Positions 1 through 64,000 of a DNA stretch of 64,000 nt are shown here, one piece after another; the stretch's first letter is position 1; the number at the start of each line of letters is the position of its first letter. The notes below the pieces were generated by a model. It was given only the letters and a program-made list of their open reading frames with translations, had not been told where the DNA came from and did no database searches. Source of the DNA: Naumannella cuiyingiana (lineage in GTDB: Bacteria > Actinomycetota > Actinomycetes > Propionibacteriales > Propionibacteriaceae). The position numbers and the translations under genes are program-made. Location of the stretch: contig NZ_JACBZS010000001.1 in NCBI RefSeq assembly GCF_013408305.1, positions 186,001-250,000 of the forward strand, written 5' to 3'.

Positions 1-655
1 TGTTGCCGGGCCCGGTGACGAGATCGACGCGCTCGCACAGGCCGGGGACCCCGTGGGCGAACATCGCGATGGCCTGCGCCCCGCCGACGGCGTACACCTC
101 GTCCACGCCGAGCAGGCCGCAGACCGCGAGCACCGCCGGGTGCGGCAGCCCGCCGAAATCGCGTTGCGGCGGGGAGGCCACGGCGATTCGGTCGACGCCT
201 GCGACCTGGGCCGGAACGACGTTCATCAACACGCTGGACGACAGCGGCGCCAGCCCGCCGGGCACGTAGAGCCCGACCCGGGAGACCGGGATCATCCGCT
301 GGCCGACCCGCGCGCCGGGCGCGAGCTCGACCACCGTGGACCGATCGCCGCCCTCGGCCGCGGCGACCCGCCGACGCCGGTCGATCGCGACCTCGAATGC
401 GGCACGAAGTTCGGGATCCAGGCCGGCGACCGCGTCCGCGATGGCGGCTGCCGGCACCCGGAAGCTGTCGGGTACCACATGATCGAACCGCTCGGAGTAC
501 TCGGCCAGCGCATCGGCGCCGCGCGCGGCCACGTCGTCGATCACCGGCGCGACGACTCGCGCCGCGGCGGCCACGTCGAACGGCGCGCGCGGCACGATCG
601 CGGTCAGGTCCTCGGCGGCCAGGTCGCGGCCGCGCAGGTCGATGGTGCGGATCAC
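1..655 (-). CDS. hisD: Histidinol dehydrogenase, C-terminal part cut by window edge
   Basis: HisD oxidises L-histidinol to L-histidine with two NAD+ in the last two steps of histidine synthesis in the cytoplasm. About 218 N-terminal codons are visible; the rest lies left of position 1. The translation starts IRTIDLRGRDL after a GTG at 655, then shows the family stretches GLYVPGG, YAVGGAQAIA and VTGPGN near the cut. The zinc ligands and catalytic histidines of the C-terminal half are not in the window. The GTG start is supported by a TAGAAT box 7 nt upstream, which suggests a leaderless message. The gene diverges from the ybaK-type gene. Confidence 0.93.
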   Translation of the reverse strand, partial: MIRTIDLRGRDLAAEDLTAIVPRAPFDVAAAARVVAPVIDDVAARGADALAEYSERFDHVVPDSFRVPAAAIADAVAGLDPELRAAFEVAIDRRRRVAAAEGGDRSTVVELAPGARVGQRMIPVSRVGLYVPGGLAPLSSSVLMNVVPAQVAGVDRIAVASPPQRDFGGLPHPAVLAVCGLLGVDEVYAVGGAQAIAMFAHGVPGLCERVDLVTGPGN

Positions 656-662
656 CCGCCCG

Positions 663-668
663 ATTCTA
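663..668 (-). promoter_or_regulatory. -10 box of hisD, leaderless
   Basis: On the minus strand TAGAAT is followed by 7 nt and then the GTG start of hisD. A start point 7 nt after the box falls on the start codon. The same geometry, with nearly the same spacer CGGGCGG, precedes the gene at 41779. Confidence 0.5.
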
Positions 669-734
669 GGAGCCGGCACCGCCGGGCGCCTGCCGGTTCC
701 GCCCGCGCGAGACACCCCCGGAAGAATGGGCCGC

Positions 735-1226
735 ATGGCACGACGCGACGGCACTGGTACGCCGGCGATCGCCGCCCTGGTCGCAGCCGGCGCGGCGCAC
801 ACACTGCACCCCTATCCGCACGACCCGCGCAGCTCCGCGTTCGGCGACGAGGCGGTGGCCGCGCTCGGACTGGATCCGCGGCACGTCTTCAAGACCCTGA
901 TCGCCCGGGTCGGACCGGCGGGCGGCTTGGTCTGCGCGGTGCTGCCCGTTGCCGACCGACTCGACCTCAAGGCGTTCGCGGCCGCCGCCGGCGGCAAGCG
1001 CGCCGAGCTGGCCGATCCGGCCGCGGCGCAGCGGTCCAGCGGCTACGTGGTCGGCGGCATCTCCCCGCTGGGCCAGCGGCATCCGCTGCCGACGATCATC
1101 GACGACAGCGCGCGGGCATGGCCGACGATCTTCGTCTCGGCCGGTCGGCGGGGCCTGCAGGTCGAGCTGGCGCCGACCGACCTGGCGGCGCTGACCGATG
1201 CGCGGTGGGCCGCGATCGCCCGCTGA
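735..1226 (+). CDS. ybaK: YbaK/EbsC-type aminoacyl-tRNA deacylase
   Basis: About 163 residues, the usual length for YbaK. The family hydrolyses mischarged Cys-tRNA(Pro) and related mischarged tRNAs in trans. Visible family features are the N-terminal HPYPHDP stretch, FKTLIARV containing the conserved lysine, the segment DLKAFAAAAGGKRAELADP, YVVGGISPLGQR and a C-terminal SAGRRGLQVEL. The start could be the ATG at 735 or the one at 726 (three residues longer); earlier in-frame codons overlap hisD and are unlikely. The gene abuts its convergent neighbour with no gap between stop codons. Confidence 0.88.
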   Translation: MARRDGTGTPAIAALVAAGAAHTLHPYPHDPRSSAFGDEAVAALGLDPRHVFKTLIARVGPAGGLVCAVLPVADRLDLKAFAAAAGGKRAELADPAAAQRSSGYVVGGISPLGQRHPLPTIIDDSARAWPTIFVSAGRRGLQVELAPTDLAALTDARWAAIAR

Positions 1227-1916
1227 TCAGCGGCGACGCCAGGGCAGTCGCAGCGGCGTCGGCTCCTCGTGGTCCGGGGCGAGCGAGGACCACAACAGGA
1301 CCGGCAGCACGCCCGCCAGCGGCCAGGCCAGCAGCGCCGCGCTGCCGCGTACCGTCAGCGCGACCGCGACCACGTCGCCCGGCTGGGCCATCGCGATCCG
1401 GGACTCGAAGTCGCCGGGGCCGAGCAGCCAGCCGACCAGCCAGCAGACCAGACCCGCCGCCAGCGCGCCCAGCGCCGCCAGCACCGCGACCGGCCAGCCC
1501 AGCTCGGACAACCAGCGCCAGCAGATCACCCCGAGCGCGAGGCTCAGCACCAGCCCGATCACCACGAACCAGGCGTCCGAGGCGTAGTAGCTCGCCAGGC
1601 CGCGTTCGGTCGTGGTGGCGGCTCCGTCCGGGGCGATCTGGTAACCGGGCAACGCGACCACGGCGAACCACAGTGCCCCCGCCAGGGCGCCGGTCGCCGC
1701 GCACAGGGCGAACCAGATCGCCGCCCAGCGGGCGATCCTGGTGGCGGAGAAGGCCGGGCGCAGCTCCGGCGGGGTGGCCATGTCATCGGTGATCACGGGG
1801 ATCGACCCGGTGGTCACGGCGTCACCGACATAGCGCACATCGGGCTGCTCGGCGGCGGGCCGCGTCTCGTGCCCCTCGGGTGCCTGCCTGCCCCCGGCCG
1901 GTTGTTGGAAAACCAT
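1227..1916 (-). CDS. Four-helix membrane protein downstream of dnaE
   Basis: 229 residues. A polar N-terminal segment of about 55 residues is followed by hydrophobic stretches near residues 62-90, 115-132, 142-168 and 185-210, so about four transmembrane helices are expected. The sequence between helices 1 and 2 includes SYYASDAWF, which resembles actinobacterial DUF2567-type proteins, though I cannot confirm membership. It begins 2 nt after the dnaE stop and is probably co-transcribed with it. No catalytic motif is visible. Function unknown. Confidence 0.75.
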   Translation of the reverse strand: MVFQQPAGGRQAPEGHETRPAAEQPDVRYVGDAVTTGSIPVITDDMATPPELRPAFSATRIARWAAIWFALCAATGALAGALWFAVVALPGYQIAPDGAATTTERGLASYYASDAWFVVIGLVLSLALGVICWRWLSELGWPVAVLAALGALAAGLVCWLVGWLLGPGDFESRIAMAQPGDVVAVALTVRGSAALLAWPLAGVLPVLLWSSLAPDHEEPTPLRLPWRRR

Positions 1917-1918
1917 GA

Positions 1919-4900
1919 TCAGCTCGCCAGGCAGGCCGGGCCGAGCAGCGCCTTGAGATCGGCCATCAGGGGCGGTGACGGGGCGACCCGCAGGGTGTCC
2001 GGCAGCCGCCAGCGCTCCAGCATCTCCCCCGCCGGCACCAGCACCTGGACATCGGTCGTGCCCGGGTAGCGACGCAGCACGTTCTGCAGCTCCGCGACGC
2101 TGTGGGAGTTGATCCGGGTCCGGTTCAGCGTCAGCACGACCGGGCCGGCCGGACCGGTCGTCACATCGGGCAGGGTCATCTCCTGCCCGATGATCTCGAC
2201 GGCGTCCTCCTTGGCGCGCGCCTTGCCCTTGACCCGGACCACCGTGTCCGTCGCCAGCACATGTGCCACCAACTGGTACGCCTTGGGGAACATCAGCACA
2301 TCGATCGACGCCTCCAGGTCCTCCACGGTGACGACCGCCCAGGTGTCGCCGGCCTTGGTCACCCGGCGGTTCACGGCGGTGATCATCCCGGCGATCGTCA
2401 CCGTCGCCTCCCGCGGGCCGTCCTCGCCGAGCAGCGACCCGATCGTGGTGTCGCGCGCTGCGGCCAGCACGTGCTCCAGTCCCTGCAGCGGATGATCACT
2501 GACATAGAGCCCGAGCATCTCGCGCTCGAACGCCAGCCTGGTCCGCTTGTCCCAGTCCTCGATGTCGGGCAGCACGGGGCCGGACGCGGCCCCGGCCCCA
2601 CCGTCGGGATCGGCGAACTCGCCGAACAGGTCGTCCTGACCGTTGGCCTCGTTGCGCTTGAGCTCCACCACCTGGTCGATCGCGGTCTCGAAGACCTCCA
2701 TCAACGCCCGGCGGCCGTGCCCCATCGAATCGAACGCGCCGGCCTTGATCAGGGATTCGGTGACCCGCTTGTTGCAGGCGACGAGCGGGATCTTGTCCAG
2801 GTAGTCGCCGAAGTCCCGCGCCGGGCCGAGCTCCTCGCGGGCGGCGATGATGCCGCTGACGACATTGGCACCGACATTGCGGATGGCGGTCAGCCCGAAG
2901 CGGATGTCGTCGCCGACCGGGGTGAAGTCGTGCGCGGACTCGTTGACGTCCGGCGGCAGCACCCGGATCCCCATCCGGCGGCACTCCGCCAGGTAGATCG
3001 CCATCTTGTCCTTGTCGTTCTTCACCGACTCCAGGACCGCCGCCATGTACTCGGCCGGATAGTGCGCCTTCAGGTACGCCGTCCAGTAGGAGACCAGGCC
3101 GTAGGCCGCGGAGTGTGCCTTGTTGAAGGCATAGGACGAGAACGGCACCAAGACGTCCCACAACGCCTTGATGGAGGCGTCGGAGTAACCGTTCGCCCGC
3201 ATCCCGTCGGAGAACGGACCGAACTCGGCGTCCAGCACCTCCTTCTTCTTCTTGCCCATCGCCTTGCGTAGCAGATCGGCCTGGCCGAGGCTGTAGCCGG
3301 CGAGCTGCTGGGCGATGCGCAGCACCTGCTCCTGGTAGACGATCAGCCCGTGGGTCTCGCCGAGGATCGGCTCCAGCGCCTCGGCCAGCTCGGGGTGCAG
3401 GTACTCGACGTGCTGTTGGCCGTTCTTGCGCATCGCGTACTTGGTGTGCGATTCCGCGCCCATCGGCCCGGGCCGGTACAGGGCGCCGAGGGCGGAGATG
3501 TCCTCGAACCCGTCCGGACGCATCAGCCGGCAGAGCTGGCGGTAGCCGGTGGAGTCGAACTGGAAGACCCCCAGGGTCTCGCCGCGGGTCAGCAGCGCAT
3601 AGACCGCCGGATCGTCCAGGGTCTTGGACAACTGGTCCAGGTCGACGTCGATGTCGCGGTTGGCCTTCACGTTCTTCACCGCGTCGTCGAGGATGGTCAG
3701 GTTGCGCAACCCGAGGAAGTCCATCTTGACCAGCCCGAGCGTCTCGCAGGTCGGGTAGTCGAACTGCGTGATGATCGCGCCGTCGGCCTCGCGCTTCATG
3801 ATCGGGATGATGTCCAGCAACGGCTCGCTCGACATGATCACGCCCGCGGCGTGCACGCCCCACTGCCGCTTCAGACCCTCGATGCCCATCGCCTTGTCGA
3901 CGACCAGCTTGGCCTCGGCGTCGGACTCGTACAGCCCGCGGAACTCCCCGCCCTCGTGGTAGCGCTCGTGCGAGGGGTCGAAGATCTTGTCCAGCGGCAC
4001 GTCCTTGCCCTGCACCGCGGGTGGCATCGCCTTGGTGATCTTCTCCCCTGTGGAGAACGGGAAGCCGAAGACCCGGGAGGCGTCCTTGACGGCCTGCTTG
4101 GCCTTGATCGTGCCGTAGGTGACGATCATCGCCACCCGGTCATCGCCGTACTTCTCGGTGACGTAGCGGATCACCTCGGGGCGCCGACGGTCGTCGAAGT
4201 CGACGTCGAAGTCCGGCATCGACCTGCGTTCGGGGTTGAGGAAGCGCTCGAAGATCAGGCCGTGCTGCAGCGGGTCGAGGTCGGTGATCCGCATGGCGTA
4301 CGCGCACATCGAACCGGCGCCCGACCCGCGACCCGGGCCGACCCGGATGCCGTTGTTCTTGGCCCAGTTGATGAAGTCGGCGACCACCAGGAAGTAGCCC
4401 GGGTAGCCCTTGCCGACGATCACCTCGGTCTCGTACTCGGCCTGCCGGCGCGCGGAGTCGGGTACGCCACCCGGATAGCGCTCGTGCAGCCCGCGCTCCA
4501 CCTCCTTGACGAACCAGGAGGTCTCGTCCTCTCCCGCCGGGACGGGGAACTGCGGCATGAACCGGCCCTCGCCCTCGGTGAACTCGACATTGCACCGCTC
4601 GGCGATCTCCAGGGTGTTGTCGCAGGCGTCGGGCAGCTCGGCGAAGAGCTCGCGCATCTCGGCTGCCGACTTCAGGTAGTAGCCGTCGCCGTCGAACCGG
4701 AACCGCTTCGGGTCGTCCATGTTGGAGCCGGACTGCACACACAACAACACCTCGTGCGCGGCGGCGTCCTCGCGGCGGGTGTAGTGCAGGTCGTTGGTCG
4801 CGACCAGCGGCAGGCCCAGATCCTTGGCGATCTTGAGCAGATCGGCCCGGACCCGGTTCTCGATGTCGAGGCCGTGATCCATCAGCTCGACGTAGTAGTT

Positions 4901-5464
4901 GCCGGCGCCGAAGATGTCGCGGAACTCCGCAGCCGCATCGCGGGCCTGGGCGTACTTGCCGAGCCGGAGCAGCGTCTGCACCTCCCCGGACGGGCAGCCG
5001 GTGGTCGCGATCAGGCCCTCGGCATAGGTGTGCAGCAGCTCGCGGTCCATCCGCGGCTTGTAGAAGAAGCCTTCCAGCGAGGCGCGCGAGCCGAGGCGGA
5101 ACAGGTTGTGCATGCCCTGGGTGGTCTCGGCCAGCAGGGTCAGGTGGGTGTACGCCCCGGCGCCCGAGACGTCGTCGCCGCCGCCGTCGCCCCACTGCAC
5201 CCGCTTGCGTTCGCCGCGATGCGTGCCCGGCGTGAGATAGGCCTCGAGGCCGATGATCGGCTTGACGCCGGTGCCCTTCGCGGCCCGGTAGAACTCGTGG
5301 GCACCGAACGAGAAGCCGTGGTCGGTGACCGCGATCGCCGGCATCTGCTGCTCCGCCGCCACCTCGAACAGGTCGCCGACCCGAGCGGCGCCGTCCAGCA
5401 TCGAGTACTCCGAATGCACGTGCAGGTGGACGAACGAATCGCCGTTACGGGCGTCACGCGGCAT
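1919..5464 (-). CDS. dnaE: DNA polymerase III alpha subunit
   Basis: 1181 residues, normal for DnaE1. It is the replicative polymerase subunit. The N-terminal PHP domain begins with FVHLHVHSEYSMLDGA. The catalytic core carries GPGRGSGAGS and the acidic metal-binding motif PDFDVDFDDRRR. The finger/beta-binding region follows (MGKKKKEVLD, SYAFNKAHSAAYG), and the C-terminal part has an OB fold (VTIAGMITAVNRR). The ATG at 5464 starts right at the PHP domain and has AGGAGG about 12 nt upstream. The next gene, a membrane protein, follows after 2 nt. Confidence 0.98.
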   Translation of the reverse strand: MPRDARNGDSFVHLHVHSEYSMLDGAARVGDLFEVAAEQQMPAIAVTDHGFSFGAHEFYRAAKGTGVKPIIGLEAYLTPGTHRGERKRVQWGDGGGDDVSGAGAYTHLTLLAETTQGMHNLFRLGSRASLEGFFYKPRMDRELLHTYAEGLIATTGCPSGEVQTLLRLGKYAQARDAAAEFRDIFGAGNYYVELMDHGLDIENRVRADLLKIAKDLGLPLVATNDLHYTRREDAAAHEVLLCVQSGSNMDDPKRFRFDGDGYYLKSAAEMRELFAELPDACDNTLEIAERCNVEFTEGEGRFMPQFPVPAGEDETSWFVKEVERGLHERYPGGVPDSARRQAEYETEVIVGKGYPGYFLVVADFINWAKNNGIRVGPGRGSGAGSMCAYAMRITDLDPLQHGLIFERFLNPERRSMPDFDVDFDDRRRPEVIRYVTEKYGDDRVAMIVTYGTIKAKQAVKDASRVFGFPFSTGEKITKAMPPAVQGKDVPLDKIFDPSHERYHEGGEFRGLYESDAEAKLVVDKAMGIEGLKRQWGVHAAGVIMSSEPLLDIIPIMKREADGAIITQFDYPTCETLGLVKMDFLGLRNLTILDDAVKNVKANRDIDVDLDQLSKTLDDPAVYALLTRGETLGVFQFDSTGYRQLCRLMRPDGFEDISALGALYRPGPMGAESHTKYAMRKNGQQHVEYLHPELAEALEPILGETHGLIVYQEQVLRIAQQLAGYSLGQADLLRKAMGKKKKEVLDAEFGPFSDGMRANGYSDASIKALWDVLVPFSSYAFNKAHSAAYGLVSYWTAYLKAHYPAEYMAAVLESVKNDKDKMAIYLAECRRMGIRVLPPDVNESAHDFTPVGDDIRFGLTAIRNVGANVVSGIIAAREELGPARDFGDYLDKIPLVACNKRVTESLIKAGAFDSMGHGRRALMEVFETAIDQVVELKRNEANGQDDLFGEFADPDGGAGAASGPVLPDIEDWDKRTRLAFEREMLGLYVSDHPLQGLEHVLAAARDTTIGSLLGEDGPREATVTIAGMITAVNRRVTKAGDTWAVVTVEDLEASIDVLMFPKAYQLVAHVLATDTVVRVKGKARAKEDAVEIIGQEMTLPDVTTGPAGPVVLTLNRTRINSHSVAELQNVLRRYPGTTDVQVLVPAGEMLERWRLPDTLRVAPSPPLMADLKALLGPACLAS

Positions 5465-5477
5465 CTGGTGCGGCCTC

Positions 5478-5527
5478 CTCGAACTGCGGTGGGCTCGAAC
5501 TGCGGTGGGGCTCGAACTTCGGTGGGG
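5478..5527. repeat. Three 16-17 bp tandem repeats in the dnaE leader
   Basis: Units of CTCGAACTGCGGTGGG occur at 5478 and 5494, with a variant at 5511 that has a T for G and an extra G. They sit 14 nt upstream of the dnaE start codon, in the presumed untranslated leader. No protein-coding role is apparent. Confidence 0.8.
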
Positions 5528-5631
5528 CGGTGCGGCGGGCGGCGGCTGACGGGCCGCCCGGGCTCACGCGGAGTCCCAGACTAGACGGGCCGACCGACCT
5601 CTCGGGGACGCGCGCCGCAGGGCGGCGTACC

Positions 5632-5766
5632 TCACTTCTTCTCCCACCCGTTGCGCTCCAGCCAACCGGTGAAGAACTTGCGGGTCAGCCAGATCGCCCC
5701 CGCCACCAGCGCCGCCATCAGCACACACAACACGATCAGCGCGATCAGCGCACTGTTGCGGTCCAT
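5632..5766 (-). CDS. Small single-pass membrane protein (44 aa)
   Basis: MDRNSALIAL begins a hydrophobic helix of about 22 residues, followed by a basic, amphipathic tail (LTRKFFTGWLERNGWEKK). The ATG at 5766 has GAGAGGAAG 3-11 nt upstream; longer upstream extensions in frame are low-complexity and were discarded. It lies between dnaE and the oxygenase gene on the dnaE strand. No family recognised. Confidence 0.6.
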   Translation of the reverse strand: MDRNSALIALIVLCVLMAALVAGAIWLTRKFFTGWLERNGWEKK

Positions 5767-5924
5767 TCGCTTCCTCTCGCCCTCGGCGCATCGCAGTCTA
5801 GGCTGATTGCGTCCGGGGCGATCGCGCGCGACGTGGGCGCTCTCACAGCCCGATCCGCTTGGCCTGCGGGGGCCCCGCGTGTTTCCATCGATGCGGGTAC
5901 GCCGGGACCGGCCCGGCGCCGGAC

Positions 5925-5943
5925 TTAGGCTATCCTCACTTGA
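5925..5943 (+). promoter_or_regulatory. DtxR/IdeR-like iron box
   Basis: The 19 bp beginning TTAGGCTATCCTCACTT match the DtxR/IdeR consensus (TTAGGTTAGCCTAACCTAA) at 14 positions by my alignment. The box includes TATCCT, a plausible -10 hexamer, and ends 47 nt before the start of the Fe(II)-dependent oxygenase. Repressor binding here would block the promoter when iron is plentiful. This is inference from sequence only. Confidence 0.45.
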
Positions 5944-5990
5944 GTCCCCCAGCCCGAGCCCACGACAAGCCACGAAGGAACTCCGCACCG

Positions 5991-7094
5991 ATGAGTCAGT
6001 TGACCCTCGACCGTTACTCCCACCTCGACACCGTCGTCCGGGCCGTGCCCAGCGACCACGATCTGTCGGTGCTGGGCGAGCAGGTCGAGGCCCTGCATCC
6101 GGAGCTGACGGGGCTGGACCACGCGACCGCCTTCGACCGGATGTATGCGGCCGGGGAGAGCCTGCGCGAGGAGGTGCCGGAGCTCGCCGAGCTGCTGGCC
6201 GGCATCGCCAGCCACACGTCGTTCAAGGCGACCGTCCTGGTGCTGCCGCCGGCGGCGGAGAACGAGCTGCCGCCGACACCGGTCGACTACCGCAGCCCGG
6301 AGGACAACGAGTTGCTCAAGGTCGGCATCTACCGCGGCCTGGTGCTGGGGCTCGCCGGCTGGTACGGCTTCGGCTACACCTCCCAGCAGCCGGGGAACGT
6401 GATCAACGACGTGATCGCCATCCAGCGCCTGGCCGGGGTGCACGGCGTGAGCGCCAACGCCGCGGCCGAGCTCGGCCTGCACACCGAGGACGCCTCCTAC
6501 AACCTGGCCGATGCGGTCGCCGAGGACGGTTCGCGGCTGGACGCCAGCTACGACATCAGCCCCGACTGGCTGACCCTGCACTTCCTGCGCAATCCCGACC
6601 GGGTGCCGACCTTCGTCTCCGCACCGGACCCCGATGCGCTGTCCGACCGCGCCAACGAGCTGCTGCGCCAGCCCTACTACATCAACCTGACCAATCCCGG
6701 CCAGGGCGGTGCCGACAACAACGCCGACCTGCCGCAGGCGCTGCTGTATGAGTCCCCCGGCCGCTCGGAGACCTTCATCCGGGCGAACACGGCGAACCTG
6801 ATCGTGGTCAAGGACGCACATCCCGAGGCCCAGGCCGCGCTCGATGAGTTCCGCTCGGTGCTCGGCGACTTCGCCGTGGACCTGCCGACCGACCCGGGCT
6901 GCCTGGTGCTGATCGACAACCGGCGGGTGCTGCACGGGCGGCGCAACTACACCGAGGCCAAGTCCCCGCGCTTCGACGGCACCGACCGCTGGCAGCAGCG
7001 CGTCGTCTGCGCCGACGACGCCTCCCGGGTGAAGACCTACGAGGACGCCGCGCGGATCATCAACCCGCAGAACCTGCTCGCCCGGCTCAAGTGA
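5991..7094 (+). CDS. Clavaminate synthase/VioC-like Fe(II)/2OG oxygenase
   Basis: 367 residues. The sequence fits the clavaminate-synthase-like branch of TauD/TfdA oxygenases, which hydroxylate free or tethered amino acids (VioC on arginine, AsnO on asparagine). The iron ligands read as the HxE motif H164-T-E166 in LGLHTEDASYN and the distal H315 in RRVLHGRR. The 2OG-binding arginine is probably in WQQRVVCADD. This spacing is almost that of VioC. The ATG at 5991 has AAGGAA upstream. Its stop overlaps the GTG of the MurD-like ligase by 4 nt, so the two are translationally coupled. Substrate unknown; an amino acid is likely. Confidence 0.85.
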   Translation: MSQLTLDRYSHLDTVVRAVPSDHDLSVLGEQVEALHPELTGLDHATAFDRMYAAGESLREEVPELAELLAGIASHTSFKATVLVLPPAAENELPPTPVDYRSPEDNELLKVGIYRGLVLGLAGWYGFGYTSQQPGNVINDVIAIQRLAGVHGVSANAAAELGLHTEDASYNLADAVAEDGSRLDASYDISPDWLTLHFLRNPDRVPTFVSAPDPDALSDRANELLRQPYYINLTNPGQGGADNNADLPQALLYESPGRSETFIRANTANLIVVKDAHPEAQAALDEFRSVLGDFAVDLPTDPGCLVLIDNRRVLHGRRNYTEAKSPRFDGTDRWQQRVVCADDASRVKTYEDAARIINPQNLLARLK

Positions 7095-8449
7095 GCGAGC
7101 GCGCCGCACCGTTGCGCGTCGCCGTCGTCGGGTACGCCACCGACGGCCGCGCCACCGCGGCCTACCACGCCGCCCGCGGCGACCGGGTCGAGATCCGCGA
7201 CGCCAACCCCGCGACCGAGGTCGACCCCTCCTTCGACCGCCTGCTCGGGCCGGACCACCTGTCCGACCTGGACTCCTTCGACCTGGTGGTCCGCAGCTCC
7301 GGCGTCCACCCCGACAAGCTGTTGGCCGCCAATCCCGCGGCACTGGGGCTGGCGGACAAGATCACCACCAGCGTGAACGAGTTCGTCCGCCACAGCCCGA
7401 GCAGCCACCTGTACGGGGTGACCGGCACCAAGGGCAAGGGCACCACTGCCACCTTGATCGCCGAGTTGCTGCGCGCGGCGGGGCGCACGGTGCATCTCGG
7501 CGGCAATATCGGCATCGGCATGTTGTCCCTGCTGCCCCTGGTCGGCCCCGATGATCACTGCGTGCTGGAGTTGTCCAGCTTCCAGCTCTTCGACTTCACC
7601 GGCCGGGTGCCGACCGCGGTGGCGCTGAGCATCACTCCCGAGCACCTGAACTGGCATGCCGATCTTGCCGACTACCAGGGCGCCAAGGCGCGGCTGTTCG
7701 CCCACCAGGCGCCCGGGGACGTGACGGTGTTCAATGCGCGCTCGGCCACGGCCGCCGCGGCCGCCGCGCACAGCCCGGGCCGGCGGTTCGGTTTCGACGT
7801 GCCGCCGATCGGTGAGCCCCCGGCGGCGCGCGAGGCCGCATTCGTCGACGGCGAGCGACTCTGGCACGGCGACACGATGATCATGGACGTCGCGGAGATC
7901 GCGCTCCCGGGCCGGCACAACCTGGAGAATGTCTGCGCCGCGGTCTCGGCCACCTGGCCCGAGATCGCCGGCGACCTCGACGCGGCCCGCGCCGTGCTGC
8001 GTCGCTGGTCGGGCCTGAGCGAGCACCTCGAGCTGATCCGCGAGACCGGCGGCGTGCGGTGGTACAACGACACCTACGCCACGGCGCCCGATGCCGCGCT
8101 GGCGGCGATGCGCAGCTTCGACCGGCCCAAGGTGTTGATCATCGGCGGCATCGACAAGCAGGTGCCGCAGGCCGATTTCGTGGCCGCGATCGCGGCCGAG
8201 CAGTCGGTCCGCGGGGTGGTGCTGATCGACGACCTCGCCCCGCAACTGGCGGAGCTGTTCGCCGGGCGCGGATACGACCGGGCGGTTCTCGGCGGGGACT
8301 CGATGGACGCGATCGTGGCGACCGCCGCCCGACTGGCCGAGCCGGGCGATGTGGTGCTGCTCTCCCCCGGCGCCGCCGGTAACGGCGGGATGTTCGCCGA
8401 CAAGTGGGACCGCGGGCGCCGGTTCACCGCGGCGGTCGCCGCGCTCTGA
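7091..8449 (+). CDS. Divergent MurD-like amino-acid ligase
   Basis: 452 residues with the three-domain Mur ligase plan. Conserved features: P-loop TGTKGKGTT (residues 111-119), E160 in LELSSFQL, H187 region PEHLNWH, carbamylated lysine K199 (AKARLF), and K356 in IGGIDK. Departures from canonical MurD are NDTYAT at 326-331 instead of NDSKAT, and SPGAAGNGG at 425-433 instead of SPACASFD, both in the D-glutamate pocket. The P-loop resembles folylpolyglutamate synthase. It is coupled by a 4-nt overlap to an amino-acid oxygenase and is not in a cell-wall cluster. I infer a pathway-specific ATP-dependent amino-acid ligase; a second cell-wall MurD/MurD2 remains possible. Confidence 0.8.
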   Translation: MSERAAPLRVAVVGYATDGRATAAYHAARGDRVEIRDANPATEVDPSFDRLLGPDHLSDLDSFDLVVRSSGVHPDKLLAANPAALGLADKITTSVNEFVRHSPSSHLYGVTGTKGKGTTATLIAELLRAAGRTVHLGGNIGIGMLSLLPLVGPDDHCVLELSSFQLFDFTGRVPTAVALSITPEHLNWHADLADYQGAKARLFAHQAPGDVTVFNARSATAAAAAAHSPGRRFGFDVPPIGEPPAAREAAFVDGERLWHGDTMIMDVAEIALPGRHNLENVCAAVSATWPEIAGDLDAARAVLRRWSGLSEHLELIRETGGVRWYNDTYATAPDAALAAMRSFDRPKVLIIGGIDKQVPQADFVAAIAAEQSVRGVVLIDDLAPQLAELFAGRGYDRAVLGGDSMDAIVATAARLAEPGDVVLLSPGAAGNGGMFADKWDRGRRFTAAVAAL

Positions 8450-8464
8450 GCGCGCGGCCCGCCC

Positions 8465-10348
8465 CTAGCTCGTGCCGACCGCCCGCTCCTGCTCGTCGGT
8501 GACCGGCGCGCTGAACTGGGCGTCGTAGAGCCGTCGGTAGGCTCCGTGCCGCTCCAGCAGCTCGGCGTGCGTACCCTGCTCGACGATCCGCCCCTTCTCC
8601 ATCACCAAGATCACATCGGCGTCGCGGATCGTGGACAACCGGTGGGCGATCACGAAGCTGGTCCGGTCCGCCCGCAGCCTGGCCATCGCCTGCTGCACCA
8701 GCACCTCGGTGCGGGTGTCGACCGAGCTGGTCGCCTCGTCCAGGATCAGCAACGCCGGGTCGGCGAGGAAGGCCCGGGCGATCGTGATCAACTGCTTCTC
8801 GCCGGCGCTGACGTTGTCGGCCTCCTCGTCGATCACCGTGTCGTAGCCGTCGGGCAGCGCGTGCACGAAGCGGTCGACATAGGCGGCGCGGGCGGCCGCC
8901 AGCAACTCCTCCTCGGTCGCGTCGAGGCGACCGTAGGCGATGTTGTCGCGGATCGTGCCGCCGAACAGCCAACTGTCCTGCAACACCATCCCGGTGACCG
9001 CACGCAGTTCCTTGCGGGGTACGCCGGCGAGGTCGACGCCGTCCAGGGCGATCACCCCACCCTGCACGTCGTAGAAGCGCATCAGCAGGTTGACCAGGGT
9101 CGTCTTGCCGGCCCCGGTCGGCCCCACGATGGCCACGGTCTGGCCCGGCTCGGCGACCAGGTCGAGGCCGGTGATCAACTCGCTGTCCGGATCGTAGGAG
9201 AAGGACACCTCGTCGAAGACCACCCGACCCCGGACCGGCCGCGCCAGCGCCCCGGAGGGCTCCGCCGACTGTTCGGCCGCATCCAGCACCTCGAAGACCC
9301 GCTCGGCCGAGGCGACACCGGACTGGAGCAGGTTGGCCATCGCGGCGATCTGGGACAGCGGCTGGGTGAACTGGCGGGAGTACTGGATGAATGCCTGCAC
9401 CTCGCCGATGGTCATCTGGCCGCCGGCAACCCGGAGGCCACCGACCACGGCGATCACCACATAGTTGAGGTTCCCGATCAGCATCGTCGCCGGCATGATC
9501 AACCCGGACAGGAACTGCGAGGCGAACCCGGCGGCGAACAGCCGCTCGTTGCGCTGCGCGAACTCGGCCTCCACCTCGCGCTGCCGGCCGAAGACCTTGA
9601 CCAGTTGATGGCCCGTGTAGGCCTCCTCGACCTGGGCGTTCAGGGCGCCGGTGGCGGCCCAGTTCTCGATGAATCGGCGCTGCGCGCGCGAGCCGATCAC
9701 CGCCGAGATGCCCAGCGTGACCGGGACGGTGATCAGGGCGATCACGGCAAGGATCGGCGAGGTGAGGAACATCATGATGATCACGCCGATCACCATCAGC
9801 AGCGCGTTGACGAGCTGGGCCAGGGTCTGCTGCAACACCTGGGCGACGTTGTCGATGTCATTGGTGACGCGGCTCAGCAACTCCCCGCGTGGGGTCTTGT
9901 CGAAATAGCTCAGCGGGAGGCGGTTGAGCTTGTCCTCGACCTGGCCGCGCATCCGGCGTACCGACCGCTGGACGGCACCGTTCAGCAACCAGCCCTGCGC
10001 GAAGCCCAGCAACACCGCCACCAGGTAGCACCCGGCGGCCAGCATCAGCACCATGCCCAGTTCGCCGAAGTCGATCCCGGCCGCCCGGTCGACCACGGCA
10101 CCGTTCCAGACGACATCGGTCGCCCAGCCGAGGATCCGGGGGCCGATCACGTTCAGCAGCACCGCGCCGAGGGCGAAGACCAGCGCGCAGCCGAGCACCG
10201 CCCGCTCGGGCCGCAGATGGCCGAGCAGCCGGCGCACCGACGGGCCGAAGTTCAGTGCCTTTTCGGCGGGGGCCTGGGTGGCGAGGGGGCCGCGGCCGTG
10301 GCCGCGCATGGGCGCCGGACGGGCGTTGGTGCTCGTACGCTCGCTCAT
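8465..10348 (-). CDS. ABC exporter half, catalytically complete ATPase
   Basis: 627 residues: an N-terminal six-helix exporter domain (about residues 50-340) fused to an ATPase domain. Walker A is GPTGAGKTT, the signature motif is the unusual NVSAGEKQL, and Walker B is LLILDEATSSVD with the catalytic glutamate present. The ATG at 10348 overlaps the upstream half-transporter's stop by 4 nt. The pair should form a heterodimeric exporter in the inner membrane. Regulated by the adjacent TetR; drug or lipid export is the usual role, but the substrate is unknown. Confidence 0.93.
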   Translation of the reverse strand: MSERTSTNARPAPMRGHGRGPLATQAPAEKALNFGPSVRRLLGHLRPERAVLGCALVFALGAVLLNVIGPRILGWATDVVWNGAVVDRAAGIDFGELGMVLMLAAGCYLVAVLLGFAQGWLLNGAVQRSVRRMRGQVEDKLNRLPLSYFDKTPRGELLSRVTNDIDNVAQVLQQTLAQLVNALLMVIGVIIMMFLTSPILAVIALITVPVTLGISAVIGSRAQRRFIENWAATGALNAQVEEAYTGHQLVKVFGRQREVEAEFAQRNERLFAAGFASQFLSGLIMPATMLIGNLNYVVIAVVGGLRVAGGQMTIGEVQAFIQYSRQFTQPLSQIAAMANLLQSGVASAERVFEVLDAAEQSAEPSGALARPVRGRVVFDEVSFSYDPDSELITGLDLVAEPGQTVAIVGPTGAGKTTLVNLLMRFYDVQGGVIALDGVDLAGVPRKELRAVTGMVLQDSWLFGGTIRDNIAYGRLDATEEELLAAARAAYVDRFVHALPDGYDTVIDEEADNVSAGEKQLITIARAFLADPALLILDEATSSVDTRTEVLVQQAMARLRADRTSFVIAHRLSTIRDADVILVMEKGRIVEQGTHAELLERHGAYRRLYDAQFSAPVTDEQERAVGTS

Positions 10349-12084
10349 GCCGCGGCCTCCTCGGCGCTCAGCTGGGAGGCGACGATCTCGACGTAGGTCT
10401 CGCAGGTCTCCAGCAGCTCCTGGTGGGTGCCGATCCCGACCACCTCGCCGTGTTCGAGTACCACGATCTGATCGGCATCGCGCACGGTGGCGATGCGCTG
10501 ACCGACCATGATCACCGCTGCGTCGCGGGTCTCGGCGCGCAGCGCGCCGCGCAGCCGGGCGTCGGTCGCCACATCCAGCGCGGAGAACGAGTCGTCGAAG
10601 ATCAGGATCTTGGCGCGGGCCACCAGCGCACGGGCGATCGACAGACGCTGCCGCTGACCGCCGGAGACGTTGGTGCCGCCCTGGCTGATCGGTGCGTCCA
10701 GCCCTTCGGGCAGGTCGGCGACGAAGTCGGCGGCCTGGGCCACCTCGAGTGCCCGCCACAGCTCGTCGTCGGTGGCGTCGGGATTGCCGTAGCGCAGATT
10801 GGAGGCGACGGTGCCGGAGAACAGGAACGCCTTCTGCGGCACCAGGGCAAGACTGCGCCACAGCGCGTCGGCGGCGATCTCGCGGACCGGTACGCCACCG
10901 ACGGACACGGTGCCGGCGGTCGCGTCGAAGAACCGCGGAACGAGCGAGATCAGGGTGGTCTTCCCGGCACCGGTCGAGCCGATGATCGCCGTGGTCTGCC
11001 CCGGGTGGGCCGAGAAGCTGATGTCGCGCAGCACCGGCGCGTCGGCACCGGGATAGGTGAACGACACCCGGTCGAAGTCGACCCGACCCGGCTCGGGCAG
11101 CGCGGTCACCCCGTCCGGGTCGAAGTCCACGCTGGATCCGGTGGCCAACACCTGTCCGATGCGGTCGGCAGAGACCGCCGCACGCGGCGCCATCACGAAC
11201 AAGAAGGTCGCCATCATCACCGACATCAGGATCTGGATCAGGTAGGCGATGTAGGCCGTCAGTTGCCCGACCTGGAGCTGGCCCTCGACAATCCGTGCCG
11301 CGCCGAACCAGACGACGGCGACGCTGGACAGGTTCGCCACTCCCATCACGATCGGGAACATCGCGGCCATCCAGCGGCCGGCGGACGTGGCCACCTCCGC
11401 CAGCGCGACGCTCGCCCGGTCGAATCGCGCGGCCTCGTAGTCCTCGCGGACGAATGCGCGGACCACCCGGATCCCCATGATCTGCTCGCGCAGCACCCGG
11501 TTCACGCCGTCGATGTTCTCCTGCATCCGCCGGAACAGCGGTCCCATCCGGGAGACGATCACCGCGATCAGGCCGACCAGGACGGCCACCGCGACCACGA
11601 TCAACCAGGACAGCCCGATGTCCTCGCGCACGGCGAGCACCACGCCGCCGATCATGGTGATCGGCGCGGCGACCAGCAGCGTCGCGGCCATCACCACGAG
11701 CATCTGCACCTGCTGCACGTCGTTGGTGTTGCGGGTGATCAGCGTGGGCGCACCGAAGGAGTTGAGCTCGCGCGCGGAGAACGACAGCACGCGATCGAAG
11801 ATCGCGCCTCGCACGTCGCGGCCGAATGCCATCGCCGCCCGGGCGCCGAAGTAGACGGCCGCGGCCTGACAGCCGAGTTGCAGCAGGCTGGCACCGAGCA
11901 TGATCGCGCCGGTACGCCAGATCAGCCCGATGTCGCCGACCGCGACCCCGTCGTCGATGATCCGCGCGTTCAGTGTGGGCAGATAGAGCCCACTGATCGA
12001 GGCCACCAGTTGCAGGCAGACCACGACCACGATCCAGCCGACGTAGGGGCGCAGGAAGCGCCGGAGCAGTCGAATCAGGTTCAT
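10345..12084 (-). CDS. ABC exporter half with a degenerate catalytic site
   Basis: 579 residues: exporter membrane domain (about 15-300) plus ATPase domain. Walker A is GSTGAGKTT and the signature motif is NVSGGQRQR. Walker B reads ILIFDDSFSALD, with Asp where the catalytic Glu normally sits, as in the TM287-type half of heterodimeric exporters. Its ATG overlaps the tetR stop by 1 nt and its stop overlaps the next half-transporter by 4 nt, so all three genes form an operon. Confidence 0.93.
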   Translation of the reverse strand: MNLIRLLRRFLRPYVGWIVVVVCLQLVASISGLYLPTLNARIIDDGVAVGDIGLIWRTGAIMLGASLLQLGCQAAAVYFGARAAMAFGRDVRGAIFDRVLSFSARELNSFGAPTLITRNTNDVQQVQMLVVMAATLLVAAPITMIGGVVLAVREDIGLSWLIVVAVAVLVGLIAVIVSRMGPLFRRMQENIDGVNRVLREQIMGIRVVRAFVREDYEAARFDRASVALAEVATSAGRWMAAMFPIVMGVANLSSVAVVWFGAARIVEGQLQVGQLTAYIAYLIQILMSVMMATFLFVMAPRAAVSADRIGQVLATGSSVDFDPDGVTALPEPGRVDFDRVSFTYPGADAPVLRDISFSAHPGQTTAIIGSTGAGKTTLISLVPRFFDATAGTVSVGGVPVREIAADALWRSLALVPQKAFLFSGTVASNLRYGNPDATDDELWRALEVAQAADFVADLPEGLDAPISQGGTNVSGGQRQRLSIARALVARAKILIFDDSFSALDVATDARLRGALRAETRDAAVIMVGQRIATVRDADQIVVLEHGEVVGIGTHQELLETCETYVEIVASQLSAEEAAA

Positions 12085-12680
12085 CAGCTTCTCCCCCCGG
12101 CGAGCGCCCCGTGCAACACCAGGTCGACGACCGTGGCCTGGTCGCGCAGGGCCGACTCGCGCAGCATCGGGTGCGCCGCCTGCATCGCCAACGCGTTGAT
12201 CAACAACATCAGCGACCTGATGTCGACGGCGAGCCGCCGGCGGTCGGCGTCGAGCACCTGACCGGCGGCCTCGACGACCAGCCGCTGATAGTCCGCGTGC
12301 CGCCGGCGGTGCTGGTCGGCGGCCTCCCCCTTGCCGGCGTTCGGGGGGCCCAGTGCGAAGACCAGCGCCAGCACTTCCTCGTGCCGATGCAGCAGGATCT
12401 GCCAGATGGCGCCGATGCGCTCCTCCAGCGAGCGGGTCGGGTCGATCGCGAGGATGCGTTCGCCCAGCACGCTGGCATCGGCGAGGCGAGCCAGCGTGGC
12501 CTCGATGATCTCCTCCTTGGAGGCGAACGCCCGAAAGATCGTGCCCTCGGCGATTCCGGCGGCGTCGGCGATCTGTCGCGTCGTGACCTGGCGCCCGTGC
12601 TCCCTCAGCAGGGGCAACGCGGCATCCACGATCTGATCGCGCCGCTCGGTCTGCGGCAGGGCGTCGGCTCGGGGTGACAC
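12084..12680 (-). CDS. TetR regulator of the ABC exporter operon
   Basis: About 198 residues. The N-terminal helix-turn-helix reads VTTRQIADAAGIAEGTIFRAF (in two parts: VTTRQIADAAG and IAEGTIFRAF), with a variable ligand-binding C-terminus. I prefer the GTG at 12680 because a TAAGCT -10 box ends exactly 7 nt upstream. A GTG at 12710 would add ten residues and put the start codon inside the palindromic operator. The gene is first in the operon with the two exporter genes and probably represses it. Confidence 0.88.
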   Translation of the reverse strand: MSPRADALPQTERRDQIVDAALPLLREHGRQVTTRQIADAAGIAEGTIFRAFASKEEIIEATLARLADASVLGERILAIDPTRSLEERIGAIWQILLHRHEEVLALVFALGPPNAGKGEAADQHRRRHADYQRLVVEAAGQVLDADRRRLAVDIRSLMLLINALAMQAAHPMLRESALRDQATVVDLVLHGALAGGRS

Positions 12681-12687
12681 GACGGGA

Positions 12688-12712
12688 AGCTTATCGGAGT
12701 GAGCACTCACTC
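12688..12712. promoter_or_regulatory. tetR promoter and palindromic operator
   Basis: Two 7-bp arms, GAGTGAG (12697-12703) and CTCACTC (12706-12712), are separated by CA and form a perfect inverted repeat. On the minus strand TAAGCT (12688-12693) follows and is placed as the -10 of tetR. Binding here would block tetR transcription and could affect the divergent LuxR-type gene. Confidence 0.6.
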
Positions 12713-12785
12713 ACAATCGCATTTCCCGGACCCGGCACGGCCGCGGCCGGAATCTCTTGGCGCGCTGTCGGTGCCGCCCAGCACA

Positions 12786-15659
12786 ATGGCGCAGGTGACC
12801 TACAGCAGCCCACTCGTGGGGCGGGGCGAGGAACTGACCGCTCTGGCCGACACGGTGCTCGGCCGGGCAGGCGGCGCGGCGCTGCTCGGCGGCGATGCCG
12901 GGGTCGGCAAGTCACGCCTGCTCGACGCTCTGGCCGGGCTCGCCGCGGATCGCGGGGTCCGGGTGCTGGTCGGGCACTGCCTCGAGCTCGGCGACGCGGC
13001 ACCGCCCTATCTGCCGTTCGCCGAGTTGGTCGCGGGCCTGGGGCCCGGGCTGGCCGATGAGTTCCCCGCGCTGGCGCCGTTGTTGCCGGCCGGGTCCGCC
13101 GGCGGGTGGTCGGAGCGCGCCGCGCTGCTGCTCGGCCTGCACGGGGCGATCGAGCGGGCAGCCGCCACGGGCCCGCTGCTGCTGATCGTCGAGGACGTGC
13201 ACTGGGCCGACTCCTCGACCCGAGATGCGCTCGGCTACCTGTTGATCCGTGGATTCACCGGGCCGGTCGGCCTGGTGATCAGTTGGCGCACCGACGACAT
13301 CGATCGTCGCCATCCGCTGCGCCGCTCGCTCGCCGAATGGACCCGCCTGCCCCGCGTCGGACGGGTGGTGCTGGGCCCGCTCGGCGATGAGGAGATGCGC
13401 GCGATCCTGGGCGATCTGGGCGACCCGGATCCGGCGCCGGAGCTGCTCGAGCTCGCCGGCGGCAATCCCTTCTATGCCGAGGAACTGCACGCCGCCCGCA
13501 GCCTGGGCGCGACCCGGATCAGCGATCAGCTCACCGAGTTGTTGGCGGTACGCCTGGAGCGCCTCACCCCGCAGGCCCGGACGGTCGCTCGGGTCGCGGC
13601 GCTGGCCGGACACCGGGTCGGTGACGACCTGCTCGCCGCGGTGACCGGGCTGCCGCGTCCCGAGCTCGAGGCGGCGCTGCGCGAGTTGCTGGACCAACAC
13701 GTCCTGCAGACCACCGACACCCCGCCCGGCTATCGGGTCCGGCATGCGCTGCTGGCGGCCACCATCCGCGAGGAATTGTTGCCCGGGGAGCGCTCGCGAC
13801 TGCACGGCGCCCTCGCCACGGCGCTCGGCGAGCGCCCGGATTCCGCGCCCGCCGAGATCGCCGAGCACGCCCGCCAGGCCGGCGACGCCCGGCTCGCCTT
13901 CCCCGCCCTGATCGCCGCCGGGCGCCGCGCCGAGGAGTCCTCAGCCCCCGACCGAGCCGCCCGGCACTATGCCGACGCCCTCGAACTGGCCGGTCGCGAC
14001 CCCGCTCTGCTCGAGTTGACCGATGCGCCCGATGTCGACGCGCTGGTGATCTCCGCCTCGCGGGCCTGGCGGGCCGCGGGCGACGAGTTCCGCGCCGCCG
14101 AGTTGGTCGAGGATCGGCTCGCCCGCCTCGGTGAGGCGCCGATCGGCGCCTCCGACGCGGAGCTGCAGACGCGCGCCGACCTGCTGATGGAGCTCGCGCT
14201 GGCGCACGACGTGCTCGATGTCGCGGGGCAGCCGCTGGAGCGGCTGCTGGCGATGATCGGACGCCTCGACCGCCCCAGCCCGCAGCGGGCCCGACTGCGC
14301 CACATGGCGGCCCGGATGGCGGTCCGGATCGACGACTTCGAGCTGGCCCGCAGCCAGGGCGAGGCGAGCCTGGCGGAGGCCCGGGAGCTGGCCGTGCCCG
14401 GACTGGCCGCCGACATCGAGACCACGCTCGCCCGGCTCGACGACTTCGCCGGCCATTCCGAGGCCTCGGCCGAGACCCTGCGCTCCCTGATCGCGCGCAG
14501 CGAGCGCGCGGGCCGGCATGCAGCGGAGCTGCGCGCCCGCTACCAGTTGGCCAGGGTGCTCGCCCGGCTCGACGATCACCCCGACACGCTGACGGCGCTG
14601 CTGGCGCTCGTCCGCCGCGGCCGCGAGCTGGGCGTGGCCATCGCAAATCCGCATGCCCGCGACGGCCGGGCACTGGCGGGCCACTTCGCCATCCTCACCG
14701 GGCGGTGGCAGACCGCGGACGAGCTGCTCGCCGCCGACGGTGCGCCCGGGGTCGAGGCGGCCGCCATCCGCGCGCTGCGCCTGGTGCTCGACGCCCAGCG
14801 CGGGCGTACCGATGCGGCACTGGCCGCGCTCACCCTGGTCCGTCCGGCCTGGACCCGCGACATGTTCGTCGCCGTGCACAGCGCGGTCGCCACGATCGAC
14901 ATGCACGGCGCGCGGGGCGATGTCGCGGCCATGCTGGCGGTGTATGCCGACCTGGCCGCGGTCGACGGCGCGATCTGGTCCGACCGGGCCGATTTCTGGG
15001 TCCGCGCCGCGACCACGACGCTGCTCCGGATCGCCGATCTGGCGTTGGCCGATCCGGCGCAGGCGGCCCGGCACCGCGAGGCGGTGGCCCGGCTCGGTTC
15101 GGATGTCGACCGGGTACGCACCGCGTACGCCGCGGGCCGGGTGCCCGGCTCCGGCACCACGCCGGGTGTCGAGCTGCGCGCCTGGGCCGCGCGGGCCGAC
15201 GCGGTGCGGCCCCTGCTGGCGGCGATCGCCGCCGGCGATCGCGTCCCGCCGCCCGAGTCGGTCGAGGCCGCACGCGCCTCGCTCGCCGAGTTCGTCGCCG
15301 GCGACATCCCGTTCGAGGAGGCCCGCGCCCGGATCCTGCTCGCTGACCTGCTCGAACGCTCCGGCGATCGCGCCGGCGCGCGGGACGAGCGGCGCGCGGC
15401 GCTGACGCTGGCGGAGCAGCTCGGCGCCGGCGAACTGGTCGCGCGCCTGCGACCCGCCGGGACCGTCGGCCCGCTGACCGCGCGCGAGACCGAGGTGCTG
15501 CGGTTGGTCGCCGCCGGCTCGACCAACGGTCAGATCGCCGAACGGCTGCACATCAGCACCAAGACCGCCAGCGTGCACGTGTCCAACATCCTGGCCAAGC
15601 TCGGCGCGGCCAATCGTTCGGAGGCGGCCGCCACGGCGACCCGGCAGGGATTGCTCTGA
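12786..15659 (+). CDS. Large LuxR-family regulator with ATPase domain
   Basis: About 957 residues. The N-terminal AAA/STAND-type ATPase has Walker A GGDAGVGKSR and a Walker B-like LLLIVEDVHWADSS. A long helical middle region follows. The C-terminal LuxR helix-turn-helix reads LTARETEVLRLVAAGSTN then GQIAERLHISTKTASVHVSN. Such LAL regulators switch on biosynthetic or sugar-uptake operons on binding a ligand. The ATG at 12786 starts 6 residues before the conserved PLVGRGEEL; a GTG at 12699 would overlap the tetR operator. Target genes cannot be assigned; the downstream aminotransferase and the divergent exporter are the nearest. Confidence 0.88.
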   Translation: MAQVTYSSPLVGRGEELTALADTVLGRAGGAALLGGDAGVGKSRLLDALAGLAADRGVRVLVGHCLELGDAAPPYLPFAELVAGLGPGLADEFPALAPLLPAGSAGGWSERAALLLGLHGAIERAAATGPLLLIVEDVHWADSSTRDALGYLLIRGFTGPVGLVISWRTDDIDRRHPLRRSLAEWTRLPRVGRVVLGPLGDEEMRAILGDLGDPDPAPELLELAGGNPFYAEELHAARSLGATRISDQLTELLAVRLERLTPQARTVARVAALAGHRVGDDLLAAVTGLPRPELEAALRELLDQHVLQTTDTPPGYRVRHALLAATIREELLPGERSRLHGALATALGERPDSAPAEIAEHARQAGDARLAFPALIAAGRRAEESSAPDRAARHYADALELAGRDPALLELTDAPDVDALVISASRAWRAAGDEFRAAELVEDRLARLGEAPIGASDAELQTRADLLMELALAHDVLDVAGQPLERLLAMIGRLDRPSPQRARLRHMAARMAVRIDDFELARSQGEASLAEARELAVPGLAADIETTLARLDDFAGHSEASAETLRSLIARSERAGRHAAELRARYQLARVLARLDDHPDTLTALLALVRRGRELGVAIANPHARDGRALAGHFAILTGRWQTADELLAADGAPGVEAAAIRALRLVLDAQRGRTDAALAALTLVRPAWTRDMFVAVHSAVATIDMHGARGDVAAMLAVYADLAAVDGAIWSDRADFWVRAATTTLLRIADLALADPAQAARHREAVARLGSDVDRVRTAYAAGRVPGSGTTPGVELRAWAARADAVRPLLAAIAAGDRVPPPESVEAARASLAEFVAGDIPFEEARARILLADLLERSGDRAGARDERRAALTLAEQLGAGELVARLRPAGTVGPLTARETEVLRLVAAGSTNGQIAERLHISTKTASVHVSNILAKLGAANRSEAAATATRQGLL

Positions 15660-15683
15660 ATCCCGTCCGTCACCGACCGGATA

Positions 15684-15704
15684 GCGCTCGCGCCCGACGA
15701 GCGC
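15684..15704 (+). terminator. Hairpin after the LuxR-type gene
   Basis: Arms GCGCTCG and CGAGCGC flank a 7-nt loop, 24 nt after the stop codon. There is no U tract, as is usual in high-GC actinobacteria, so terminator activity is inferred. Confidence 0.35.
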
Positions 15705-15783
15705 GGAAGCATCCCGGGGCGCCGGATCGGCTGCCCCCGCGCCCGCCCGATGCGGTGCCGCGGTGGTGTGTCACGATGCGGCC

Positions 15784-17139
15784 ATGAGCGCTGTCACCGA
15801 GCCCACCACTGCCGCGGGGACGGGTTCCCTGCCCACCGATCCGGCCGAGATCGCCCGCCTCGATCGCGCGCACGTCTTCCACTCCTGGTCCGCCCAGGAC
15901 AAGGTCGACCCGATGGTCGTCGTGGGCGGCGAGGGCAACTACGTGATCGCCGGCGACGGCCGCCGTTACCTCGACTTCTCCGGGCAACTCGTCTTCACCA
16001 ACATCGGCCATCAACACCCCAGGGTCACCGAGGCGATCGCCGCCCAGGCGGCCCAGCTCTGCACCACCGCGCCCGCGCACGCCACGGCGGCGAAGTCGGA
16101 GGCCGCACGACTGATCGCCGAGCTCACCCCCGGCGACCTCGATTCGATCTTCTTCACCAACGGCGGCGCGGAGGCCACCGAGCACGCGATCCGGATGGCG
16201 CGGCAGTTCACCGGCCGGAACAAGATCTTGTCCCGATACCGCTCCTACCACGGCGCGACCCAGACGGCGATCAACGTCACCGGCGACGAGCGACGCTGGC
16301 CGTCCGACACCGCGACCGCGGGCACCGTGCACTTCTTCGGCCCCTTCCTGTATCGCTCGGTCTTCCACGCCGAGACGCCCGAGCAGGAGCGCGACCGGGC
16401 CCTGGAGCACCTGGAACAGACGATCCGGATGGAGGGACCCGACACCATCGCCGCGGTGATGTTGGAGACCATCCCCGGGACCGCCGGAATCATGCCGCCG
16501 CCGGAGGGCTATCTCGCCGGGGTACGCCGGATCTGCGACCGGTACGGGGTGTTGCTGATCCTGGACGAGGTGATGGCGGGCTTCGGCCGCACCGGCCGTT
16601 GGCTGGCGCTCGACCACTACGACGTGACCCCGGATCTGATGACCTTCGCCAAGGGCGTCACCGCCGGCTACGTGCCGCTGGGCGGCGTGGCGATCTCGCG
16701 CGCGATTCGTGATCACTTCGGGCAGCGTCCCTATCCGGGCGGGCTGACCTACTCGGGACATCCGCTGGCCTGCGCCGCGGCGGTCGCGACGATCACCACC
16801 ATGCGCGCAGAGGGCATGATCGACAACGCCGACCGGATCGGCTCGCAGGTGCTCGGTCCCGGGCTGGCCGAGATCGCGCAGCGCCACCGCAGCGTCGGCG
16901 AGGCGCGTGGGATCGGCGTGTTCTGGGCGCTGGATCTGGTGGCCGATCAGGAGACGCGCGAACCGCTCGGCGCCGATCGGGTCGCGGCGACGGTCGCCGC
17001 CTGCAAGGCGGCCGGGTTGTTGCCCTTCACCGCCGGGAATCGGATCCACGTCGTGCCGTCGTGCACCATCAGCGACGACGAGGCCCGCCAGGGCCTGGCC
17101 ATTCTCGACGAGGCTCTCGCGGTCGCCGACGGCCACTGA
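15784..17139 (+). CDS. Class III PLP-dependent aminotransferase
   Basis: 451 residues. The protein carries the class III pattern: FTNGGAEATEHAIRMAR for phosphate binding, YRSYHGAT, LLILDEVMAGFGRTG with the PLP-contacting Asp, and the Schiff-base lysine K290 in FAKGVTAGYVPLGG. The length and the YSGHPLACAAA segment resemble taurine-pyruvate or omega-amino-acid aminotransferases, but the substrate cannot be fixed. The ATG at 15784 follows no clear ribosome site. It stands alone between the LuxR-type gene and the convergent gentisate transporter. Confidence 0.88.
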   Translation: MSAVTEPTTAAGTGSLPTDPAEIARLDRAHVFHSWSAQDKVDPMVVVGGEGNYVIAGDGRRYLDFSGQLVFTNIGHQHPRVTEAIAAQAAQLCTTAPAHATAAKSEAARLIAELTPGDLDSIFFTNGGAEATEHAIRMARQFTGRNKILSRYRSYHGATQTAINVTGDERRWPSDTATAGTVHFFGPFLYRSVFHAETPEQERDRALEHLEQTIRMEGPDTIAAVMLETIPGTAGIMPPPEGYLAGVRRICDRYGVLLILDEVMAGFGRTGRWLALDHYDVTPDLMTFAKGVTAGYVPLGGVAISRAIRDHFGQRPYPGGLTYSGHPLACAAAVATITTMRAEGMIDNADRIGSQVLGPGLAEIAQRHRSVGEARGIGVFWALDLVADQETREPLGADRVAATVAACKAAGLLPFTAGNRIHVVPSCTISDDEARQGLAILDEALAVADGH

Positions 17140-17147
17140 GGCGGGCT

Positions 17148-17177
17148 GCGCCGGCGTGCGTGATCGCGCGCCGGCGC
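17148..17177. terminator. Bidirectional hairpin between convergent genes
   Basis: Nine-bp arms GCGCCGGCG and CGCCGGCGC with a 12-nt loop lie between the aminotransferase stop and the transporter stop. Placement suggests a shared terminator. Confidence 0.45.
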
Positions 17178-17226
17178 CGCCGAGACCGCCCCGCAGGTCC
17201 CCCCCAATCCGCGAGGCGGCCCGCGA

Positions 17227-18516
17227 TCAGGCGATCGCTGCCCGGCGGGCGCGGACGAAGCCGAGCACGCCGAGCAGGGTGCCGGCGGCGAGCAGCGCTC
17301 CACCGCCGAACACGAGCAGGCTGACCAGGGGGCTGAAGGCGCTGGCCAGCAGCAATCCCGAGGTCTGCGGGGCGAGCACCGCGCCGATCCGCCCGACGCC
17401 CAGGGCCCAGCCGAGCCCGGTACCGCGCAGGTGGGCCGGCAGCGAGGAGGTGATCGCGGCGATGATCAGGCACTGCGTGCCGTGGGTACCGATGCCGGCC
17501 AGCACCAGCGCCGCGTAGACCGCCGGGGTGGGCAGATCGGCGACGAAGATCGCGATCAGCGCGGCGCCGGCGATCACCGCCGCGATGATCGCCGACGGCA
17601 CCGGACCGAAGCGGTCGCCGGCCCAGGCAGTGATCAGCGACCCGGCAACGGCGCCGAGATTGAGGGCGAGCGTGAACGACAGGGCCGAGCCGAGATCGAA
17701 ACCGGAGTCGCCCATGATCTTGGGCAACTGCGTGCCGAGGCCGTACCACGCGAACAAGGTGGCGAAGGAGGCCGCCGCGAAGAGCAGACTGGCCCCCAGG
17801 TAGGGCGCGCGCAGCAGGGTCCCGAAGCCCGCCTTCTCCGCGCCGGGCGCGCGAGCCTGCAGGGTCTCCGGGATCACCCGGGCACCGATCGGCACCAGGA
17901 CGACCGCCGCGATCAACGCGATCCCGAACATCGGCCGCCAACCGGCCGCGGGGATCACCGCCATTCCCGAGGTGGCGGCGATCACGCCGCCGATCGGCAC
18001 GCCGGACATCATCAAGGTGGCGACCATCGCGCGCCAGCGCGGACCGACCAGTTCGGCGGCCAGTGCGTTCGCGGTCGGCACGAGGCCACCGAGACCGATG
18101 CCGGCGATCAGCCGGAAGGCTCCGAACATCACCGGCCCGGTGGCGAGCGCACAGGCCGCCGTGAACACGGAGAAGATCAACGCACACGCGAGAATGGCGC
18201 GCTTGCGGCCAAGGCTGTCGGCGATCCGGCCGGCGGCGAGCGCGCCGATCATCATGCCGATGAAGACCATCGACCCGATGGTGCCGGCGGAGGCGGCGTT
18301 CAGCCCCCATCCGGTCGCGTTGATCAACTGGTTCTGGACCGACCCGTAGACGATCAGGTCGTAGCCGTCGCAGACCACCAGCAACCAGCACACGGCCACG
18401 GCGGCGAGCGCCTGCCGGGAACCGGGCACGACCGCGGGCGAACCGGTGGACGGCGAATCGGTGGCCGGCGGGGCGGCGGGTGTGGCGGCGGTGCGCTCAT
18501 CATCGAGTCGACTCAT
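17227..18516 (-). CDS. genK: Aromatic acid:H+ symporter, probable gentisate transporter
   Basis: 429 residues with about 12 transmembrane helices. The AAHS-family signature DGYDLIVYG is in helix 1 and the MFS loop motif GRIADSLGRKRAI lies between helices 2 and 3. It sits divergently 48 bp from an IclR regulator and beside gentisate ring-cleavage genes, the same context as GenK of Corynebacterium glutamicum. Uptake of gentisate or a 3-hydroxybenzoate-type precursor is the inferred role. The palindrome at 18558 probably controls it together with the regulator. Confidence 0.85.
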   Translation of the reverse strand: MSRLDDERTAATPAAPPATDSPSTGSPAVVPGSRQALAAVAVCWLLVVCDGYDLIVYGSVQNQLINATGWGLNAASAGTIGSMVFIGMMIGALAAGRIADSLGRKRAILACALIFSVFTAACALATGPVMFGAFRLIAGIGLGGLVPTANALAAELVGPRWRAMVATLMMSGVPIGGVIAATSGMAVIPAAGWRPMFGIALIAAVVLVPIGARVIPETLQARAPGAEKAGFGTLLRAPYLGASLLFAAASFATLFAWYGLGTQLPKIMGDSGFDLGSALSFTLALNLGAVAGSLITAWAGDRFGPVPSAIIAAVIAGAALIAIFVADLPTPAVYAALVLAGIGTHGTQCLIIAAITSSLPAHLRGTGLGWALGVGRIGAVLAPQTSGLLLASAFSPLVSLLVFGGGALLAAGTLLGVLGFVRARRAAIA

Positions 18517-18552
18517 GGCGCACAGAGTTCACCACGCGCGGCTGCCGACGGC

Positions 18553-18572
18553 TAACATTCTGATATGCAGAA
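18553..18572. promoter_or_regulatory. Leaderless genR promoter with IclR-type operator
   Basis: TAACAT (18553-18558) lies 6 nt before the regulator's ATG, so the transcript should begin at or near the start codon. The palindrome TTCTG-N5-CAGAA (18558-18572) overlaps the end of this box and spans the ATG. The same palindrome occurs upstream of the gentisate dioxygenase gene. Confidence 0.6.
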
Positions 18573-19365
18573 ACACCCGGTCCGCACCAGGCCGACCTAC
18601 CTGCCCGAGTCGGTCGACCACGCCCTGGTACTGATCGAACTGCTCCGCGACACCGGGAGCCTCCGGGTCTCCGAGGCCGCCGTCGAGCTCGGCGTCGCCC
18701 CCTCGACCGCCCACCGGCTGCTCTCGGCGCTGGTCTATCGCGGTTTCGCCACCCAGGACGAGTCCCGGCGCTATCTGCCCGGGCCGGCGGTCGGGCTCGG
18801 CCCGGCGAAGCAGCGCTGGACCAGGGAACTGCGCTCGCTGGTCAGCCCCTACCTCGAGGCGCTGTCCTACCGGCTCGACGAGACGACCAACCTGCTGGTG
18901 CGGATCGGCACGAAGGTCCGCTTCCTGAGTACGGCCGAGGGCAGCCAGGCCCTGCGGGTCGGCGACCGCCAGGGCTTTGCCCTGCCGGCCCATCGCGCGT
19001 CGGCGGGCCGCGCCATCCTCGCCGAACTGCCCTGGCCGACCGTGCGCCACCTGTTCACGGGCGCGGCCGCCGAGCTGGCCGGCGATCGGCTCGACGAGGA
19101 CGGGCTGCAGCACCTGCGTACCCAGCTCGACGACGCCCGCGAGCGCCGCTACGCGATCAACGTCGACGGAACCGAGGAGGGCGTCAGCGCGATCGGCATC
19201 GCGCTGCACGATTCCCGCGGTACCGCCATCGCGGGGCTCACCGTCACCGTGCCGACGCGGCGTTTCGAGGCGGTGCACACGCCCCGCACCCTGCGCGCGG
19301 TGATGGAGGTGGGCCGCTCCATCGACGGGGAGCTGCGCCAGGCGGGCCTGACCGCCGACGACTGA
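18565..19365 (+). CDS. genR: IclR-family regulator of gentisate catabolism
   Basis: 266 residues. The N-terminal winged helix-turn-helix (SVDHALVLIELL, VSEAAVELGVAPSTAHRLL) is followed by the IclR ligand-binding domain (ETTNLLVRIG, AHRASAGRAILAEL, YAINVDGTEEGVSAIGIAL). It lies between the transporter (divergent) and the ring-cleavage genes, matching GenR of C. glutamicum. No other in-frame start is available, so the ATG at 18565 is used although an operator covers it. Autoregulation is likely. Confidence 0.88.
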   Translation: MQKHPVRTRPTYLPESVDHALVLIELLRDTGSLRVSEAAVELGVAPSTAHRLLSALVYRGFATQDESRRYLPGPAVGLGPAKQRWTRELRSLVSPYLEALSYRLDETTNLLVRIGTKVRFLSTAEGSQALRVGDRQGFALPAHRASAGRAILAELPWPTVRHLFTGAAAELAGDRLDEDGLQHLRTQLDDARERRYAINVDGTEEGVSAIGIALHDSRGTAIAGLTVTVPTRRFEAVHTPRTLRAVMEVGRSIDGELRQAGLTADD

Positions 19366-19394
19366 CGGCTGCTCTGTTCAGACGGAGGCATGAG

Positions 19395-19409
19395 TTCTGT
19401 GGTGCAGAA
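19395..19409. promoter_or_regulatory. Second IclR-type operator
   Basis: TTCTG-TGGTG-CAGAA is the same 5+5+5 palindrome as at 18558. It lies 72 nt upstream of the gentisate dioxygenase start, in the only promoter-sized gap of the catabolic operon. Confidence 0.6.
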
Positions 19410-19481
19410 TCCTCCCCGGAGACCTCGGATCCGCGCCTAGTCTCGCGACTCGCCCCGTCCGGACTCCCCAGGAGGTCATCG

Positions 19482-20600
19482 GTGACCCCGACCAGCAATT
19501 CCACCGCCCCCGATCGCCCCGCGAACGTGATGACTCCCCCGACGGCCGCCGAGGCCGCGGAGCTGGACGCGTTGTATGCCCGGATGGGCGCGGAGAACAT
19601 GATTCCGCTGTGGACCGAGATCGGCGACCTGATGCCGCAGACTCCGCGCCCGGCCGCGGTGCCGCACGTCTGGCGCTGGTCGACGCTGCTGCCGATCGCC
19701 GAGGACGCGGGCCGGCTGGTGCCGGTCGGTCGCGGCGGCGAGCGCCGGGCGATCGCCCTGGCCAATCCCGGCCTGGGCGGCCGGCCGTACGCGACGCCGA
19801 CCCTGTGGGCGGCCATCCAGTACCTCGGCGGTCACGAGGTCGCGCCCGAACACCGCCACTCGCAGAACGCCTTCCGGTTCGTCGTCGAGGGTGAGGGCGT
19901 GTGGACCGTGGTGAACGGCGACCCGGTCGCCATGCGCCGCGGTGACTTCCTGCTCACCCCGGGCTGGAACTTCCACGGTCACCACAACGAGACCGATGCG
20001 CCGATGGCCTGGATCGACGGCCTCGACATCCCGTTCGTGCACTACACCGACACCACGTTCTTCGAGTTCGGCATCGACCGGGTCACCGACGAGGCCACTC
20101 CCCCGGTGTCTCGCTCGGAGCGGCTGTGGGCGCACCCGGGCCTGCGGCCGCTGTCCGGGCTCGACGACACGGTGAACTCGCCGATCGCGGCGTACCGCTG
20201 GGAGCACACCGACGCCGCCCTGGCCGAGCAGCTCGCCCTGGAGGACGAGGGGCAGCCCGCCACGGTCGAGTTGGGGCATGCCGCGGTGCGCTTCGTGAAC
20301 CCGACCACCGGCGGCGACGTGATGCCGACCATCCGTGCCGAGTTCCATCGACTGCGCCCCGGCGCATCGACCGCGACCACCCGCGAGGCCGCCTCCTCGG
20401 TTTACCAGGTCTTCGACGGCGAGGGCACGGTCAGCCTCGGCGGCACCGAGCATCGCGTCGGCACCGGCGACATGTTCGTGGTTCCCTCCTGGGTGCCGTT
20501 CACCGCGCAGACCGATGCCGGCCTCGACCTGTTCCGCTTCGGCGACCAGCCGATCAGCGAGCGACTCGGGCTGGCGCGTACCCATGTCCAGCGGCCGTGA
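19482..20600 (+). CDS. nagI: Gentisate 1,2-dioxygenase
   Basis: 372 residues, two cupin domains. It opens the ring of gentisate with O2 and Fe(II) to give maleylpyruvate. Family features: IPLWTEIGDLMPQTP, then the first cupin with the metal site PEHRHSQNAFRFVVEGEG, and a second cupin near residues 270-360. The GTG at 19482 is preceded by AGGAGG with a 6-nt gap, which fixes the start. First gene of the operon with the hydrolase and isomerase; likely controlled by the IclR protein through the palindrome upstream. Salicylate dioxygenase activity is a less likely alternative. Confidence 0.9.
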   Translation: MTPTSNSTAPDRPANVMTPPTAAEAAELDALYARMGAENMIPLWTEIGDLMPQTPRPAAVPHVWRWSTLLPIAEDAGRLVPVGRGGERRAIALANPGLGGRPYATPTLWAAIQYLGGHEVAPEHRHSQNAFRFVVEGEGVWTVVNGDPVAMRRGDFLLTPGWNFHGHHNETDAPMAWIDGLDIPFVHYTDTTFFEFGIDRVTDEATPPVSRSERLWAHPGLRPLSGLDDTVNSPIAAYRWEHTDAALAEQLALEDEGQPATVELGHAAVRFVNPTTGGDVMPTIRAEFHRLRPGASTATTREAASSVYQVFDGEGTVSLGGTEHRVGTGDMFVVPSWVPFTAQTDAGLDLFRFGDQPISERLGLARTHVQRP

Positions 20601-20666
20601 AACACCGGCCGCGCTGACCTCCCGCCAGCACCGATCCCCGTCCCGGAACCGAAGGAAGAGACCCAC

Positions 20667-21485
20667 GTGAAGCTTGCCACCCTGCGCCTGCCCGGCCGGA
20701 CCGCCGCCGCCCGCCTCGACGGCGACGAGTTCGTCGAGACGCAGGCCACCGATGTCGGCGCGCTGCTCGCCGACGCCGACTGGGCGCAGGCGGCGGCCGC
20801 GGCGAACGGCCCGCGGCACGCCGCAGCCACGGCCGATCTGGCCCCGGTCGTGCCGCACCCGTCCAAGATCATCTGCGTCGGGCTGAACTACCGCACGCAC
20901 ATCCTGGAGATGGGTCGCGACCTGCCGGAGTACCCGACGCTGTTCGCCAAGTTCACCGACACCCTGACCGGCCCGAACGATCCGGTCGAGGTGCCCGCCG
21001 AGGATCCCGAGGTCGACTGGGAGGCCGAACTGGTGGTGGTGATCGGCAAGGAGGGCCGGCGGATCGACGAGACCGAGGCGCTCGGCCACATCGCCGGTTA
21101 CACCGTGGCGAACGACATCTCGATGCGTGGCTGGCAGTTCCGGACCAAGGAGTGGTTGCAGGGCAAGGCCTGGCAGGCCAGCACGCCGCTCGGCCCGGTG
21201 CTCGCGACCCCGGACGAGTTGGGCCGCAGCGCGCGGGTCTCGACCACGGTGAACGGCCACGTCATGCAGGATGCGACCATCGGCGACCTCGTCTTCGGGC
21301 CCGCCGCGCTGGTGGCCTATGTCTCGACCATGACGGTGCTCCGGCCCGGCGACCTGATCCTGACCGGCACCACCGGCGGCGTCGGCCGCGCCCGCAAGCC
21401 GCCGGTCTACCTGCGGCCCGGCGATGAGGTGATCACCGCGGTAGGCGGGATCGGCGAGCTGCGCACGCCGATGGTCGCCGGCTGA
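20667..21485 (+). CDS. nagK: Fumarylpyruvate hydrolase (FAH family)
   Basis: 272 residues. A fumarylacetoacetate-hydrolase fold with the metal-binding pattern CVGLNYRTH, then ExE residues in DPEVDWEAELVVVIG, and YTVANDISMRGWQ. In this operon it should split fumarylpyruvate into fumarate and pyruvate. GTG at 20667 has AAGGAAG about 9 nt upstream. Its stop overlaps the next ATG by one base. Confidence 0.88.
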   Translation: MKLATLRLPGRTAAARLDGDEFVETQATDVGALLADADWAQAAAAANGPRHAAATADLAPVVPHPSKIICVGLNYRTHILEMGRDLPEYPTLFAKFTDTLTGPNDPVEVPAEDPEVDWEAELVVVIGKEGRRIDETEALGHIAGYTVANDISMRGWQFRTKEWLQGKAWQASTPLGPVLATPDELGRSARVSTTVNGHVMQDATIGDLVFGPAALVAYVSTMTVLRPGDLILTGTTGGVGRARKPPVYLRPGDEVITAVGGIGELRTPMVAG

Positions 21486-22201
21486 TGGGGGCGCGCACGG
21501 ACCTCGTCACCGATCCGGCCGTGCGGGCGGACCTGCTGCTTGCGCGGCGCGGCACCTCGTTCTGGGCCCGCGAGCTGTCGCGGGTCCCGGACGCCGGGCT
21601 CGACGAGCCGAGCGGCCTGCCCGGTTGGTCGCGGCGCGCGCTCGTCGCGCATGTCGGCTACAACGCGCGGGCGATCGGCCGGCTGGTCGAGTGGGCGACC
21701 ACCGGGGTCGAGACGCCGATGTATGCCTCGCCGCAGGCCCGCAACGAAGAGATCGAGATCGGTGCGACGCTCCCGCCGCACGCGCTGCGACACCTGTCCG
21801 AGCACGCCGCGATCAGCCTGGACGTGCAGTGGCGCGACGCGCCACCCACGGCATGGTCTGCTCCCGTGCGTACGGCGCAGGGCCGCACGGTGCCGCTGTC
21901 CGCCACGCCGTGGATGCGGATCCGCGAGGTCTGGCTGCATGCCGTGGACCTGCGGACGGGCGCGACGCTGGCCCAACTGCCCGGCGAGCTCGCCGACCGG
22001 CTGCTCGCCGATGTCGTCGCGACCTGGGATCGCAAGGGTGTGGGCGCGGGTCTCGCGCTGGTCGACACCGATTCCGGCGCTCGGTACGCCACCGCCGGCC
22101 CGCTCACCCGTGAGGTGGCGGCCCCGCGTACCGCACTGCTCGGCTGGGCCACCGGCCGCGCCGATCTCCCCGGTGAGGAGCCGGCGCCGGCCTGGCTCTG
22201 A
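21485..22201 (+). CDS. Mycothiol-dependent maleylpyruvate isomerase
   Basis: 238 residues of the MDMPI/DinB fold. The zinc-binding triad is visible as H in LVAHVGYNARA plus E and H in REVWLHAVDL. The enzyme converts maleylpyruvate to fumarylpyruvate using mycothiol, so the host makes mycothiol. It is coupled to the hydrolase gene and completes the gentisate pathway. Confidence 0.88.
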   Translation: MGARTDLVTDPAVRADLLLARRGTSFWARELSRVPDAGLDEPSGLPGWSRRALVAHVGYNARAIGRLVEWATTGVETPMYASPQARNEEIEIGATLPPHALRHLSEHAAISLDVQWRDAPPTAWSAPVRTAQGRTVPLSATPWMRIREVWLHAVDLRTGATLAQLPGELADRLLADVVATWDRKGVGAGLALVDTDSGARYATAGPLTREVAAPRTALLGWATGRADLPGEEPAPAWL

Positions 22202-22228
22202 GCGCACGACCCGCGGCGGCCGCCTCGC

Positions 22229-23695
22229 TCAGACGGTGATCGGCCGCTCGTGCGGGCCGATCGGCCGGGGCAGCTTCGTCTCGCCCGAGAGGTAACGATC
22301 GACCTCGGCGGCGCAGGCCCGGCCCTCGGCGATCGCCCAGACGATCAGGGACTGGCCGCGACCCGCGTCGCCGCAGCAGTACACCCCCGGCACCGACGTG
22401 CGGTAGGTCTCGTCGCGAGCGACGTTGCCGCGCTCGTCCAGTGCGGTGTTGAGCTGCCGGGTGATCGAATCGGTCTCCGGTCCGGAGAAGCCGATCGCCA
22501 ACAGCACCAGGTCGGCCGGGAGCTCGCGCTCGGAATCCGGCCTCGCCTCCCACTGCCCGTTCACCCGCCGGCCCTCGCTGAGCCGGATCGCCCGGACATT
22601 GCCCTCGCCGTCGTCGACGAACTCGGCGGTGTTCAGCGCGTACTGGCGCTCGCCGCCCTCCTCGTTGGCCGCCGCGACCCGCAGGATCCGCGGATAGGTC
22701 GGCCAGGGTTCGTGATCGGCGCGCCCGCCCGGCGGCTCGGGGTGGATGTCGAGCTGGGTGACGCTGGCCGCCCCCTGGCGCAGCGCCGTGCCGAGACAGT
22801 CGGTGCCGGTGTCGCCGCCGCCGACGATCACCACATGCCTGCCCTCGGCACTGATCTGGTCCGGCACCTCCTCGCCGCGGGCGGCCCGGTTGCCCTGCGG
22901 CAGGTAGTCCATCGCCTGGTGCACGCCGTTCAGGTCACGGCCGGGCACCGGCACCTCGCGCGGCACGGTCGCGCCGGTGGCAACGATCACCACGTCGTAG
23001 CGCCGCTTCAGGTCGCGCCAGGAGACGTCGACGCCGACCTCGGTGTCGCAGCGGAAGATGGTGCCCTCGGCGCGCATCTGCTCCAGCCGTCGCTCGAGCA
23101 CCGCGGTCTCCTGCTTGAACTCCGGGATGCCGTAGCGCATCAGCCCGCCCGGCGCGTCGTCGCGCTCGATCACGGCCACGGTGTGCCCGGCGCGGGTCAA
23201 CTGCTGGGCGGCGGCCAGCCCGGCGGGACCGGAACCGACCACGGCGACGGTACGCCCGGTGTGCCAGTCGGCCACCTGCGGGCGTACCCGGTCCTCGGCG
23301 AAGCCGCGGTCGATGATCGACACCTCGACGTTCTTGATCGTCACCGGGTCGTCGCTGATCGCCACCACGCACGCCGACTCGCACGGCGCCGGGCACAGCC
23401 GACCGGTGAACTCGGGGAAGTTGTTGGTCGCGTGCAGGCGCTCCAGCGCGCGATCCCACTCGCCGCGCCAGACCAGATCGTTCCACTCCGGGATCAGGTT
23501 GCCCAGCGGGCAACCCGTGTGACAGAAGGGAATCCCGCAGTCCATGCACCGGCCGGCCTGCTCGGAGATGATCGGCAGCAGCGCCCGCCCGGGTCCGCCG
23601 GGATAGACCTCGCCCCAGTCGCCCAGCCGCTCGGCGACGGGCCGGCGCTGCGCGTGCTCTGCGCCGTGCTTCATGAATCCGCGCGGATCACCCAT
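22229..23695 (-). CDS. gltD: Glutamate synthase small subunit
   Basis: 488 residues. The N-terminal cysteine clusters for 4Fe-4S centres are in [16 protein letters not shown] and CPAPCESAC. An FAD-binding [10 protein letters not shown] motif follows, then the NADPH site [11 protein letters not shown]. It passes electrons from NADPH to GltB. The ATG at 23695 overlaps the end of gltB by 8 nt, so the subunits are made from one message. Confidence 0.97.
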
Positions 23696-26600
23696 TGGCC
23701 GCCTCCATCATCCGGATCGTCGTGGCCTGCTCGTCCAGGCCCTCGGCCTGCGCGGATTCCCGGGCGGCCAGCACCCGGGCGTAGTCGCGCGGCAGCACCT
23801 TGGTCAGCCGCCGGGCCAGCTCGGCATCCTCGGCGGCCAACAGTGCCGCGGCCACCGCCGAGCCGGTCTCCTCGGTGTGGCTGACCAGCAACTGCCGCAC
23901 CCGGGCAAGATCGTCCTCCTCCACCGGCAACGGGTCGACCAGCGCGGTGTTCAGCTTGTCCCGATCCAGGTCGAGCACATAGGCGACACCACCCGACATC
24001 CCGGCCGCGAAGTTGCGTCCGGTCGGTCCGATGATCAACACCTCGCCGCCCGTCATGTACTCGCAGCCATGATCACCGATGCCCTCGACCACCGCGACCG
24101 CCCCGGAATTGCGCACGCAGAAGCGTTCGCCGACCTTGCCGCGCAGGAAGAGCTGCCCGCTGGTCGCCCCGTAACCGATCACATTGCCGGCGATGATGTG
24201 CTCCTCGGCGACGAAGGCCGACGCCGAGTCCGGGCGTACCGTGATCCGGCCGCCGGACAGCCCCTTGCCGAGATAGTCGTTGGAGTCGCCGACCAGCCGC
24301 AGCGTGATCCCCGGGGGCAGGAAGGCGCCGAAGCTCTGCCCGCCGGAACCGCGCAGGGTCAGGTCGATGGTGTTGTCGGGCAGCCCACGGCCGTCGGTGG
24401 CCCTGGTCACCTGGTGACCGAGCATGGTGCCGACGGTGCGGTTGACATTGCGCACCGCGAGCTCGGCCTGCACCGGTTGGCCGGTACGCAGGGCCGGGCG
24501 CGCGATTTCGATCAGCTCGTTGTCCAGCGCATCAGCCAGGCCGTGGTCCTGCCCGATCACCGCGCGCAACGGCGCGCCGTCGGCGACCTCGGGCCGGTGC
24601 AGGATCGGGGTCAGGTCGAGCCCGTGCGTCTTCCAGTGCGCGACCGCGTCGCTGGTGTCCAACGCCTGCACCTGTCCGATCGCCTCGTCGAGGCTGCGGT
24701 AGCCGAGCGAGGCGAGGATCTCGCGTACCTCCTCCGCGATGAAGGTGAAGAAGTTGATCACGTGCTCGGCGCGACCGGTGTACTTCTTGCGCAGCTCGGG
24801 GTTCTGGGTGGCGATGCCGACCGGGCAGGTGTCGAGATGGCAGACCCGCATCAGGATGCAGCCCTCGACCACCAGCGGCGCGGTCGCGAAGCCGTACTCC
24901 TCCGCGCCGAGCAGCGCGGCGATCACCACATCGCGGCCGGTCTTCATCTGCCCGTCGACCTGGACCACGATCCGGTCCCGCAGGCCGTTCAGCAGCAGCG
25001 TCTGCTGCGTCTCGGCCAGGCCGAGTTCCCACGGACCGCCGGCGTGCTTGAGCGAGGTCAGCGGCGCGGCGCCGGTGCCGCCGTCGTGGCCGGAGATCAA
25101 CACCACGTCGGCCTTGGCCTTGGACACGCCCGCGGCGACCGTGCCGACGCCCGACTCGGCGACCAGCTTCACGTGCACCCGAGCCGCCGGATTGGCGTTC
25201 TTCAGGTCGTGGATGAGCTGTTTGAGGTCCTCGATCGAGTAGATGTCGTGGTGCGGGGGCGGGGAGATCAGCCCGACCCCGGGGGTCGAGTGCCGGGTCT
25301 GGGCGACCCACGGGTAGACCTTGGAGCCCGGCAACTGGCCGCCCTCCCCCGGCTTGGCTCCCTGGGCCATCTTGATCTGGATGTCCGTGGCATGGCTCAG
25401 GTAGTCCGAGGTGACGCCGAAGCGCCCGGAGGCGACCTGCTTGATCGCCGAGCAACGCTCGGGATCGCGCAGCCGCTCGGGATCCTCGCCGCCCTCGCCG
25501 GTGTTCGACTTCGCGCCGAGCCGGTTCATCGCGATCGCCAGGGTCTCGTGCGCCTCGGCGCTGATCGAGCCGTAGCTCATCGCACCGGTGGAGAAGCGCT
25601 TGACGATCTCGCTGACCGGCTCGACCTCCTCGATCGGCACGGGCTCGCGGTCGGGCGCGAAGCGCAACAGCCCGCGCAGGGTCATCAGCCGGTTGGCCTG
25701 GTCGTCGACCCGCGCGGTGTAGGTCTTGAAGATGTCGTAGCGGCCGGCCCGCGACGCGTGCTGCAGCCGGAAGACGGTCTCGGGGTCGAACAGGTGCGGC
25801 TCGCCCTCGCGGCGCCACTGGTACTCCCCGCCCGTCTCCAGCTCGCGGTGGGCGAGCGGGATGCCGTCCACCGGGTAGGAGGTGACGTGCCGGGACCGGA
25901 TCTCGCGGGCGATCTCGGGCAGTCCGATGCCGCCCAGCCTGGAGGTGGTGCCGGTGAAGTAGCGCTCGATCACGTCGGCGCCGAGTCCGTAGGCCTCGAA
26001 GATCTGCGCGCCGGTGTAGGAGGCGATCGTCGAGATGCCGATCTTGGACATCACCTTCAGCACGCCCTTGCCCAGCGCCTGCTTCAGGTTGCGCACCGCC
26101 TGCTCGGGGGTGACATCGACATAGAGGCCGTTGCGGGCGAGATCCTCCGCGGACTCGAACGCGAGGTAGGGGTTCACCGCGGCCGCGCCGTAGCCCATCA
26201 GCAGCGCGACGTGGTGCACCTCGCGGACGTCGCCGGCCTCGACCACCAGGCCGACCTTGGTCCGCGTCTTCTCCCGGACCAGGTGGTGGTGGATCGCGGC
26301 GGTGAGCAGCAGCGACGGGATGGGCGCCTTCACCGCATTGGAGTGCCGGTCGGACAACACGATGGTTCGCGCGCCGCCCTCGATGGCGTCGGAGACCTGC
26401 CGGCAGTACGCCTCGAGCGCACGCTCCAGCGACTCCGGTCCACCGTGCACGGAGTAGAGGCCGCGTACCACGTGCACGTCGTAGCCGGGCAGGTCGCCGT
26501 CGAGGTTGACGTGCCGGATCTTGGTCAGCTCGTCGTTGTCCAGGACGGGGAACGGGATCACCAACTGCCGACACGACGCGGGTCCGGGCTCGAGCAGGTT

Positions 26601-28256
26601 GTGTTCGGGGCCGATGGTGCCGGCGAGCGAGGTGACCAGTTCCTCACGGATCGCGTCCAGCGGCGGGTTGGTCACCTGGGCGAAGATCTGGGTGAAGTAG
26701 TCGAAGATCAGCCGGGGCCGGGCGCTGAGCGCGGCGATCGGCGCATCGGTGCCCATCGAGCCGATCGGCTCGGCCCCGGTGTTCGCCATCGGGGCGAGGA
26801 TCAGCCGCAGCTCCTCCTCGGTGTAGCCGAAGGTCTGCTGGCGCCGGGTCACCGAGGCGTGGCCGTGGATCGTGTGCTCGCGGTCGGGCAGGTCGGACAA
26901 CCGCAGCCGACCGGCGTGCAGCCACTCGCCGTACGGCGCGGCGCCCGCCAGTCCGTCCTTGATCTCGGCATCGGGCACGATCCGGTGCTCGTCGAGGTCG
27001 ACGAGGAACATCTGCCCGGGCTGCAGCCGGCCCTTGCGGACCACCCGCTCCGGGGCGATGTCCAGCACCCCGGCCTCGGAGGCCAATACCACCAGCCCGT
27101 CGTCGGTCACCCAGTACCGGCCGGGGCGCAGGCCGTTGCGATCCAGCACGGCGCCGATCTGCGTACCGTCGGTGAAGCAGATGCAGGCCGGGCCGTCCCA
27201 CGCCTCGATCAGGCAGGCGTGGAACTCGTAGAAGTCGCGCAGGGCCTGCGGCATCTCCGCGTTGTTCTCCCAGGCCTCCGGGATCATCATCAACACCGCA
27301 TGCGGCAGGGACCGGCCGCCCAGGTGGAGCAGTTCGAGCACCTCGTCGAAGGACGCGGCATCGGAGTGCTCGGGGGTGCAGATCGGGAACAGCCGTTCGA
27401 GGTCGCCCGGGATCAGGTCCGAGGCCAGCAGCTCCTCGCGCGCCCGCATCCAGTTGCGGTTGCCGCGGACGGTGTTGATCTCCCCGTTGTGGGCGATCAG
27501 CCGGTAGGGGTGGGCCCGGTCCCAGGACGGGAAGGTGTTGGTGGAGAACCGGGAATGGACGAGCGCGAGCGCGCTGGTGATCCGCTCGTCGTGCAGCTCG
27601 CCGAAGACCTGCTCGAGCTGCAGCGTGGTCAGCATCCCCTTGTAGACAAGGGTCCGGGCCGACAGCGAGGCGAAGTAGGTGTCCGCCTCGCGCTCGGCGC
27701 GCCGGCGGAGACAGAACGCGAGGCGGTCCAGCTCGATCCCGGCCGGGCGGGCGCCGCCGGCGGCCGGCGGGGCCGCGACGAGCAGGTGCTCGAAGTGCGG
27801 CATCGCGGCCGTGCTGACGGGGCTGAGGGTGTCGGTGCGGACGGGGACCACGCGCCAGCCGAGGACGACCAGCCCCTCCTCGGCCGCGAGCTCGGCGATC
27901 CGCGACCGGGCGGCCTCGCGTGCATCGGGATCGGCGGGCAGGAAGGCCAGCCCGACGGCGTAGCTGCCCGCCGGTGGCAGCTCGAAGTCGCACTCGGCAC
28001 GCAGGAAGGCGTCCGGAACCTGGATCAGGATGCCCGCGCCGTCGCCGGCGAGCTCGTCGGCCCCGGTGGCGCCACGGTGGTCCAGATTGCGCAGCGCCTC
28101 CAGGCCCTGGGCGACGATGCGGTGTTCGGGTACGCCGGACAGGGTGGCCACGAAGGCCACGCCGCAGGCGTCATGCTCGAACGCGGGATCGTAGAGCCCC
28201 TGCGCCGCGGGGGCGACACTCGGGAGGGGAAGGGCACCTTGCGGTGTCGCAACCAT
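23688..28256 (-). CDS. gltB: Glutamate synthase large subunit
   Basis: About 1522 residues. It forms two glutamates from 2-oxoglutarate and glutamine. The class II amidotransferase nucleophile is Cys31 in [10 protein letters not shown], implying removal of a 30-residue propeptide. The FMN/central domains follow. The 3Fe-4S cysteines are in [15 protein letters not shown], and a GXGXG beta-helix occurs at the C-terminus. I use the ATG at 28256, preceded by GGAGG; a GTG nine codons upstream is the alternative. The 239-bp region upstream of it holds the promoter, in which I cannot place boxes with confidence. Confidence 0.97.
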
Positions 28257-28495
28257 CTCGGACCTCCGTCCATCCGGGCACACGCGACCCGCCCGCGCCG
28301 ACCGCGATGTCGGCAGGGGCGCGGTGAGGTGCGCAATGGGAGCCGAGACTAACCAGTTGTCCCACGATCCGGAAAATGAGTCTCAGCCTTCGGGCGGCGC
28401 CGGTGGGTGCCGAGCGGGCGTGTCCGGCACGGGTACGCCGCACGCCCGCGCGCAGCATAGACCAGCGGGCCGGTCCTTCGCGCGGAGCGGGCCGC

Positions 28496-29302
28496 TCAGG
28501 GGCGCGTCCGCCGGTCCGCGGCAGTGGCGTACCTGTCGAGCGCCGGCGCCCCCCACCACGCGATCGCGGCGGCGAGTGCGCCGACGCCGGCCAGCACGGC
28601 CAGCGCGAAGACGTTGCCGGCCTCCTCGTCGCCGAAGACCAGCAGCCCCATCGCGAGCACCCAGCGGAACGCGATCGCCACCAGCAGCCGGCCACCCGGC
28701 AGCCGGCCCTGCAGCCGTTCGATCACGACCGAGAAGCCGACCAGGGCGATCGCGAGCAGCACCACCTGCGCCCCGCCGAGCACGGCCAGCCCGGGCAGCG
28801 CCCACGCCGTCCAGGCGCAGCCGGTCACTGCCGCGGCGGCCGGCTCGCCGAACCGCGCGCGCAGCGTGGGTGCCAGGACGCCCCGCCAGCCGATCTCCTG
28901 CGCCGTCACCGCGACCAGCGTGATCGCGGCGACCACGGCCAGCGGCGCGGGCAGGACGACGAGTTCCAGCGGCACCAGACCCCAGTCGAGAAAGGTCCGG
29001 GCCTGGATCAGCCCGAGCACGACCGCGAGTCCGGCCAGCCCGGCGAGCAGCACCCGGCGCCACGCTCGGCGGCCCACCGGCCCGCCGAGATCGGTCACCA
29101 CGGCGAGCGCCGCCGGGCGCCGCAGCACCAGCACCGCCAACGCCCCGACCAGGGGCGCGGCCGACGCGAAGGGGTAGGCGGCCGCGAGCGCCGGGTGGAC
29201 CGGGGTCAGCAGCCAGCCCGGCACCGCGGCCAGCGCCGTCGCCGCACCGAACACCGCCACCGTCGCGGCAACCGGTCGCGTCGGTGCGGCGAGCGCCGTC
29301 AT
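28496..29302 (-). CDS. CPBP-type membrane protein with altered protease motif
   Basis: 268 residues with about seven or eight transmembrane helices. The segment AQEIGWRGVL matches motif 1 of CPBP (CAAX/Abi) intramembrane proteases but has Q for the first of the two glutamates. Motif 2, normally WHLP-like, reads WTAWALPGL and lacks the histidine. It may therefore be a non-proteolytic member. It is the last gene of the trp-lgt train, overlapping lgt by 4 nt. Confidence 0.72.
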   Translation of the reverse strand: MTALAAPTRPVAATVAVFGAATALAAVPGWLLTPVHPALAAAYPFASAAPLVGALAVLVLRRPAALAVVTDLGGPVGRRAWRRVLLAGLAGLAVVLGLIQARTFLDWGLVPLELVVLPAPLAVVAAITLVAVTAQEIGWRGVLAPTLRARFGEPAAAAVTGCAWTAWALPGLAVLGGAQVVLLAIALVGFSVVIERLQGRLPGGRLLVAIAFRWVLAMGLLVFGDEEAGNVFALAVLAGVGALAAAIAWWGAPALDRYATAADRRTRP

Positions 29303-30309
29303 GTCCGGTCGCCGGCGGCGGTCTCCCCCGCCCCGGGTGGCTCGGTCGCCTCGGCGCTCGGCTCTTCCTCTGCCGGCTCGTCCTCTCCCGGCTCGTCCTC
29401 TCCCGGCTCGTCCTCTCCCGGCTCGTCCTCTGGCGGCTCGTCCTCTGTGGGGTCCGCGTCTGCCGGGTCCGCCTCTGCCGGGTCGCCGGACCGGTCCACG
29501 CGCTCCTCCCGGCCGGGCCGGTTGCGGACCAGCCACAAGAACCAGACGAACCCGGCAAGGCCGACGATGGCCGAGGTGTAGTTGTTCAGCCGGAAGCCGC
29601 CGATCTCGTTCACCGTGTCGATCCGCACCGCCTCGACGAAGAACCGACCGAGCGAGTAGAGCGCCACATACAGCGCGAAGAGCTTGCCGTGGCCGAGCCG
29701 CCAGCGCCGATCGGCCCACAACAGCAGGCCCGCGATCAGCAGGTTCCAGATCATCTCGTACAGGAACGTCGGGTGGAAGGTCGCGAACTGCTGATAGCCC
29801 GCGGGACGGTGCGCCGGATCGATCAGCAGACCCCAGGGCAGATCCGTCGGGGCGCCGAACAGCTCCTGGTTGAAGTAGTTGCCGAGCCGCCCGATCGCCT
29901 GGGCGATCAGCAGGCCGGGCGCGATCGTGTCCGCCACGGCGAGGAAGCTCGCGCCGCTGCGCCGGCAGCCGATCCAGGCGCCGAGCGCGCCGAACGCGAC
30001 GGCCCCCCAGATCCCGAGCCCGCCCTCCCAGATGTAGAGCGCACGGATCGGGTCGCGGCCCGGCCCGAAGTAGAGCTGATAGTCGGTGATCACGTGATAG
30101 AGGCGCGCGCCGACGATGCCGAACGGCAGCGCCCACAACAGCACGGTCTCCAGCGTCTCGGGATTGCCACCGCGCGCCTTCCACCGCCGGATGCTCAGCC
30201 ACGCCGCGACGGCGATGCCGGCCAGGATGAACAGGGCGTACGCCCGGATCGGCACCGGCCCGAGGTACCAGACCCCGGTCGGCGGGCTGGGCAGGTAGGC
30301 GGGGATCAC
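29299..30309 (-). CDS. lgt: Prolipoprotein diacylglyceryl transferase
   Basis: 336 residues. Transfers diacylglycerol from phosphatidylglycerol to the lipobox cysteine of prolipoproteins in the membrane. The Lgt signature GRLGNYFNQE is at 140-149, with YHVITD near residue 71 and seven expected helices. An acidic, proline-rich cytoplasmic tail (from about 275) contains repeated GEDEP units. GTG at 30309 overlaps the upstream stop by 4 nt; it gives the expected short N-terminus before PIRAYALF. Confidence 0.95.
   Translation of the reverse strand: MIPAYLPSPPTGVWYLGPVPIRAYALFILAGIAVAAWLSIRRWKARGGNPETLETVLLWALPFGIVGARLYHVITDYQLYFGPGRDPIRALYIWEGGLGIWGAVAFGALGAWIGCRRSGASFLAVADTIAPGLLIAQAIGRLGNYFNQELFGAPTDLPWGLLIDPAHRPAGYQQFATFHPTFLYEMIWNLLIAGLLLWADRRWRLGHGKLFALYVALYSLGRFFVEAVRIDTVNEIGGFRLNNYTSAIVGLAGFVWFLWLVRNRPGREERVDRSGDPAEADPADADPTEDEPPEDEPGEDEPGEDEPGEDEPAEEEPSAEATEPPGAGETAAGDRT
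29360..29479. repeat. Eight 15-bp tandem repeats coding the Lgt acidic tail
   Basis: Eight in-frame 15-bp units run from 29360. Three are identical (GGCTCGTCCTCTCCC on the plus strand); the outer ones diverge. They encode GEDEP-like pentapeptides. Unit number may vary between strains. Confidence 0.85.
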
Positions 30310-31082
30310 GCCGCCCGCAGCGCCTGGCCGAATTGCTCCGGCGTCATCCCGGCACTCCACTGGATCTGCGTGCCGTTGACGTAGATGGCGGGCGTACCGG
30401 TGAAGTCCGGCGGCTTCGGGGCGCCGTTCACCGCGTCGACCCAGCCCGAGTTCTGGCGCCGGGTGATGCACCCGGAGGTGTCGCTGCCGGCGTCACCGCC
30501 GACCTGACGGGCCAGATCGACGAGCTGGTTGTCCGACCACTGCAGGCCCTGGTTGCGGAACAGCTCGGCCATGTAGGCCTGACCGAAGCCGCGCTCGGCG
30601 GCACAGGCGAAGGCATTGGCGGCGTTCACCGACGCGCCGGGGCGGACCATGAAGGACAGCGGATGGTAGGCGACCTTGAACTCTCCGGATTCGGCAAGCT
30701 GCTTCAGCGTCGCGCCCTGCTCGTTCTCGAAGTCCTTGCAGTGCGGGCAGGAGAAGTCGAGGTAGACGTCGACGGTCTTGGCCGCCGAGGCCTGCCCGTA
30801 GACGATCGGGTCCGACCCGGACGGGGCGGGCACGGACTGCTCCGGTCCGGCGGCGACCGAGCCGCTCGGTCCGCCGAACTGCCGGTACAGCATGAACCCG
30901 ACGCCGCCTGCGATGGCGAGCAGCACGACGGCAACGGCGATCCCGATCACGATCCGCACGTCGCGCTTCTTCCTGGCGGCCAGCTCGGCCTCGGCGCGCG
31001 CCCGGTCGCGGGCGGTCCGGGAATCGGTACGCGGGGCCTGGCTGCGCTTGAGCTGCTTGTTCTGCCGGGTCTTGTTGCTCAT
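30306..31082 (-). CDS. Membrane-anchored thioredoxin/DsbA-like protein
   Basis: 258 residues: basic cytoplasmic N-terminus, one transmembrane helix (about 42-66), and an extracytoplasmic thioredoxin-fold domain with the redox pair C112-P-H-C115 in DFSCPHCKDF. The cis-proline loop is FTGTPAIYVNG. Likely a disulfide oxidoreductase for exported proteins. Overlaps trpA and lgt by 4 nt each; its placement before lgt is common in actinobacteria. Confidence 0.88.
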   Translation of the reverse strand: MSNKTRQNKQLKRSQAPRTDSRTARDRARAEAELAARKKRDVRIVIGIAVAVVLLAIAGGVGFMLYRQFGGPSGSVAAGPEQSVPAPSGSDPIVYGQASAAKTVDVYLDFSCPHCKDFENEQGATLKQLAESGEFKVAYHPLSFMVRPGASVNAANAFACAAERGFGQAYMAELFRNQGLQWSDNQLVDLARQVGGDAGSDTSGCITRRQNSGWVDAVNGAPKPPDFTGTPAIYVNGTQIQWSAGMTPEQFGQALRAA

Positions 31083-31972
31083 CGGTTTCCTCGCTCGGGC
31101 GCCGCGGTCGCGGCGGTACTTGCTACCCCCGGGGGGCTTGTTCGGGGACGACACCCAACTCCACGAGCGAACTCGCTCGCCAGTTCCCGGACCGCACTCA
31201 GGCCGTCGGCGACGTCCACGTCGAAGGCCCGCTGGATCAGCGCGGAGCCGACGATCGCGGCGTCGGCGTACTCGACGACCGCGGCGGCCTGCTCGCCGGT
31301 GGAGACGCCGAGGCCGACGCCGACCAGCGCGTCCGGGGCGGACTCACGGATTCGCTGCACCAGCAGCGGCGCGGCCTGTGACACCTGGGCGCGCGCGCCC
31401 GTGACGCCCATCACCGCGGTGGCATAGACCCAGCCTCGGCAGGCCCGCAGGGTCGCCGCGATCCGCTCCGGGGTGGACGACGGCGCGAGCAGGAAGATCC
31501 GGTCCAGTCCGTGTGCCTCGGAGGCCTCGAGCCACGGGGCCGCCTCGTCGGGGGTCAGGTCGGGTGTGATCACTCCCTGTCCCCCGGCGGCGGCGAGATC
31601 GCGCGCGAAGGCGTCGACCCCGTACTGCTCGATCAGATTCCAGTAGGTCATCACCACCGGCGCCCGGCCGGCCGCGGCGACGGTCTCGGCGGCGGCGAAC
31701 ACGTCGCGGGTACGCACCCCGTTCGCCAGGGCCTGGGTGGTGGCCCGCTGCACGGTTGACCCGTCGATCATCGGGTCGCTGTAGGGGATGCCGATCTCCA
31801 CCAGATCCGCGCCGGGCTCGTCGCGCTGCCCGCACAGCGCGCGCAGGTACTCCAGCGAGGCGGACAGGTCGGGAAAGCCGACGGGCCAGTAGCCGACGAA
31901 GGCCGAGCGGTCCTGCTCAGCCGCGAGCCGACGCATCAGCGTACCGGTGCGACCGGGGTCGAAGGCGATCAT
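31079..31972 (-). CDS. trpA: Tryptophan synthase alpha chain
   Basis: 297 residues. Cleaves indole-3-glycerol phosphate to indole and glyceraldehyde-3-phosphate. The catalytic Glu is in [11 protein letters not shown] and the phosphate loop in [12 protein letters not shown]. It has a roughly 20-residue C-terminal tail beyond the barrel. The ATG at 31972 overlaps the trpB stop by 4 nt. Confidence 0.96.
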
Positions 31973-33264
31973 GCGCCCCCCTCGGAGCGGTCGACGCTGC
32001 CGTCGAGGCCGGCCCAACGGATGGCGGTGTCGACGTCCTTGTCGCCGCGGCCGGACAGGTTGACCACGATCAGCGGGCGGGCGTCCGGGTCCGTCTCGGC
32101 CAGTTGCCGCCCCCAGCGCAGGGCGCCGGCCAGCGCGTGCGCCGACTCGATCGCGGGCAGGATGCCCTCGGTGCGGGTGAGCAGGGCGAGCGCCTGCATC
32201 GCCTCGGTGTCGGTGACGGAGGTGTAGCTGCCGCGGCCGGTCTCGGCCAGCCAGGCATGTTCCGGTCCGACGCCGGGATAGTCCAGTCCGGCCGAGATCG
32301 AATGCGACTCGATGGTCTGGCCGTCGTCGTCCTGCAGGACGAAGGTACGCATGCCGTGCAGGACGCCGACCCGTCCGCCCTCGATGGAGGCTGCGTGCCG
32401 CCCGGTCGCCACCCCGTCGCCGCCGGCCTCGAAGCCGAGCAGGGCGACGCCGGGATCGGCGACGAAGTCGGCGAACATGCCCATCGCATTGGAGCCGCCC
32501 CCCACACAGGCGGCGACGGCATCGGGCAACCGGCCGTAGCGCTCGCGTACCTGGGCCTTGGTCTCGGCGCCGATCACCCGCTGGAACTCGCGGACGATCA
32601 TCGGGAACGGATGGGGTCCGGCGACCGAGCCGATCAGGTAGTGGGTGTGGTCGACCGAGGCGACCCAGTCGCGCATCGCCTCGTTCATCGCGTCCTTGAG
32701 GGTCTGCGAGCCCGATTCCACGGCGACCACCTCGGCGCCGAGCAACTGCATCCGGGCGACGTTCAGCGCCTGGCGGTCGGTGTCGACCTTGCCCATGTAG
32801 ACGGTGCAGTCCATGCCGAGCAGCGCGGCGGCGGTCGCGGTGGCCACGCCGTGCTGACCCGCGCCGGTCTCGGCGATCACCCGGGTCTTGCCCATCCGGC
32901 GGGTCAGCAGCGCCTGGCCGAGCACGTTGTTGATCTTGTGCGATCCGGTGTGGTTCAGGTCCTCGCGCTTCAGCAGCACCAGCGCGTTGCCGGCCTGTTC
33001 GCTGAACCGGCGGGCCTCGGTGAGCGGGCTCGGCCGACCCGTGTAGTCGCGCCGCAGCCGCTCCAGTTCGGCCACGAAGTCGGGATCGGCCATCGCCGCG
33101 GCGAACTCGTCCTCGAGCTGGGCCAGCGCCGCGTAGAGCGCCTCGGGGACGAACTTGCCACCGAACCGGTCGAAGTGACCGGCCTTGTCCGGGCGGCGTT
33201 CCTGCTCGTCGTCGAGAGCGGGGCCGGTGCCGGCGGTCGGGGCGGGGGGCTCGTTCGGGGTCAC
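31969..33264 (-). CDS. trpB: Tryptophan synthase beta chain
   Basis: 431 residues. Condenses indole with serine using PLP. The PLP lysine is in [10 protein letters not shown], with the phosphate-binding GGGSNAMG and the family stretch [14 protein letters not shown] at 33264 overlaps the trpC stop by 4 nt. The N-terminal 25 residues before the conserved domain are low complexity. Confidence 0.97.
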
Positions 33265-34088
33265 GGATTCCTCGGGTGCTGCAGTGCGGGGTGGGCGCCG
33301 GCGGCCACCAGATCGGCCACCCCGGCGCGGGGGTCCTCGCCGGTGACCAGGGCCTCGCCGACGAGCACGACGTCGGCACCCGCGCGGGCGAACTCGATCA
33401 CGTCGTGCGGGCCGCGGACGCCGGACTCGGCGATCCGGACGATGCCGTCGGGGATCAGCGGGGCGAGCCGGTGGAAGGTGCTCGGGTCGACCTCGAGGGT
33501 CTTCAGGTCGCGGTTGTTGATGCCGATCACGTCGGCCCCGGCATCGACGGCGCGGCGTACCTCGTCGGCGGTGTGCGCCTCGACCAGCGGCACCAGATCC
33601 AGGCTGCGGGCGCGCTCGATCAGCCCGACCAGCTCGCAGTCGTCCAGCGCGGCGACGATCAGCAGGGCGAGGTCGGCGCCGTTCAGCCGGGCCTCGACGA
33701 GCTGGTACGCCGTGACGATGAAGTCCTTGCGCAGCACGGGGATGTCCACGCTGCGGCGGACCGCGACCAGATCGGCGAGGCTGCCGGAGAATCGCCGCCC
33801 CTCGGTGAGCACCGAGATCGCCGCGGCGCCGCCGGCCTCGTAGCGTTCGGCCAGCACCGCGGGGTCCGGGATGTGGGCCAGCGTTCCGCGGCTCGGGCTG
33901 GCCCGCTTGACCTCGGCGATGACGGCGACGCCGTCCGCGCGGAAGGTCGGACGCGGGTCGATCGTCTCCCGTGCGCTCGGCAACTGCGCCTTCAGCTCGG
34001 CCAGCGGCAGCGCTCGCTCGCGCTCGGCCAGGTCGGCGCGCGCGCCGGCGACGATGTCGGCCAGCACGGAGGTGGTCGGGGCGGCCAT
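33261..34088 (-). CDS. trpC: Indole-3-glycerol phosphate synthase
   Basis: 275 residues. Beta/alpha barrel with [13 protein letters not shown] at the catalytic lysine, VLRKDFIV, and GINNRDLKT. The ATG at 34088 lies 2 nt after the stop of the small membrane protein gene upstream. Confidence 0.96.
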
Positions 34089-34090
34089 GA

Positions 34091-34354
34091 TCAGCGCCGC
34101 CGGCCGCCCTGGCCGTAACCGAGGGAGCGGAGCAACTGCGCCGCGATCAGGCCGACGAGCAGGATCGCCGCGGCGACGATCCCGATCACCGGGTTCAGGA
34201 CGGGCACGACCGCGAAGAAGCCGACGACGAAGGCGACCATGGTGGCCATCGACCCGACCCAGGCCGCGGGCGACCGGCCGTGGTGGTAGAAGTGCCCGCC
34301 CTCGTCGCGCGGCCGGACCGCCGACTCCGTGGCACCGGTGGCGGTGTCGCTCAT
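34091..34354 (-). CDS. Small trp-operon membrane protein (87 aa, HGxxPAAW type)
   Basis: Two expected transmembrane helices (about 32-50 and 54-72) after a polar N-terminus containing the motif [10 protein letters not shown]. Short proteins of this type, possibly the DUF6704 family, are common between trpE and trpC in actinobacteria. Its role is unknown. Overlaps the gene upstream by 4 nt. Confidence 0.8.
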
Positions 34355-35013
34355 CTGTGACCTCCTCGCTCTGCATCGCCATTCTGGCGGGTGGAGGTGC
34401 GCGGGTGGTAATCGGGATCGGTGCCCGCGTCGGAATCGGGCACCTCGCTCGCGTCCTGGCTCGGGTCGTCCCCCGCGTCGAGCGCGCGCCACCAGCCCTC
34501 GGGATCGTCGGCGGCGAGCGGAGCGGTACGCCGATAGCGGGCTGACCGGTCCGGCCAGCGCGGCGCCGTGATCGCCAGGGTCAGCGCCGCCGCGACCAGC
34601 ACCAGCCCGGCCAGGGCGTACAGCCACGGCAGCGGGGTCGGGTCGAGCTGCCAGGCCTCGGCCAGCGAAAGGTTGCGCAGCCTGGCCTGCACCTCGGCGG
34701 GCGGGGGCGCGGGCCGGCTGGCGCCGAGCACACCGATGGCCGCCCCGAGCGCGCCGAGCACGATGCCGACGACCCGGCGCCCGGCCCGGCCGGTCGCGAG
34801 CAACAACAACACCCCTGCCCCGGCGGCGAGCACCAGCAGCATCGCCAGTCCCGCGGTGGACTCGCCACCGGAGAAGGTGGCGCTGCGGGCCTGGACGGTG
34901 AGCGTCCACCAGGGCCCCGCCCCGGCACCGGCCGCGCCGGCGATGCCGACCAACAGCCCGCCGAGGACGAGCCGACGCACCGGCGCCGGCACGGTCGGCC
35001 GGGCGGCGGTCAC
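34351..35013 (-). CDS. Trp-operon-associated membrane protein (TIGR02234 type)
   Basis: 220 residues with about four transmembrane helices and an acidic cytoplasmic tail. The WWTLTVQA near residue 30 and its position directly after trpE match the actinobacterial trp-associated protein TIGR02234. A function in tryptophan metabolism or transport is suggested only by context. GTG start overlaps trpE by 4 nt. Confidence 0.85.
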
Positions 35014-36533
35014 GAGCCGTCCCGGGATGCCAGCGGCGCGAGCCGCTCCGCGGCGGCGATCGCGCGCAGCACGGCGGCGGCCTTGGTCCGCGACTCGGCC
35101 TCCTCGTAGGCCGGCGTGGAATCGGCGACCACCCCGCCGCCCGCCTGCACGTGGGCGATGCCGCCCTTCAGGACGGCCGTGCGGATGGCGATCGCGTTGT
35201 CGGCATCGCCGGCGAAGTCGAAGTAGCCGACGGTCCCGCCGTAGAGCCCGCGCCGGGTCGGCTCGAGCTTGTCGATGATCTCCATGGCGCGCACCTTGGG
35301 CGCCCCGCTGAGGGTGCCGGCCGGGAAGCAGGCGAGCGTGGCGCGCAGCGGCGTGACCCCGTCGGCGAGCCGGCCGGTGACCGTCGACTCCAGGTGCATC
35401 ACGTGGCTGTAGCGGCGTACCACCATGAACTCGATCACCCGCACGGTGCCCGGTACGCAGACCCGGCCGAGGTCGTTGCGGCCGAGGTCGACGAGCATCA
35501 CGTGCTCGGCCCGCTCCTTGGGGTCGGCGAGCAGCTCGGACTCCAGGGCGGCATCGGCGTCGGGATCGTGGCTGCGCCAGCGGGTGCCCGCGATCGGGTG
35601 GGTGGTCGCGGTGCGGTCGCTGACGGTGACCAGCGCTTCCGGGGAGGAGCCGACCACATCGAAATCGCCGAGCCGCAGCAGGTACATGTAGGGGCTGGGG
35701 TTGGCGGTCCGCAGCTCCCGGTAGATGTCGAACGCGTCCGCGCGGGTGGGTACGTCGAAGCGCTGGCTGACGACGATCTGGAATGCCTCCCCGGCATGGA
35801 TCTCCTCGACCGCGGCGGCGACGGCGGCGTGGTGGTCGGCGGTGCTGCGCTGGTCGCGGACCTGGGGCAGCTCCGGCCCGCTGGCGCGGACGGCGACCTC
35901 GGAGGCGCGCGGGCGGGCGAGCTGATCGGCCATCGCCTGCACCCGGTCGCGGGCGTCGCGCCAGGCCTGCTCGGCGCGCTGCGGCGATTCGTCCCAGTTG
36001 AGCGCGTTGGCGATCAGCCAGACCTCGCCGCGGTGGTGGTCGAAGGCGGCGACGTCGGTGGCCAGCAGCATCGCCACATCGGGCAGGCGAAGGTCGTCGG
36101 TGCCGGTGTCGGGCAGATGTTCGAGGCGGCGGACGACGTCGTAGCCGAGCGTGCCGACCAGGCCGGAGGTGAAGGGCGGCAGGTCCGGATCGCGCGGGGT
36201 GTGCAGCACCGCCAGGGCCTGCTCGATCAGGGCGAGCGGGTCGCCCGTGCGGTCCAGCGCGGCGGGCAGCTGACCGGTCCAGGCGCCCTCGCCCCCGTGG
36301 GCGCTGAGCGTGGCCGCGGAGCGGACCCCGACGAAGGACCAGCGCGACCAGACCCCCGCCTCGGCCGACTCCAGCAAGAAGGTGCCGGGGCGATCGGCGG
36401 CGAGCTGGCGGTAGAGGGTGAGCGGGTTCTCGGTGTCGGCCCGCAGCCTGGTGTGGACCGAGACGACTCGACGGGTCTTCGCGCGGACCAGGAACTCGTC
36501 GAGGGCCGGTTCGATCTCGATCTTCGCGCTCAT
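35010..36533 (-). CDS. trpE: Anthranilate synthase component I
   Basis: 507 residues. Converts chorismate to anthranilate. The LLES motif of the tryptophan feedback site is near residue 52. The chorismate-binding core carries [34 protein letters not shown] (read as two parts) and [18 protein letters not shown]. No trpG or trpD is in this operon, so the amidotransferase subunit must be encoded elsewhere. The ATG at 36533 overlaps hisI by 4 nt. Confidence 0.96.
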
Positions 36534-36919
36534 CCGCGCTTCCCCGCGAGCGGCAGCTCGCCCCCGTCGGAACCCGCGAGCGGCAGCTCGCCCTCGTCGA
36601 AACACGTTTCGGCGCCGGTGTGGCAGGCCGGGCCGGCGGGGACGACCTTGATCAACAGGGCATCGCCGTCGCAGTCGTGGCGTACCTCGCGGACGGCCTG
36701 GGTGTTGCCGCTGGTGGCGCCCTTCACCCACAGCTCGCCGCGGCTGCGGGACCAGAACGTCGCCAGCCCGGTGGTCAGGGTGGCCCGCAGGGCCTCGGCG
36801 TTCAGCCAGGCGAGCATCAACACGCGGCCGTCGGTCGCGTCCTGGACGATGCCCGGCACCAGCCCGTCGGGCCCGAACCGGACCGCCGCGACGTCGGTCG
36901 TCACTCCTGCCTCGCTCAC
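36530..36919 (-). CDS. hisI: Phosphoribosyl-AMP cyclohydrolase
   Basis: 129 residues. Opens the purine ring of PR-AMP in histidine synthesis. Metal-site residues are in [10 protein letters not shown] and [10 protein letters not shown]. Family stretches VLMLAWLN and [12 protein letters not shown] are present. The C-terminus ends in a ten-residue near-duplication ([20 protein letters not shown]). GTG at 36919 overlaps the sigma-factor stop by 4 nt and is preceded by TAGAGT at a 7-nt gap, so it may also be read from its own leaderless promoter. Confidence 0.93.
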
Positions 36920-37788
36920 GCAGGCAACTCTAGGCGGTCCAGCTTGTCCGGATTGCCGACCAGGTGCACCGCCGAGATGGCGCCGTCGCGGGTGTCGATG
37001 CGCAGGAGCCGGCGCTCGGCTCCCTGGCGCAGCAGCAGCGCGGCACCGGCATTGACGTCGATCGCGGTCAGCGTCGCGCCGGGCACCGCGCGGGAGATGC
37101 CGACCAGGAACCGGACGATCTTGTCGGGTCCGAGGATCGGCCGCAGCGCCGACTTGACCTTTCCCCCACCGTCGGAGATCAGCACGGCATCCTCGGTGAT
37201 CATCGCGACCGCGTCGCCCGCACGACCGTCGGCGATCGCCGCGACCAGCCGGTCCAGCAGGGCGCGCTGGGCGGAACGAGAGCCGCCGACCCCGTCCGGG
37301 GCGACCCGCGCCCTGGCCCGGTGGGCGAGCTGGCGGCAGCTCGCCGGGGTTCGCCCGAGCATCTCGGCGATCTCGGCGAAGCTGTGGTCGAAGGCGTACC
37401 GCAGCACGTAGACCGCGCGCTCGTCCGAAGTCAACCGCTCCATCAGGTGCAGCAACCCGAAGGCGAGGGATTCGCGCTGCTCGACCGTCTCGTGCGGCAG
37501 CCGGCCCGGATCGATCGGCTCGGGCAGCCACGGCCCGACATAGTCCTCGCGACGCCGGGCGAGGGTCCGCCAGCGGTCGAGGCTGAGCCGGGTGGCGACC
37601 GTGGTCAGCCAGGCCTGCGGGTGGACCAGATCGTCCGGTCGCGAGGTGTGCCAGCGCAGCCACGTCTCGGCCGCGACGTCCTCGGCATCGGCCCAGCCGC
37701 CGAGCATCCGGTAGGCCAGTCCGAGCAGCCGGGTGTGCAGCCGCGCGAACTCCTCGGGGCCCAGTTCGTCGGCTCCGGGTCCGCTCAC
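36916..37788 (-). CDS. ECF41-family sigma factor with SnoaL-like C-terminus
   Basis: 290 residues: sigma region 2 (about 12-75), region 4 (about 115-165), then a SnoaL/NTF2-like domain. The three ECF41 signature motifs are all present: WLPEP at 87-91, DGGGK at 206-210 and NPDKL at 279-283. ECF41 proteins have no anti-sigma partner; the C-terminal domain modulates activity. The gene follows a carboxymuconolactone decarboxylase, the classic ECF41 target, by 7 nt and is coupled by GTGA to hisI. Confidence 0.95.
36927..36932 (-). promoter_or_regulatory. Possible internal -10 box for hisI
   Basis: TAGAGT on the minus strand ends 7 nt before the hisI GTG, inside the end of the sigma-factor gene. 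The geometry equals that at hisD. It would let hisI-trp genes be expressed without the upstream ECF41 promoter. Confidence 0.4.
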
Positions 37789-37795
37789 CGGGTGC

Positions 37796-38236
37796 TCACA
37801 GGTCGGCGGCCTCCAGCCCGGTCGGGATGGCGATCCGGTTCCAGGCGTTGATCACCACGATGGCCATGATCAGTCCGGCCACCCCCTTCTCGCCCCAGCG
37901 GGCGACGGCCTCGTCCCAGGTGGCGTCGCTGACCCCGCCCTCGCCGAGCCGGGTCACCTCGTCGGTCAGCGCCAGCGCGGCGGCCTCGGCCGGCGACCAC
38001 AGGTCCACGGCGCGCCAGTCGCCGGCCAGCGCGGCGATCCGTTCGTCGGACTCCCCCTGCTTGCGGGCGTCCCGGGTGTGCATGGCCAGACAGTAGCCGC
38101 AGCCGTTCAGCTCCGAGGCACGGATCTTGATCAGTTCGTACGTCCGCGCGTCGTTGTGGGTCCGGGCATAGGTCTCCAGCGCGACCATCGGCGCATAGGC
38201 CAGCGGCGTCACCTTCTGCAGCTTCATCCTGGGCAT
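37796..38236 (-). CDS. Carboxymuconolactone decarboxylase/AhpD-like protein
   Basis: About 146 residues. The AhpD-type redox site is C46-G-Y-C49 with H53 in NGCGYCLAMHTRD. These proteins act as peroxidase-linked or decarboxylase-like enzymes and are the usual ECF41 regulon member. The ATG at 38236 has AAGGAG 6 nt upstream; an ATG at 38254 is less well placed. The upstream region contains a perfect ECF41 promoter. Confidence 0.9.
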   Translation of the reverse strand: MPRMKLQKVTPLAYAPMVALETYARTHNDARTYELIKIRASELNGCGYCLAMHTRDARKQGESDERIAALAGDWRAVDLWSPAEAAALALTDEVTRLGEGGVSDATWDEAVARWGEKGVAGLIMAIVVINAWNRIAIPTGLEAADL

Positions 38237-38286
38237 CTGGGCTCCTTGGGTCATCGGGTACGCCCGTGCGCACCCCGTACCGGTTG

Positions 38287-38313
38287 GACGACGGCGGCTG
38301 CTCGGATGTGACA
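38287..38313 (-). promoter_or_regulatory. ECF41 promoter
   Basis: On the minus strand TGTCACA (38307-38313) is followed by exactly 16 nt and CGTC (38287-38290), equal to the published ECF41 consensus. It lies about 50 nt upstream of the decarboxylase start and should be recognised by the sigma factor encoded two genes down, giving autoregulation. Confidence 0.8.
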
Positions 38314-38342
38314 ACTCGGATGTGACAACTCGGATGTAACAG
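38301..38342. repeat. Three 14-bp direct repeats carrying the ECF41 -35 element
   Basis: Units begin at 38301, 38315 and 38329 (plus-strand CTCGGATGTGACAA, the third ending ATGTAACAG). Two contain the exact -35 sequence TGTCACA on the minus strand and the third has TGTTACA. Only the unit nearest the gene has a CGTC at the correct 16-nt distance. Confidence 0.85.
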
Positions 38343-38369
38343 GCCCGTGGGCGCAGGCCGCCGGTCGGG

Positions 38370-39392
38370 TCAGGAGACCTTGATGATCAGCTTGCCGCGG
38401 TTCTTGCCGACCAGCAGCCCCCGGAAGGCCTCGACCGCATGATCGAGGCCGTCCACGATGTCTTCCAGATAAGCGATCTGGCCGTCGGCGACCAGCGGGG
38501 TCACCTCGGCCAGGAACTCGGGCTCCTGGTCGACGAACTCGGTCTGGATGAAGCCGCGCACCGTCAGGCTCTTGCGCAGCACCGAGCCGAGGAACACCAT
38601 CGTCTTGTCCGGCCCGGCCGGCAGCTCGGTGGCGTTGTAGCTCGACACCAGCCCGCAGACGGGCATCCGGGCGAACGGGTTGAAGCGCGGCAGCACGGCC
38701 TCGAAGACGGCTCCGCCGACGTTCTCGAAGTAGATGTCGATCCCGTCGGGGGTCGCCGCGGCGAGCCTTCCGGCGAGATCGGGCGCGCGGTGGTCGAGCG
38801 CGGTGATGCCGTGCTCGTCGAGCCAGGCGCACTTCTGCGGGCCGCCGGCGATGGCCACCACCCGACAGCCCCAGGCGCGGGCGAGCTGCGCGACCACGGA
38901 GCCGACCGGTCCGGTCGCCGCCGCGACCACGACGGTCTCGCCGCGCTTCGGCCGGCCGATGTTGCGCAGCCCGGCCCAGGCCGTGAATCCCGGCATGCCC
39001 AGCACGCCGAGGGCCGTGGTGGGCGGGACCACCGCCGGATCGAGCTGGCGCAGGTGGTCGGCACGCTCGACGCTGGCGGTCTGCCAGCCGGCCTGACCCA
39101 GCACGAGCTGGCCCGGCGCGAGGCCGGTGTCGTTGCCGTCGATCACCTCGGAGACGGTCGCGCCGACCATCGGCTGGCCGATCGCGACCGGCGGCGCATA
39201 GGAGGGCGCATCGCTCATCCGGCCGCGCATGTACGGGTCGAGCGAGAGGTAGCGGGTGCGCAGCAGCGCCTCCCCCGGGCCCGGCGGGGGAAGCTCGACG
39301 GTCTCGGTGCGGAAGTCGGACGCGGTCGGCTCGCCGTGCGGTCGGGCGGCCAGCACGATCCGGGTGCTCGCGGTCGGGGCGGCGGTGCTCAT
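38370..39392 (-). CDS. MDR-family NADP-dependent oxidoreductase
   Basis: 340 residues, zinc-less medium-chain reductase of the leukotriene B4 dehydrogenase/curcumin-reductase type. Features: LSLDPYMRGRM near residue 50, the nucleotide loop AAATGPVGSVVAQLA near 148, YFENVGG near 214, and GKLIIKV at the end. Such enzymes usually reduce alpha,beta-unsaturated carbonyls. The ATG at 39392 overlaps the isonitrile synthase stop by 4 nt, so it belongs to the same operon and may tailor its product. Confidence 0.88.
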   Translation of the reverse strand: MSTAAPTASTRIVLAARPHGEPTASDFRTETVELPPPGPGEALLRTRYLSLDPYMRGRMSDAPSYAPPVAIGQPMVGATVSEVIDGNDTGLAPGQLVLGQAGWQTASVERADHLRQLDPAVVPPTTALGVLGMPGFTAWAGLRNIGRPKRGETVVVAAATGPVGSVVAQLARAWGCRVVAIAGGPQKCAWLDEHGITALDHRAPDLAGRLAAATPDGIDIYFENVGGAVFEAVLPRFNPFARMPVCGLVSSYNATELPAGPDKTMVFLGSVLRKSLTVRGFIQTEFVDQEPEFLAEVTPLVADGQIAYLEDIVDGLDHAVEAFRGLLVGKNRGKLIIKVS

Positions 39393-40354
39393 GGGTTGTT
39401 TCTACCAGCGAGGCGATCCCGGTAGCACCACAGCCGTCCCCCGCGCCGGACCGGCTCGGCATCGCCGACCGCCGCGTGGTGGACGAGCCGTGGCGTACCG
39501 GCGACGTCGTAGCGCACCACCGCGTGCCACGGCGTCAGCCACGCGTCGTCGGTCGCCGTGCGGTCGAGCAGGGCGATCCCCAGCTTGGCCGCCCCGAGCG
39601 GCTGCGGGTGGATCGACAGTCGCACGGCGTCGGGTCGCCTGGCCAGCAGCAGCGCACCCCAGGCGCGCGAGCGGGCGAGCAACTGGTACGCCCGCCGCTT
39701 CGCCTCGCGCTGGCGCTGGGCGGGCGTACCGGTCAGATCGACGGCGTCGGCGAGCACGAACCTGATCATGCCGCGCAGCGTGCGGGCGACCTGTTCGTCG
39801 GAGCGGGCCCGGACGCGTAGCTCGTCGACCGGCTCGGTCCAGCCGCGAATCAGCCGCGCCCGCCGTTCGGCATGATCATCGCCGGGCCACAGATCGCCGA
39901 GATCACAAAAGCCGATCCGGGTCCGCCCCTCGGCATCGGCCAGAGCGCGAAGATGATCACCGTAGGCGGTGACCGTCTCGTCGGGCACGCCGACCACGTC
40001 GGCGAAGACGTGGCCGTCCGAGCAGATGATCACCCGGGCTCCGGGCGGATGGATGTCGGCAATCTCGTCGCAGATGCCCTGCAGGTAGGAAAGGGCCAGC
40101 CGCTCCCCCTCGTCCGGCAGCGGGCCGCACACCTTGGCGGGGTTCGGCGACTTGCACGGGAAGGCGGGCAGCGCCAGCTCGATCGGCACCCCGGCCAGCA
40201 CCCGGTCCAGGACCTTGATCAACTGCGGCCGCGGAGCGGCGGTCGGGGCAGGTTCGCCGGGAATGCCCCGTCGGTGCCGCAGCAAGACCTGCACGATCCG
40301 TTCGGCGGTACGCAGCGCCCGCTCGGTGATCGGCGACTCGCGGGTGATCGTCAT
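39389..40354 (-). CDS. Isonitrile (isocyanide) synthase, PvcA/DIT1 family
   Basis: 321 residues, the length of PvcA/IsnA. The family converts the amino group of an aromatic amino acid (tyrosine or tryptophan) to an isonitrile using ribulose-5-phosphate carbon. Diagnostic segments: LPAFPCKSPNPAKV (62-75) followed by GPLPDEGERLAL, the IICSDGHVFADVVGV stretch (109-123), and near the C-terminus RLSIHPQPLGAAKLGI with TPWHAVV. The ATG at 40354 overlaps the P450 stop by 4 nt. No IsnB/PvcB oxygenase adjoins it; the P450 is the only oxidase in the operon, as in the yeast DIT1-DIT2 pair. Product unknown. Confidence 0.9.
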   Translation of the reverse strand: MTITRESPITERALRTAERIVQVLLRHRRGIPGEPAPTAAPRPQLIKVLDRVLAGVPIELALPAFPCKSPNPAKVCGPLPDEGERLALSYLQGICDEIADIHPPGARVIICSDGHVFADVVGVPDETVTAYGDHLRALADAEGRTRIGFCDLGDLWPGDDHAERRARLIRGWTEPVDELRVRARSDEQVARTLRGMIRFVLADAVDLTGTPAQRQREAKRRAYQLLARSRAWGALLLARRPDAVRLSIHPQPLGAAKLGIALLDRTATDDAWLTPWHAVVRYDVAGTPRLVHHAAVGDAEPVRRGGRLWCYRDRLAGRNNP

Positions 40355-41676
40355 CGCCGCGGCCCCTTCCCGCGGTAGGTCACCGGGAGCCGACGCACGG
40401 CGCGGGTGAGCGGCGCGGTGGACCACTCCAGGGCGTCTCGGGGGCAAGCGAGCCGCAGTCCCTCCAGCCGGCTCGTCAGCGCGATCAGCGCCTCGGCGAG
40501 CTGCACCCGTGCCAGCGCCGCCCCGGGGCAGCGGTGTGCTCCGTGACCGAAGGCAAGATGGGGGCGGCGGGGACCGTCGACGTCATGGCGACGGGGACCG
40601 TCGACGGCATAGCGATCGGGGTCGATCGCGTCCGGGTCGGCGAAGGCGTCCGGATCGCGATTGGCCGCACCGAGGGAGACGATCACCGAGTCACCGGCCG
40701 GGATGTCCACGCCGCCGAGCCGGTCGCCGCGGTCCAGGAAGCGCCAGGTGGTCAGCGAGAACGCGGCGTCGTGGCGCAGCAGTTCCTCCACGATCGCCGG
40801 CGCGGCGGACGGCTCGGCGCGCAGGCGATCGACCAGCCCGGGATGCTCCAACAGGCCGAGGACGCACAGGCCTAGTTGCGCGCTGACCGGGTCCTGGCCG
40901 GCGACCAGGAGCTGGAAGATGATCGAGTCGCGCTCGGCCGCGGTGATCACGCCGGCCGCCGCTGCGGCGACAACCTCGCCGAGGATTCCGGCGCGCCGCT
41001 GCGGTCGGGCGGCGTCGACGACGACGGCCGCGATGTAGTCCTCCAGCTCGCGGAGTCGTCGCTCGTAGGTCGGGCGTTCGGGGTGCTCCGGACCGACCGG
41101 CGCGACCACGGCTCCCCAGTCGGGGTCGAAGGCGTCCCGCAGGTCATCGGGCAGACCGATGGCCTCGGCGAGCGCGGTCAGGGCCAGCGGCCGGCCGAGG
41201 GCCGCCGCGAGATCGACCTCGGCCGTGCCACTCCCCGGCTCGGGGAAGTCGTCGATCAGGTCGTCCACGAACGCGCGGATGCTCGGCCGCGCCGACTCCG
41301 CGGCGGGCGCCGACAGGCCGCGGGCGACGAGCGCGCGCATCCGGCGGTGCCGCTCGCCGTCGACGTGCAGCAGGTGTACCTGCAGCCGCGAGCGCTGCGG
41401 CTGCGGCATCACCGATGCGTGGGCCAGGAAATGTGGATTGGCCCGCGCATGGTCCTTGCCGAGCCGCGGGTCGGTCAGTGCCGCCCGCGCCGCGGCGTAC
41501 CCCGTGATCAGCCAGGCGTGCACGGCCGGGAAACGCACCGGATGAGCCTGGCCGGCGGCGGTCAGCGCGCGCAGCAGCGGGTAGGGATCGCGATGGTAGG
41601 CCGCGCCGCTCAGCGGCGTGCGGGGCAGGTCCGGATCGGGTGCGCCCGGCAGGTGCGGGCAGGCGGGGGCGGTCAT
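40351..41676 (-). CDS. Cytochrome P450 of the isonitrile operon
   Basis: 441 residues. Heme-binding loop FGHGAHRCPG with Cys383, the ExxR helix EELLR (298-302) and I-helix A259-G-Q-D-P263. Proline replaces the usual O2-activating threonine at 263, which is rare. An 8-residue direct duplication (VDGPRRHD, VDGPRRPH) precedes the heme loop. It is first in the operon and coupled to the isonitrile synthase. It may desaturate, hydroxylate or couple the isonitrile product. Redox partners are not in the window. Confidence 0.92.
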   Translation of the reverse strand: MTAPACPHLPGAPDPDLPRTPLSGAAYHRDPYPLLRALTAAGQAHPVRFPAVHAWLITGYAAARAALTDPRLGKDHARANPHFLAHASVMPQPQRSRLQVHLLHVDGERHRRMRALVARGLSAPAAESARPSIRAFVDDLIDDFPEPGSGTAEVDLAAALGRPLALTALAEAIGLPDDLRDAFDPDWGAVVAPVGPEHPERPTYERRLRELEDYIAAVVVDAARPQRRAGILGEVVAAAAAGVITAAERDSIIFQLLVAGQDPVSAQLGLCVLGLLEHPGLVDRLRAEPSAAPAIVEELLRHDAAFSLTTWRFLDRGDRLGGVDIPAGDSVIVSLGAANRDPDAFADPDAIDPDRYAVDGPRRHDVDGPRRPHLAFGHGAHRCPGAALARVQLAEALIALTSRLEGLRLACPRDALEWSTAPLTRAVRRLPVTYRGKGPRR

Positions 41677-41713
41677 GGCCGATGATCATTCCCGGCCGCG
41701 ATCGGACGCTCAC

Positions 41714-41726
41714 ACCCCGCTGGGGT
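41714..41726. promoter_or_regulatory. Small palindrome upstream of the isonitrile operon
   Basis: ACCCC-GCT-GGGGT, 38 nt upstream of the P450 start, is a perfect 5-bp inverted repeat in the 102-bp divergent region. It could be an operator; no cognate regulator adjoins it. Confidence 0.25.
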
Positions 41727-41765
41727 AGAACCAGCGGCCAGCACCCGCAGCGGTTCACCGTCGCC

Positions 41766-41771
41766 TAGCAT
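41766..41771 (+). promoter_or_regulatory. -10 box of the DinB-fold gene, leaderless
   Basis: TAGCAT is followed by CGGGCGG (7 nt) and the GTG start at 41779. The arrangement is almost identical to that of hisD. Confidence 0.5.
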
Positions 41772-41778
41772 CGGGCGG

Positions 41779-42438
41779 GTGAACTTCGCCCAATCCGAAC
41801 GCGCCGCCCTGTGTCAGTTGCTGGACGAGACGGGGCCGGCGGCACCGACGCTGTGCGCGGGCTGGACCACCCATGACCTCGCGGCACACCTGTGGATCCG
41901 CGAGACCGACCCGCTCGGCGCGCCCGGCATCCTGGCCCGCCCGCTGGCCGGGCTGACCGAGCGGCGGATGGCGGAGGCGAAGGACCGCTGGAGCTATCCC
42001 GAGTTGGTCGAGCGGGTACGCCGCGGCCCGGCGCCGCTGTCGGTGTTCGCGATCCCCGGGGTCGACGAGGGCGCCAACACGCTGGAGTACTTCGTGCACC
42101 ACGAGGACGTCCGGCGCGCCGCCGAGGCGCCGATCGAGCCGCGCGAGCTGGACGCCGAGGCCGAGGACTGGATGTGGCGACGGCTGCGGCTGATGGGCCG
42201 CGCGTTCTTCCGCCGCGCGGGCGTCGGGGTCGTCCTGGAACGCTCCGACGGCGAGGCGGGCGGGGATCGGGAGCCCGAGACGATTCGGGTCTCCTCGGGC
42301 CCGGAGACCGTCACGCTGGTCGGCCGACCGTCGGAGTTGATGTTGTACGCGTACGGGCGCGGCGACCGCGCCCAGGTCCTGTCGGTGGGCGAGCCGGCGG
42401 CGTTGATCAAGCTCGGCGAGGTCGAACTCGGCCTGTGA
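41779..42438 (+). CDS. DinB-fold metal-binding protein (TIGR03085 type)
   Basis: 219 residues. N-terminal GWTTHDLAAHLWIRE and a central FVHHEDVRRA give the histidines typical of the mycothiol-dependent/DinB fold. The pattern matches the actinobacterial TIGR03085 group. A thiol-transferase role is plausible but unproven. GTG at 41779 is supported by the box at a 7-nt gap. It diverges from the P450 operon. Confidence 0.8.
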   Translation: MNFAQSERAALCQLLDETGPAAPTLCAGWTTHDLAAHLWIRETDPLGAPGILARPLAGLTERRMAEAKDRWSYPELVERVRRGPAPLSVFAIPGVDEGANTLEYFVHHEDVRRAAEAPIEPRELDAEAEDWMWRRLRLMGRAFFRRAGVGVVLERSDGEAGGDREPETIRVSSGPETVTLVGRPSELMLYAYGRGDRAQVLSVGEPAALIKLGEVELGL

Positions 42439-42441
42439 GGG

Positions 42442-43041
42442 TCAGGGAGCGGTGACCATCCGCAGCAGTTCCTCGCGGTACGCCACACGCGCGCCGGGCG
42501 GGCCACCGGGCAGCGCGTCGAGCTGGCGCCCGCCGAGATAGGCGGCATAACAGATCCGCGCCCGCGCCTGCGCCCGAGCGGGAGGCAGGCCGCGGTCGGC
42601 GAACAGCCGGCACAGGTATTCCACCCGCGCGGCGTGCACCCGCGCCACGGCGGGCGTGACCCTGGGGTCGTCGGCGGCCGCCAGGACCGCGCGCTCGAGC
42701 GCCTCGTCTTCGTCGTCCGCCTCGCCCAGGGCGTGCGCGAGCAGCGCTGCGAGTCGTTCGTCGTCCGGCGCGCGCTCGACCTCGGTGATCACGGCCGCCG
42801 TCGCGCGGTCCGACCAGTCGGCGAGCACGGCCTCGAGCAGTGCGCCGCGGTCGGCGAAGTGCCAGTAGAAGCTGCCCTTGGTCGCGCCCACGCGGCGCGC
42901 GAGGGGCTCGACGGCAAGGCGTTCCACCCCCTGCTCGGCCAGCAGCGCCCGCGCTGCCGCGATCCAGTCGGCGCGACTCAGGCGCCGGCGGGCGGAGGCA
43001 TCGGCGGACACGGGCACGACGCTACCCTCGACATCGGCCAT
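42442..43041 (-). CDS. TetR-family regulator
   Basis: 199 residues. The helix-turn-helix reads VEPLARRVGATKGSFYWHFADRG (in parts LARRVGATKG and SFYWHF). A palindrome lies directly upstream. Convergent with the DinB-fold gene (2-nt gap) and divergent from the SRPBCC gene, which is its most likely target besides itself. Confidence 0.9.
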   Translation of the reverse strand: MADVEGSVVPVSADASARRRLSRADWIAAARALLAEQGVERLAVEPLARRVGATKGSFYWHFADRGALLEAVLADWSDRATAAVITEVERAPDDERLAALLAHALGEADDEDEALERAVLAAADDPRVTPAVARVHAARVEYLCRLFADRGLPPARAQARARICYAAYLGGRQLDALPGGPPGARVAYREELLRMVTAP

Positions 43042-43046
43042 ACGCA

Positions 43047-43068
43047 GGCGTACGGTTAACCATACGCC
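43047..43068. promoter_or_regulatory. Palindromic TetR operator
   Basis: A 22-bp inverted repeat centred on GTTAAC, with arms GGCGTACGGTT and AACCATACGCC that differ at one position. It lies 5 nt from the tetR ATG and 17 nt before the SRPBCC gene start, so it covers both promoters. Confidence 0.6.
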
Positions 43069-43085
43069 AGCGAATGGAGAGGACG

Positions 43086-43610
43086 ATGGGTTGGACCAGC
43101 CGCACCCCGACCGGCATCCGCAACGTGCACAGCCGCCTCACCGCGGGACCGCCGGAGGCGGCAGCGGCCCTCTTGCAGGGCATCGCCGAACCGGGCAACC
43201 CGCTGTGGCCGACCGACCGCTGGCCGCCCCTGGTCCTCGACCGCGGGCTGGCCACCGGCAGCGCGGGCGGCCACGGCCCGATCCGCTATCGGGTCGATAC
43301 CTCGGCCCCCGGCACGATCACCTTCGGCTTCGACGCGGACGACCTGGTCGGGCGCCACACCTTCACCCTCGCCGGCGAGGGCTCCGGGGTCCGCTGGACC
43401 CACGAGTTGATCATCGAAGCCCCCGACCTGCTCACCCGGCTGGTCGTGGTGCCGCTGCATGATCAACTCCTGGAGGACCTGCTGGACGGCGCCGAGGCGG
43501 CGATGGCGGGTACGCCGGTGCGGCGTACCCCGTTCCGGATGGGTGTCCGTGCGCGCCGCTGGCTGGTCGACAGGCTGGCGCCGGCGGCGCCCGAAACGGC
43601 GGCGCTGTAG
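43086..43610 (+). CDS. SRPBCC-like ligand-binding protein
   Basis: 174 residues. The run PLWPTDRWPPLVLDRG, the strand-rich middle (TITFGFDAD, HTFTLAGEGSGVRWTHELII) and a C-terminal helix are typical of SRPBCC/polyketide-cyclase-like folds. ATG at 43086 follows GGAGAGG; the ATG four codons earlier is possible. Ligand unknown; control by the divergent TetR is likely. Confidence 0.7.
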   Translation: MGWTSRTPTGIRNVHSRLTAGPPEAAAALLQGIAEPGNPLWPTDRWPPLVLDRGLATGSAGGHGPIRYRVDTSAPGTITFGFDADDLVGRHTFTLAGEGSGVRWTHELIIEAPDLLTRLVVVPLHDQLLEDLLDGAEAAMAGTPVRRTPFRMGVRARRWLVDRLAPAAPETAAL

Positions 43611-43632
43611 GTCCCCCACAAGGCCGTGGGAC
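43611..43632 (+). terminator. Hairpin after the SRPBCC gene
   Basis: CCCAC and GTGGG pair around an AAGGCC loop, extended by a GT/AC pair across a 2-nt bulge, directly after the stop codon. Terminator function is inferred. Confidence 0.35.
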
Positions 43633-43725
43633 AGAATCTGTAGCCCTCGACAAAGCATGCGCGACGACCCGCGCGGAGCCGCTTGTCGTCTGGGCGTTCC
43701 GCCTCCGAGGTGGCAGGGTCGGGGC

Positions 43726-49299
<5,574 letters not shown>

Positions 49300-49310
49300 C
49301 CTCCCCAGCC

Positions 49311-49368
49311 GCATGCCCAACTTGCGGTTGCCTGCTGGGCCCCGCAGGCAACCGCAAGTTCGGCATGC
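49311..49368. repeat. Long imperfect palindrome (25-bp arms, 8-nt loop)
   Basis: Left arm 49311-49335 and right arm 49344-49368 are inverted repeats with one mismatch, around the loop TGGGCCCC. It starts 11 nt after the carboxylase stop. It could serve as a strong terminator, but the arm length is more like a dispersed palindromic repeat. I found no second copy in this window. Confidence 0.8.
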
Positions 49369-49492
49369 ATCCGTCCCGCGAACCCGACCGGCACCCGCGA
49401 ACCCGACCGAAGCCGCACGGGCGGAAGGAAAACCGCGGGCAGTGGGGACGAGCCGGGAGTAGCCTCGACCGCCGGAAAGGAGCCCGATCCGC

Positions 49493-49990
49493 ATGGAGCC
49501 CATCACCGCCGAGCAAGTCCGCGCCAGCTTCGTCAACACGACCCGGTCGCAGCTCAAGAAGCTCACCGTTCCGGCCGACCTGGCCACGGAGCGGTGGGAC
49601 GATCTCGACTTCCTGGGCTGGCGCGACCCGAAGGCGCCCCAACAGGGCTACCTGGTCGCGCCCCGCGACGGTGGCCTGACCGGGGTGGCGCTGCGCACCC
49701 AGGAGCCGTCGCGGCGGGACCCGAAGGCGGCCATGTGCTCGCTGTGCCTGACGGTGCACCCGATGGCCGATGTCGCGCTCTTCGCCGCGCGTCGCTCCGG
49801 GCCCGGCGGTCGCCGGGGTGACACGGTCGGCACCTACATCTGCGCCAACCTGCGCTGCCCGCTCTACGTGCGCGGCGTACTCACCTCCGAGGCAGCCCGC
49901 CCGATGGGCGAGACGCTGTCGGTCGAGGCCAAGATCATCCGGCTCCGGGCCAATGTCGACCGCTTCGTGGATCGCGTACTCGAGGACTGA
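49493..49990 (+). CDS. FBP-domain treble-clef zinc-finger protein
   Basis: 165 residues. The C-terminal domain has four cysteines, C82 and C85 in MCSLCL and C117 and C122 in YICANLRCPLYVRG, matching the FusB/FBP elongation-factor-G-binding fold. Such proteins help release EF-G from the ribosome; some confer fusidic acid resistance. The housekeeping role here is inferred. AAAGGAG lies about 10 nt upstream of the ATG. Confidence 0.85.
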   Translation: MEPITAEQVRASFVNTTRSQLKKLTVPADLATERWDDLDFLGWRDPKAPQQGYLVAPRDGGLTGVALRTQEPSRRDPKAAMCSLCLTVHPMADVALFAARRSGPGGRRGDTVGTYICANLRCPLYVRGVLTSEAARPMGETLSVEAKIIRLRANVDRFVDRVLED

Positions 49991-50006
49991 TCCAGCCGGA
50001 CTCGAC

Positions 50007-51530
50007 TCAGCCCAGCCGTTCGATGATCAACTCGCGGACCCGGCCGGCGTCGGCCTGGCCCTTCATCTCCTTCATCACGGCACCGATCAGCGCGCCGGCG
50101 GCCGCGACCTTGCCGCCGCGGATCTTCTCCGCGACATCGGGATTCGCCTCGATCGCGCGGTCGACGGCATCGCCGAGCGCGGAGTCGTCGGAGACCACGG
50201 CGAGCCCGCGGGCCTCGACCACCTGCTCCGGGTCCCCCTCGCCGGCCAGCACCCCGTCGATCACCTGCCGGGCCAGCTTGTCGTTGATCGTCTTCGCCTC
50301 GACCAGCGCCTGCACCTGCGCCACCTGCTGCGGCGTGATCGCGAGTTCCTCCAGCTCGACGCCGGCCTCGTTCGCGCGCCGCGCCAGCTCCGACAGCCAC
50401 CACTTGCGCGCCGGCTGGGGCGCCGATCCCGCCGCGACGGTCTGTTCGATCACGTCGACCGCGCCGGCGGCGACCACATCGCGCAGTTCCAGCTCGGAGA
50501 AGCCCCACTCGCCGGCCAGCCGCTTCAGCCGTTCGGCCGGCGGCTCCGGCAGGGTCGCGCGCAGCGACTCGACCCAGTCCCGGTCGGGCGCGATCGGCAC
50601 CAGGTCCGGCTCGGGAAAGTACCGGTAGTCCTCCGCGGTCTCCTTCGACCGGCCCGGCGTGGTGATGCCGGAACCCTCCTGCCAGTGCCGCGTCTCCTGG
50701 GTGATCATGCCGCCGCCCGCCAGCACCTGCGCCTGGCGGGAGATCTCGTAGGCGACGGCCCGCTCCACCGAGCGCAGGGAGTTGACGTTCTTGGTCTCGG
50801 TCCGGGTGCCGAACTCGATTTGCCCGATCGGCCGCAGCGACACGTTCGCATCGCAGCGCACATTGCCCTGCTCCATCCGCGCATGGCTCACCTTCAGCGC
50901 GCGCATCAGGTCGCGTACCAACTGCACGTACGCCCGCGCGACCTGCGGTGCCCTGGCCCCCGTGCCCTCGATCGGTTTGGTCACGATCTCGATCAGGGGT
51001 ACGCCGGCGCGGTTGTAGTCCAGCAGCGAGTGGCTCGCCCCGTGAATGCGGCCCGTGGCCCCGCCGACGTGCAGCGACTTGCCGGTGTCCTCCTCCATGT
51101 GGGCGCGCTCGATGCCGATCCTGATCACCTCGCCGTCCACCTCGACGTCGACATGGCCGTCGTGCGCGATCGGCTCGTCGTACTGGCTGATCTGGTAGTT
51201 CTTCGGCATGTCGGGATAGAAGTAGTTCTTCCGCGACATCCGCGACCACTCGGCGATCTCGCAGTTCAGCGCCAGGCCGATCCGGATCGCCGACTCGACG
51301 GCGGCGCCGTTGATCACCGGCATCCCGCCAGGCAGCGCGAGGCAGACCGGACAGGTCTGGGTGTTCGGGTCCGCGCCGAACTCGGTGGAGCAGCCGCAGA
51401 ACATCTTGGACGCGGTGCTCAGCTCGACGTGCACCTCCAGCCCCAGCACCGGATCGAAGCGCTCGAGCGCGTCCGCATAGTCCATGATCGAACCGTCCAT
51501 GATCGAACCGTCCATGATCGAATCGCTCAC
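50007..51530 (-). CDS. gatB: Asp/Glu-tRNA amidotransferase subunit B
   Basis: 507 residues from the GTG at 51530. Recognises Glu-tRNA(Gln)/Asp-tRNA(Asn) and forms the amidotransferase with GatA and GatC. GLEVHVEL and the zinc-site cysteines in FCGCSTEF and TCPVCL identify it, as do [16 protein letters not shown] and the C-terminal YqeY domain. The first codons are a threefold 15-bp repeat giving three in-frame ATGs (51515, 51500, 51485) after the GTG. The GTG overlaps gatA by 4 nt and is my choice. Confidence 0.96.
51481..51525. repeat. Three 15-bp repeats at the gatB 5' end
   Basis: TCCATGATCGAACCG occurs twice, then once with C changed to T. On the minus strand each carries an ATG, so the gene has three equally spaced candidate starts, encoding SIMDG-type repeats. 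Confidence 0.9.
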
Positions 51531-53017
51531 TTCGCGCCCTCCCCCAGCTTCGCCAGACCCCACTCGCCCGCAAGCTCGCGCTCCAGCGCGGCGCCGACGC
51601 GATAGAGCCGGTCGTCGGCCATCGCCGGCGCCATCACCTGGAAGCCGACGGGCAGCCCGTCGTCGGCGCTGACGCCGACCGGGAAGGACGCCGCCGCGAT
51701 CCCGGCGAGATTGGCCGGAATGGTGCACAGGTCGTTGATGTACATCGCCAGCGGGTCGTCGATCCGCTCACCGATCCGGAACGCCGTGGTCGGCGCGGTC
51801 GGGCTGATCAGCACATCGGCCGCGCCGAAGGCTGCGTCGAAATCGTTCTTGATCAAGGTCCGGACCTTCTGCGCGGAGCCGTAGTAGGCGTCGTAGTAGC
51901 CCGCCGACAGCGCATAGGTGCCGAGGATGATCCGCCGCTTCACCTCGTCGCCGAAGCCCGCCTCGCGGGTCAGGCTCATCACCTCCTCGGCCGATCGGGT
52001 GCCGTCGTCGCCGACGCGCAGGCCGTACCGCATCGCATCGAACCGGGCCAGGTTCGACGACGCCTCCGCGGGCAGGATCAGGTAGTAGGCGGCCAGCGCG
52101 TACTCGAAGTTCGGGCAGGAGACCTCGACCACCTCGGCGCCGAGCTTCTCCAACAGGGCAACGGTTTTCGCGAACATCGCCTCCACGCCCGGCGCGTACC
52201 CCTCCCCGCCGAGCTCGCGCACCACGCCGACCTTCATCCCGGCGACATCGCCGTTGCGGGCCGCGCCGACGACGTCCGGGACGGGCGCGTCGATCGAGGT
52301 GGCATCGCGTGGATCGTGGCCGCCGATCACGGTGTGCAGCAGCGCCGCATCGAGCACGGTCCGGGTGCACGGGCCCGGGGTGTCCAGGCTGGAGGCCAGC
52401 GCGATCAGGCCGTAGCGCGAGGTGCCGCCGTAGGTCGGCTTGACGCCGACGGTTCCCGTCACGGCGCCGGGCTGACGGATCGAGCCGCCGGTGTCGGTGC
52501 CGATCGCCAGCGGGGCCTGGTACGCGGCGAGGGCCGCGGCGGAGCCACCGCCCGATCCGCCCGGGATCCGCTCCACGTCCCACGGATTGCGCGTCGGCCC
52601 GTAGCCGGAGTTCTCGGTCGAGCTGCCCATCGCGAACTCGTCCATGTTGGTCTTGCCGAGGATCACCAGCCCGGCATCGACCAGCCGCCTGGTCACCGTC
52701 GCGCTGTAGGGCGGGATCCAGCCCTGGAGGATCTTCGAGCCCGCGGTGGTGGGTACGCCCTCCTGGGCGAGCACGTCCTTCAGGGCCAGCGGTACGCCGT
52801 CCAGCGGCCCGCGGGCCTCCCCCGCCGCGCGGCGTTCGTCCGCCGCCGCGGCAGCGGCCCGGGCGCCGTCGGCGTCGACATGCAGGAAGGCATGGATCTC
52901 GCCGTCGGTCTCGGCGATCCGGTCCAGGTGCGCGTCGGTGACCTCGGCGGCGCTGACCTCGCCGTCGGCGATCAGTCCGGCCAGGTCGGCGGCCGAGCGG
53001 CGCAGCAACTCGTTCAC
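51527..53017 (-). CDS. gatA: Asp/Glu-tRNA amidotransferase subunit A
   Basis: 496 residues, amidase signature family. The Ser-cisSer-Lys triad is visible in [16 protein letters not shown] and [12 protein letters not shown]. It releases ammonia from glutamine for GatB. GTG at 53017 overlaps gatC by 4 nt. Confidence 0.97.
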
Positions 53018-53331
53018 TGCTCCTCCCCGAGGATCCGCGGCACCCGGAAGCGGTCGTCCTCGACGGCCGGGGCGCCGGCCAGCGCGGCCTCGGCGTCCAG
53101 CGACGGCGCCACCTCGTCGGCGCGGAACACATTGCGCAGCGGCAGTGGGTGCGACGTCGGCGCGATGTCGGCGACGGCCACCTCCTGGACCCGGGCCACC
53201 GAGTCCAGGATCACCTCGAGCTGCGGCGCGAGGCGGTCCAGTTCGTCGGGGCTCAGCTCGATCCGGGCCAGCCTGCCCAGCCGCGCGACGTCGTCCGCGC
53301 TGAGGCGGGTCTCGGGGCTCGTCTGCGCCAC
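53014..53331 (-). CDS. gatC: Asp/Glu-tRNA amidotransferase subunit C
   Basis: 105 residues. Contains the family core [21 protein letters not shown] (read as [10 protein letters not shown] and [11 protein letters not shown]) and the C-terminal [13 protein letters not shown] at 53331 has GAGAGG upstream; longer readings enter a non-coding repeat. First gene of gatC-gatA-gatB. Confidence 0.94.
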
Positions 53332-53434
53332 GTGGGGTCCTCTCGATCGGGGTTGGTGCGCGAGCGGCGTACCGCCCGCGGGTCGGAGCCAAGATAGTGC
53401 TCCGCCGAACGGTGCGCCGAATCGCCCGCGCCCC

Positions 53435-53490
53435 CGGATCGCCCGGGACACGGATCGCCCGCACACGGATCGCCCGGGACACGGATCGGA
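53435..53490. repeat. 15-16 bp tandem repeats upstream of gatC
   Basis: CGGATCGCCC-type units start at 53435, 53451, 53466 and 53482, separated by 15 or 16 bp. They lie between gatC and the peptidase gene. The rest of this 222-bp gap shows no clear signal. Confidence 0.75.
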
Positions 53491-53553
53491 CGCAGACCGC
53501 CGCCCACCCCGGTACGGAGTGGGCGGCGATCCGCTCGGTACTGCGGTGCTGCC

Positions 53554-55206
53554 TCAGCGGCGACGCCGGGTCAGGGCGTACCCGGCACCGGCGAGGGCGA
53601 CGCCGGCCAGCGCGCCCGGCACCAGCAGGCTCGCGGCACCGGTGTCGGCCAGCGGCGGGCGCGGCTTCACCGGCTCGGCGTCGTCGTCATCGGGTGCCCC
53701 GGTCGCGCTCGGCTCCGTGGTGGCGGTCGGGCTCGGCTCCGCCGTTCCGGTCGGGGTCGGCTCGATCGGGTACTTGCCGTTCACCGACGACGCGTCGTAG
53801 GCCAGCGTGAAGATCGCGTGGGCGATCGACGGGGTGAAGATCGCGATCGCCTCGGCGCTGACGTTGTCGAGGTCATCGGCGGCGGAGTGGTAGTTCGGGT
53901 CGTACAGCACGCCGGCCTGGCCACCGAACTTCGCGACCTCCTCGGCCGTCTTCTCCCCGTCGGCGCCGGAGAACAGGCCCGAGGACGGGATGTCGGCGTC
54001 GATGAACGGCTGGTAGTCCGAGCGGCCCGAGAACTCGGTGTCCACCCACGCCTGGTCGACGGCGGCGAAGCGATCGGTGAAGATCTTCTCCAGCGCGGCC
54101 GAACCCGCCGGGATCGGAACGCCCTCCGGTGCCGGGTAGGTCGACTCGTCTGCGTCGTAGACGCCGACGATGTAGTTCGGGGAACCCACCATGTCGAAGT
54201 TCAGGTAGCCGGCGATGTTCTTCAGCTCGGCCGGGTTGTTGGCCTGCAGGTCGCTGACGTAGTTGGTCGCGCCCAGCAGCCCGAGCTCCTCGGCACCCCA
54301 CCACGCGAACCGCACCTTGTTGTTCACGCTGTCGGGGTACTTCGCCAGGGTGACCGCGGTCTCCAGCAGCGCCGCCGAACCGGAACCGTTGTCGTTGATG
54401 CCCGGTCCCTCGACGACGCCGTCCAGGTGCGCACCTGCCATCACGACATTGTCGGTCCGCCCGCCCGGGGTCTCGGCGATGATGTTCCAGGTCTCGCGGA
54501 CCTCGCTGGTCGCGTCCAGGTTGAAGGTCAGCGACACCGGGCCGGCCGCCATCGCCCCGACCAGCGCCTCGCCGTCGGCCTGGCTGATGCCGGTCGCGGG
54601 GACGAAGCCGTCGTTGGTCTCGCCGAACGTGCCGTTCAGGGCACCCTCGGCATTGTTGTAGATGACGACCGCCTCGGCACCGGCCGCCGCTGCGGCCAGG
54701 TCCTTCTCGCCGAAGGTGCAGGTGCCGCGTTTGACGAGCGCGATCTTGCCGGTCGCGTCCACATTCCCCCAGGCGGCGGCATCGCAGCCCTCGGCCGTCG
54801 GCGGCGCCACCAGTTCCGCGGTCAGCTCGCCGTCCGTGCTCGGGGCGAAGACCATCGGGTTGTTCTCGTACTCGGTCCCCTCCGAGCCGACCAGCGAGCT
54901 CGAGTTCACCTCGTAGTAGGGGAACTGGAACGTCTGCCGCACCGGCTCGTAGCCGGCCTCGGCGAGCACCGACTCGACGTAGGCCGACGACTGCTCGTAG
55001 CCGGGCAGCCCGGAGGCGCGGTTGCCGCCGTTGGCATCGGCGATCTTCTGGAGCTCGGCCAGATGCCCCATCACGTTGTCCGGGTTGACGGCCGCGACCA
55101 TCTCGTCGATGTTCGGCGGCTCGGCGGCCCAGGCGGGCACCGCGCCGCCCACCGCCAGCACGGTCGCGGCGAGCACCGCACCGGCGTACGTCTTGCGCAT
55201 TCTCAT
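53554..55206 (-). CDS. Secreted M28 aminopeptidase with cell-wall sorting tail
   Basis: 550 residues. Signal peptide to about residue 27 (cleavage after PAWA). A PA domain sits at about 120-240, then the M28 zinc peptidase core ([40 protein letters not shown]), similar to Streptomyces aminopeptidase. A Thr/Pro-rich spacer leads to LADTG, a hydrophobic helix and RRRR, which is an LAxTG-type sortase signal. The ATG at 55206 has AGGAG upstream. Probably releases N-terminal amino acids at the cell surface. Confidence 0.92.
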
Positions 55207-55394
55207 CTCACTCCTGGCTCGGTCGATCGGGGGGAAAATCGCAGGGGAAGCCGATGCCTCACCTAAGCGTTTCCTCACGATTCCATGTGAAAATCTGTGG
55301 CAACCGTCACCAGATCGTGACCTGACGGGGTCTGGTGACGCGAGTCACTCTATGCGGGATCCCTTCCGCTGGCAGCACGTCGGTGCGGTCGGGA

Positions 55395-56027
55395 ATGATG
55401 GCGGTTGTGTTCCTGATGCGCGTCGCCCTCCCCGACCGCCCCGGCTCCCTGGGCGCGGTCGCGTCCATCGTCGGCACCGTCGGGGGCGACATCCATGCGG
55501 TCGAGGTGGTGGGTCGCCAGGACGGGTACGCCATCGACGACTTCATGCTGGCGCTGCCGCCCGGCACCATGCCCGATGAGCTGGTCAGCGCCTGCACCGC
55601 ACTGGAGGACGTGCGCGTGCTGTGGTTCTCCCGCTACCCCGAGGGCGAGGGGCTGGAGGCCGACATCGAGACGCTGGAGCGGATGACTGCCGCACCCGAC
55701 ACGGCTCCTGAGATCCTGGCCGGCGCGGCCCCCTCGGTCTTCCACTGCGAGTGGGCACTGCTCGCCGACCGCTCCGAGTCGGTGGTCCGCTATGCGACCG
55801 AGATGGCGCCCGATCTGACCGCGGAGACGCTGCAGTTGCTCGGCCCGTTCGACGACATCGGTACGCGGGAGCTGCTGGAGGGCTGGTTGCCCGACTGGGG
55901 CGAGGCCGTCGTCGCCGTGGCGCCCGTGCGGGACAACCTCGCGCTGATCGTCGGTCGGCAGGGCGGCCCCAGCTTCCTGCCCTCGGAGCTGGCCCGCATC
56001 CGGCATCTGGCCGCGATGGCCGGCTGA
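55395..56027 (+). CDS. ACT-domain protein
   Basis: About 210 residues. The N-terminal ACT domain reads VALPDRPGSLGAVASIVG with GGDIHAVEVVGR. The C-terminal half has no motif I recognise. It probably binds an amino acid as a sensor. Two adjacent ATGs (55395, 55398) and one at 55416 are candidate starts. Divergent from the peptidase gene. Confidence 0.8.
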   Translation: MMAVVFLMRVALPDRPGSLGAVASIVGTVGGDIHAVEVVGRQDGYAIDDFMLALPPGTMPDELVSACTALEDVRVLWFSRYPEGEGLEADIETLERMTAAPDTAPEILAGAAPSVFHCEWALLADRSESVVRYATEMAPDLTAETLQLLGPFDDIGTRELLEGWLPDWGEAVVAVAPVRDNLALIVGRQGGPSFLPSELARIRHLAAMAG

Positions 56028-56044
56028 GCCCCACCCCACACCCC

Positions 56045-56548
56045 ATGGCGAACGAGCTCTGGCAGGTGCTCGGGGCGTTCGGCTACGGCCTGCTGTCCGG
56101 CGCCGTGCCGGTGTTTGCCGCCGAGCCCTTCGTGATCGCTGCCCGGGTCCTCGGCTCACCGCTGCTCGCCGCCGTCTGCGTCGCGCTGGCGCTGGGCAAC
56201 GCGGCCGCCAAGACCGGCCTGTTGATCGGCCTGCGGCACGGCTATCGCCTCCCTTGGCTGCGCCGCCGGAGCAGCGCGCTCGCCACCCGGGTCACCTCCG
56301 GGGCGGGCGTGGTCGCGCGGGTCGCCCGCTGGGGGGCGCGGCTGTCGGAGCTGGCTGCGCGCCCGCGCTGGGGCGGCCCGGTCGTGGCGCTCTCGGCGGC
56401 CTGCGGCATTCCCCCGCTGTACCCGCTGACCGCCGTCGTGGCCGGCACCCGTCTGCCGGCGGCCCTGTTCGCGGTCGCCGCAGCCGCGGGCCTGACGGTC
56501 AGGTTCGGGATCGTCGGGCTCGGCATCAGCCTTCTCTGGCGCGGCTGA
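56045..56548 (+). CDS. Membrane protein, about four helices
   Basis: 167 residues. Hydrophobic stretches near residues 5-25, 35-55, 100-120 and 130-155, with a basic loop (RHGYRLPWLRRR) between. The layout and the CGIPPLYPLTAVVAG segment recall small VTT/SNARE-associated-type proteins, but identity is uncertain. It follows the ACT gene by 17 nt. Confidence 0.65.
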   Translation: MANELWQVLGAFGYGLLSGAVPVFAAEPFVIAARVLGSPLLAAVCVALALGNAAAKTGLLIGLRHGYRLPWLRRRSSALATRVTSGAGVVARVARWGARLSELAARPRWGGPVVALSAACGIPPLYPLTAVVAGTRLPAALFAVAAAAGLTVRFGIVGLGISLLWRG

Positions 56549-56580
56549 CCGCCGCCGGGTGAGCAGCGCCCGGCGGTGAC

Positions 56581-56814
56581 TCAGGGCGCGATCAGCGGAT
56601 CCAGACCGAAGCCGATCCGGCCGGTCATCAACGAGTAGTTCAGCCAGCCCGTCAGGAACAGCACCAGCAGGGCCGCGGCGAAGACGAACGGCACCAGGCG
56701 CCGCTGTCGCCGCTTCGCCTTCGTCCCCGGGACCTCGGTCGGACCCCACTCGCCGAGCTTCGGGCGTACCCGGGCGGGAGTCGGACCGTTCAGGTTCAGG
56801 TCGGAGAAGGACAC
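56581..56814 (-). CDS. Small single-pass membrane protein (77 aa)
   Basis: A polar N-terminus (SFSDLNLNGPTPARVRPKLG), a KAKRRQRR basic patch and one transmembrane helix (about 41-60). The GTG at 56814 is preceded by TACATT at exactly 7 nt, which supports both the start and leaderless expression. No family recognised. Confidence 0.6.
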   Translation of the reverse strand: MSFSDLNLNGPTPARVRPKLGEWGPTEVPGTKAKRRQRRLVPFVFAAALLVLFLTGWLNYSLMTGRIGFGLDPLIAP

Positions 56815-56821
56815 CCTCGCA

Positions 56822-56827
56822 AATGTA
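56822..56827 (-). promoter_or_regulatory. -10 box of the small membrane protein, leaderless
   Basis: TACATT on the minus strand, 7 nt before the GTG at 56814; same geometry as hisD and hisI. Confidence 0.45.
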
Positions 56828-56901
56828 CTCGCCGCAGGGTCGCGATTGTCACCCGCGCCCCTTGACGCGCTCGGGCGATCCTGGTGGACACTGATCTCGC
56901 A

Positions 56902-56915
56902 CCGAAGAACTTCGG
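56902..56915. promoter_or_regulatory. Palindrome upstream of the alcohol dehydrogenase
   Basis: CCGAAG-AA-CTTCGG, a perfect 6-bp inverted repeat 53 nt before the alcohol dehydrogenase start. It may be an operator or hairpin in the leader. Confidence 0.3.
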
Positions 56916-56968
56916 CCGACCGGCCGCGCCTGCGCGGCGGTACGCAATGACGCGTTGAGGAGCAACGA

Positions 56969-58093
56969 ATGAAGACCACCGGATCCATCCTGCGCAGCCA
57001 GCCCGGGACCTTCGAGACCGCCGAACTGGAACTCGACGAGCCGCGCCAGAATGAGCTGTTGATCAGGCTGGTCGCCTCCGGCCTGTGCCACTCCGATGAT
57101 CATGCCGCGACCGGCGACATGCCCACCCGGCATCTGCCGATGTGCGGCGGGCACGAGGGCTCGGGGGTCGTCGAGCAGGTCGGGCCCAACACCAGGGGGT
57201 TCGAGGTCGGCGACCACGTCGTGATGACCTTCCTGCCGGCCTGCGGGCGCTGCCTGTGGTGCGCGCGCGGGATGCAGCAACTGTGCGACCAGGGCGCGTA
57301 CTCGCTGACCGGCGCGCGGATCGATGACCAGTCGAGCTACCGGATGAGCCTGGACGGCGAGCCCGTCGGCCAGCAGCTCGGCGTCTCGACCTTCAGCCAG
57401 TACACGACGGTGAACGTGATGTCGGCGTACAAGGTGCCCAAGGAGGTGCCGCTGAAGCCGCTGTGCCTGCTCGGCTGCGCGGCCGGCACGGGCTGGGGCG
57501 CCGCGGTGAACGCCGCCGAGGTGACGCCGGGCGATGTGGTGATCGTGATGGGCGTCGGCGGCGTCGGGATGAGCGCGGTGCAGGGCGCGGCGGCGGCCGG
57601 CGCCGCGAGCGTGATCGTCGTCGACCCGGTGCCCTACAAGCGCGAGGCCGCCAAGCAGTTCGGCGCGACCGACACCTTCGAGACCCTCGACGAGGCCACC
57701 GAGGCCGCGCGCGCCGTCACCAACGGCCAGGGCGCCGACTCCACCATCGTCACCATCGGCGTGGTGACCGGCGACCACATCTCGGGTGCGCTGGAGTCCA
57801 TCCGCAAGGGCGGCACGGTCGCGATGACCGGCATGGGCAAGTCCGAAGAGCCGATGCAGATCACCACCAACGCGCTGATGTACCCGATGATGCAAAAGCG
57901 CCTGCAGGGCGTGATCTTCGGCAACTGGAGCCCGTTCAACTCGGTGCCGACGCTGCTGCACGCCTACACCTCGGGGCTGCTCAAGCTGGACGAGATGATG
58001 ACCAAGTCCTACACCATCGACCAGGTGGCCAAGGGCTACGAAGACATGCACGCCGGCGACACCGTGCGCGGCTGGATCGACTACGAGTCCTGA
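56969..58093 (+). CDS. Mycofactocin-dependent (NDMA-type) alcohol dehydrogenase
   Basis: 374 residues, zinc-dependent MDR enzyme. The catalytic zinc site begins GLCHSD and the GHE motif is in CGGHEGSG. Structural-zinc cysteines are in ACGRCLWCARGMQQLC, and the NAD loop is GVGGVGMSAVQ. The sequence fits the NDMA-dependent alcohol dehydrogenase group whose tightly bound NADH is re-oxidised through mycofactocin. It faces the mycofactocin operon across a shared terminator. GAGGAG lies upstream of the ATG. Short alcohols are likely substrates. Confidence 0.92.
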   Translation: MKTTGSILRSQPGTFETAELELDEPRQNELLIRLVASGLCHSDDHAATGDMPTRHLPMCGGHEGSGVVEQVGPNTRGFEVGDHVVMTFLPACGRCLWCARGMQQLCDQGAYSLTGARIDDQSSYRMSLDGEPVGQQLGVSTFSQYTTVNVMSAYKVPKEVPLKPLCLLGCAAGTGWGAAVNAAEVTPGDVVIVMGVGGVGMSAVQGAAAAGAASVIVVDPVPYKREAAKQFGATDTFETLDEATEAARAVTNGQGADSTIVTIGVVTGDHISGALESIRKGGTVAMTGMGKSEEPMQITTNALMYPMMQKRLQGVIFGNWSPFNSVPTLLHAYTSGLLKLDEMMTKSYTIDQVAKGYEDMHAGDTVRGWIDYES

Positions 58094-58105
58094 GCGGGCG
58101 GCGAC

Positions 58106-58137
58106 CTGACGGCCACCGCCCGCGCGGTGGCCGTCAG
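58106..58137. terminator. Bidirectional terminator hairpin
   Basis: Perfect 14-bp arms (CTGACGGCCACCGC and its complement) around CCGC lie between the alcohol dehydrogenase stop and the mftD stop; the right arm includes the mftD stop codon. Confidence 0.75.
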
Positions 58138-59309
58138 CCGCCCAGCCGGACCTCGAAGCCCGGCGGGATCACCAGGTCCTCTGGGGCCAGCTCGTCGACC
58201 GAACCCCGGCCCAGGCCGAGCAGGGTCGAGTCCAGGCCCGAGCGCAGAATGTCCAACACGTTCTCCACGCCGGCCTGCCCGTTCGCCGCCAGCCCCCACA
58301 GGTAGGCCCGGCCGATCAGCACGGCGCGGGCGCCCAGGGCGAGCGCCTTGGCGACGTCGGAGCCGCGGCGTACCCCGCCGTCGAGCAGCACCTCCACCTG
58401 ATCGCCGACCGCCTCGGCGACCGCGGCCAGCGCCCGGATCGTCGCCGGGCTGCCGTCGAGGTTGTTGCCGCCGTGGTTGGACACCGAGATCGCGGTCGCG
58501 CCGGCGTCCACCGCCCGCCGCGCGTCGTCGGTACGCAGCACGCCCTTGATCACGAACGGCCCGTCGCCCCACTGCTCGCGCAACCAGGCCACGTCCTCCC
58601 AGCTCGGCGGCGGGGTCCCGTACCACTCGCCGTAGGCGCCGAAGAACGTCGGCGCGGGCGTACCCGGCTCGGCGACCATGTTCGGCACGGACAGGTCGGG
58701 CAGCTCGCCGGCCCGCAGCCAGCTCGCGAGCCACGCCGGGTGGGTCAGCGCCTCCGGCGCGAAGCGCAGCGCCTCGCGCAGGGTGATCCGCTCGGGGATG
58801 TGCGGGCTGTTCCAGTCCCGCGCGTGCGAGAACGACCAGTCCAGGGTGGCGATGGCGCCGACCGCGCCGGCGCGCCTGGCCCGGGCCAGCCGCTCGGCGA
58901 TCTGCTCGCGCGAGCCGGACCAGTACACCTGGAAGAACGTCGGCGCGCCGGCGGCCACGACCTCCTCCACCGGCTGCGAGGCGAAGGAGCTGAGTCCCAT
59001 CGCGATCCCCCGCGCGGCCGCGGCCCGGGCCACGGCCAGCTCGCCGTCCGGGTGCACGGCCTGCACGCCGGTCGGCGAGATGATCACCGGCATCGACAGG
59101 TCCTGGCCGAGCACCCGGGTGGCCAGCTCGCGCTGCGCCGGCTGGCCGGCGGTGTGCGGGGACAGCCCGATGGCATCGAAGGCGGACAGGTTGGCGCGCA
59201 GCGTGCTGCCGCGCTCCGAGCCGGCGATCAGCGCCTTGTAGACCGATCGCGGCAACCTCCGGCGGGCGAGCCGCTGGGCCTGGGCCACCGTCTCGAACCA
59301 TTGCGTCAT
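58134..59309 (-). CDS. mftD: Mycofactocin maturase MftD (FMN oxidase family)
   Basis: 391 residues of the lactate-dehydrogenase/glycolate-oxidase FMN family. The catalytic histidine is in SVSNHGGNNLDG, where MftD has NN instead of the usual RQ; the FMN phosphate site is VLLDGGVRRGSDV. MftD oxidatively deaminates the AHDP intermediate to pre-mycofactocin. The ATG at 59309 overlaps mftF by 4 nt. Confidence 0.93.
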   Translation of the reverse strand: MTQWFETVAQAQRLARRRLPRSVYKALIAGSERGSTLRANLSAFDAIGLSPHTAGQPAQRELATRVLGQDLSMPVIISPTGVQAVHPDGELAVARAAAARGIAMGLSSFASQPVEEVVAAGAPTFFQVYWSGSREQIAERLARARRAGAVGAIATLDWSFSHARDWNSPHIPERITLREALRFAPEALTHPAWLASWLRAGELPDLSVPNMVAEPGTPAPTFFGAYGEWYGTPPPSWEDVAWLREQWGDGPFVIKGVLRTDDARRAVDAGATAISVSNHGGNNLDGSPATIRALAAVAEAVGDQVEVLLDGGVRRGSDVAKALALGARAVLIGRAYLWGLAANGQAGVENVLDILRSGLDSTLLGLGRGSVDELAPEDLVIPPGFEVRLGG

Positions 59310-60706
59310 CTGTGACTTCCTTCCTTGCTGGTGGTACGCCGGTCGGCCGGCGGTGTCGACGCGCCGCCGAGGCGGACGCGAGGCAACAGGGCGCGCGGGT
59401 CGCGCGCGCGCAAGGCGCCGGCCCAGACGCCCGCGCCGTAGGCGATCTCCTCGGCCAGGCCGAGCGCCCGGGGCGGGCGGGTCGCGGTCAGGGCGGCGCC
59501 GAGCAGCAGCGCCGCGGCGGGTCGGGTGCGGCGCGCGAGCAACCCGGCGAGCAGCGCGGCCGGTGCGAGCTGCACCCCGGCGCGCCCGAGCGCGCGCAGC
59601 GTCAGCCAGCTCCCGCGCAGCGCCTCGGGCGCTGCGCCGCGGGCCGGCAGGCCCGCCGCGGCGAACCGCCGGGCCAGCCGCAGCGTCACCGCCGCCTGGC
59701 CGAGCGCGGCCATTCCCGGGCGCCGGGCGAGCAGCGCGGCGGCGGCCAGGGCATGGCCCGGGTGCAGGTCCAGCGGCGTGTACGCCGCCGGGTGCCGGGC
59801 GGCGAGCGGGGCCGCGGAGGTGCCGTAGCGGTAGCGCCGGACCAGGATCGCGCGCGCGCCGACCGGCTCGGCGTGGGTCACCTCGGCGCCCGGCTCGTAG
59901 CGGACCCGCCAGCCGGCCTCGACGAGGCGCCAGACGAGGTCGACGTCCTCCCCCACCCGCAGCCGCTCGTCGAAGCCGCCGGCCCCGAGCACCGCGCCTC
60001 GGCGCACCAGCAGCGCCGCCGACGGCACCCAGGGCACGCGCGATCCGGGGCGCACCGGCGCCGGCCGGTCGCCCAGGTCGAGCGCGCTCACCGCGCCGGC
60101 CCGGTCCCCACGCACCCGCGGTGCCACGGCGGCCAGGGTCGGGTCGGCGAAGTGCGGAGCGAGCGCGTCGATCCAGGCGGCGCCCCGGCAGTCGCTGTCG
60201 AGCAGCGCGACCAGCTCGGTGTCGATCCGGGCCAGCCCGGCGTTGCGCGCGGCCGCCGGACCGCGATTGCGCGGCAGCCGCAGCAGTTCGGCGCCGCCGC
60301 GGCGTACCACCGCGCCGACGCCGGGATCGTCGGAGCCGTCGTCCACCACGAGCACCCGCCGCCCGGGCGGCAGCGCGGCCAGGCACGCCGCGAGCGGCTC
60401 GGGCCGATTCCAGGCGGGAATCAGCACGGTCACGTCCGGGACGACCGCGGCGGCCGGCGGCACCGGGTGCGCGAGGCCCGCATCGGTCAGGCGGCGGGCC
60501 AGGCCCGCGGTGCGTGAGTCGGTCGGCGCGCCGGCGGCAAGGGCGCGCCAGGCCCTGGCGCCGGCGGCGCTCAGCGTGAGCCCGCGCGCCGGCGTACCGC
60601 CCCGCAGCGTGCGCTCACCGATCGCGCGGGTGTCGCGGTCCACGCGCAGCCGCCAGCCGCTCGGCAGCGGGCTCGCGGGTTCGGGAGACCGGGGCGGGCC
60701 GGTCAC
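59306..60706 (-). CDS. mftF: Mycofactocin glycosyltransferase MftF
   Basis: 466 residues. GT2 domain at about 90-300 with VTVLIPAWNRPEPL, VVDDGSDDPG and the DxD motif in ALLDSDCRG, then a hydrophobic C-terminal half. MftF adds beta-1,4-glucose units to the redox cofactor. GTG at 60706 overlaps the SDR gene by 4 nt. Confidence 0.9.
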   Translation of the reverse strand: MTGPPRSPEPASPLPSGWRLRVDRDTRAIGERTLRGGTPARGLTLSAAGARAWRALAAGAPTDSRTAGLARRLTDAGLAHPVPPAAAVVPDVTVLIPAWNRPEPLAACLAALPPGRRVLVVDDGSDDPGVGAVVRRGGAELLRLPRNRGPAAARNAGLARIDTELVALLDSDCRGAAWIDALAPHFADPTLAAVAPRVRGDRAGAVSALDLGDRPAPVRPGSRVPWVPSAALLVRRGAVLGAGGFDERLRVGEDVDLVWRLVEAGWRVRYEPGAEVTHAEPVGARAILVRRYRYGTSAAPLAARHPAAYTPLDLHPGHALAAAALLARRPGMAALGQAAVTLRLARRFAAAGLPARGAAPEALRGSWLTLRALGRAGVQLAPAALLAGLLARRTRPAAALLLGAALTATRPPRALGLAEEIAYGAGVWAGALRARDPRALLPRVRLGGASTPPADRRTTSKEGSHR

Positions 60707-61512
60707 AGTGCCAGGCCGCCGTCGACCGGGACGACCGCCCCGGTCACCGCCGAGGAATCCTCGCCGGCCAGGAAGGCGAGCGCGGCCGCGATCTCCTCGG
60801 GCCGCAGCAGCCGGCGCTGCGGCTGCTGGTCGGCGAACGCCTCGGCCGCCGCCAGACGGTAGATCCGCGCGCTCTCGGCCAGCATCGCCGTATCGGTCGA
60901 GCCGGGGCTGACGGCATTGGCCGTGACACCGCTGTCGCCCAGCTCGGCGGCCAGTGCCCGGATCAGCCCGGCGACCCCGGCCTTGGCGGCGCAGTACGCG
61001 GCGAGCAGCGGCAGTCCGCGGGTCGCCGCCGCCGAGGCGACCGCCAGGAACCGGCCCGAGCGCGGCTGCGGCGCGGCCAGCAGGGCCGGCAGCGCCGCGC
61101 GGGCCAGGTTCAGCACGCCGCCGAGATTGATCTCGATCAGCGCGCGCTCGGTGGCCGGGGCGAGTTCGGGTTGCGGTACGCCGCCCGCGATCGCGCCCGC
61201 CGCCCCGATCGCCGCGTGTAGGACGCCCCAGCGCTCCTGCGCCTCCGCAACGGCGGCGGCCAGCGCGTCGGGGTCACGCACGTCGGCGACCCGGTGGGCG
61301 ATCCGCGGCTCGCCGGCACTGGCCCGCTCGGCCATCCGCCCGGCCTCGGCCGCGACCGCGGCCAGCTCGTCCTTGGTGCCGAGCGGGTACGGCAGGTTCG
61401 GGTCGTCGGCCGCGGCGTCGACCGCGAGCACCGCCCAGCCGTCGGCGGCGAGCCGGCGTACCGTCGCGGCGCCGATGCCCCGCGCCGCGCCGGTGACGAC
61501 CGCGACGCGCAT
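60703..61512 (-). CDS. Mycofactocin-coupled SDR oxidoreductase
   Basis: 269 residues. NAD loop TGAARGIGAA, catalytic YCAAK, and an insertion after strand 2 (DPNLPYPLGTKDEL) that is characteristic of mycofactocin-coupled SDRs, in which the nicotinamide is not exchangeable. It lies inside the operon between mftC and mftF, coupled to both. Probable role: alcohol or carveol-like substrate oxidation passing electrons to mycofactocin. Confidence 0.9.
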   Translation of the reverse strand: MRVAVVTGAARGIGAATVRRLAADGWAVLAVDAAADDPNLPYPLGTKDELAAVAAEAGRMAERASAGEPRIAHRVADVRDPDALAAAVAEAQERWGVLHAAIGAAGAIAGGVPQPELAPATERALIEINLGGVLNLARAALPALLAAPQPRSGRFLAVASAAATRGLPLLAAYCAAKAGVAGLIRALAAELGDSGVTANAVSPGSTDTAMLAESARIYRLAAAEAFADQQPQRRLLRPEEIAAALAFLAGEDSSAVTGAVVPVDGGLAL

Positions 61513-62678
61513 CAGGCCAGCGGTGAGGTGTCGCAGGCGCGATCGGGCCGGCGGCCGAGCGTCAGGAAGACCCGCTTGCCGCGGTGGGAGTGATCACCCG
61601 AGGGTCGCGGGGCGGCGTCGGGGTCGACCGCCGCCAGCCCGGGCGCGCCGTGGCCGCGCACGCACTCGGGGTCCGGGCCGTCGAGCGGCAGGCCGGTGAA
61701 GAACTTGGCCGCCATGCAACCACCGCGGCACGCGTCGTAGGCCGAGCAGGAGGTGCAGGCCCCGCCCGACTGCGGCGCCCGCAGCTCGGCGAAGAGCTCA
61801 GAATCCCGCCAGACCGCGCCGAAGCCGCCGTCGGTGAGCAGGTTGCCGGCCCGGAAACGATCATGGATCGCGAACGGGCAGGCGTACACATCGCCGACCG
61901 GGTCGATCAGGCACACCACCCGGCCTGCACCACACAGGTTCAGGCCGGGCAGTGTCTCGCCATAACCGGACAGATGGAAGAACGAGTCGCCCGTCAGCAC
62001 GCTGTCCCCCCGGACCAGCAGCCAGTCGTAGAGCGCCCGTTGCTGCTCCTGGGAGGGATGCAGCTCGTGCCAGGTGTCGGCGCCCCGGCCGGCGGGTCGC
62101 AACCGGGTCAGGCGCAACGTTGCGCCGTAGCGGTCGGCCAGCTCGGCGAACTCGTCGAGCTGGGAGATGTTGTGCCGGGTCATCACGACGCTGATCTTGG
62201 CGTTGCGCATCCCGGCGGAGGCGAGGTTGTCGAGCGCGCGCACCGCCAGGTCGAACGACCCCGGCCCGCGCACGGCGTCGTTGACCTCGGCCGTAGCACC
62301 GTCGAGCGAGACCTGCACGTCGACGTAGTCGTTGGCCGCGATCTCGCGGGCCCGGCGCTCGTCCAGCCGCACCCCGTTGGTGGAGAACTTCACCCCGACC
62401 CGGTGATCGGTCGCGTAGTCCACCAGCTCGAAGAAGTCGGGTCGCACGGTCGGCTCACCGCCGCCGATGTTCACGTAGAACACCTGCATGCGTTCGAGCT
62501 CGTCGATCACCGCCTTGCACTGCTCGGTGCTCAGCTCGCCCGGATCGCGACGACCCGAGCTGGACAGGCAGTGCACGCAGGCGAGGTTGCAGGCGTAGGT
62601 GAGCTCCCAGGTGAGGCAGATCGGCGCGTCCAGCCCGTGGCTGAACGTCTCGACCAGAGGTTGTGCCTGCGCGGTCAC
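61512..62678 (-). CDS. mftC: Mycofactocin radical SAM maturase MftC
   Basis: 388 residues. The radical SAM cluster is C30-x3-C34-x2-C37 (YACNLACVHC). A SPASM-type C-terminus holds further cysteines (CGAGRVVC, YACPFAI, CTSCSAYDACRGGC). MftC decarboxylates the C-terminal tyrosine of MftA and cross-links it to valine. GTG at 62678 overlaps mftB by 4 nt. A 40-residue tail follows the SPASM domain. Confidence 0.96.
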   Translation of the reverse strand: MTAQAQPLVETFSHGLDAPICLTWELTYACNLACVHCLSSSGRRDPGELSTEQCKAVIDELERMQVFYVNIGGGEPTVRPDFFELVDYATDHRVGVKFSTNGVRLDERRAREIAANDYVDVQVSLDGATAEVNDAVRGPGSFDLAVRALDNLASAGMRNAKISVVMTRHNISQLDEFAELADRYGATLRLTRLRPAGRGADTWHELHPSQEQQRALYDWLLVRGDSVLTGDSFFHLSGYGETLPGLNLCGAGRVVCLIDPVGDVYACPFAIHDRFRAGNLLTDGGFGAVWRDSELFAELRAPQSGGACTSCSAYDACRGGCMAAKFFTGLPLDGPDPECVRGHGAPGLAAVDPDAAPRPSGDHSHRGKRVFLTLGRRPDRACDTSPLA

Positions 62679-63007
62679 GACTGTGCTCCGTTCGGTTCTC
62701 GCGGGGATTCCGCCTCGTCGGCGGGGATGATCATCTGGGTTGCGGCGAGCCCGGCCAGCGCCTTGCGGTAGGCCGCCGACCCCCCGACCCCGGCGGCCTG
62801 ACACGCCTCCTCGGCGCTGGCCCGCTCGCCCAGGTCGCGGACCAGCTCGACGAGCGTCGGCGTCTTCAGGAAGGTCAGCCGGCGCGTACCGAAGTGGTAG
62901 AGCATCGCGCCGAACGGCTCCGGGCGGAGCGCGACCTGCGGGTGCAGCCGCCACGGGCGCGCCGCGTCGAAGACCGGCTCGGCCGTCGCCGTCGTCGGGG
63001 TGGTCAT
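62675..63007 (-). CDS. mftB: Mycofactocin chaperone MftB
   Basis: 110 residues. PqqD-like RiPP recognition domain: WRLHPQVALRPEPFGAMLYHF then LTFLKTPTLVELVRDL (read separately). It presents MftA to MftC. Starts 12 nt after the mftA stop. Confidence 0.93.
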   Translation of the reverse strand: MTTPTTATAEPVFDAARPWRLHPQVALRPEPFGAMLYHFGTRRLTFLKTPTLVELVRDLGERASAEEACQAAGVGGSAAYRKALAGLAATQMIIPADEAESPREPNGAQS

Positions 63008-63019
63008 GATCGCGACCGA

Positions 63020-63169
63020 TCAGTAGACGCCGCACATACCGTCGATGGAGACCTCCTCGATCAGCAGTTCCTCGGCGTCGTCGGCGGACTCGGTGTTCGC
63101 CGGGCCGGTGAGCGGCTCGGTGCGCTCGTCCTCGAGCACCGGTGCCTGCTGCTCGTCGATGATCGTCAT
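63020..63169 (-). CDS. mftA: Mycofactocin precursor peptide MftA
   Basis: 49 residues ending in the diagnostic SIDGMCGVY; the final Val48-Tyr49 is the part that becomes the cofactor. The acidic leader (ESADDAEELLIEEV) is the MftB-binding region. ATG at 63169 is preceded by AGGAGA at a proper distance, so the longer upstream reading is rejected. Confidence 0.96.
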   Translation of the reverse strand: MTIIDEQQAPVLEDERTEPLTGPANTESADDAEELLIEEVSIDGMCGVY

Positions 63170-63271
63170 GATCGTCTCCTCTCGTCGGTGAGTCGCTCCG
63201 CCGATTTTGGCACTCCGTGTCGCTATCCGCAAGGGTGCCGACGGCGCGGCCGACCGCTAGGGTCGACGGCC

Positions 63272-63907
63272 ATGGCGCGCTCCCCCGCGGATTCTTCCCG
63301 CCCGGCCGTCGCGGCCGGTCCCGGGCGGCCGCGGTCGACGACGCGACGGGAGCTGGCGCTGGTCGCGATGAGGCTGTTCGAGCGGCAGGGCTATGCGACG
63401 GTCACCGTCGACGAGGTCGCCGCCGCGGCCGGCGTGTCTCGGCGTACCTTCTTCCGGTACTTCCCGAACAAGGCGTCCGTGGTGTGGCTGGACTTCGATT
63501 CCGAGGTCGCCCAGATCCGGCGGCTGCTGGCCGCCACCCCAGCCGGCACCGCCATGTTCCCGGCGATCCGCGAGGCGGTCCTCGGGGCGAACCGCTACCG
63601 CCCCGAGGACCTGCCCGAGCTGCGCCTGCGGATGCGGCTGATCGGCACCGCGCCCGAGCTGCAGGCGCTCGCGGTTCGCCACTACGGGGCCTGGGAGGCC
63701 GCGATCACCGAGTTCGCGGCGGACCGGCTCGGCGCCGACCCGGACGGCCTGGCCGCGCGGGCCCTGGGTGCCGCCACACTGGCGGTCTGTCGCGCGGCCT
63801 ACGAGATCTGGGCCGAGCACGCCGACGCGCCGCTCAGCCGCTACCTGGCGCGGGCGCTGCGCGAACTGGAATCCGGATGGGCCGCCGACGGCAGCGACGA
63901 TGGATGA
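63272..63907 (+). CDS. mftR: Mycofactocin-locus TetR regulator MftR
   Basis: 211 residues. Helix-turn-helix VTVDEVAAAAGVSRRTFFRYF (in parts) with the FFRYFPNKASVVW run typical of MftR. Divergent from mftA, 102 bp apart; MftR represses the mft genes and is thought to respond to acyl-CoA. TAGGGT ends 8 nt before the ATG, suggesting a near-leaderless message. Its end overlaps the next gene by 8 nt. Confidence 0.9.
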   Translation: MARSPADSSRPAVAAGPGRPRSTTRRELALVAMRLFERQGYATVTVDEVAAAAGVSRRTFFRYFPNKASVVWLDFDSEVAQIRRLLAATPAGTAMFPAIREAVLGANRYRPEDLPELRLRMRLIGTAPELQALAVRHYGAWEAAITEFAADRLGADPDGLAARALGAATLAVCRAAYEIWAEHADAPLSRYLARALRELESGWAADGSDDG

Positions 63908-64000
63908 GCTGCGGCTGGAGCGGGTGCTGGCCGCCGTCGAGCTGATCCCGCCGGGCCGGGTCGCGAGTTATGGCAACATCGGGGCGGTCACGGGCAACTC
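63900..64000 (+). CDS. Alkyltransferase-like (MGMT/ATL) protein, N-terminus only
   Basis: 34 codons are visible before the window ends: MDELRLERVLAAVELIPPG then RVASYGNIGAVTGN. The IPxGxVxSYGxIA-like pattern is the DNA-binding domain of O6-alkylguanine alkyltransferases and ATL proteins. Whether the catalytic PCHR or the ATL variant follows cannot be seen. ATG overlaps mftR by 8 nt. Confidence 0.75.
   Translation, partial: MDELRLERVLAAVELIPPGRVASYGNIGAVTGN

Follow-up and report, generated by a model that had tools for sequence, protein, structure and literature searches.

Two adjacent genes, encoding a predicted amino-acid oxygenase and a MurD-type ligase, may together alter residue 2 of the stem peptide of peptidoglycan: a glutamate beta-hydroxylase would supply a MurD variant, and the latter would make a peptidoglycan precursor containing (3-hydroxy)glutamate at this position. 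Judged from the sequences of the two proteins, we give this reading just short of an even chance. It is favored by the occurrence of the pair in three lineages and two phyla, the ancestry of the ligase in Saccharibacteria, the kept acceptor and catalytic residues and the changed residues around the glutamate side chain. Both genes lie in the window, i.e., the whole 64,000-nucleotide stretch of DNA that was analyzed (G000:C1:186001-250000), in a genome of 3.53 Mb with a G+C content of about 72%. Their positions and those of the features discussed below are listed in Table 1.

Table 1. Positions of genes and sequence features in the window
Feature	Position	Strand	Remarks
Oxygenase ORF, 367 aa	5991..7094	+	ATG at 5991, TGA stop at 7094
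Iron ligands H164-T-E166 (VioC H168/E170)	6480..6488	+	codons
N266-T-A-N269, replacing VioC guanidinium clamps D268/D270	6786..6797	+	codons
Third iron ligand H315 (VioC H316)	6933..6935	+	codon
R337 (VioC R334, substrate alpha-carboxylate)	6999..7001	+	codon
GTGA overlap	7091..7094	+	ligase GTG start over oxygenase TGA stop
MurD-type ligase ORF, 452 aa	7091..8449	+	GTG at 7091, TGA stop at 8449
P-loop GTKGKGTT (G112-T119)	7424..7447	+	Saccharibacteria type
H312, replacing E. coli MurD Arg302	8024..8026	+	codon; changed only in three Saccharibacteria-type oxygenase-linked ligases
Remodelled glutamate-side-chain loop SPGAAGNGGMFADK	8363..8404	+	S415 to G430, F422 to K438, plus an insertion
Two ABC half-transporters (8465-10255, 10345-12084)	8465..12084	-	convergent to the pair; kept beside the pair in the sister species
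TetR regulator	12084..12710	-	no counterpart called in the sister-species block
Class-III aminotransferase (NF004718)	15763..17139	+	74% identical counterpart beside the ABC pair in the sister species

Conservation of the pair within the genus

A preliminary description of this DNA had reported the two open reading frames and their 4-nt overlap, and both were found where it had placed them. In the sister species (G001), the sole other genome of the genus found, the oxygenase and the ligase are 80 and 70% identical to their counterparts and follow one another in the same order. A check for separation of the pair in close relatives thus showed that the adjacency is kept but the overlap is not, since 182 bp lie between the two genes in the sister species. 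This gap (L017:9529-9710) holds a strong GC-rich hairpin, which suggests separate oxygenase and ligase transcripts in that species. A sigma-70-like promoter or terminator was looked for in the window between 5400 and 8700, and none was found. PADLOC gave no defence-system match, and a role of the pair in defence was rejected on this basis.

The oxygenase resembles amino-acid beta-hydroxylases

The product of the first gene is a predicted Fe(II)/2-oxoglutarate amino-acid oxygenase of the clavaminate-synthase-like (VioC/GntD) superfamily. It matches Pfam TauD (43 bits) and the NCBIfam models GntD (97 bits, equivalog cut-off 345), VioC (87 bits, cut-off 419) and ClavSyn_CS1 (59 bits) without reaching any equivalog cut-off, and its nearest solved structures are VioC-type amino-acid hydroxylases. 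An AlphaFold2 model, built from a four-row alignment, reached a pLDDT of 48. Using an alignment to VioC (2wbq numbering), we found that the oxygenase keeps the 2-His-1-carboxylate triad H164/E166/H315, the 2-oxoglutarate arginine R333 and the substrate residues Q133 and R337, equivalent to H168/E170/H316, R330, Q137 and R334 of VioC. In VioC, residues of this set serve iron, 2-oxoglutarate, the free alpha-amino group (Q137) and the alpha-carboxylate (R334) (PMC10884159; PMC6224419). The iron, 2-oxoglutarate and alpha-amino-acid residues are invariant in all four oxygenases of the subfamily. The model matches and the kept residues agree with the VioC-like amino-acid oxygenase proposed in the preliminary description.

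The side-chain pocket differs. VioC binds the guanidinium group through D268 and D270 (PMC10884159); the corresponding positions are Asn/Asn, but Asn/Arg in the oxygenase of the patescibacterium G716, and the adjoining loop reads N-x-T-N in 4/4 members. A DXXD sub-pocket is the mark of enzymes that act on cationic side chains; groups that lack it may take hydrophobic or acidic ones (PMC6224419). The loss of the DXXD-type aspartates, together with the Mur ligase partner, points to glutamate or a close analogue as the substrate. We propose that the oxygenase may be a glutamate beta-hydroxylase, with glutamate as the most likely substrate by homology and gene neighbors. The enzyme shares the iron triad, the 2-oxoglutarate arginine and the alpha-amino and alpha-carboxylate residues with the beta-hydroxylases VioC, GntD, CmnC, and OrfP, but it is distant from them in sequence and far under their equivalog cut-offs, lacks the acidic clamp for cationic side chains, and is partnered by a Mur ligase instead of an NRPS or guanidine pathway.

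The oxygenase subfamily is rare and was found only beside MurD-type ligases

The oxygenase subfamily is very rare. Across about 1,700 genome searches in overlapping samples, close members were found in four genomes only: the window genome, the sister species (L017:8425-9528, 80% identical), a Candidatus Saccharimonas sp. (L049:8880-9989, 45%) and G716 (L091:9264-10322, 38%). Samples of 57 relatives and of 395 genomes from the class, 392 from the order, 380 from the patescibacterial phylum and 393 from the Saccharimonas class (samples overlap) contained no further member; the class-wide sample yielded no close relative. A search of genome contigs returned no related loci with the oxygenase as query and gave matches with the ligase, and the plasmids searched with the oxygenase yielded only distant GntD/VioC-like matches of 25-28% identity. 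More distant matches in Actinomycetes, with E values from 1e-10 to 1e-26, lacked a Mur ligase in loci of 3-4 kb and were set aside as other clavaminate-synthase-like enzymes.

Both superfamilies are common in general, and an ordinary murD paralogue could have come to lie beside an unrelated oxygenase by coincidence. We find this scarcely credible, as the four genomes with the oxygenase carry a MurD-type ligase beside it in every case, in two gene orders and two phyla. The adjacency in three lineages upholds the earlier view that oxygenase and ligase form a real functional pair.

The ligase is a MurD paralogue with an altered amino-acid pocket

The ligase scores 276 bits against TIGR01087 (murD; cut-off 212 bits) over residues 9-450 and also matches Mur_ligase_M and Mur_ligase_C. 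Its AlphaFold2 model (pLDDT 87.9) aligns end to end with MurD at Z 40.6, compared with 28.6 for MurC. The canonical murD of the genome is flanked by mraY and ftsW in the dcw cluster (G000:C1:2861404), where the preliminary description had advised looking for it, and encodes a protein 33% identical to the window ligase; murI is at C1:803852. The presence of both genes elsewhere identifies the window ligase as a paralogue outside the dcw cluster, in line with the earlier description.

To compare active sites, 27 ligases were aligned with E. coli MurD (L101; literature numbering) as the reference. The window ligase keeps D35, S71, and N138, which we take to be acceptor-side residues, and K115, E157, H183, K198, N271, and D317, which we take to serve ATP/Mg binding and the carbamoylated lysine; T321 and K348 are kept as well. 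The residues for the acceptor UDP-MurNAc-Ala, for ATP/Mg and for the glutamate alpha-carboxylate are thus retained, with R302 replaced by His. In contrast, the contacts of S415 and F422 to the D-Glu side chain are not kept: these positions are Gly and Lys, and the loop holds one inserted residue. In complexes with glutamate-mimicking MurD inhibitors, S415 and F422 bind one carboxylate and K348 and T321 the other (PMC3527612). Since the acceptor residues are kept while S415 and F422 are changed, the amino-acid pocket was re-tooled with the acceptor side preserved, and the loss of the two contacts means that we do not class the enzyme as an ordinary D-Glu ligase.

The substitutions R302H, S415G, and F422K occur in the ligases of the window and the sister species, and the Saccharimonas ligase (L049) has His, Ala, and Asn. 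All three positions are changed together only in these three Saccharibacteria-type oxygenase-linked ligases, whereas R302 and S415 are unchanged in the other 24 of the 27. Compared with canonical MurD (TIGR01087; Saccharibacteria and E. coli), the window ligase therefore has the same full-length three-domain fold (Z about 40) and the same catalytic and UDP-MurNAc residues, but differs in R302, S415, and F422, in the insertion in the glutamate loop, in its link to an oxygenase and in being redundant with the dcw murD of its own genome. At the positions of the MurD2 signature (Glu 182/Arg 348, E. coli numbering) the window ligase has E/K, like most Saccharibacteria MurDs, so that its amino acid may be of D- or L-configuration. 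We propose that the ligase may act as a UDP-MurNAc-L-Ala:(3-hydroxy)glutamate ligase.

The changed S415/F422 loop could also mean that the amino acid is not glutamate. On the same wall route, the hydroxylated residue at position 2 could derive from, e.g., Gln, Asp, or Asn; the loss of the two contacts with the gain of Asn and Lys in the ligase loop fits this, and so does the Asn-rich side-chain pocket of the oxygenase, which suits amides as well as acids. Nevertheless, we consider such a residue quite unlikely, because the window ligase retains T321 and K348 and because the G716 oxygenase accompanies a canonical-pocket MurD2 and MurL, a glutamate pathway. A gamma-linked stem peptide moreover requires a gamma-carboxylate.

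The ligase groups with Saccharibacteria MurDs

A scan with one genome per species found the relatives of the ligase among Candidatus Saccharibacteria MurDs, with up to 44-45% full-length identity; these are closer to the window ligase than the MurD of its own genome. In a maximum-likelihood tree, the ligases of the window, the sister species, and Ca. Saccharimonas form one clade (100/99) nested in the Saccharibacteria MurDs, a group supported at 95/83. On this phylogeny, the window ligase descends from the Saccharibacteria MurD lineage.

In Ca. Saccharimonas sp. CALRAM010000001.1 (L049), a Saccharibacterium and thus one of the tiny Patescibacteria, the oxygenase gene lies upstream of the ligase gene with a gap of 5 bp, in the same order as in the window. 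No MurD other than the pair-linked ligase was found in this genome, whereas other contigs carry MurE, MurF-like ligases, Ddl, and murI; the status of the ligase as the only MurD is provisional, as the MAG (about 0.6 Mb, no clear murC recovered) may be incomplete. In six of the seven Saccharibacteria checked, murI and murD are immediate neighbors (e.g., G442:C2:3240-5233), the exception being the oxygenase-bearing G441. A murI neighbor fits what is expected of a wall enzyme.

Both the tree of the ligases and the scarcity of the oxygenase imply movement of genes between Saccharibacteria and Actinomycetota, groups with known episymbiont-host contact, the episymbionts living on actinobacteria. The G+C content of the pair matches each host (70-72% in the window; 39-40% in Saccharimonas, where L049 as a whole has 38.6%), which indicates that the transfer was not recent. 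For the ligase, its nesting among Saccharibacteria MurDs favors transfer towards the actinobacterium.

Two further types of MurD paralogue were seen. Another actinobacterial family carries a Saccharibacteria-like paralogue (L018:9379-11118, G035) with 43-45% identity to the window ligase, a HIT-like protein following it, no oxygenase, and R302 and S415 intact. Another MurD-like paralogue, 35-37% identical to the window ligase and with canonical S415 and R302, recurs in one family of the same taxonomic order (L020:4704-7039, L021:8011-10377, L024:9011-11264), adjoining a HAD-type phosphatase and near a MerR-like regulator.

A second patescibacterium links the oxygenase to MurL

In G716, a murL homologue, a MurD-type ligase gene and the oxygenase gene follow one another on one strand, with the ligase and oxygenase in the order opposite to that in the window and Saccharimonas. 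This difference from L049 suggests a functional reason for keeping or forming the association. The MurL protein matches NF041275 over its full length with 341 bits, under the equivalog cut-off of 700 bits. The G716 ligase has canonical R302 and S415, so the oxygenase is not always accompanied by the pocket change. It also has E182/R348, the pair reported to set the preference for L-Glu in MurD2 (PMC8788868), which is consistent with the adjacent murL. The murL gene and MurD2-type ligase at L091:9264-13075 (G716:C7) lie outside the MurD2/MurL taxa named in that review.

The MurD2/MurL pathway of Xanthomonas and Micromonospora also uses a MurD-like ligase to add the second stem residue, and the oxygenase directly after murL and a ligase with the E/R pair brings G716 close to it; no oxygenase is mentioned in the review text consulted (PMC8788868). 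The window genome differs from this pathway in its E/K ligase and in MurL, which was absent from the genomes of the window organism and the sister species (G716 MurL as single query, E 0.001) and from the Saccharibacteria checked. The possibility that a MurL encoded elsewhere in the window genome completes the pair was accordingly discarded.

The position of the oxygenase as the last gene in G716, after murL and the ligase, would suit a reverse order of reactions in which the ligase builds UDP-MurNAc-Ala-Glu and the oxygenase then hydroxylates glutamate on the nucleotide precursor. We regard this as very unlikely, given that the residues with which VioC grips the free alpha-amino group (Q137) and the alpha-carboxylate (R334) are invariant (PMC6224419; PMC10884159); the changed ligase pocket would also need another cause.

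Neighboring genes in the actinobacteria and a possible secreted product

A block of oxygenase, ligase, two ABC genes and aminotransferase is common to both species of the genus, whereas the called genes outside it differ. The class-III aminotransferase may belong to the module. A large AAA/LuxR-type regulator lies between the TetR gene and the aminotransferase (window 12699-15659), with no called counterpart in the sister-species block. Beside the block, the window carries an aromatic-acid MFS transporter, an IclR regulator and gentisate 1,2-dioxygenase (17227-20600), an apparent gentisate catabolic cluster.

The exporter and aminotransferase neighbors in both actinobacteria fit a secreted product, which speaks against the wall reading. 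The actinobacterial pair could turn a hydroxylated amino acid into a small secreted dipeptide or amide that the ABC pair exports, with a ligase that has left UDP-MurNAc and an aminotransferase that perhaps supplies a building block. The persistence of the block in both species despite differing flanks, the changed side-chain pocket and the existence of murD and murI elsewhere in the genome are all in keeping with this. However, the UDP-MurNAc residues are kept, the N-terminal domain of the window ligase shows about the conservation seen among comparably distant Saccharibacteria MurDs, and the pairs in Patescibacteria are accompanied by peptidoglycan genes and not by the ABC and aminotransferase genes, so that we consider a secreted product somewhat unlikely. 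The preliminary description had suggested a route to a dipeptide, amide, or metallophore. The kept acceptor residues, the Saccharibacteria MurD kin and the murL/MurD2-like context in G716 make such a route less likely and point to a peptidoglycan precursor; the actinobacterial copy could still have been diverted to a secreted product, as the exporters and aminotransferase suggest.

Proposed function

In the wall reading that we prefer, the oxygenase would use Fe(II), 2-oxoglutarate, and O2 to hydroxylate a free amino acid whose side chain is acidic or an amide; glutamate is the most likely substrate and C3 the most likely site, the latter by analogy with most members of the oxygenase family. 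The MurD-type ligase would then, with ATP, join the hydroxylated amino acid to UDP-MurNAc-L-Ala, yielding UDP-MurNAc-L-Ala-(3-hydroxy)Glu. In G716, ligation of L-hydroxy-Glu would precede its epimerization by MurL. In the window organism, the pair would add a route, perhaps a conditional one, to that of the canonical MurD, whose presence means that hydroxylation would be partial or conditional; with murD and murI of its own, the organism would not need the hydroxylated precursor for growth. The identity of the substrate as glutamate, hydroxylation at C3, the stereochemistry, the reaction order and incorporation of the product into the wall are inferred.

The proposed product is the same residue as the threo-3-hydroxyglutamate that occurs in the type-B peptidoglycan of Microbacteriaceae, e.g., Herbiconiux (PMC10011130). 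A search of the open-access literature found no gene or enzyme for peptidoglycan hydroxyglutamate. As a distinctly tentative proposal, the glutamate beta-hydroxylase and the re-tooled MurD may constitute an O2-dependent precursor-hydroxylation module common to a Saccharibacterium and actinobacteria and carried across phyla together. Its genes would be the first for 3-hydroxyglutamate at stem position 2, and the module would possibly shape wall recognition between epibiont and host.

The pair provides concrete, testable candidate genes for wall hydroxyglutamate, so far known chemically in some actinobacterial walls. If the proposal is true, the nearly universal second residue of peptidoglycan would be editable before polymerization by an O2-dependent enzyme, with the specificity of MurD re-tooled to match and the module exchanged between Saccharibacteria and Actinomycetota.
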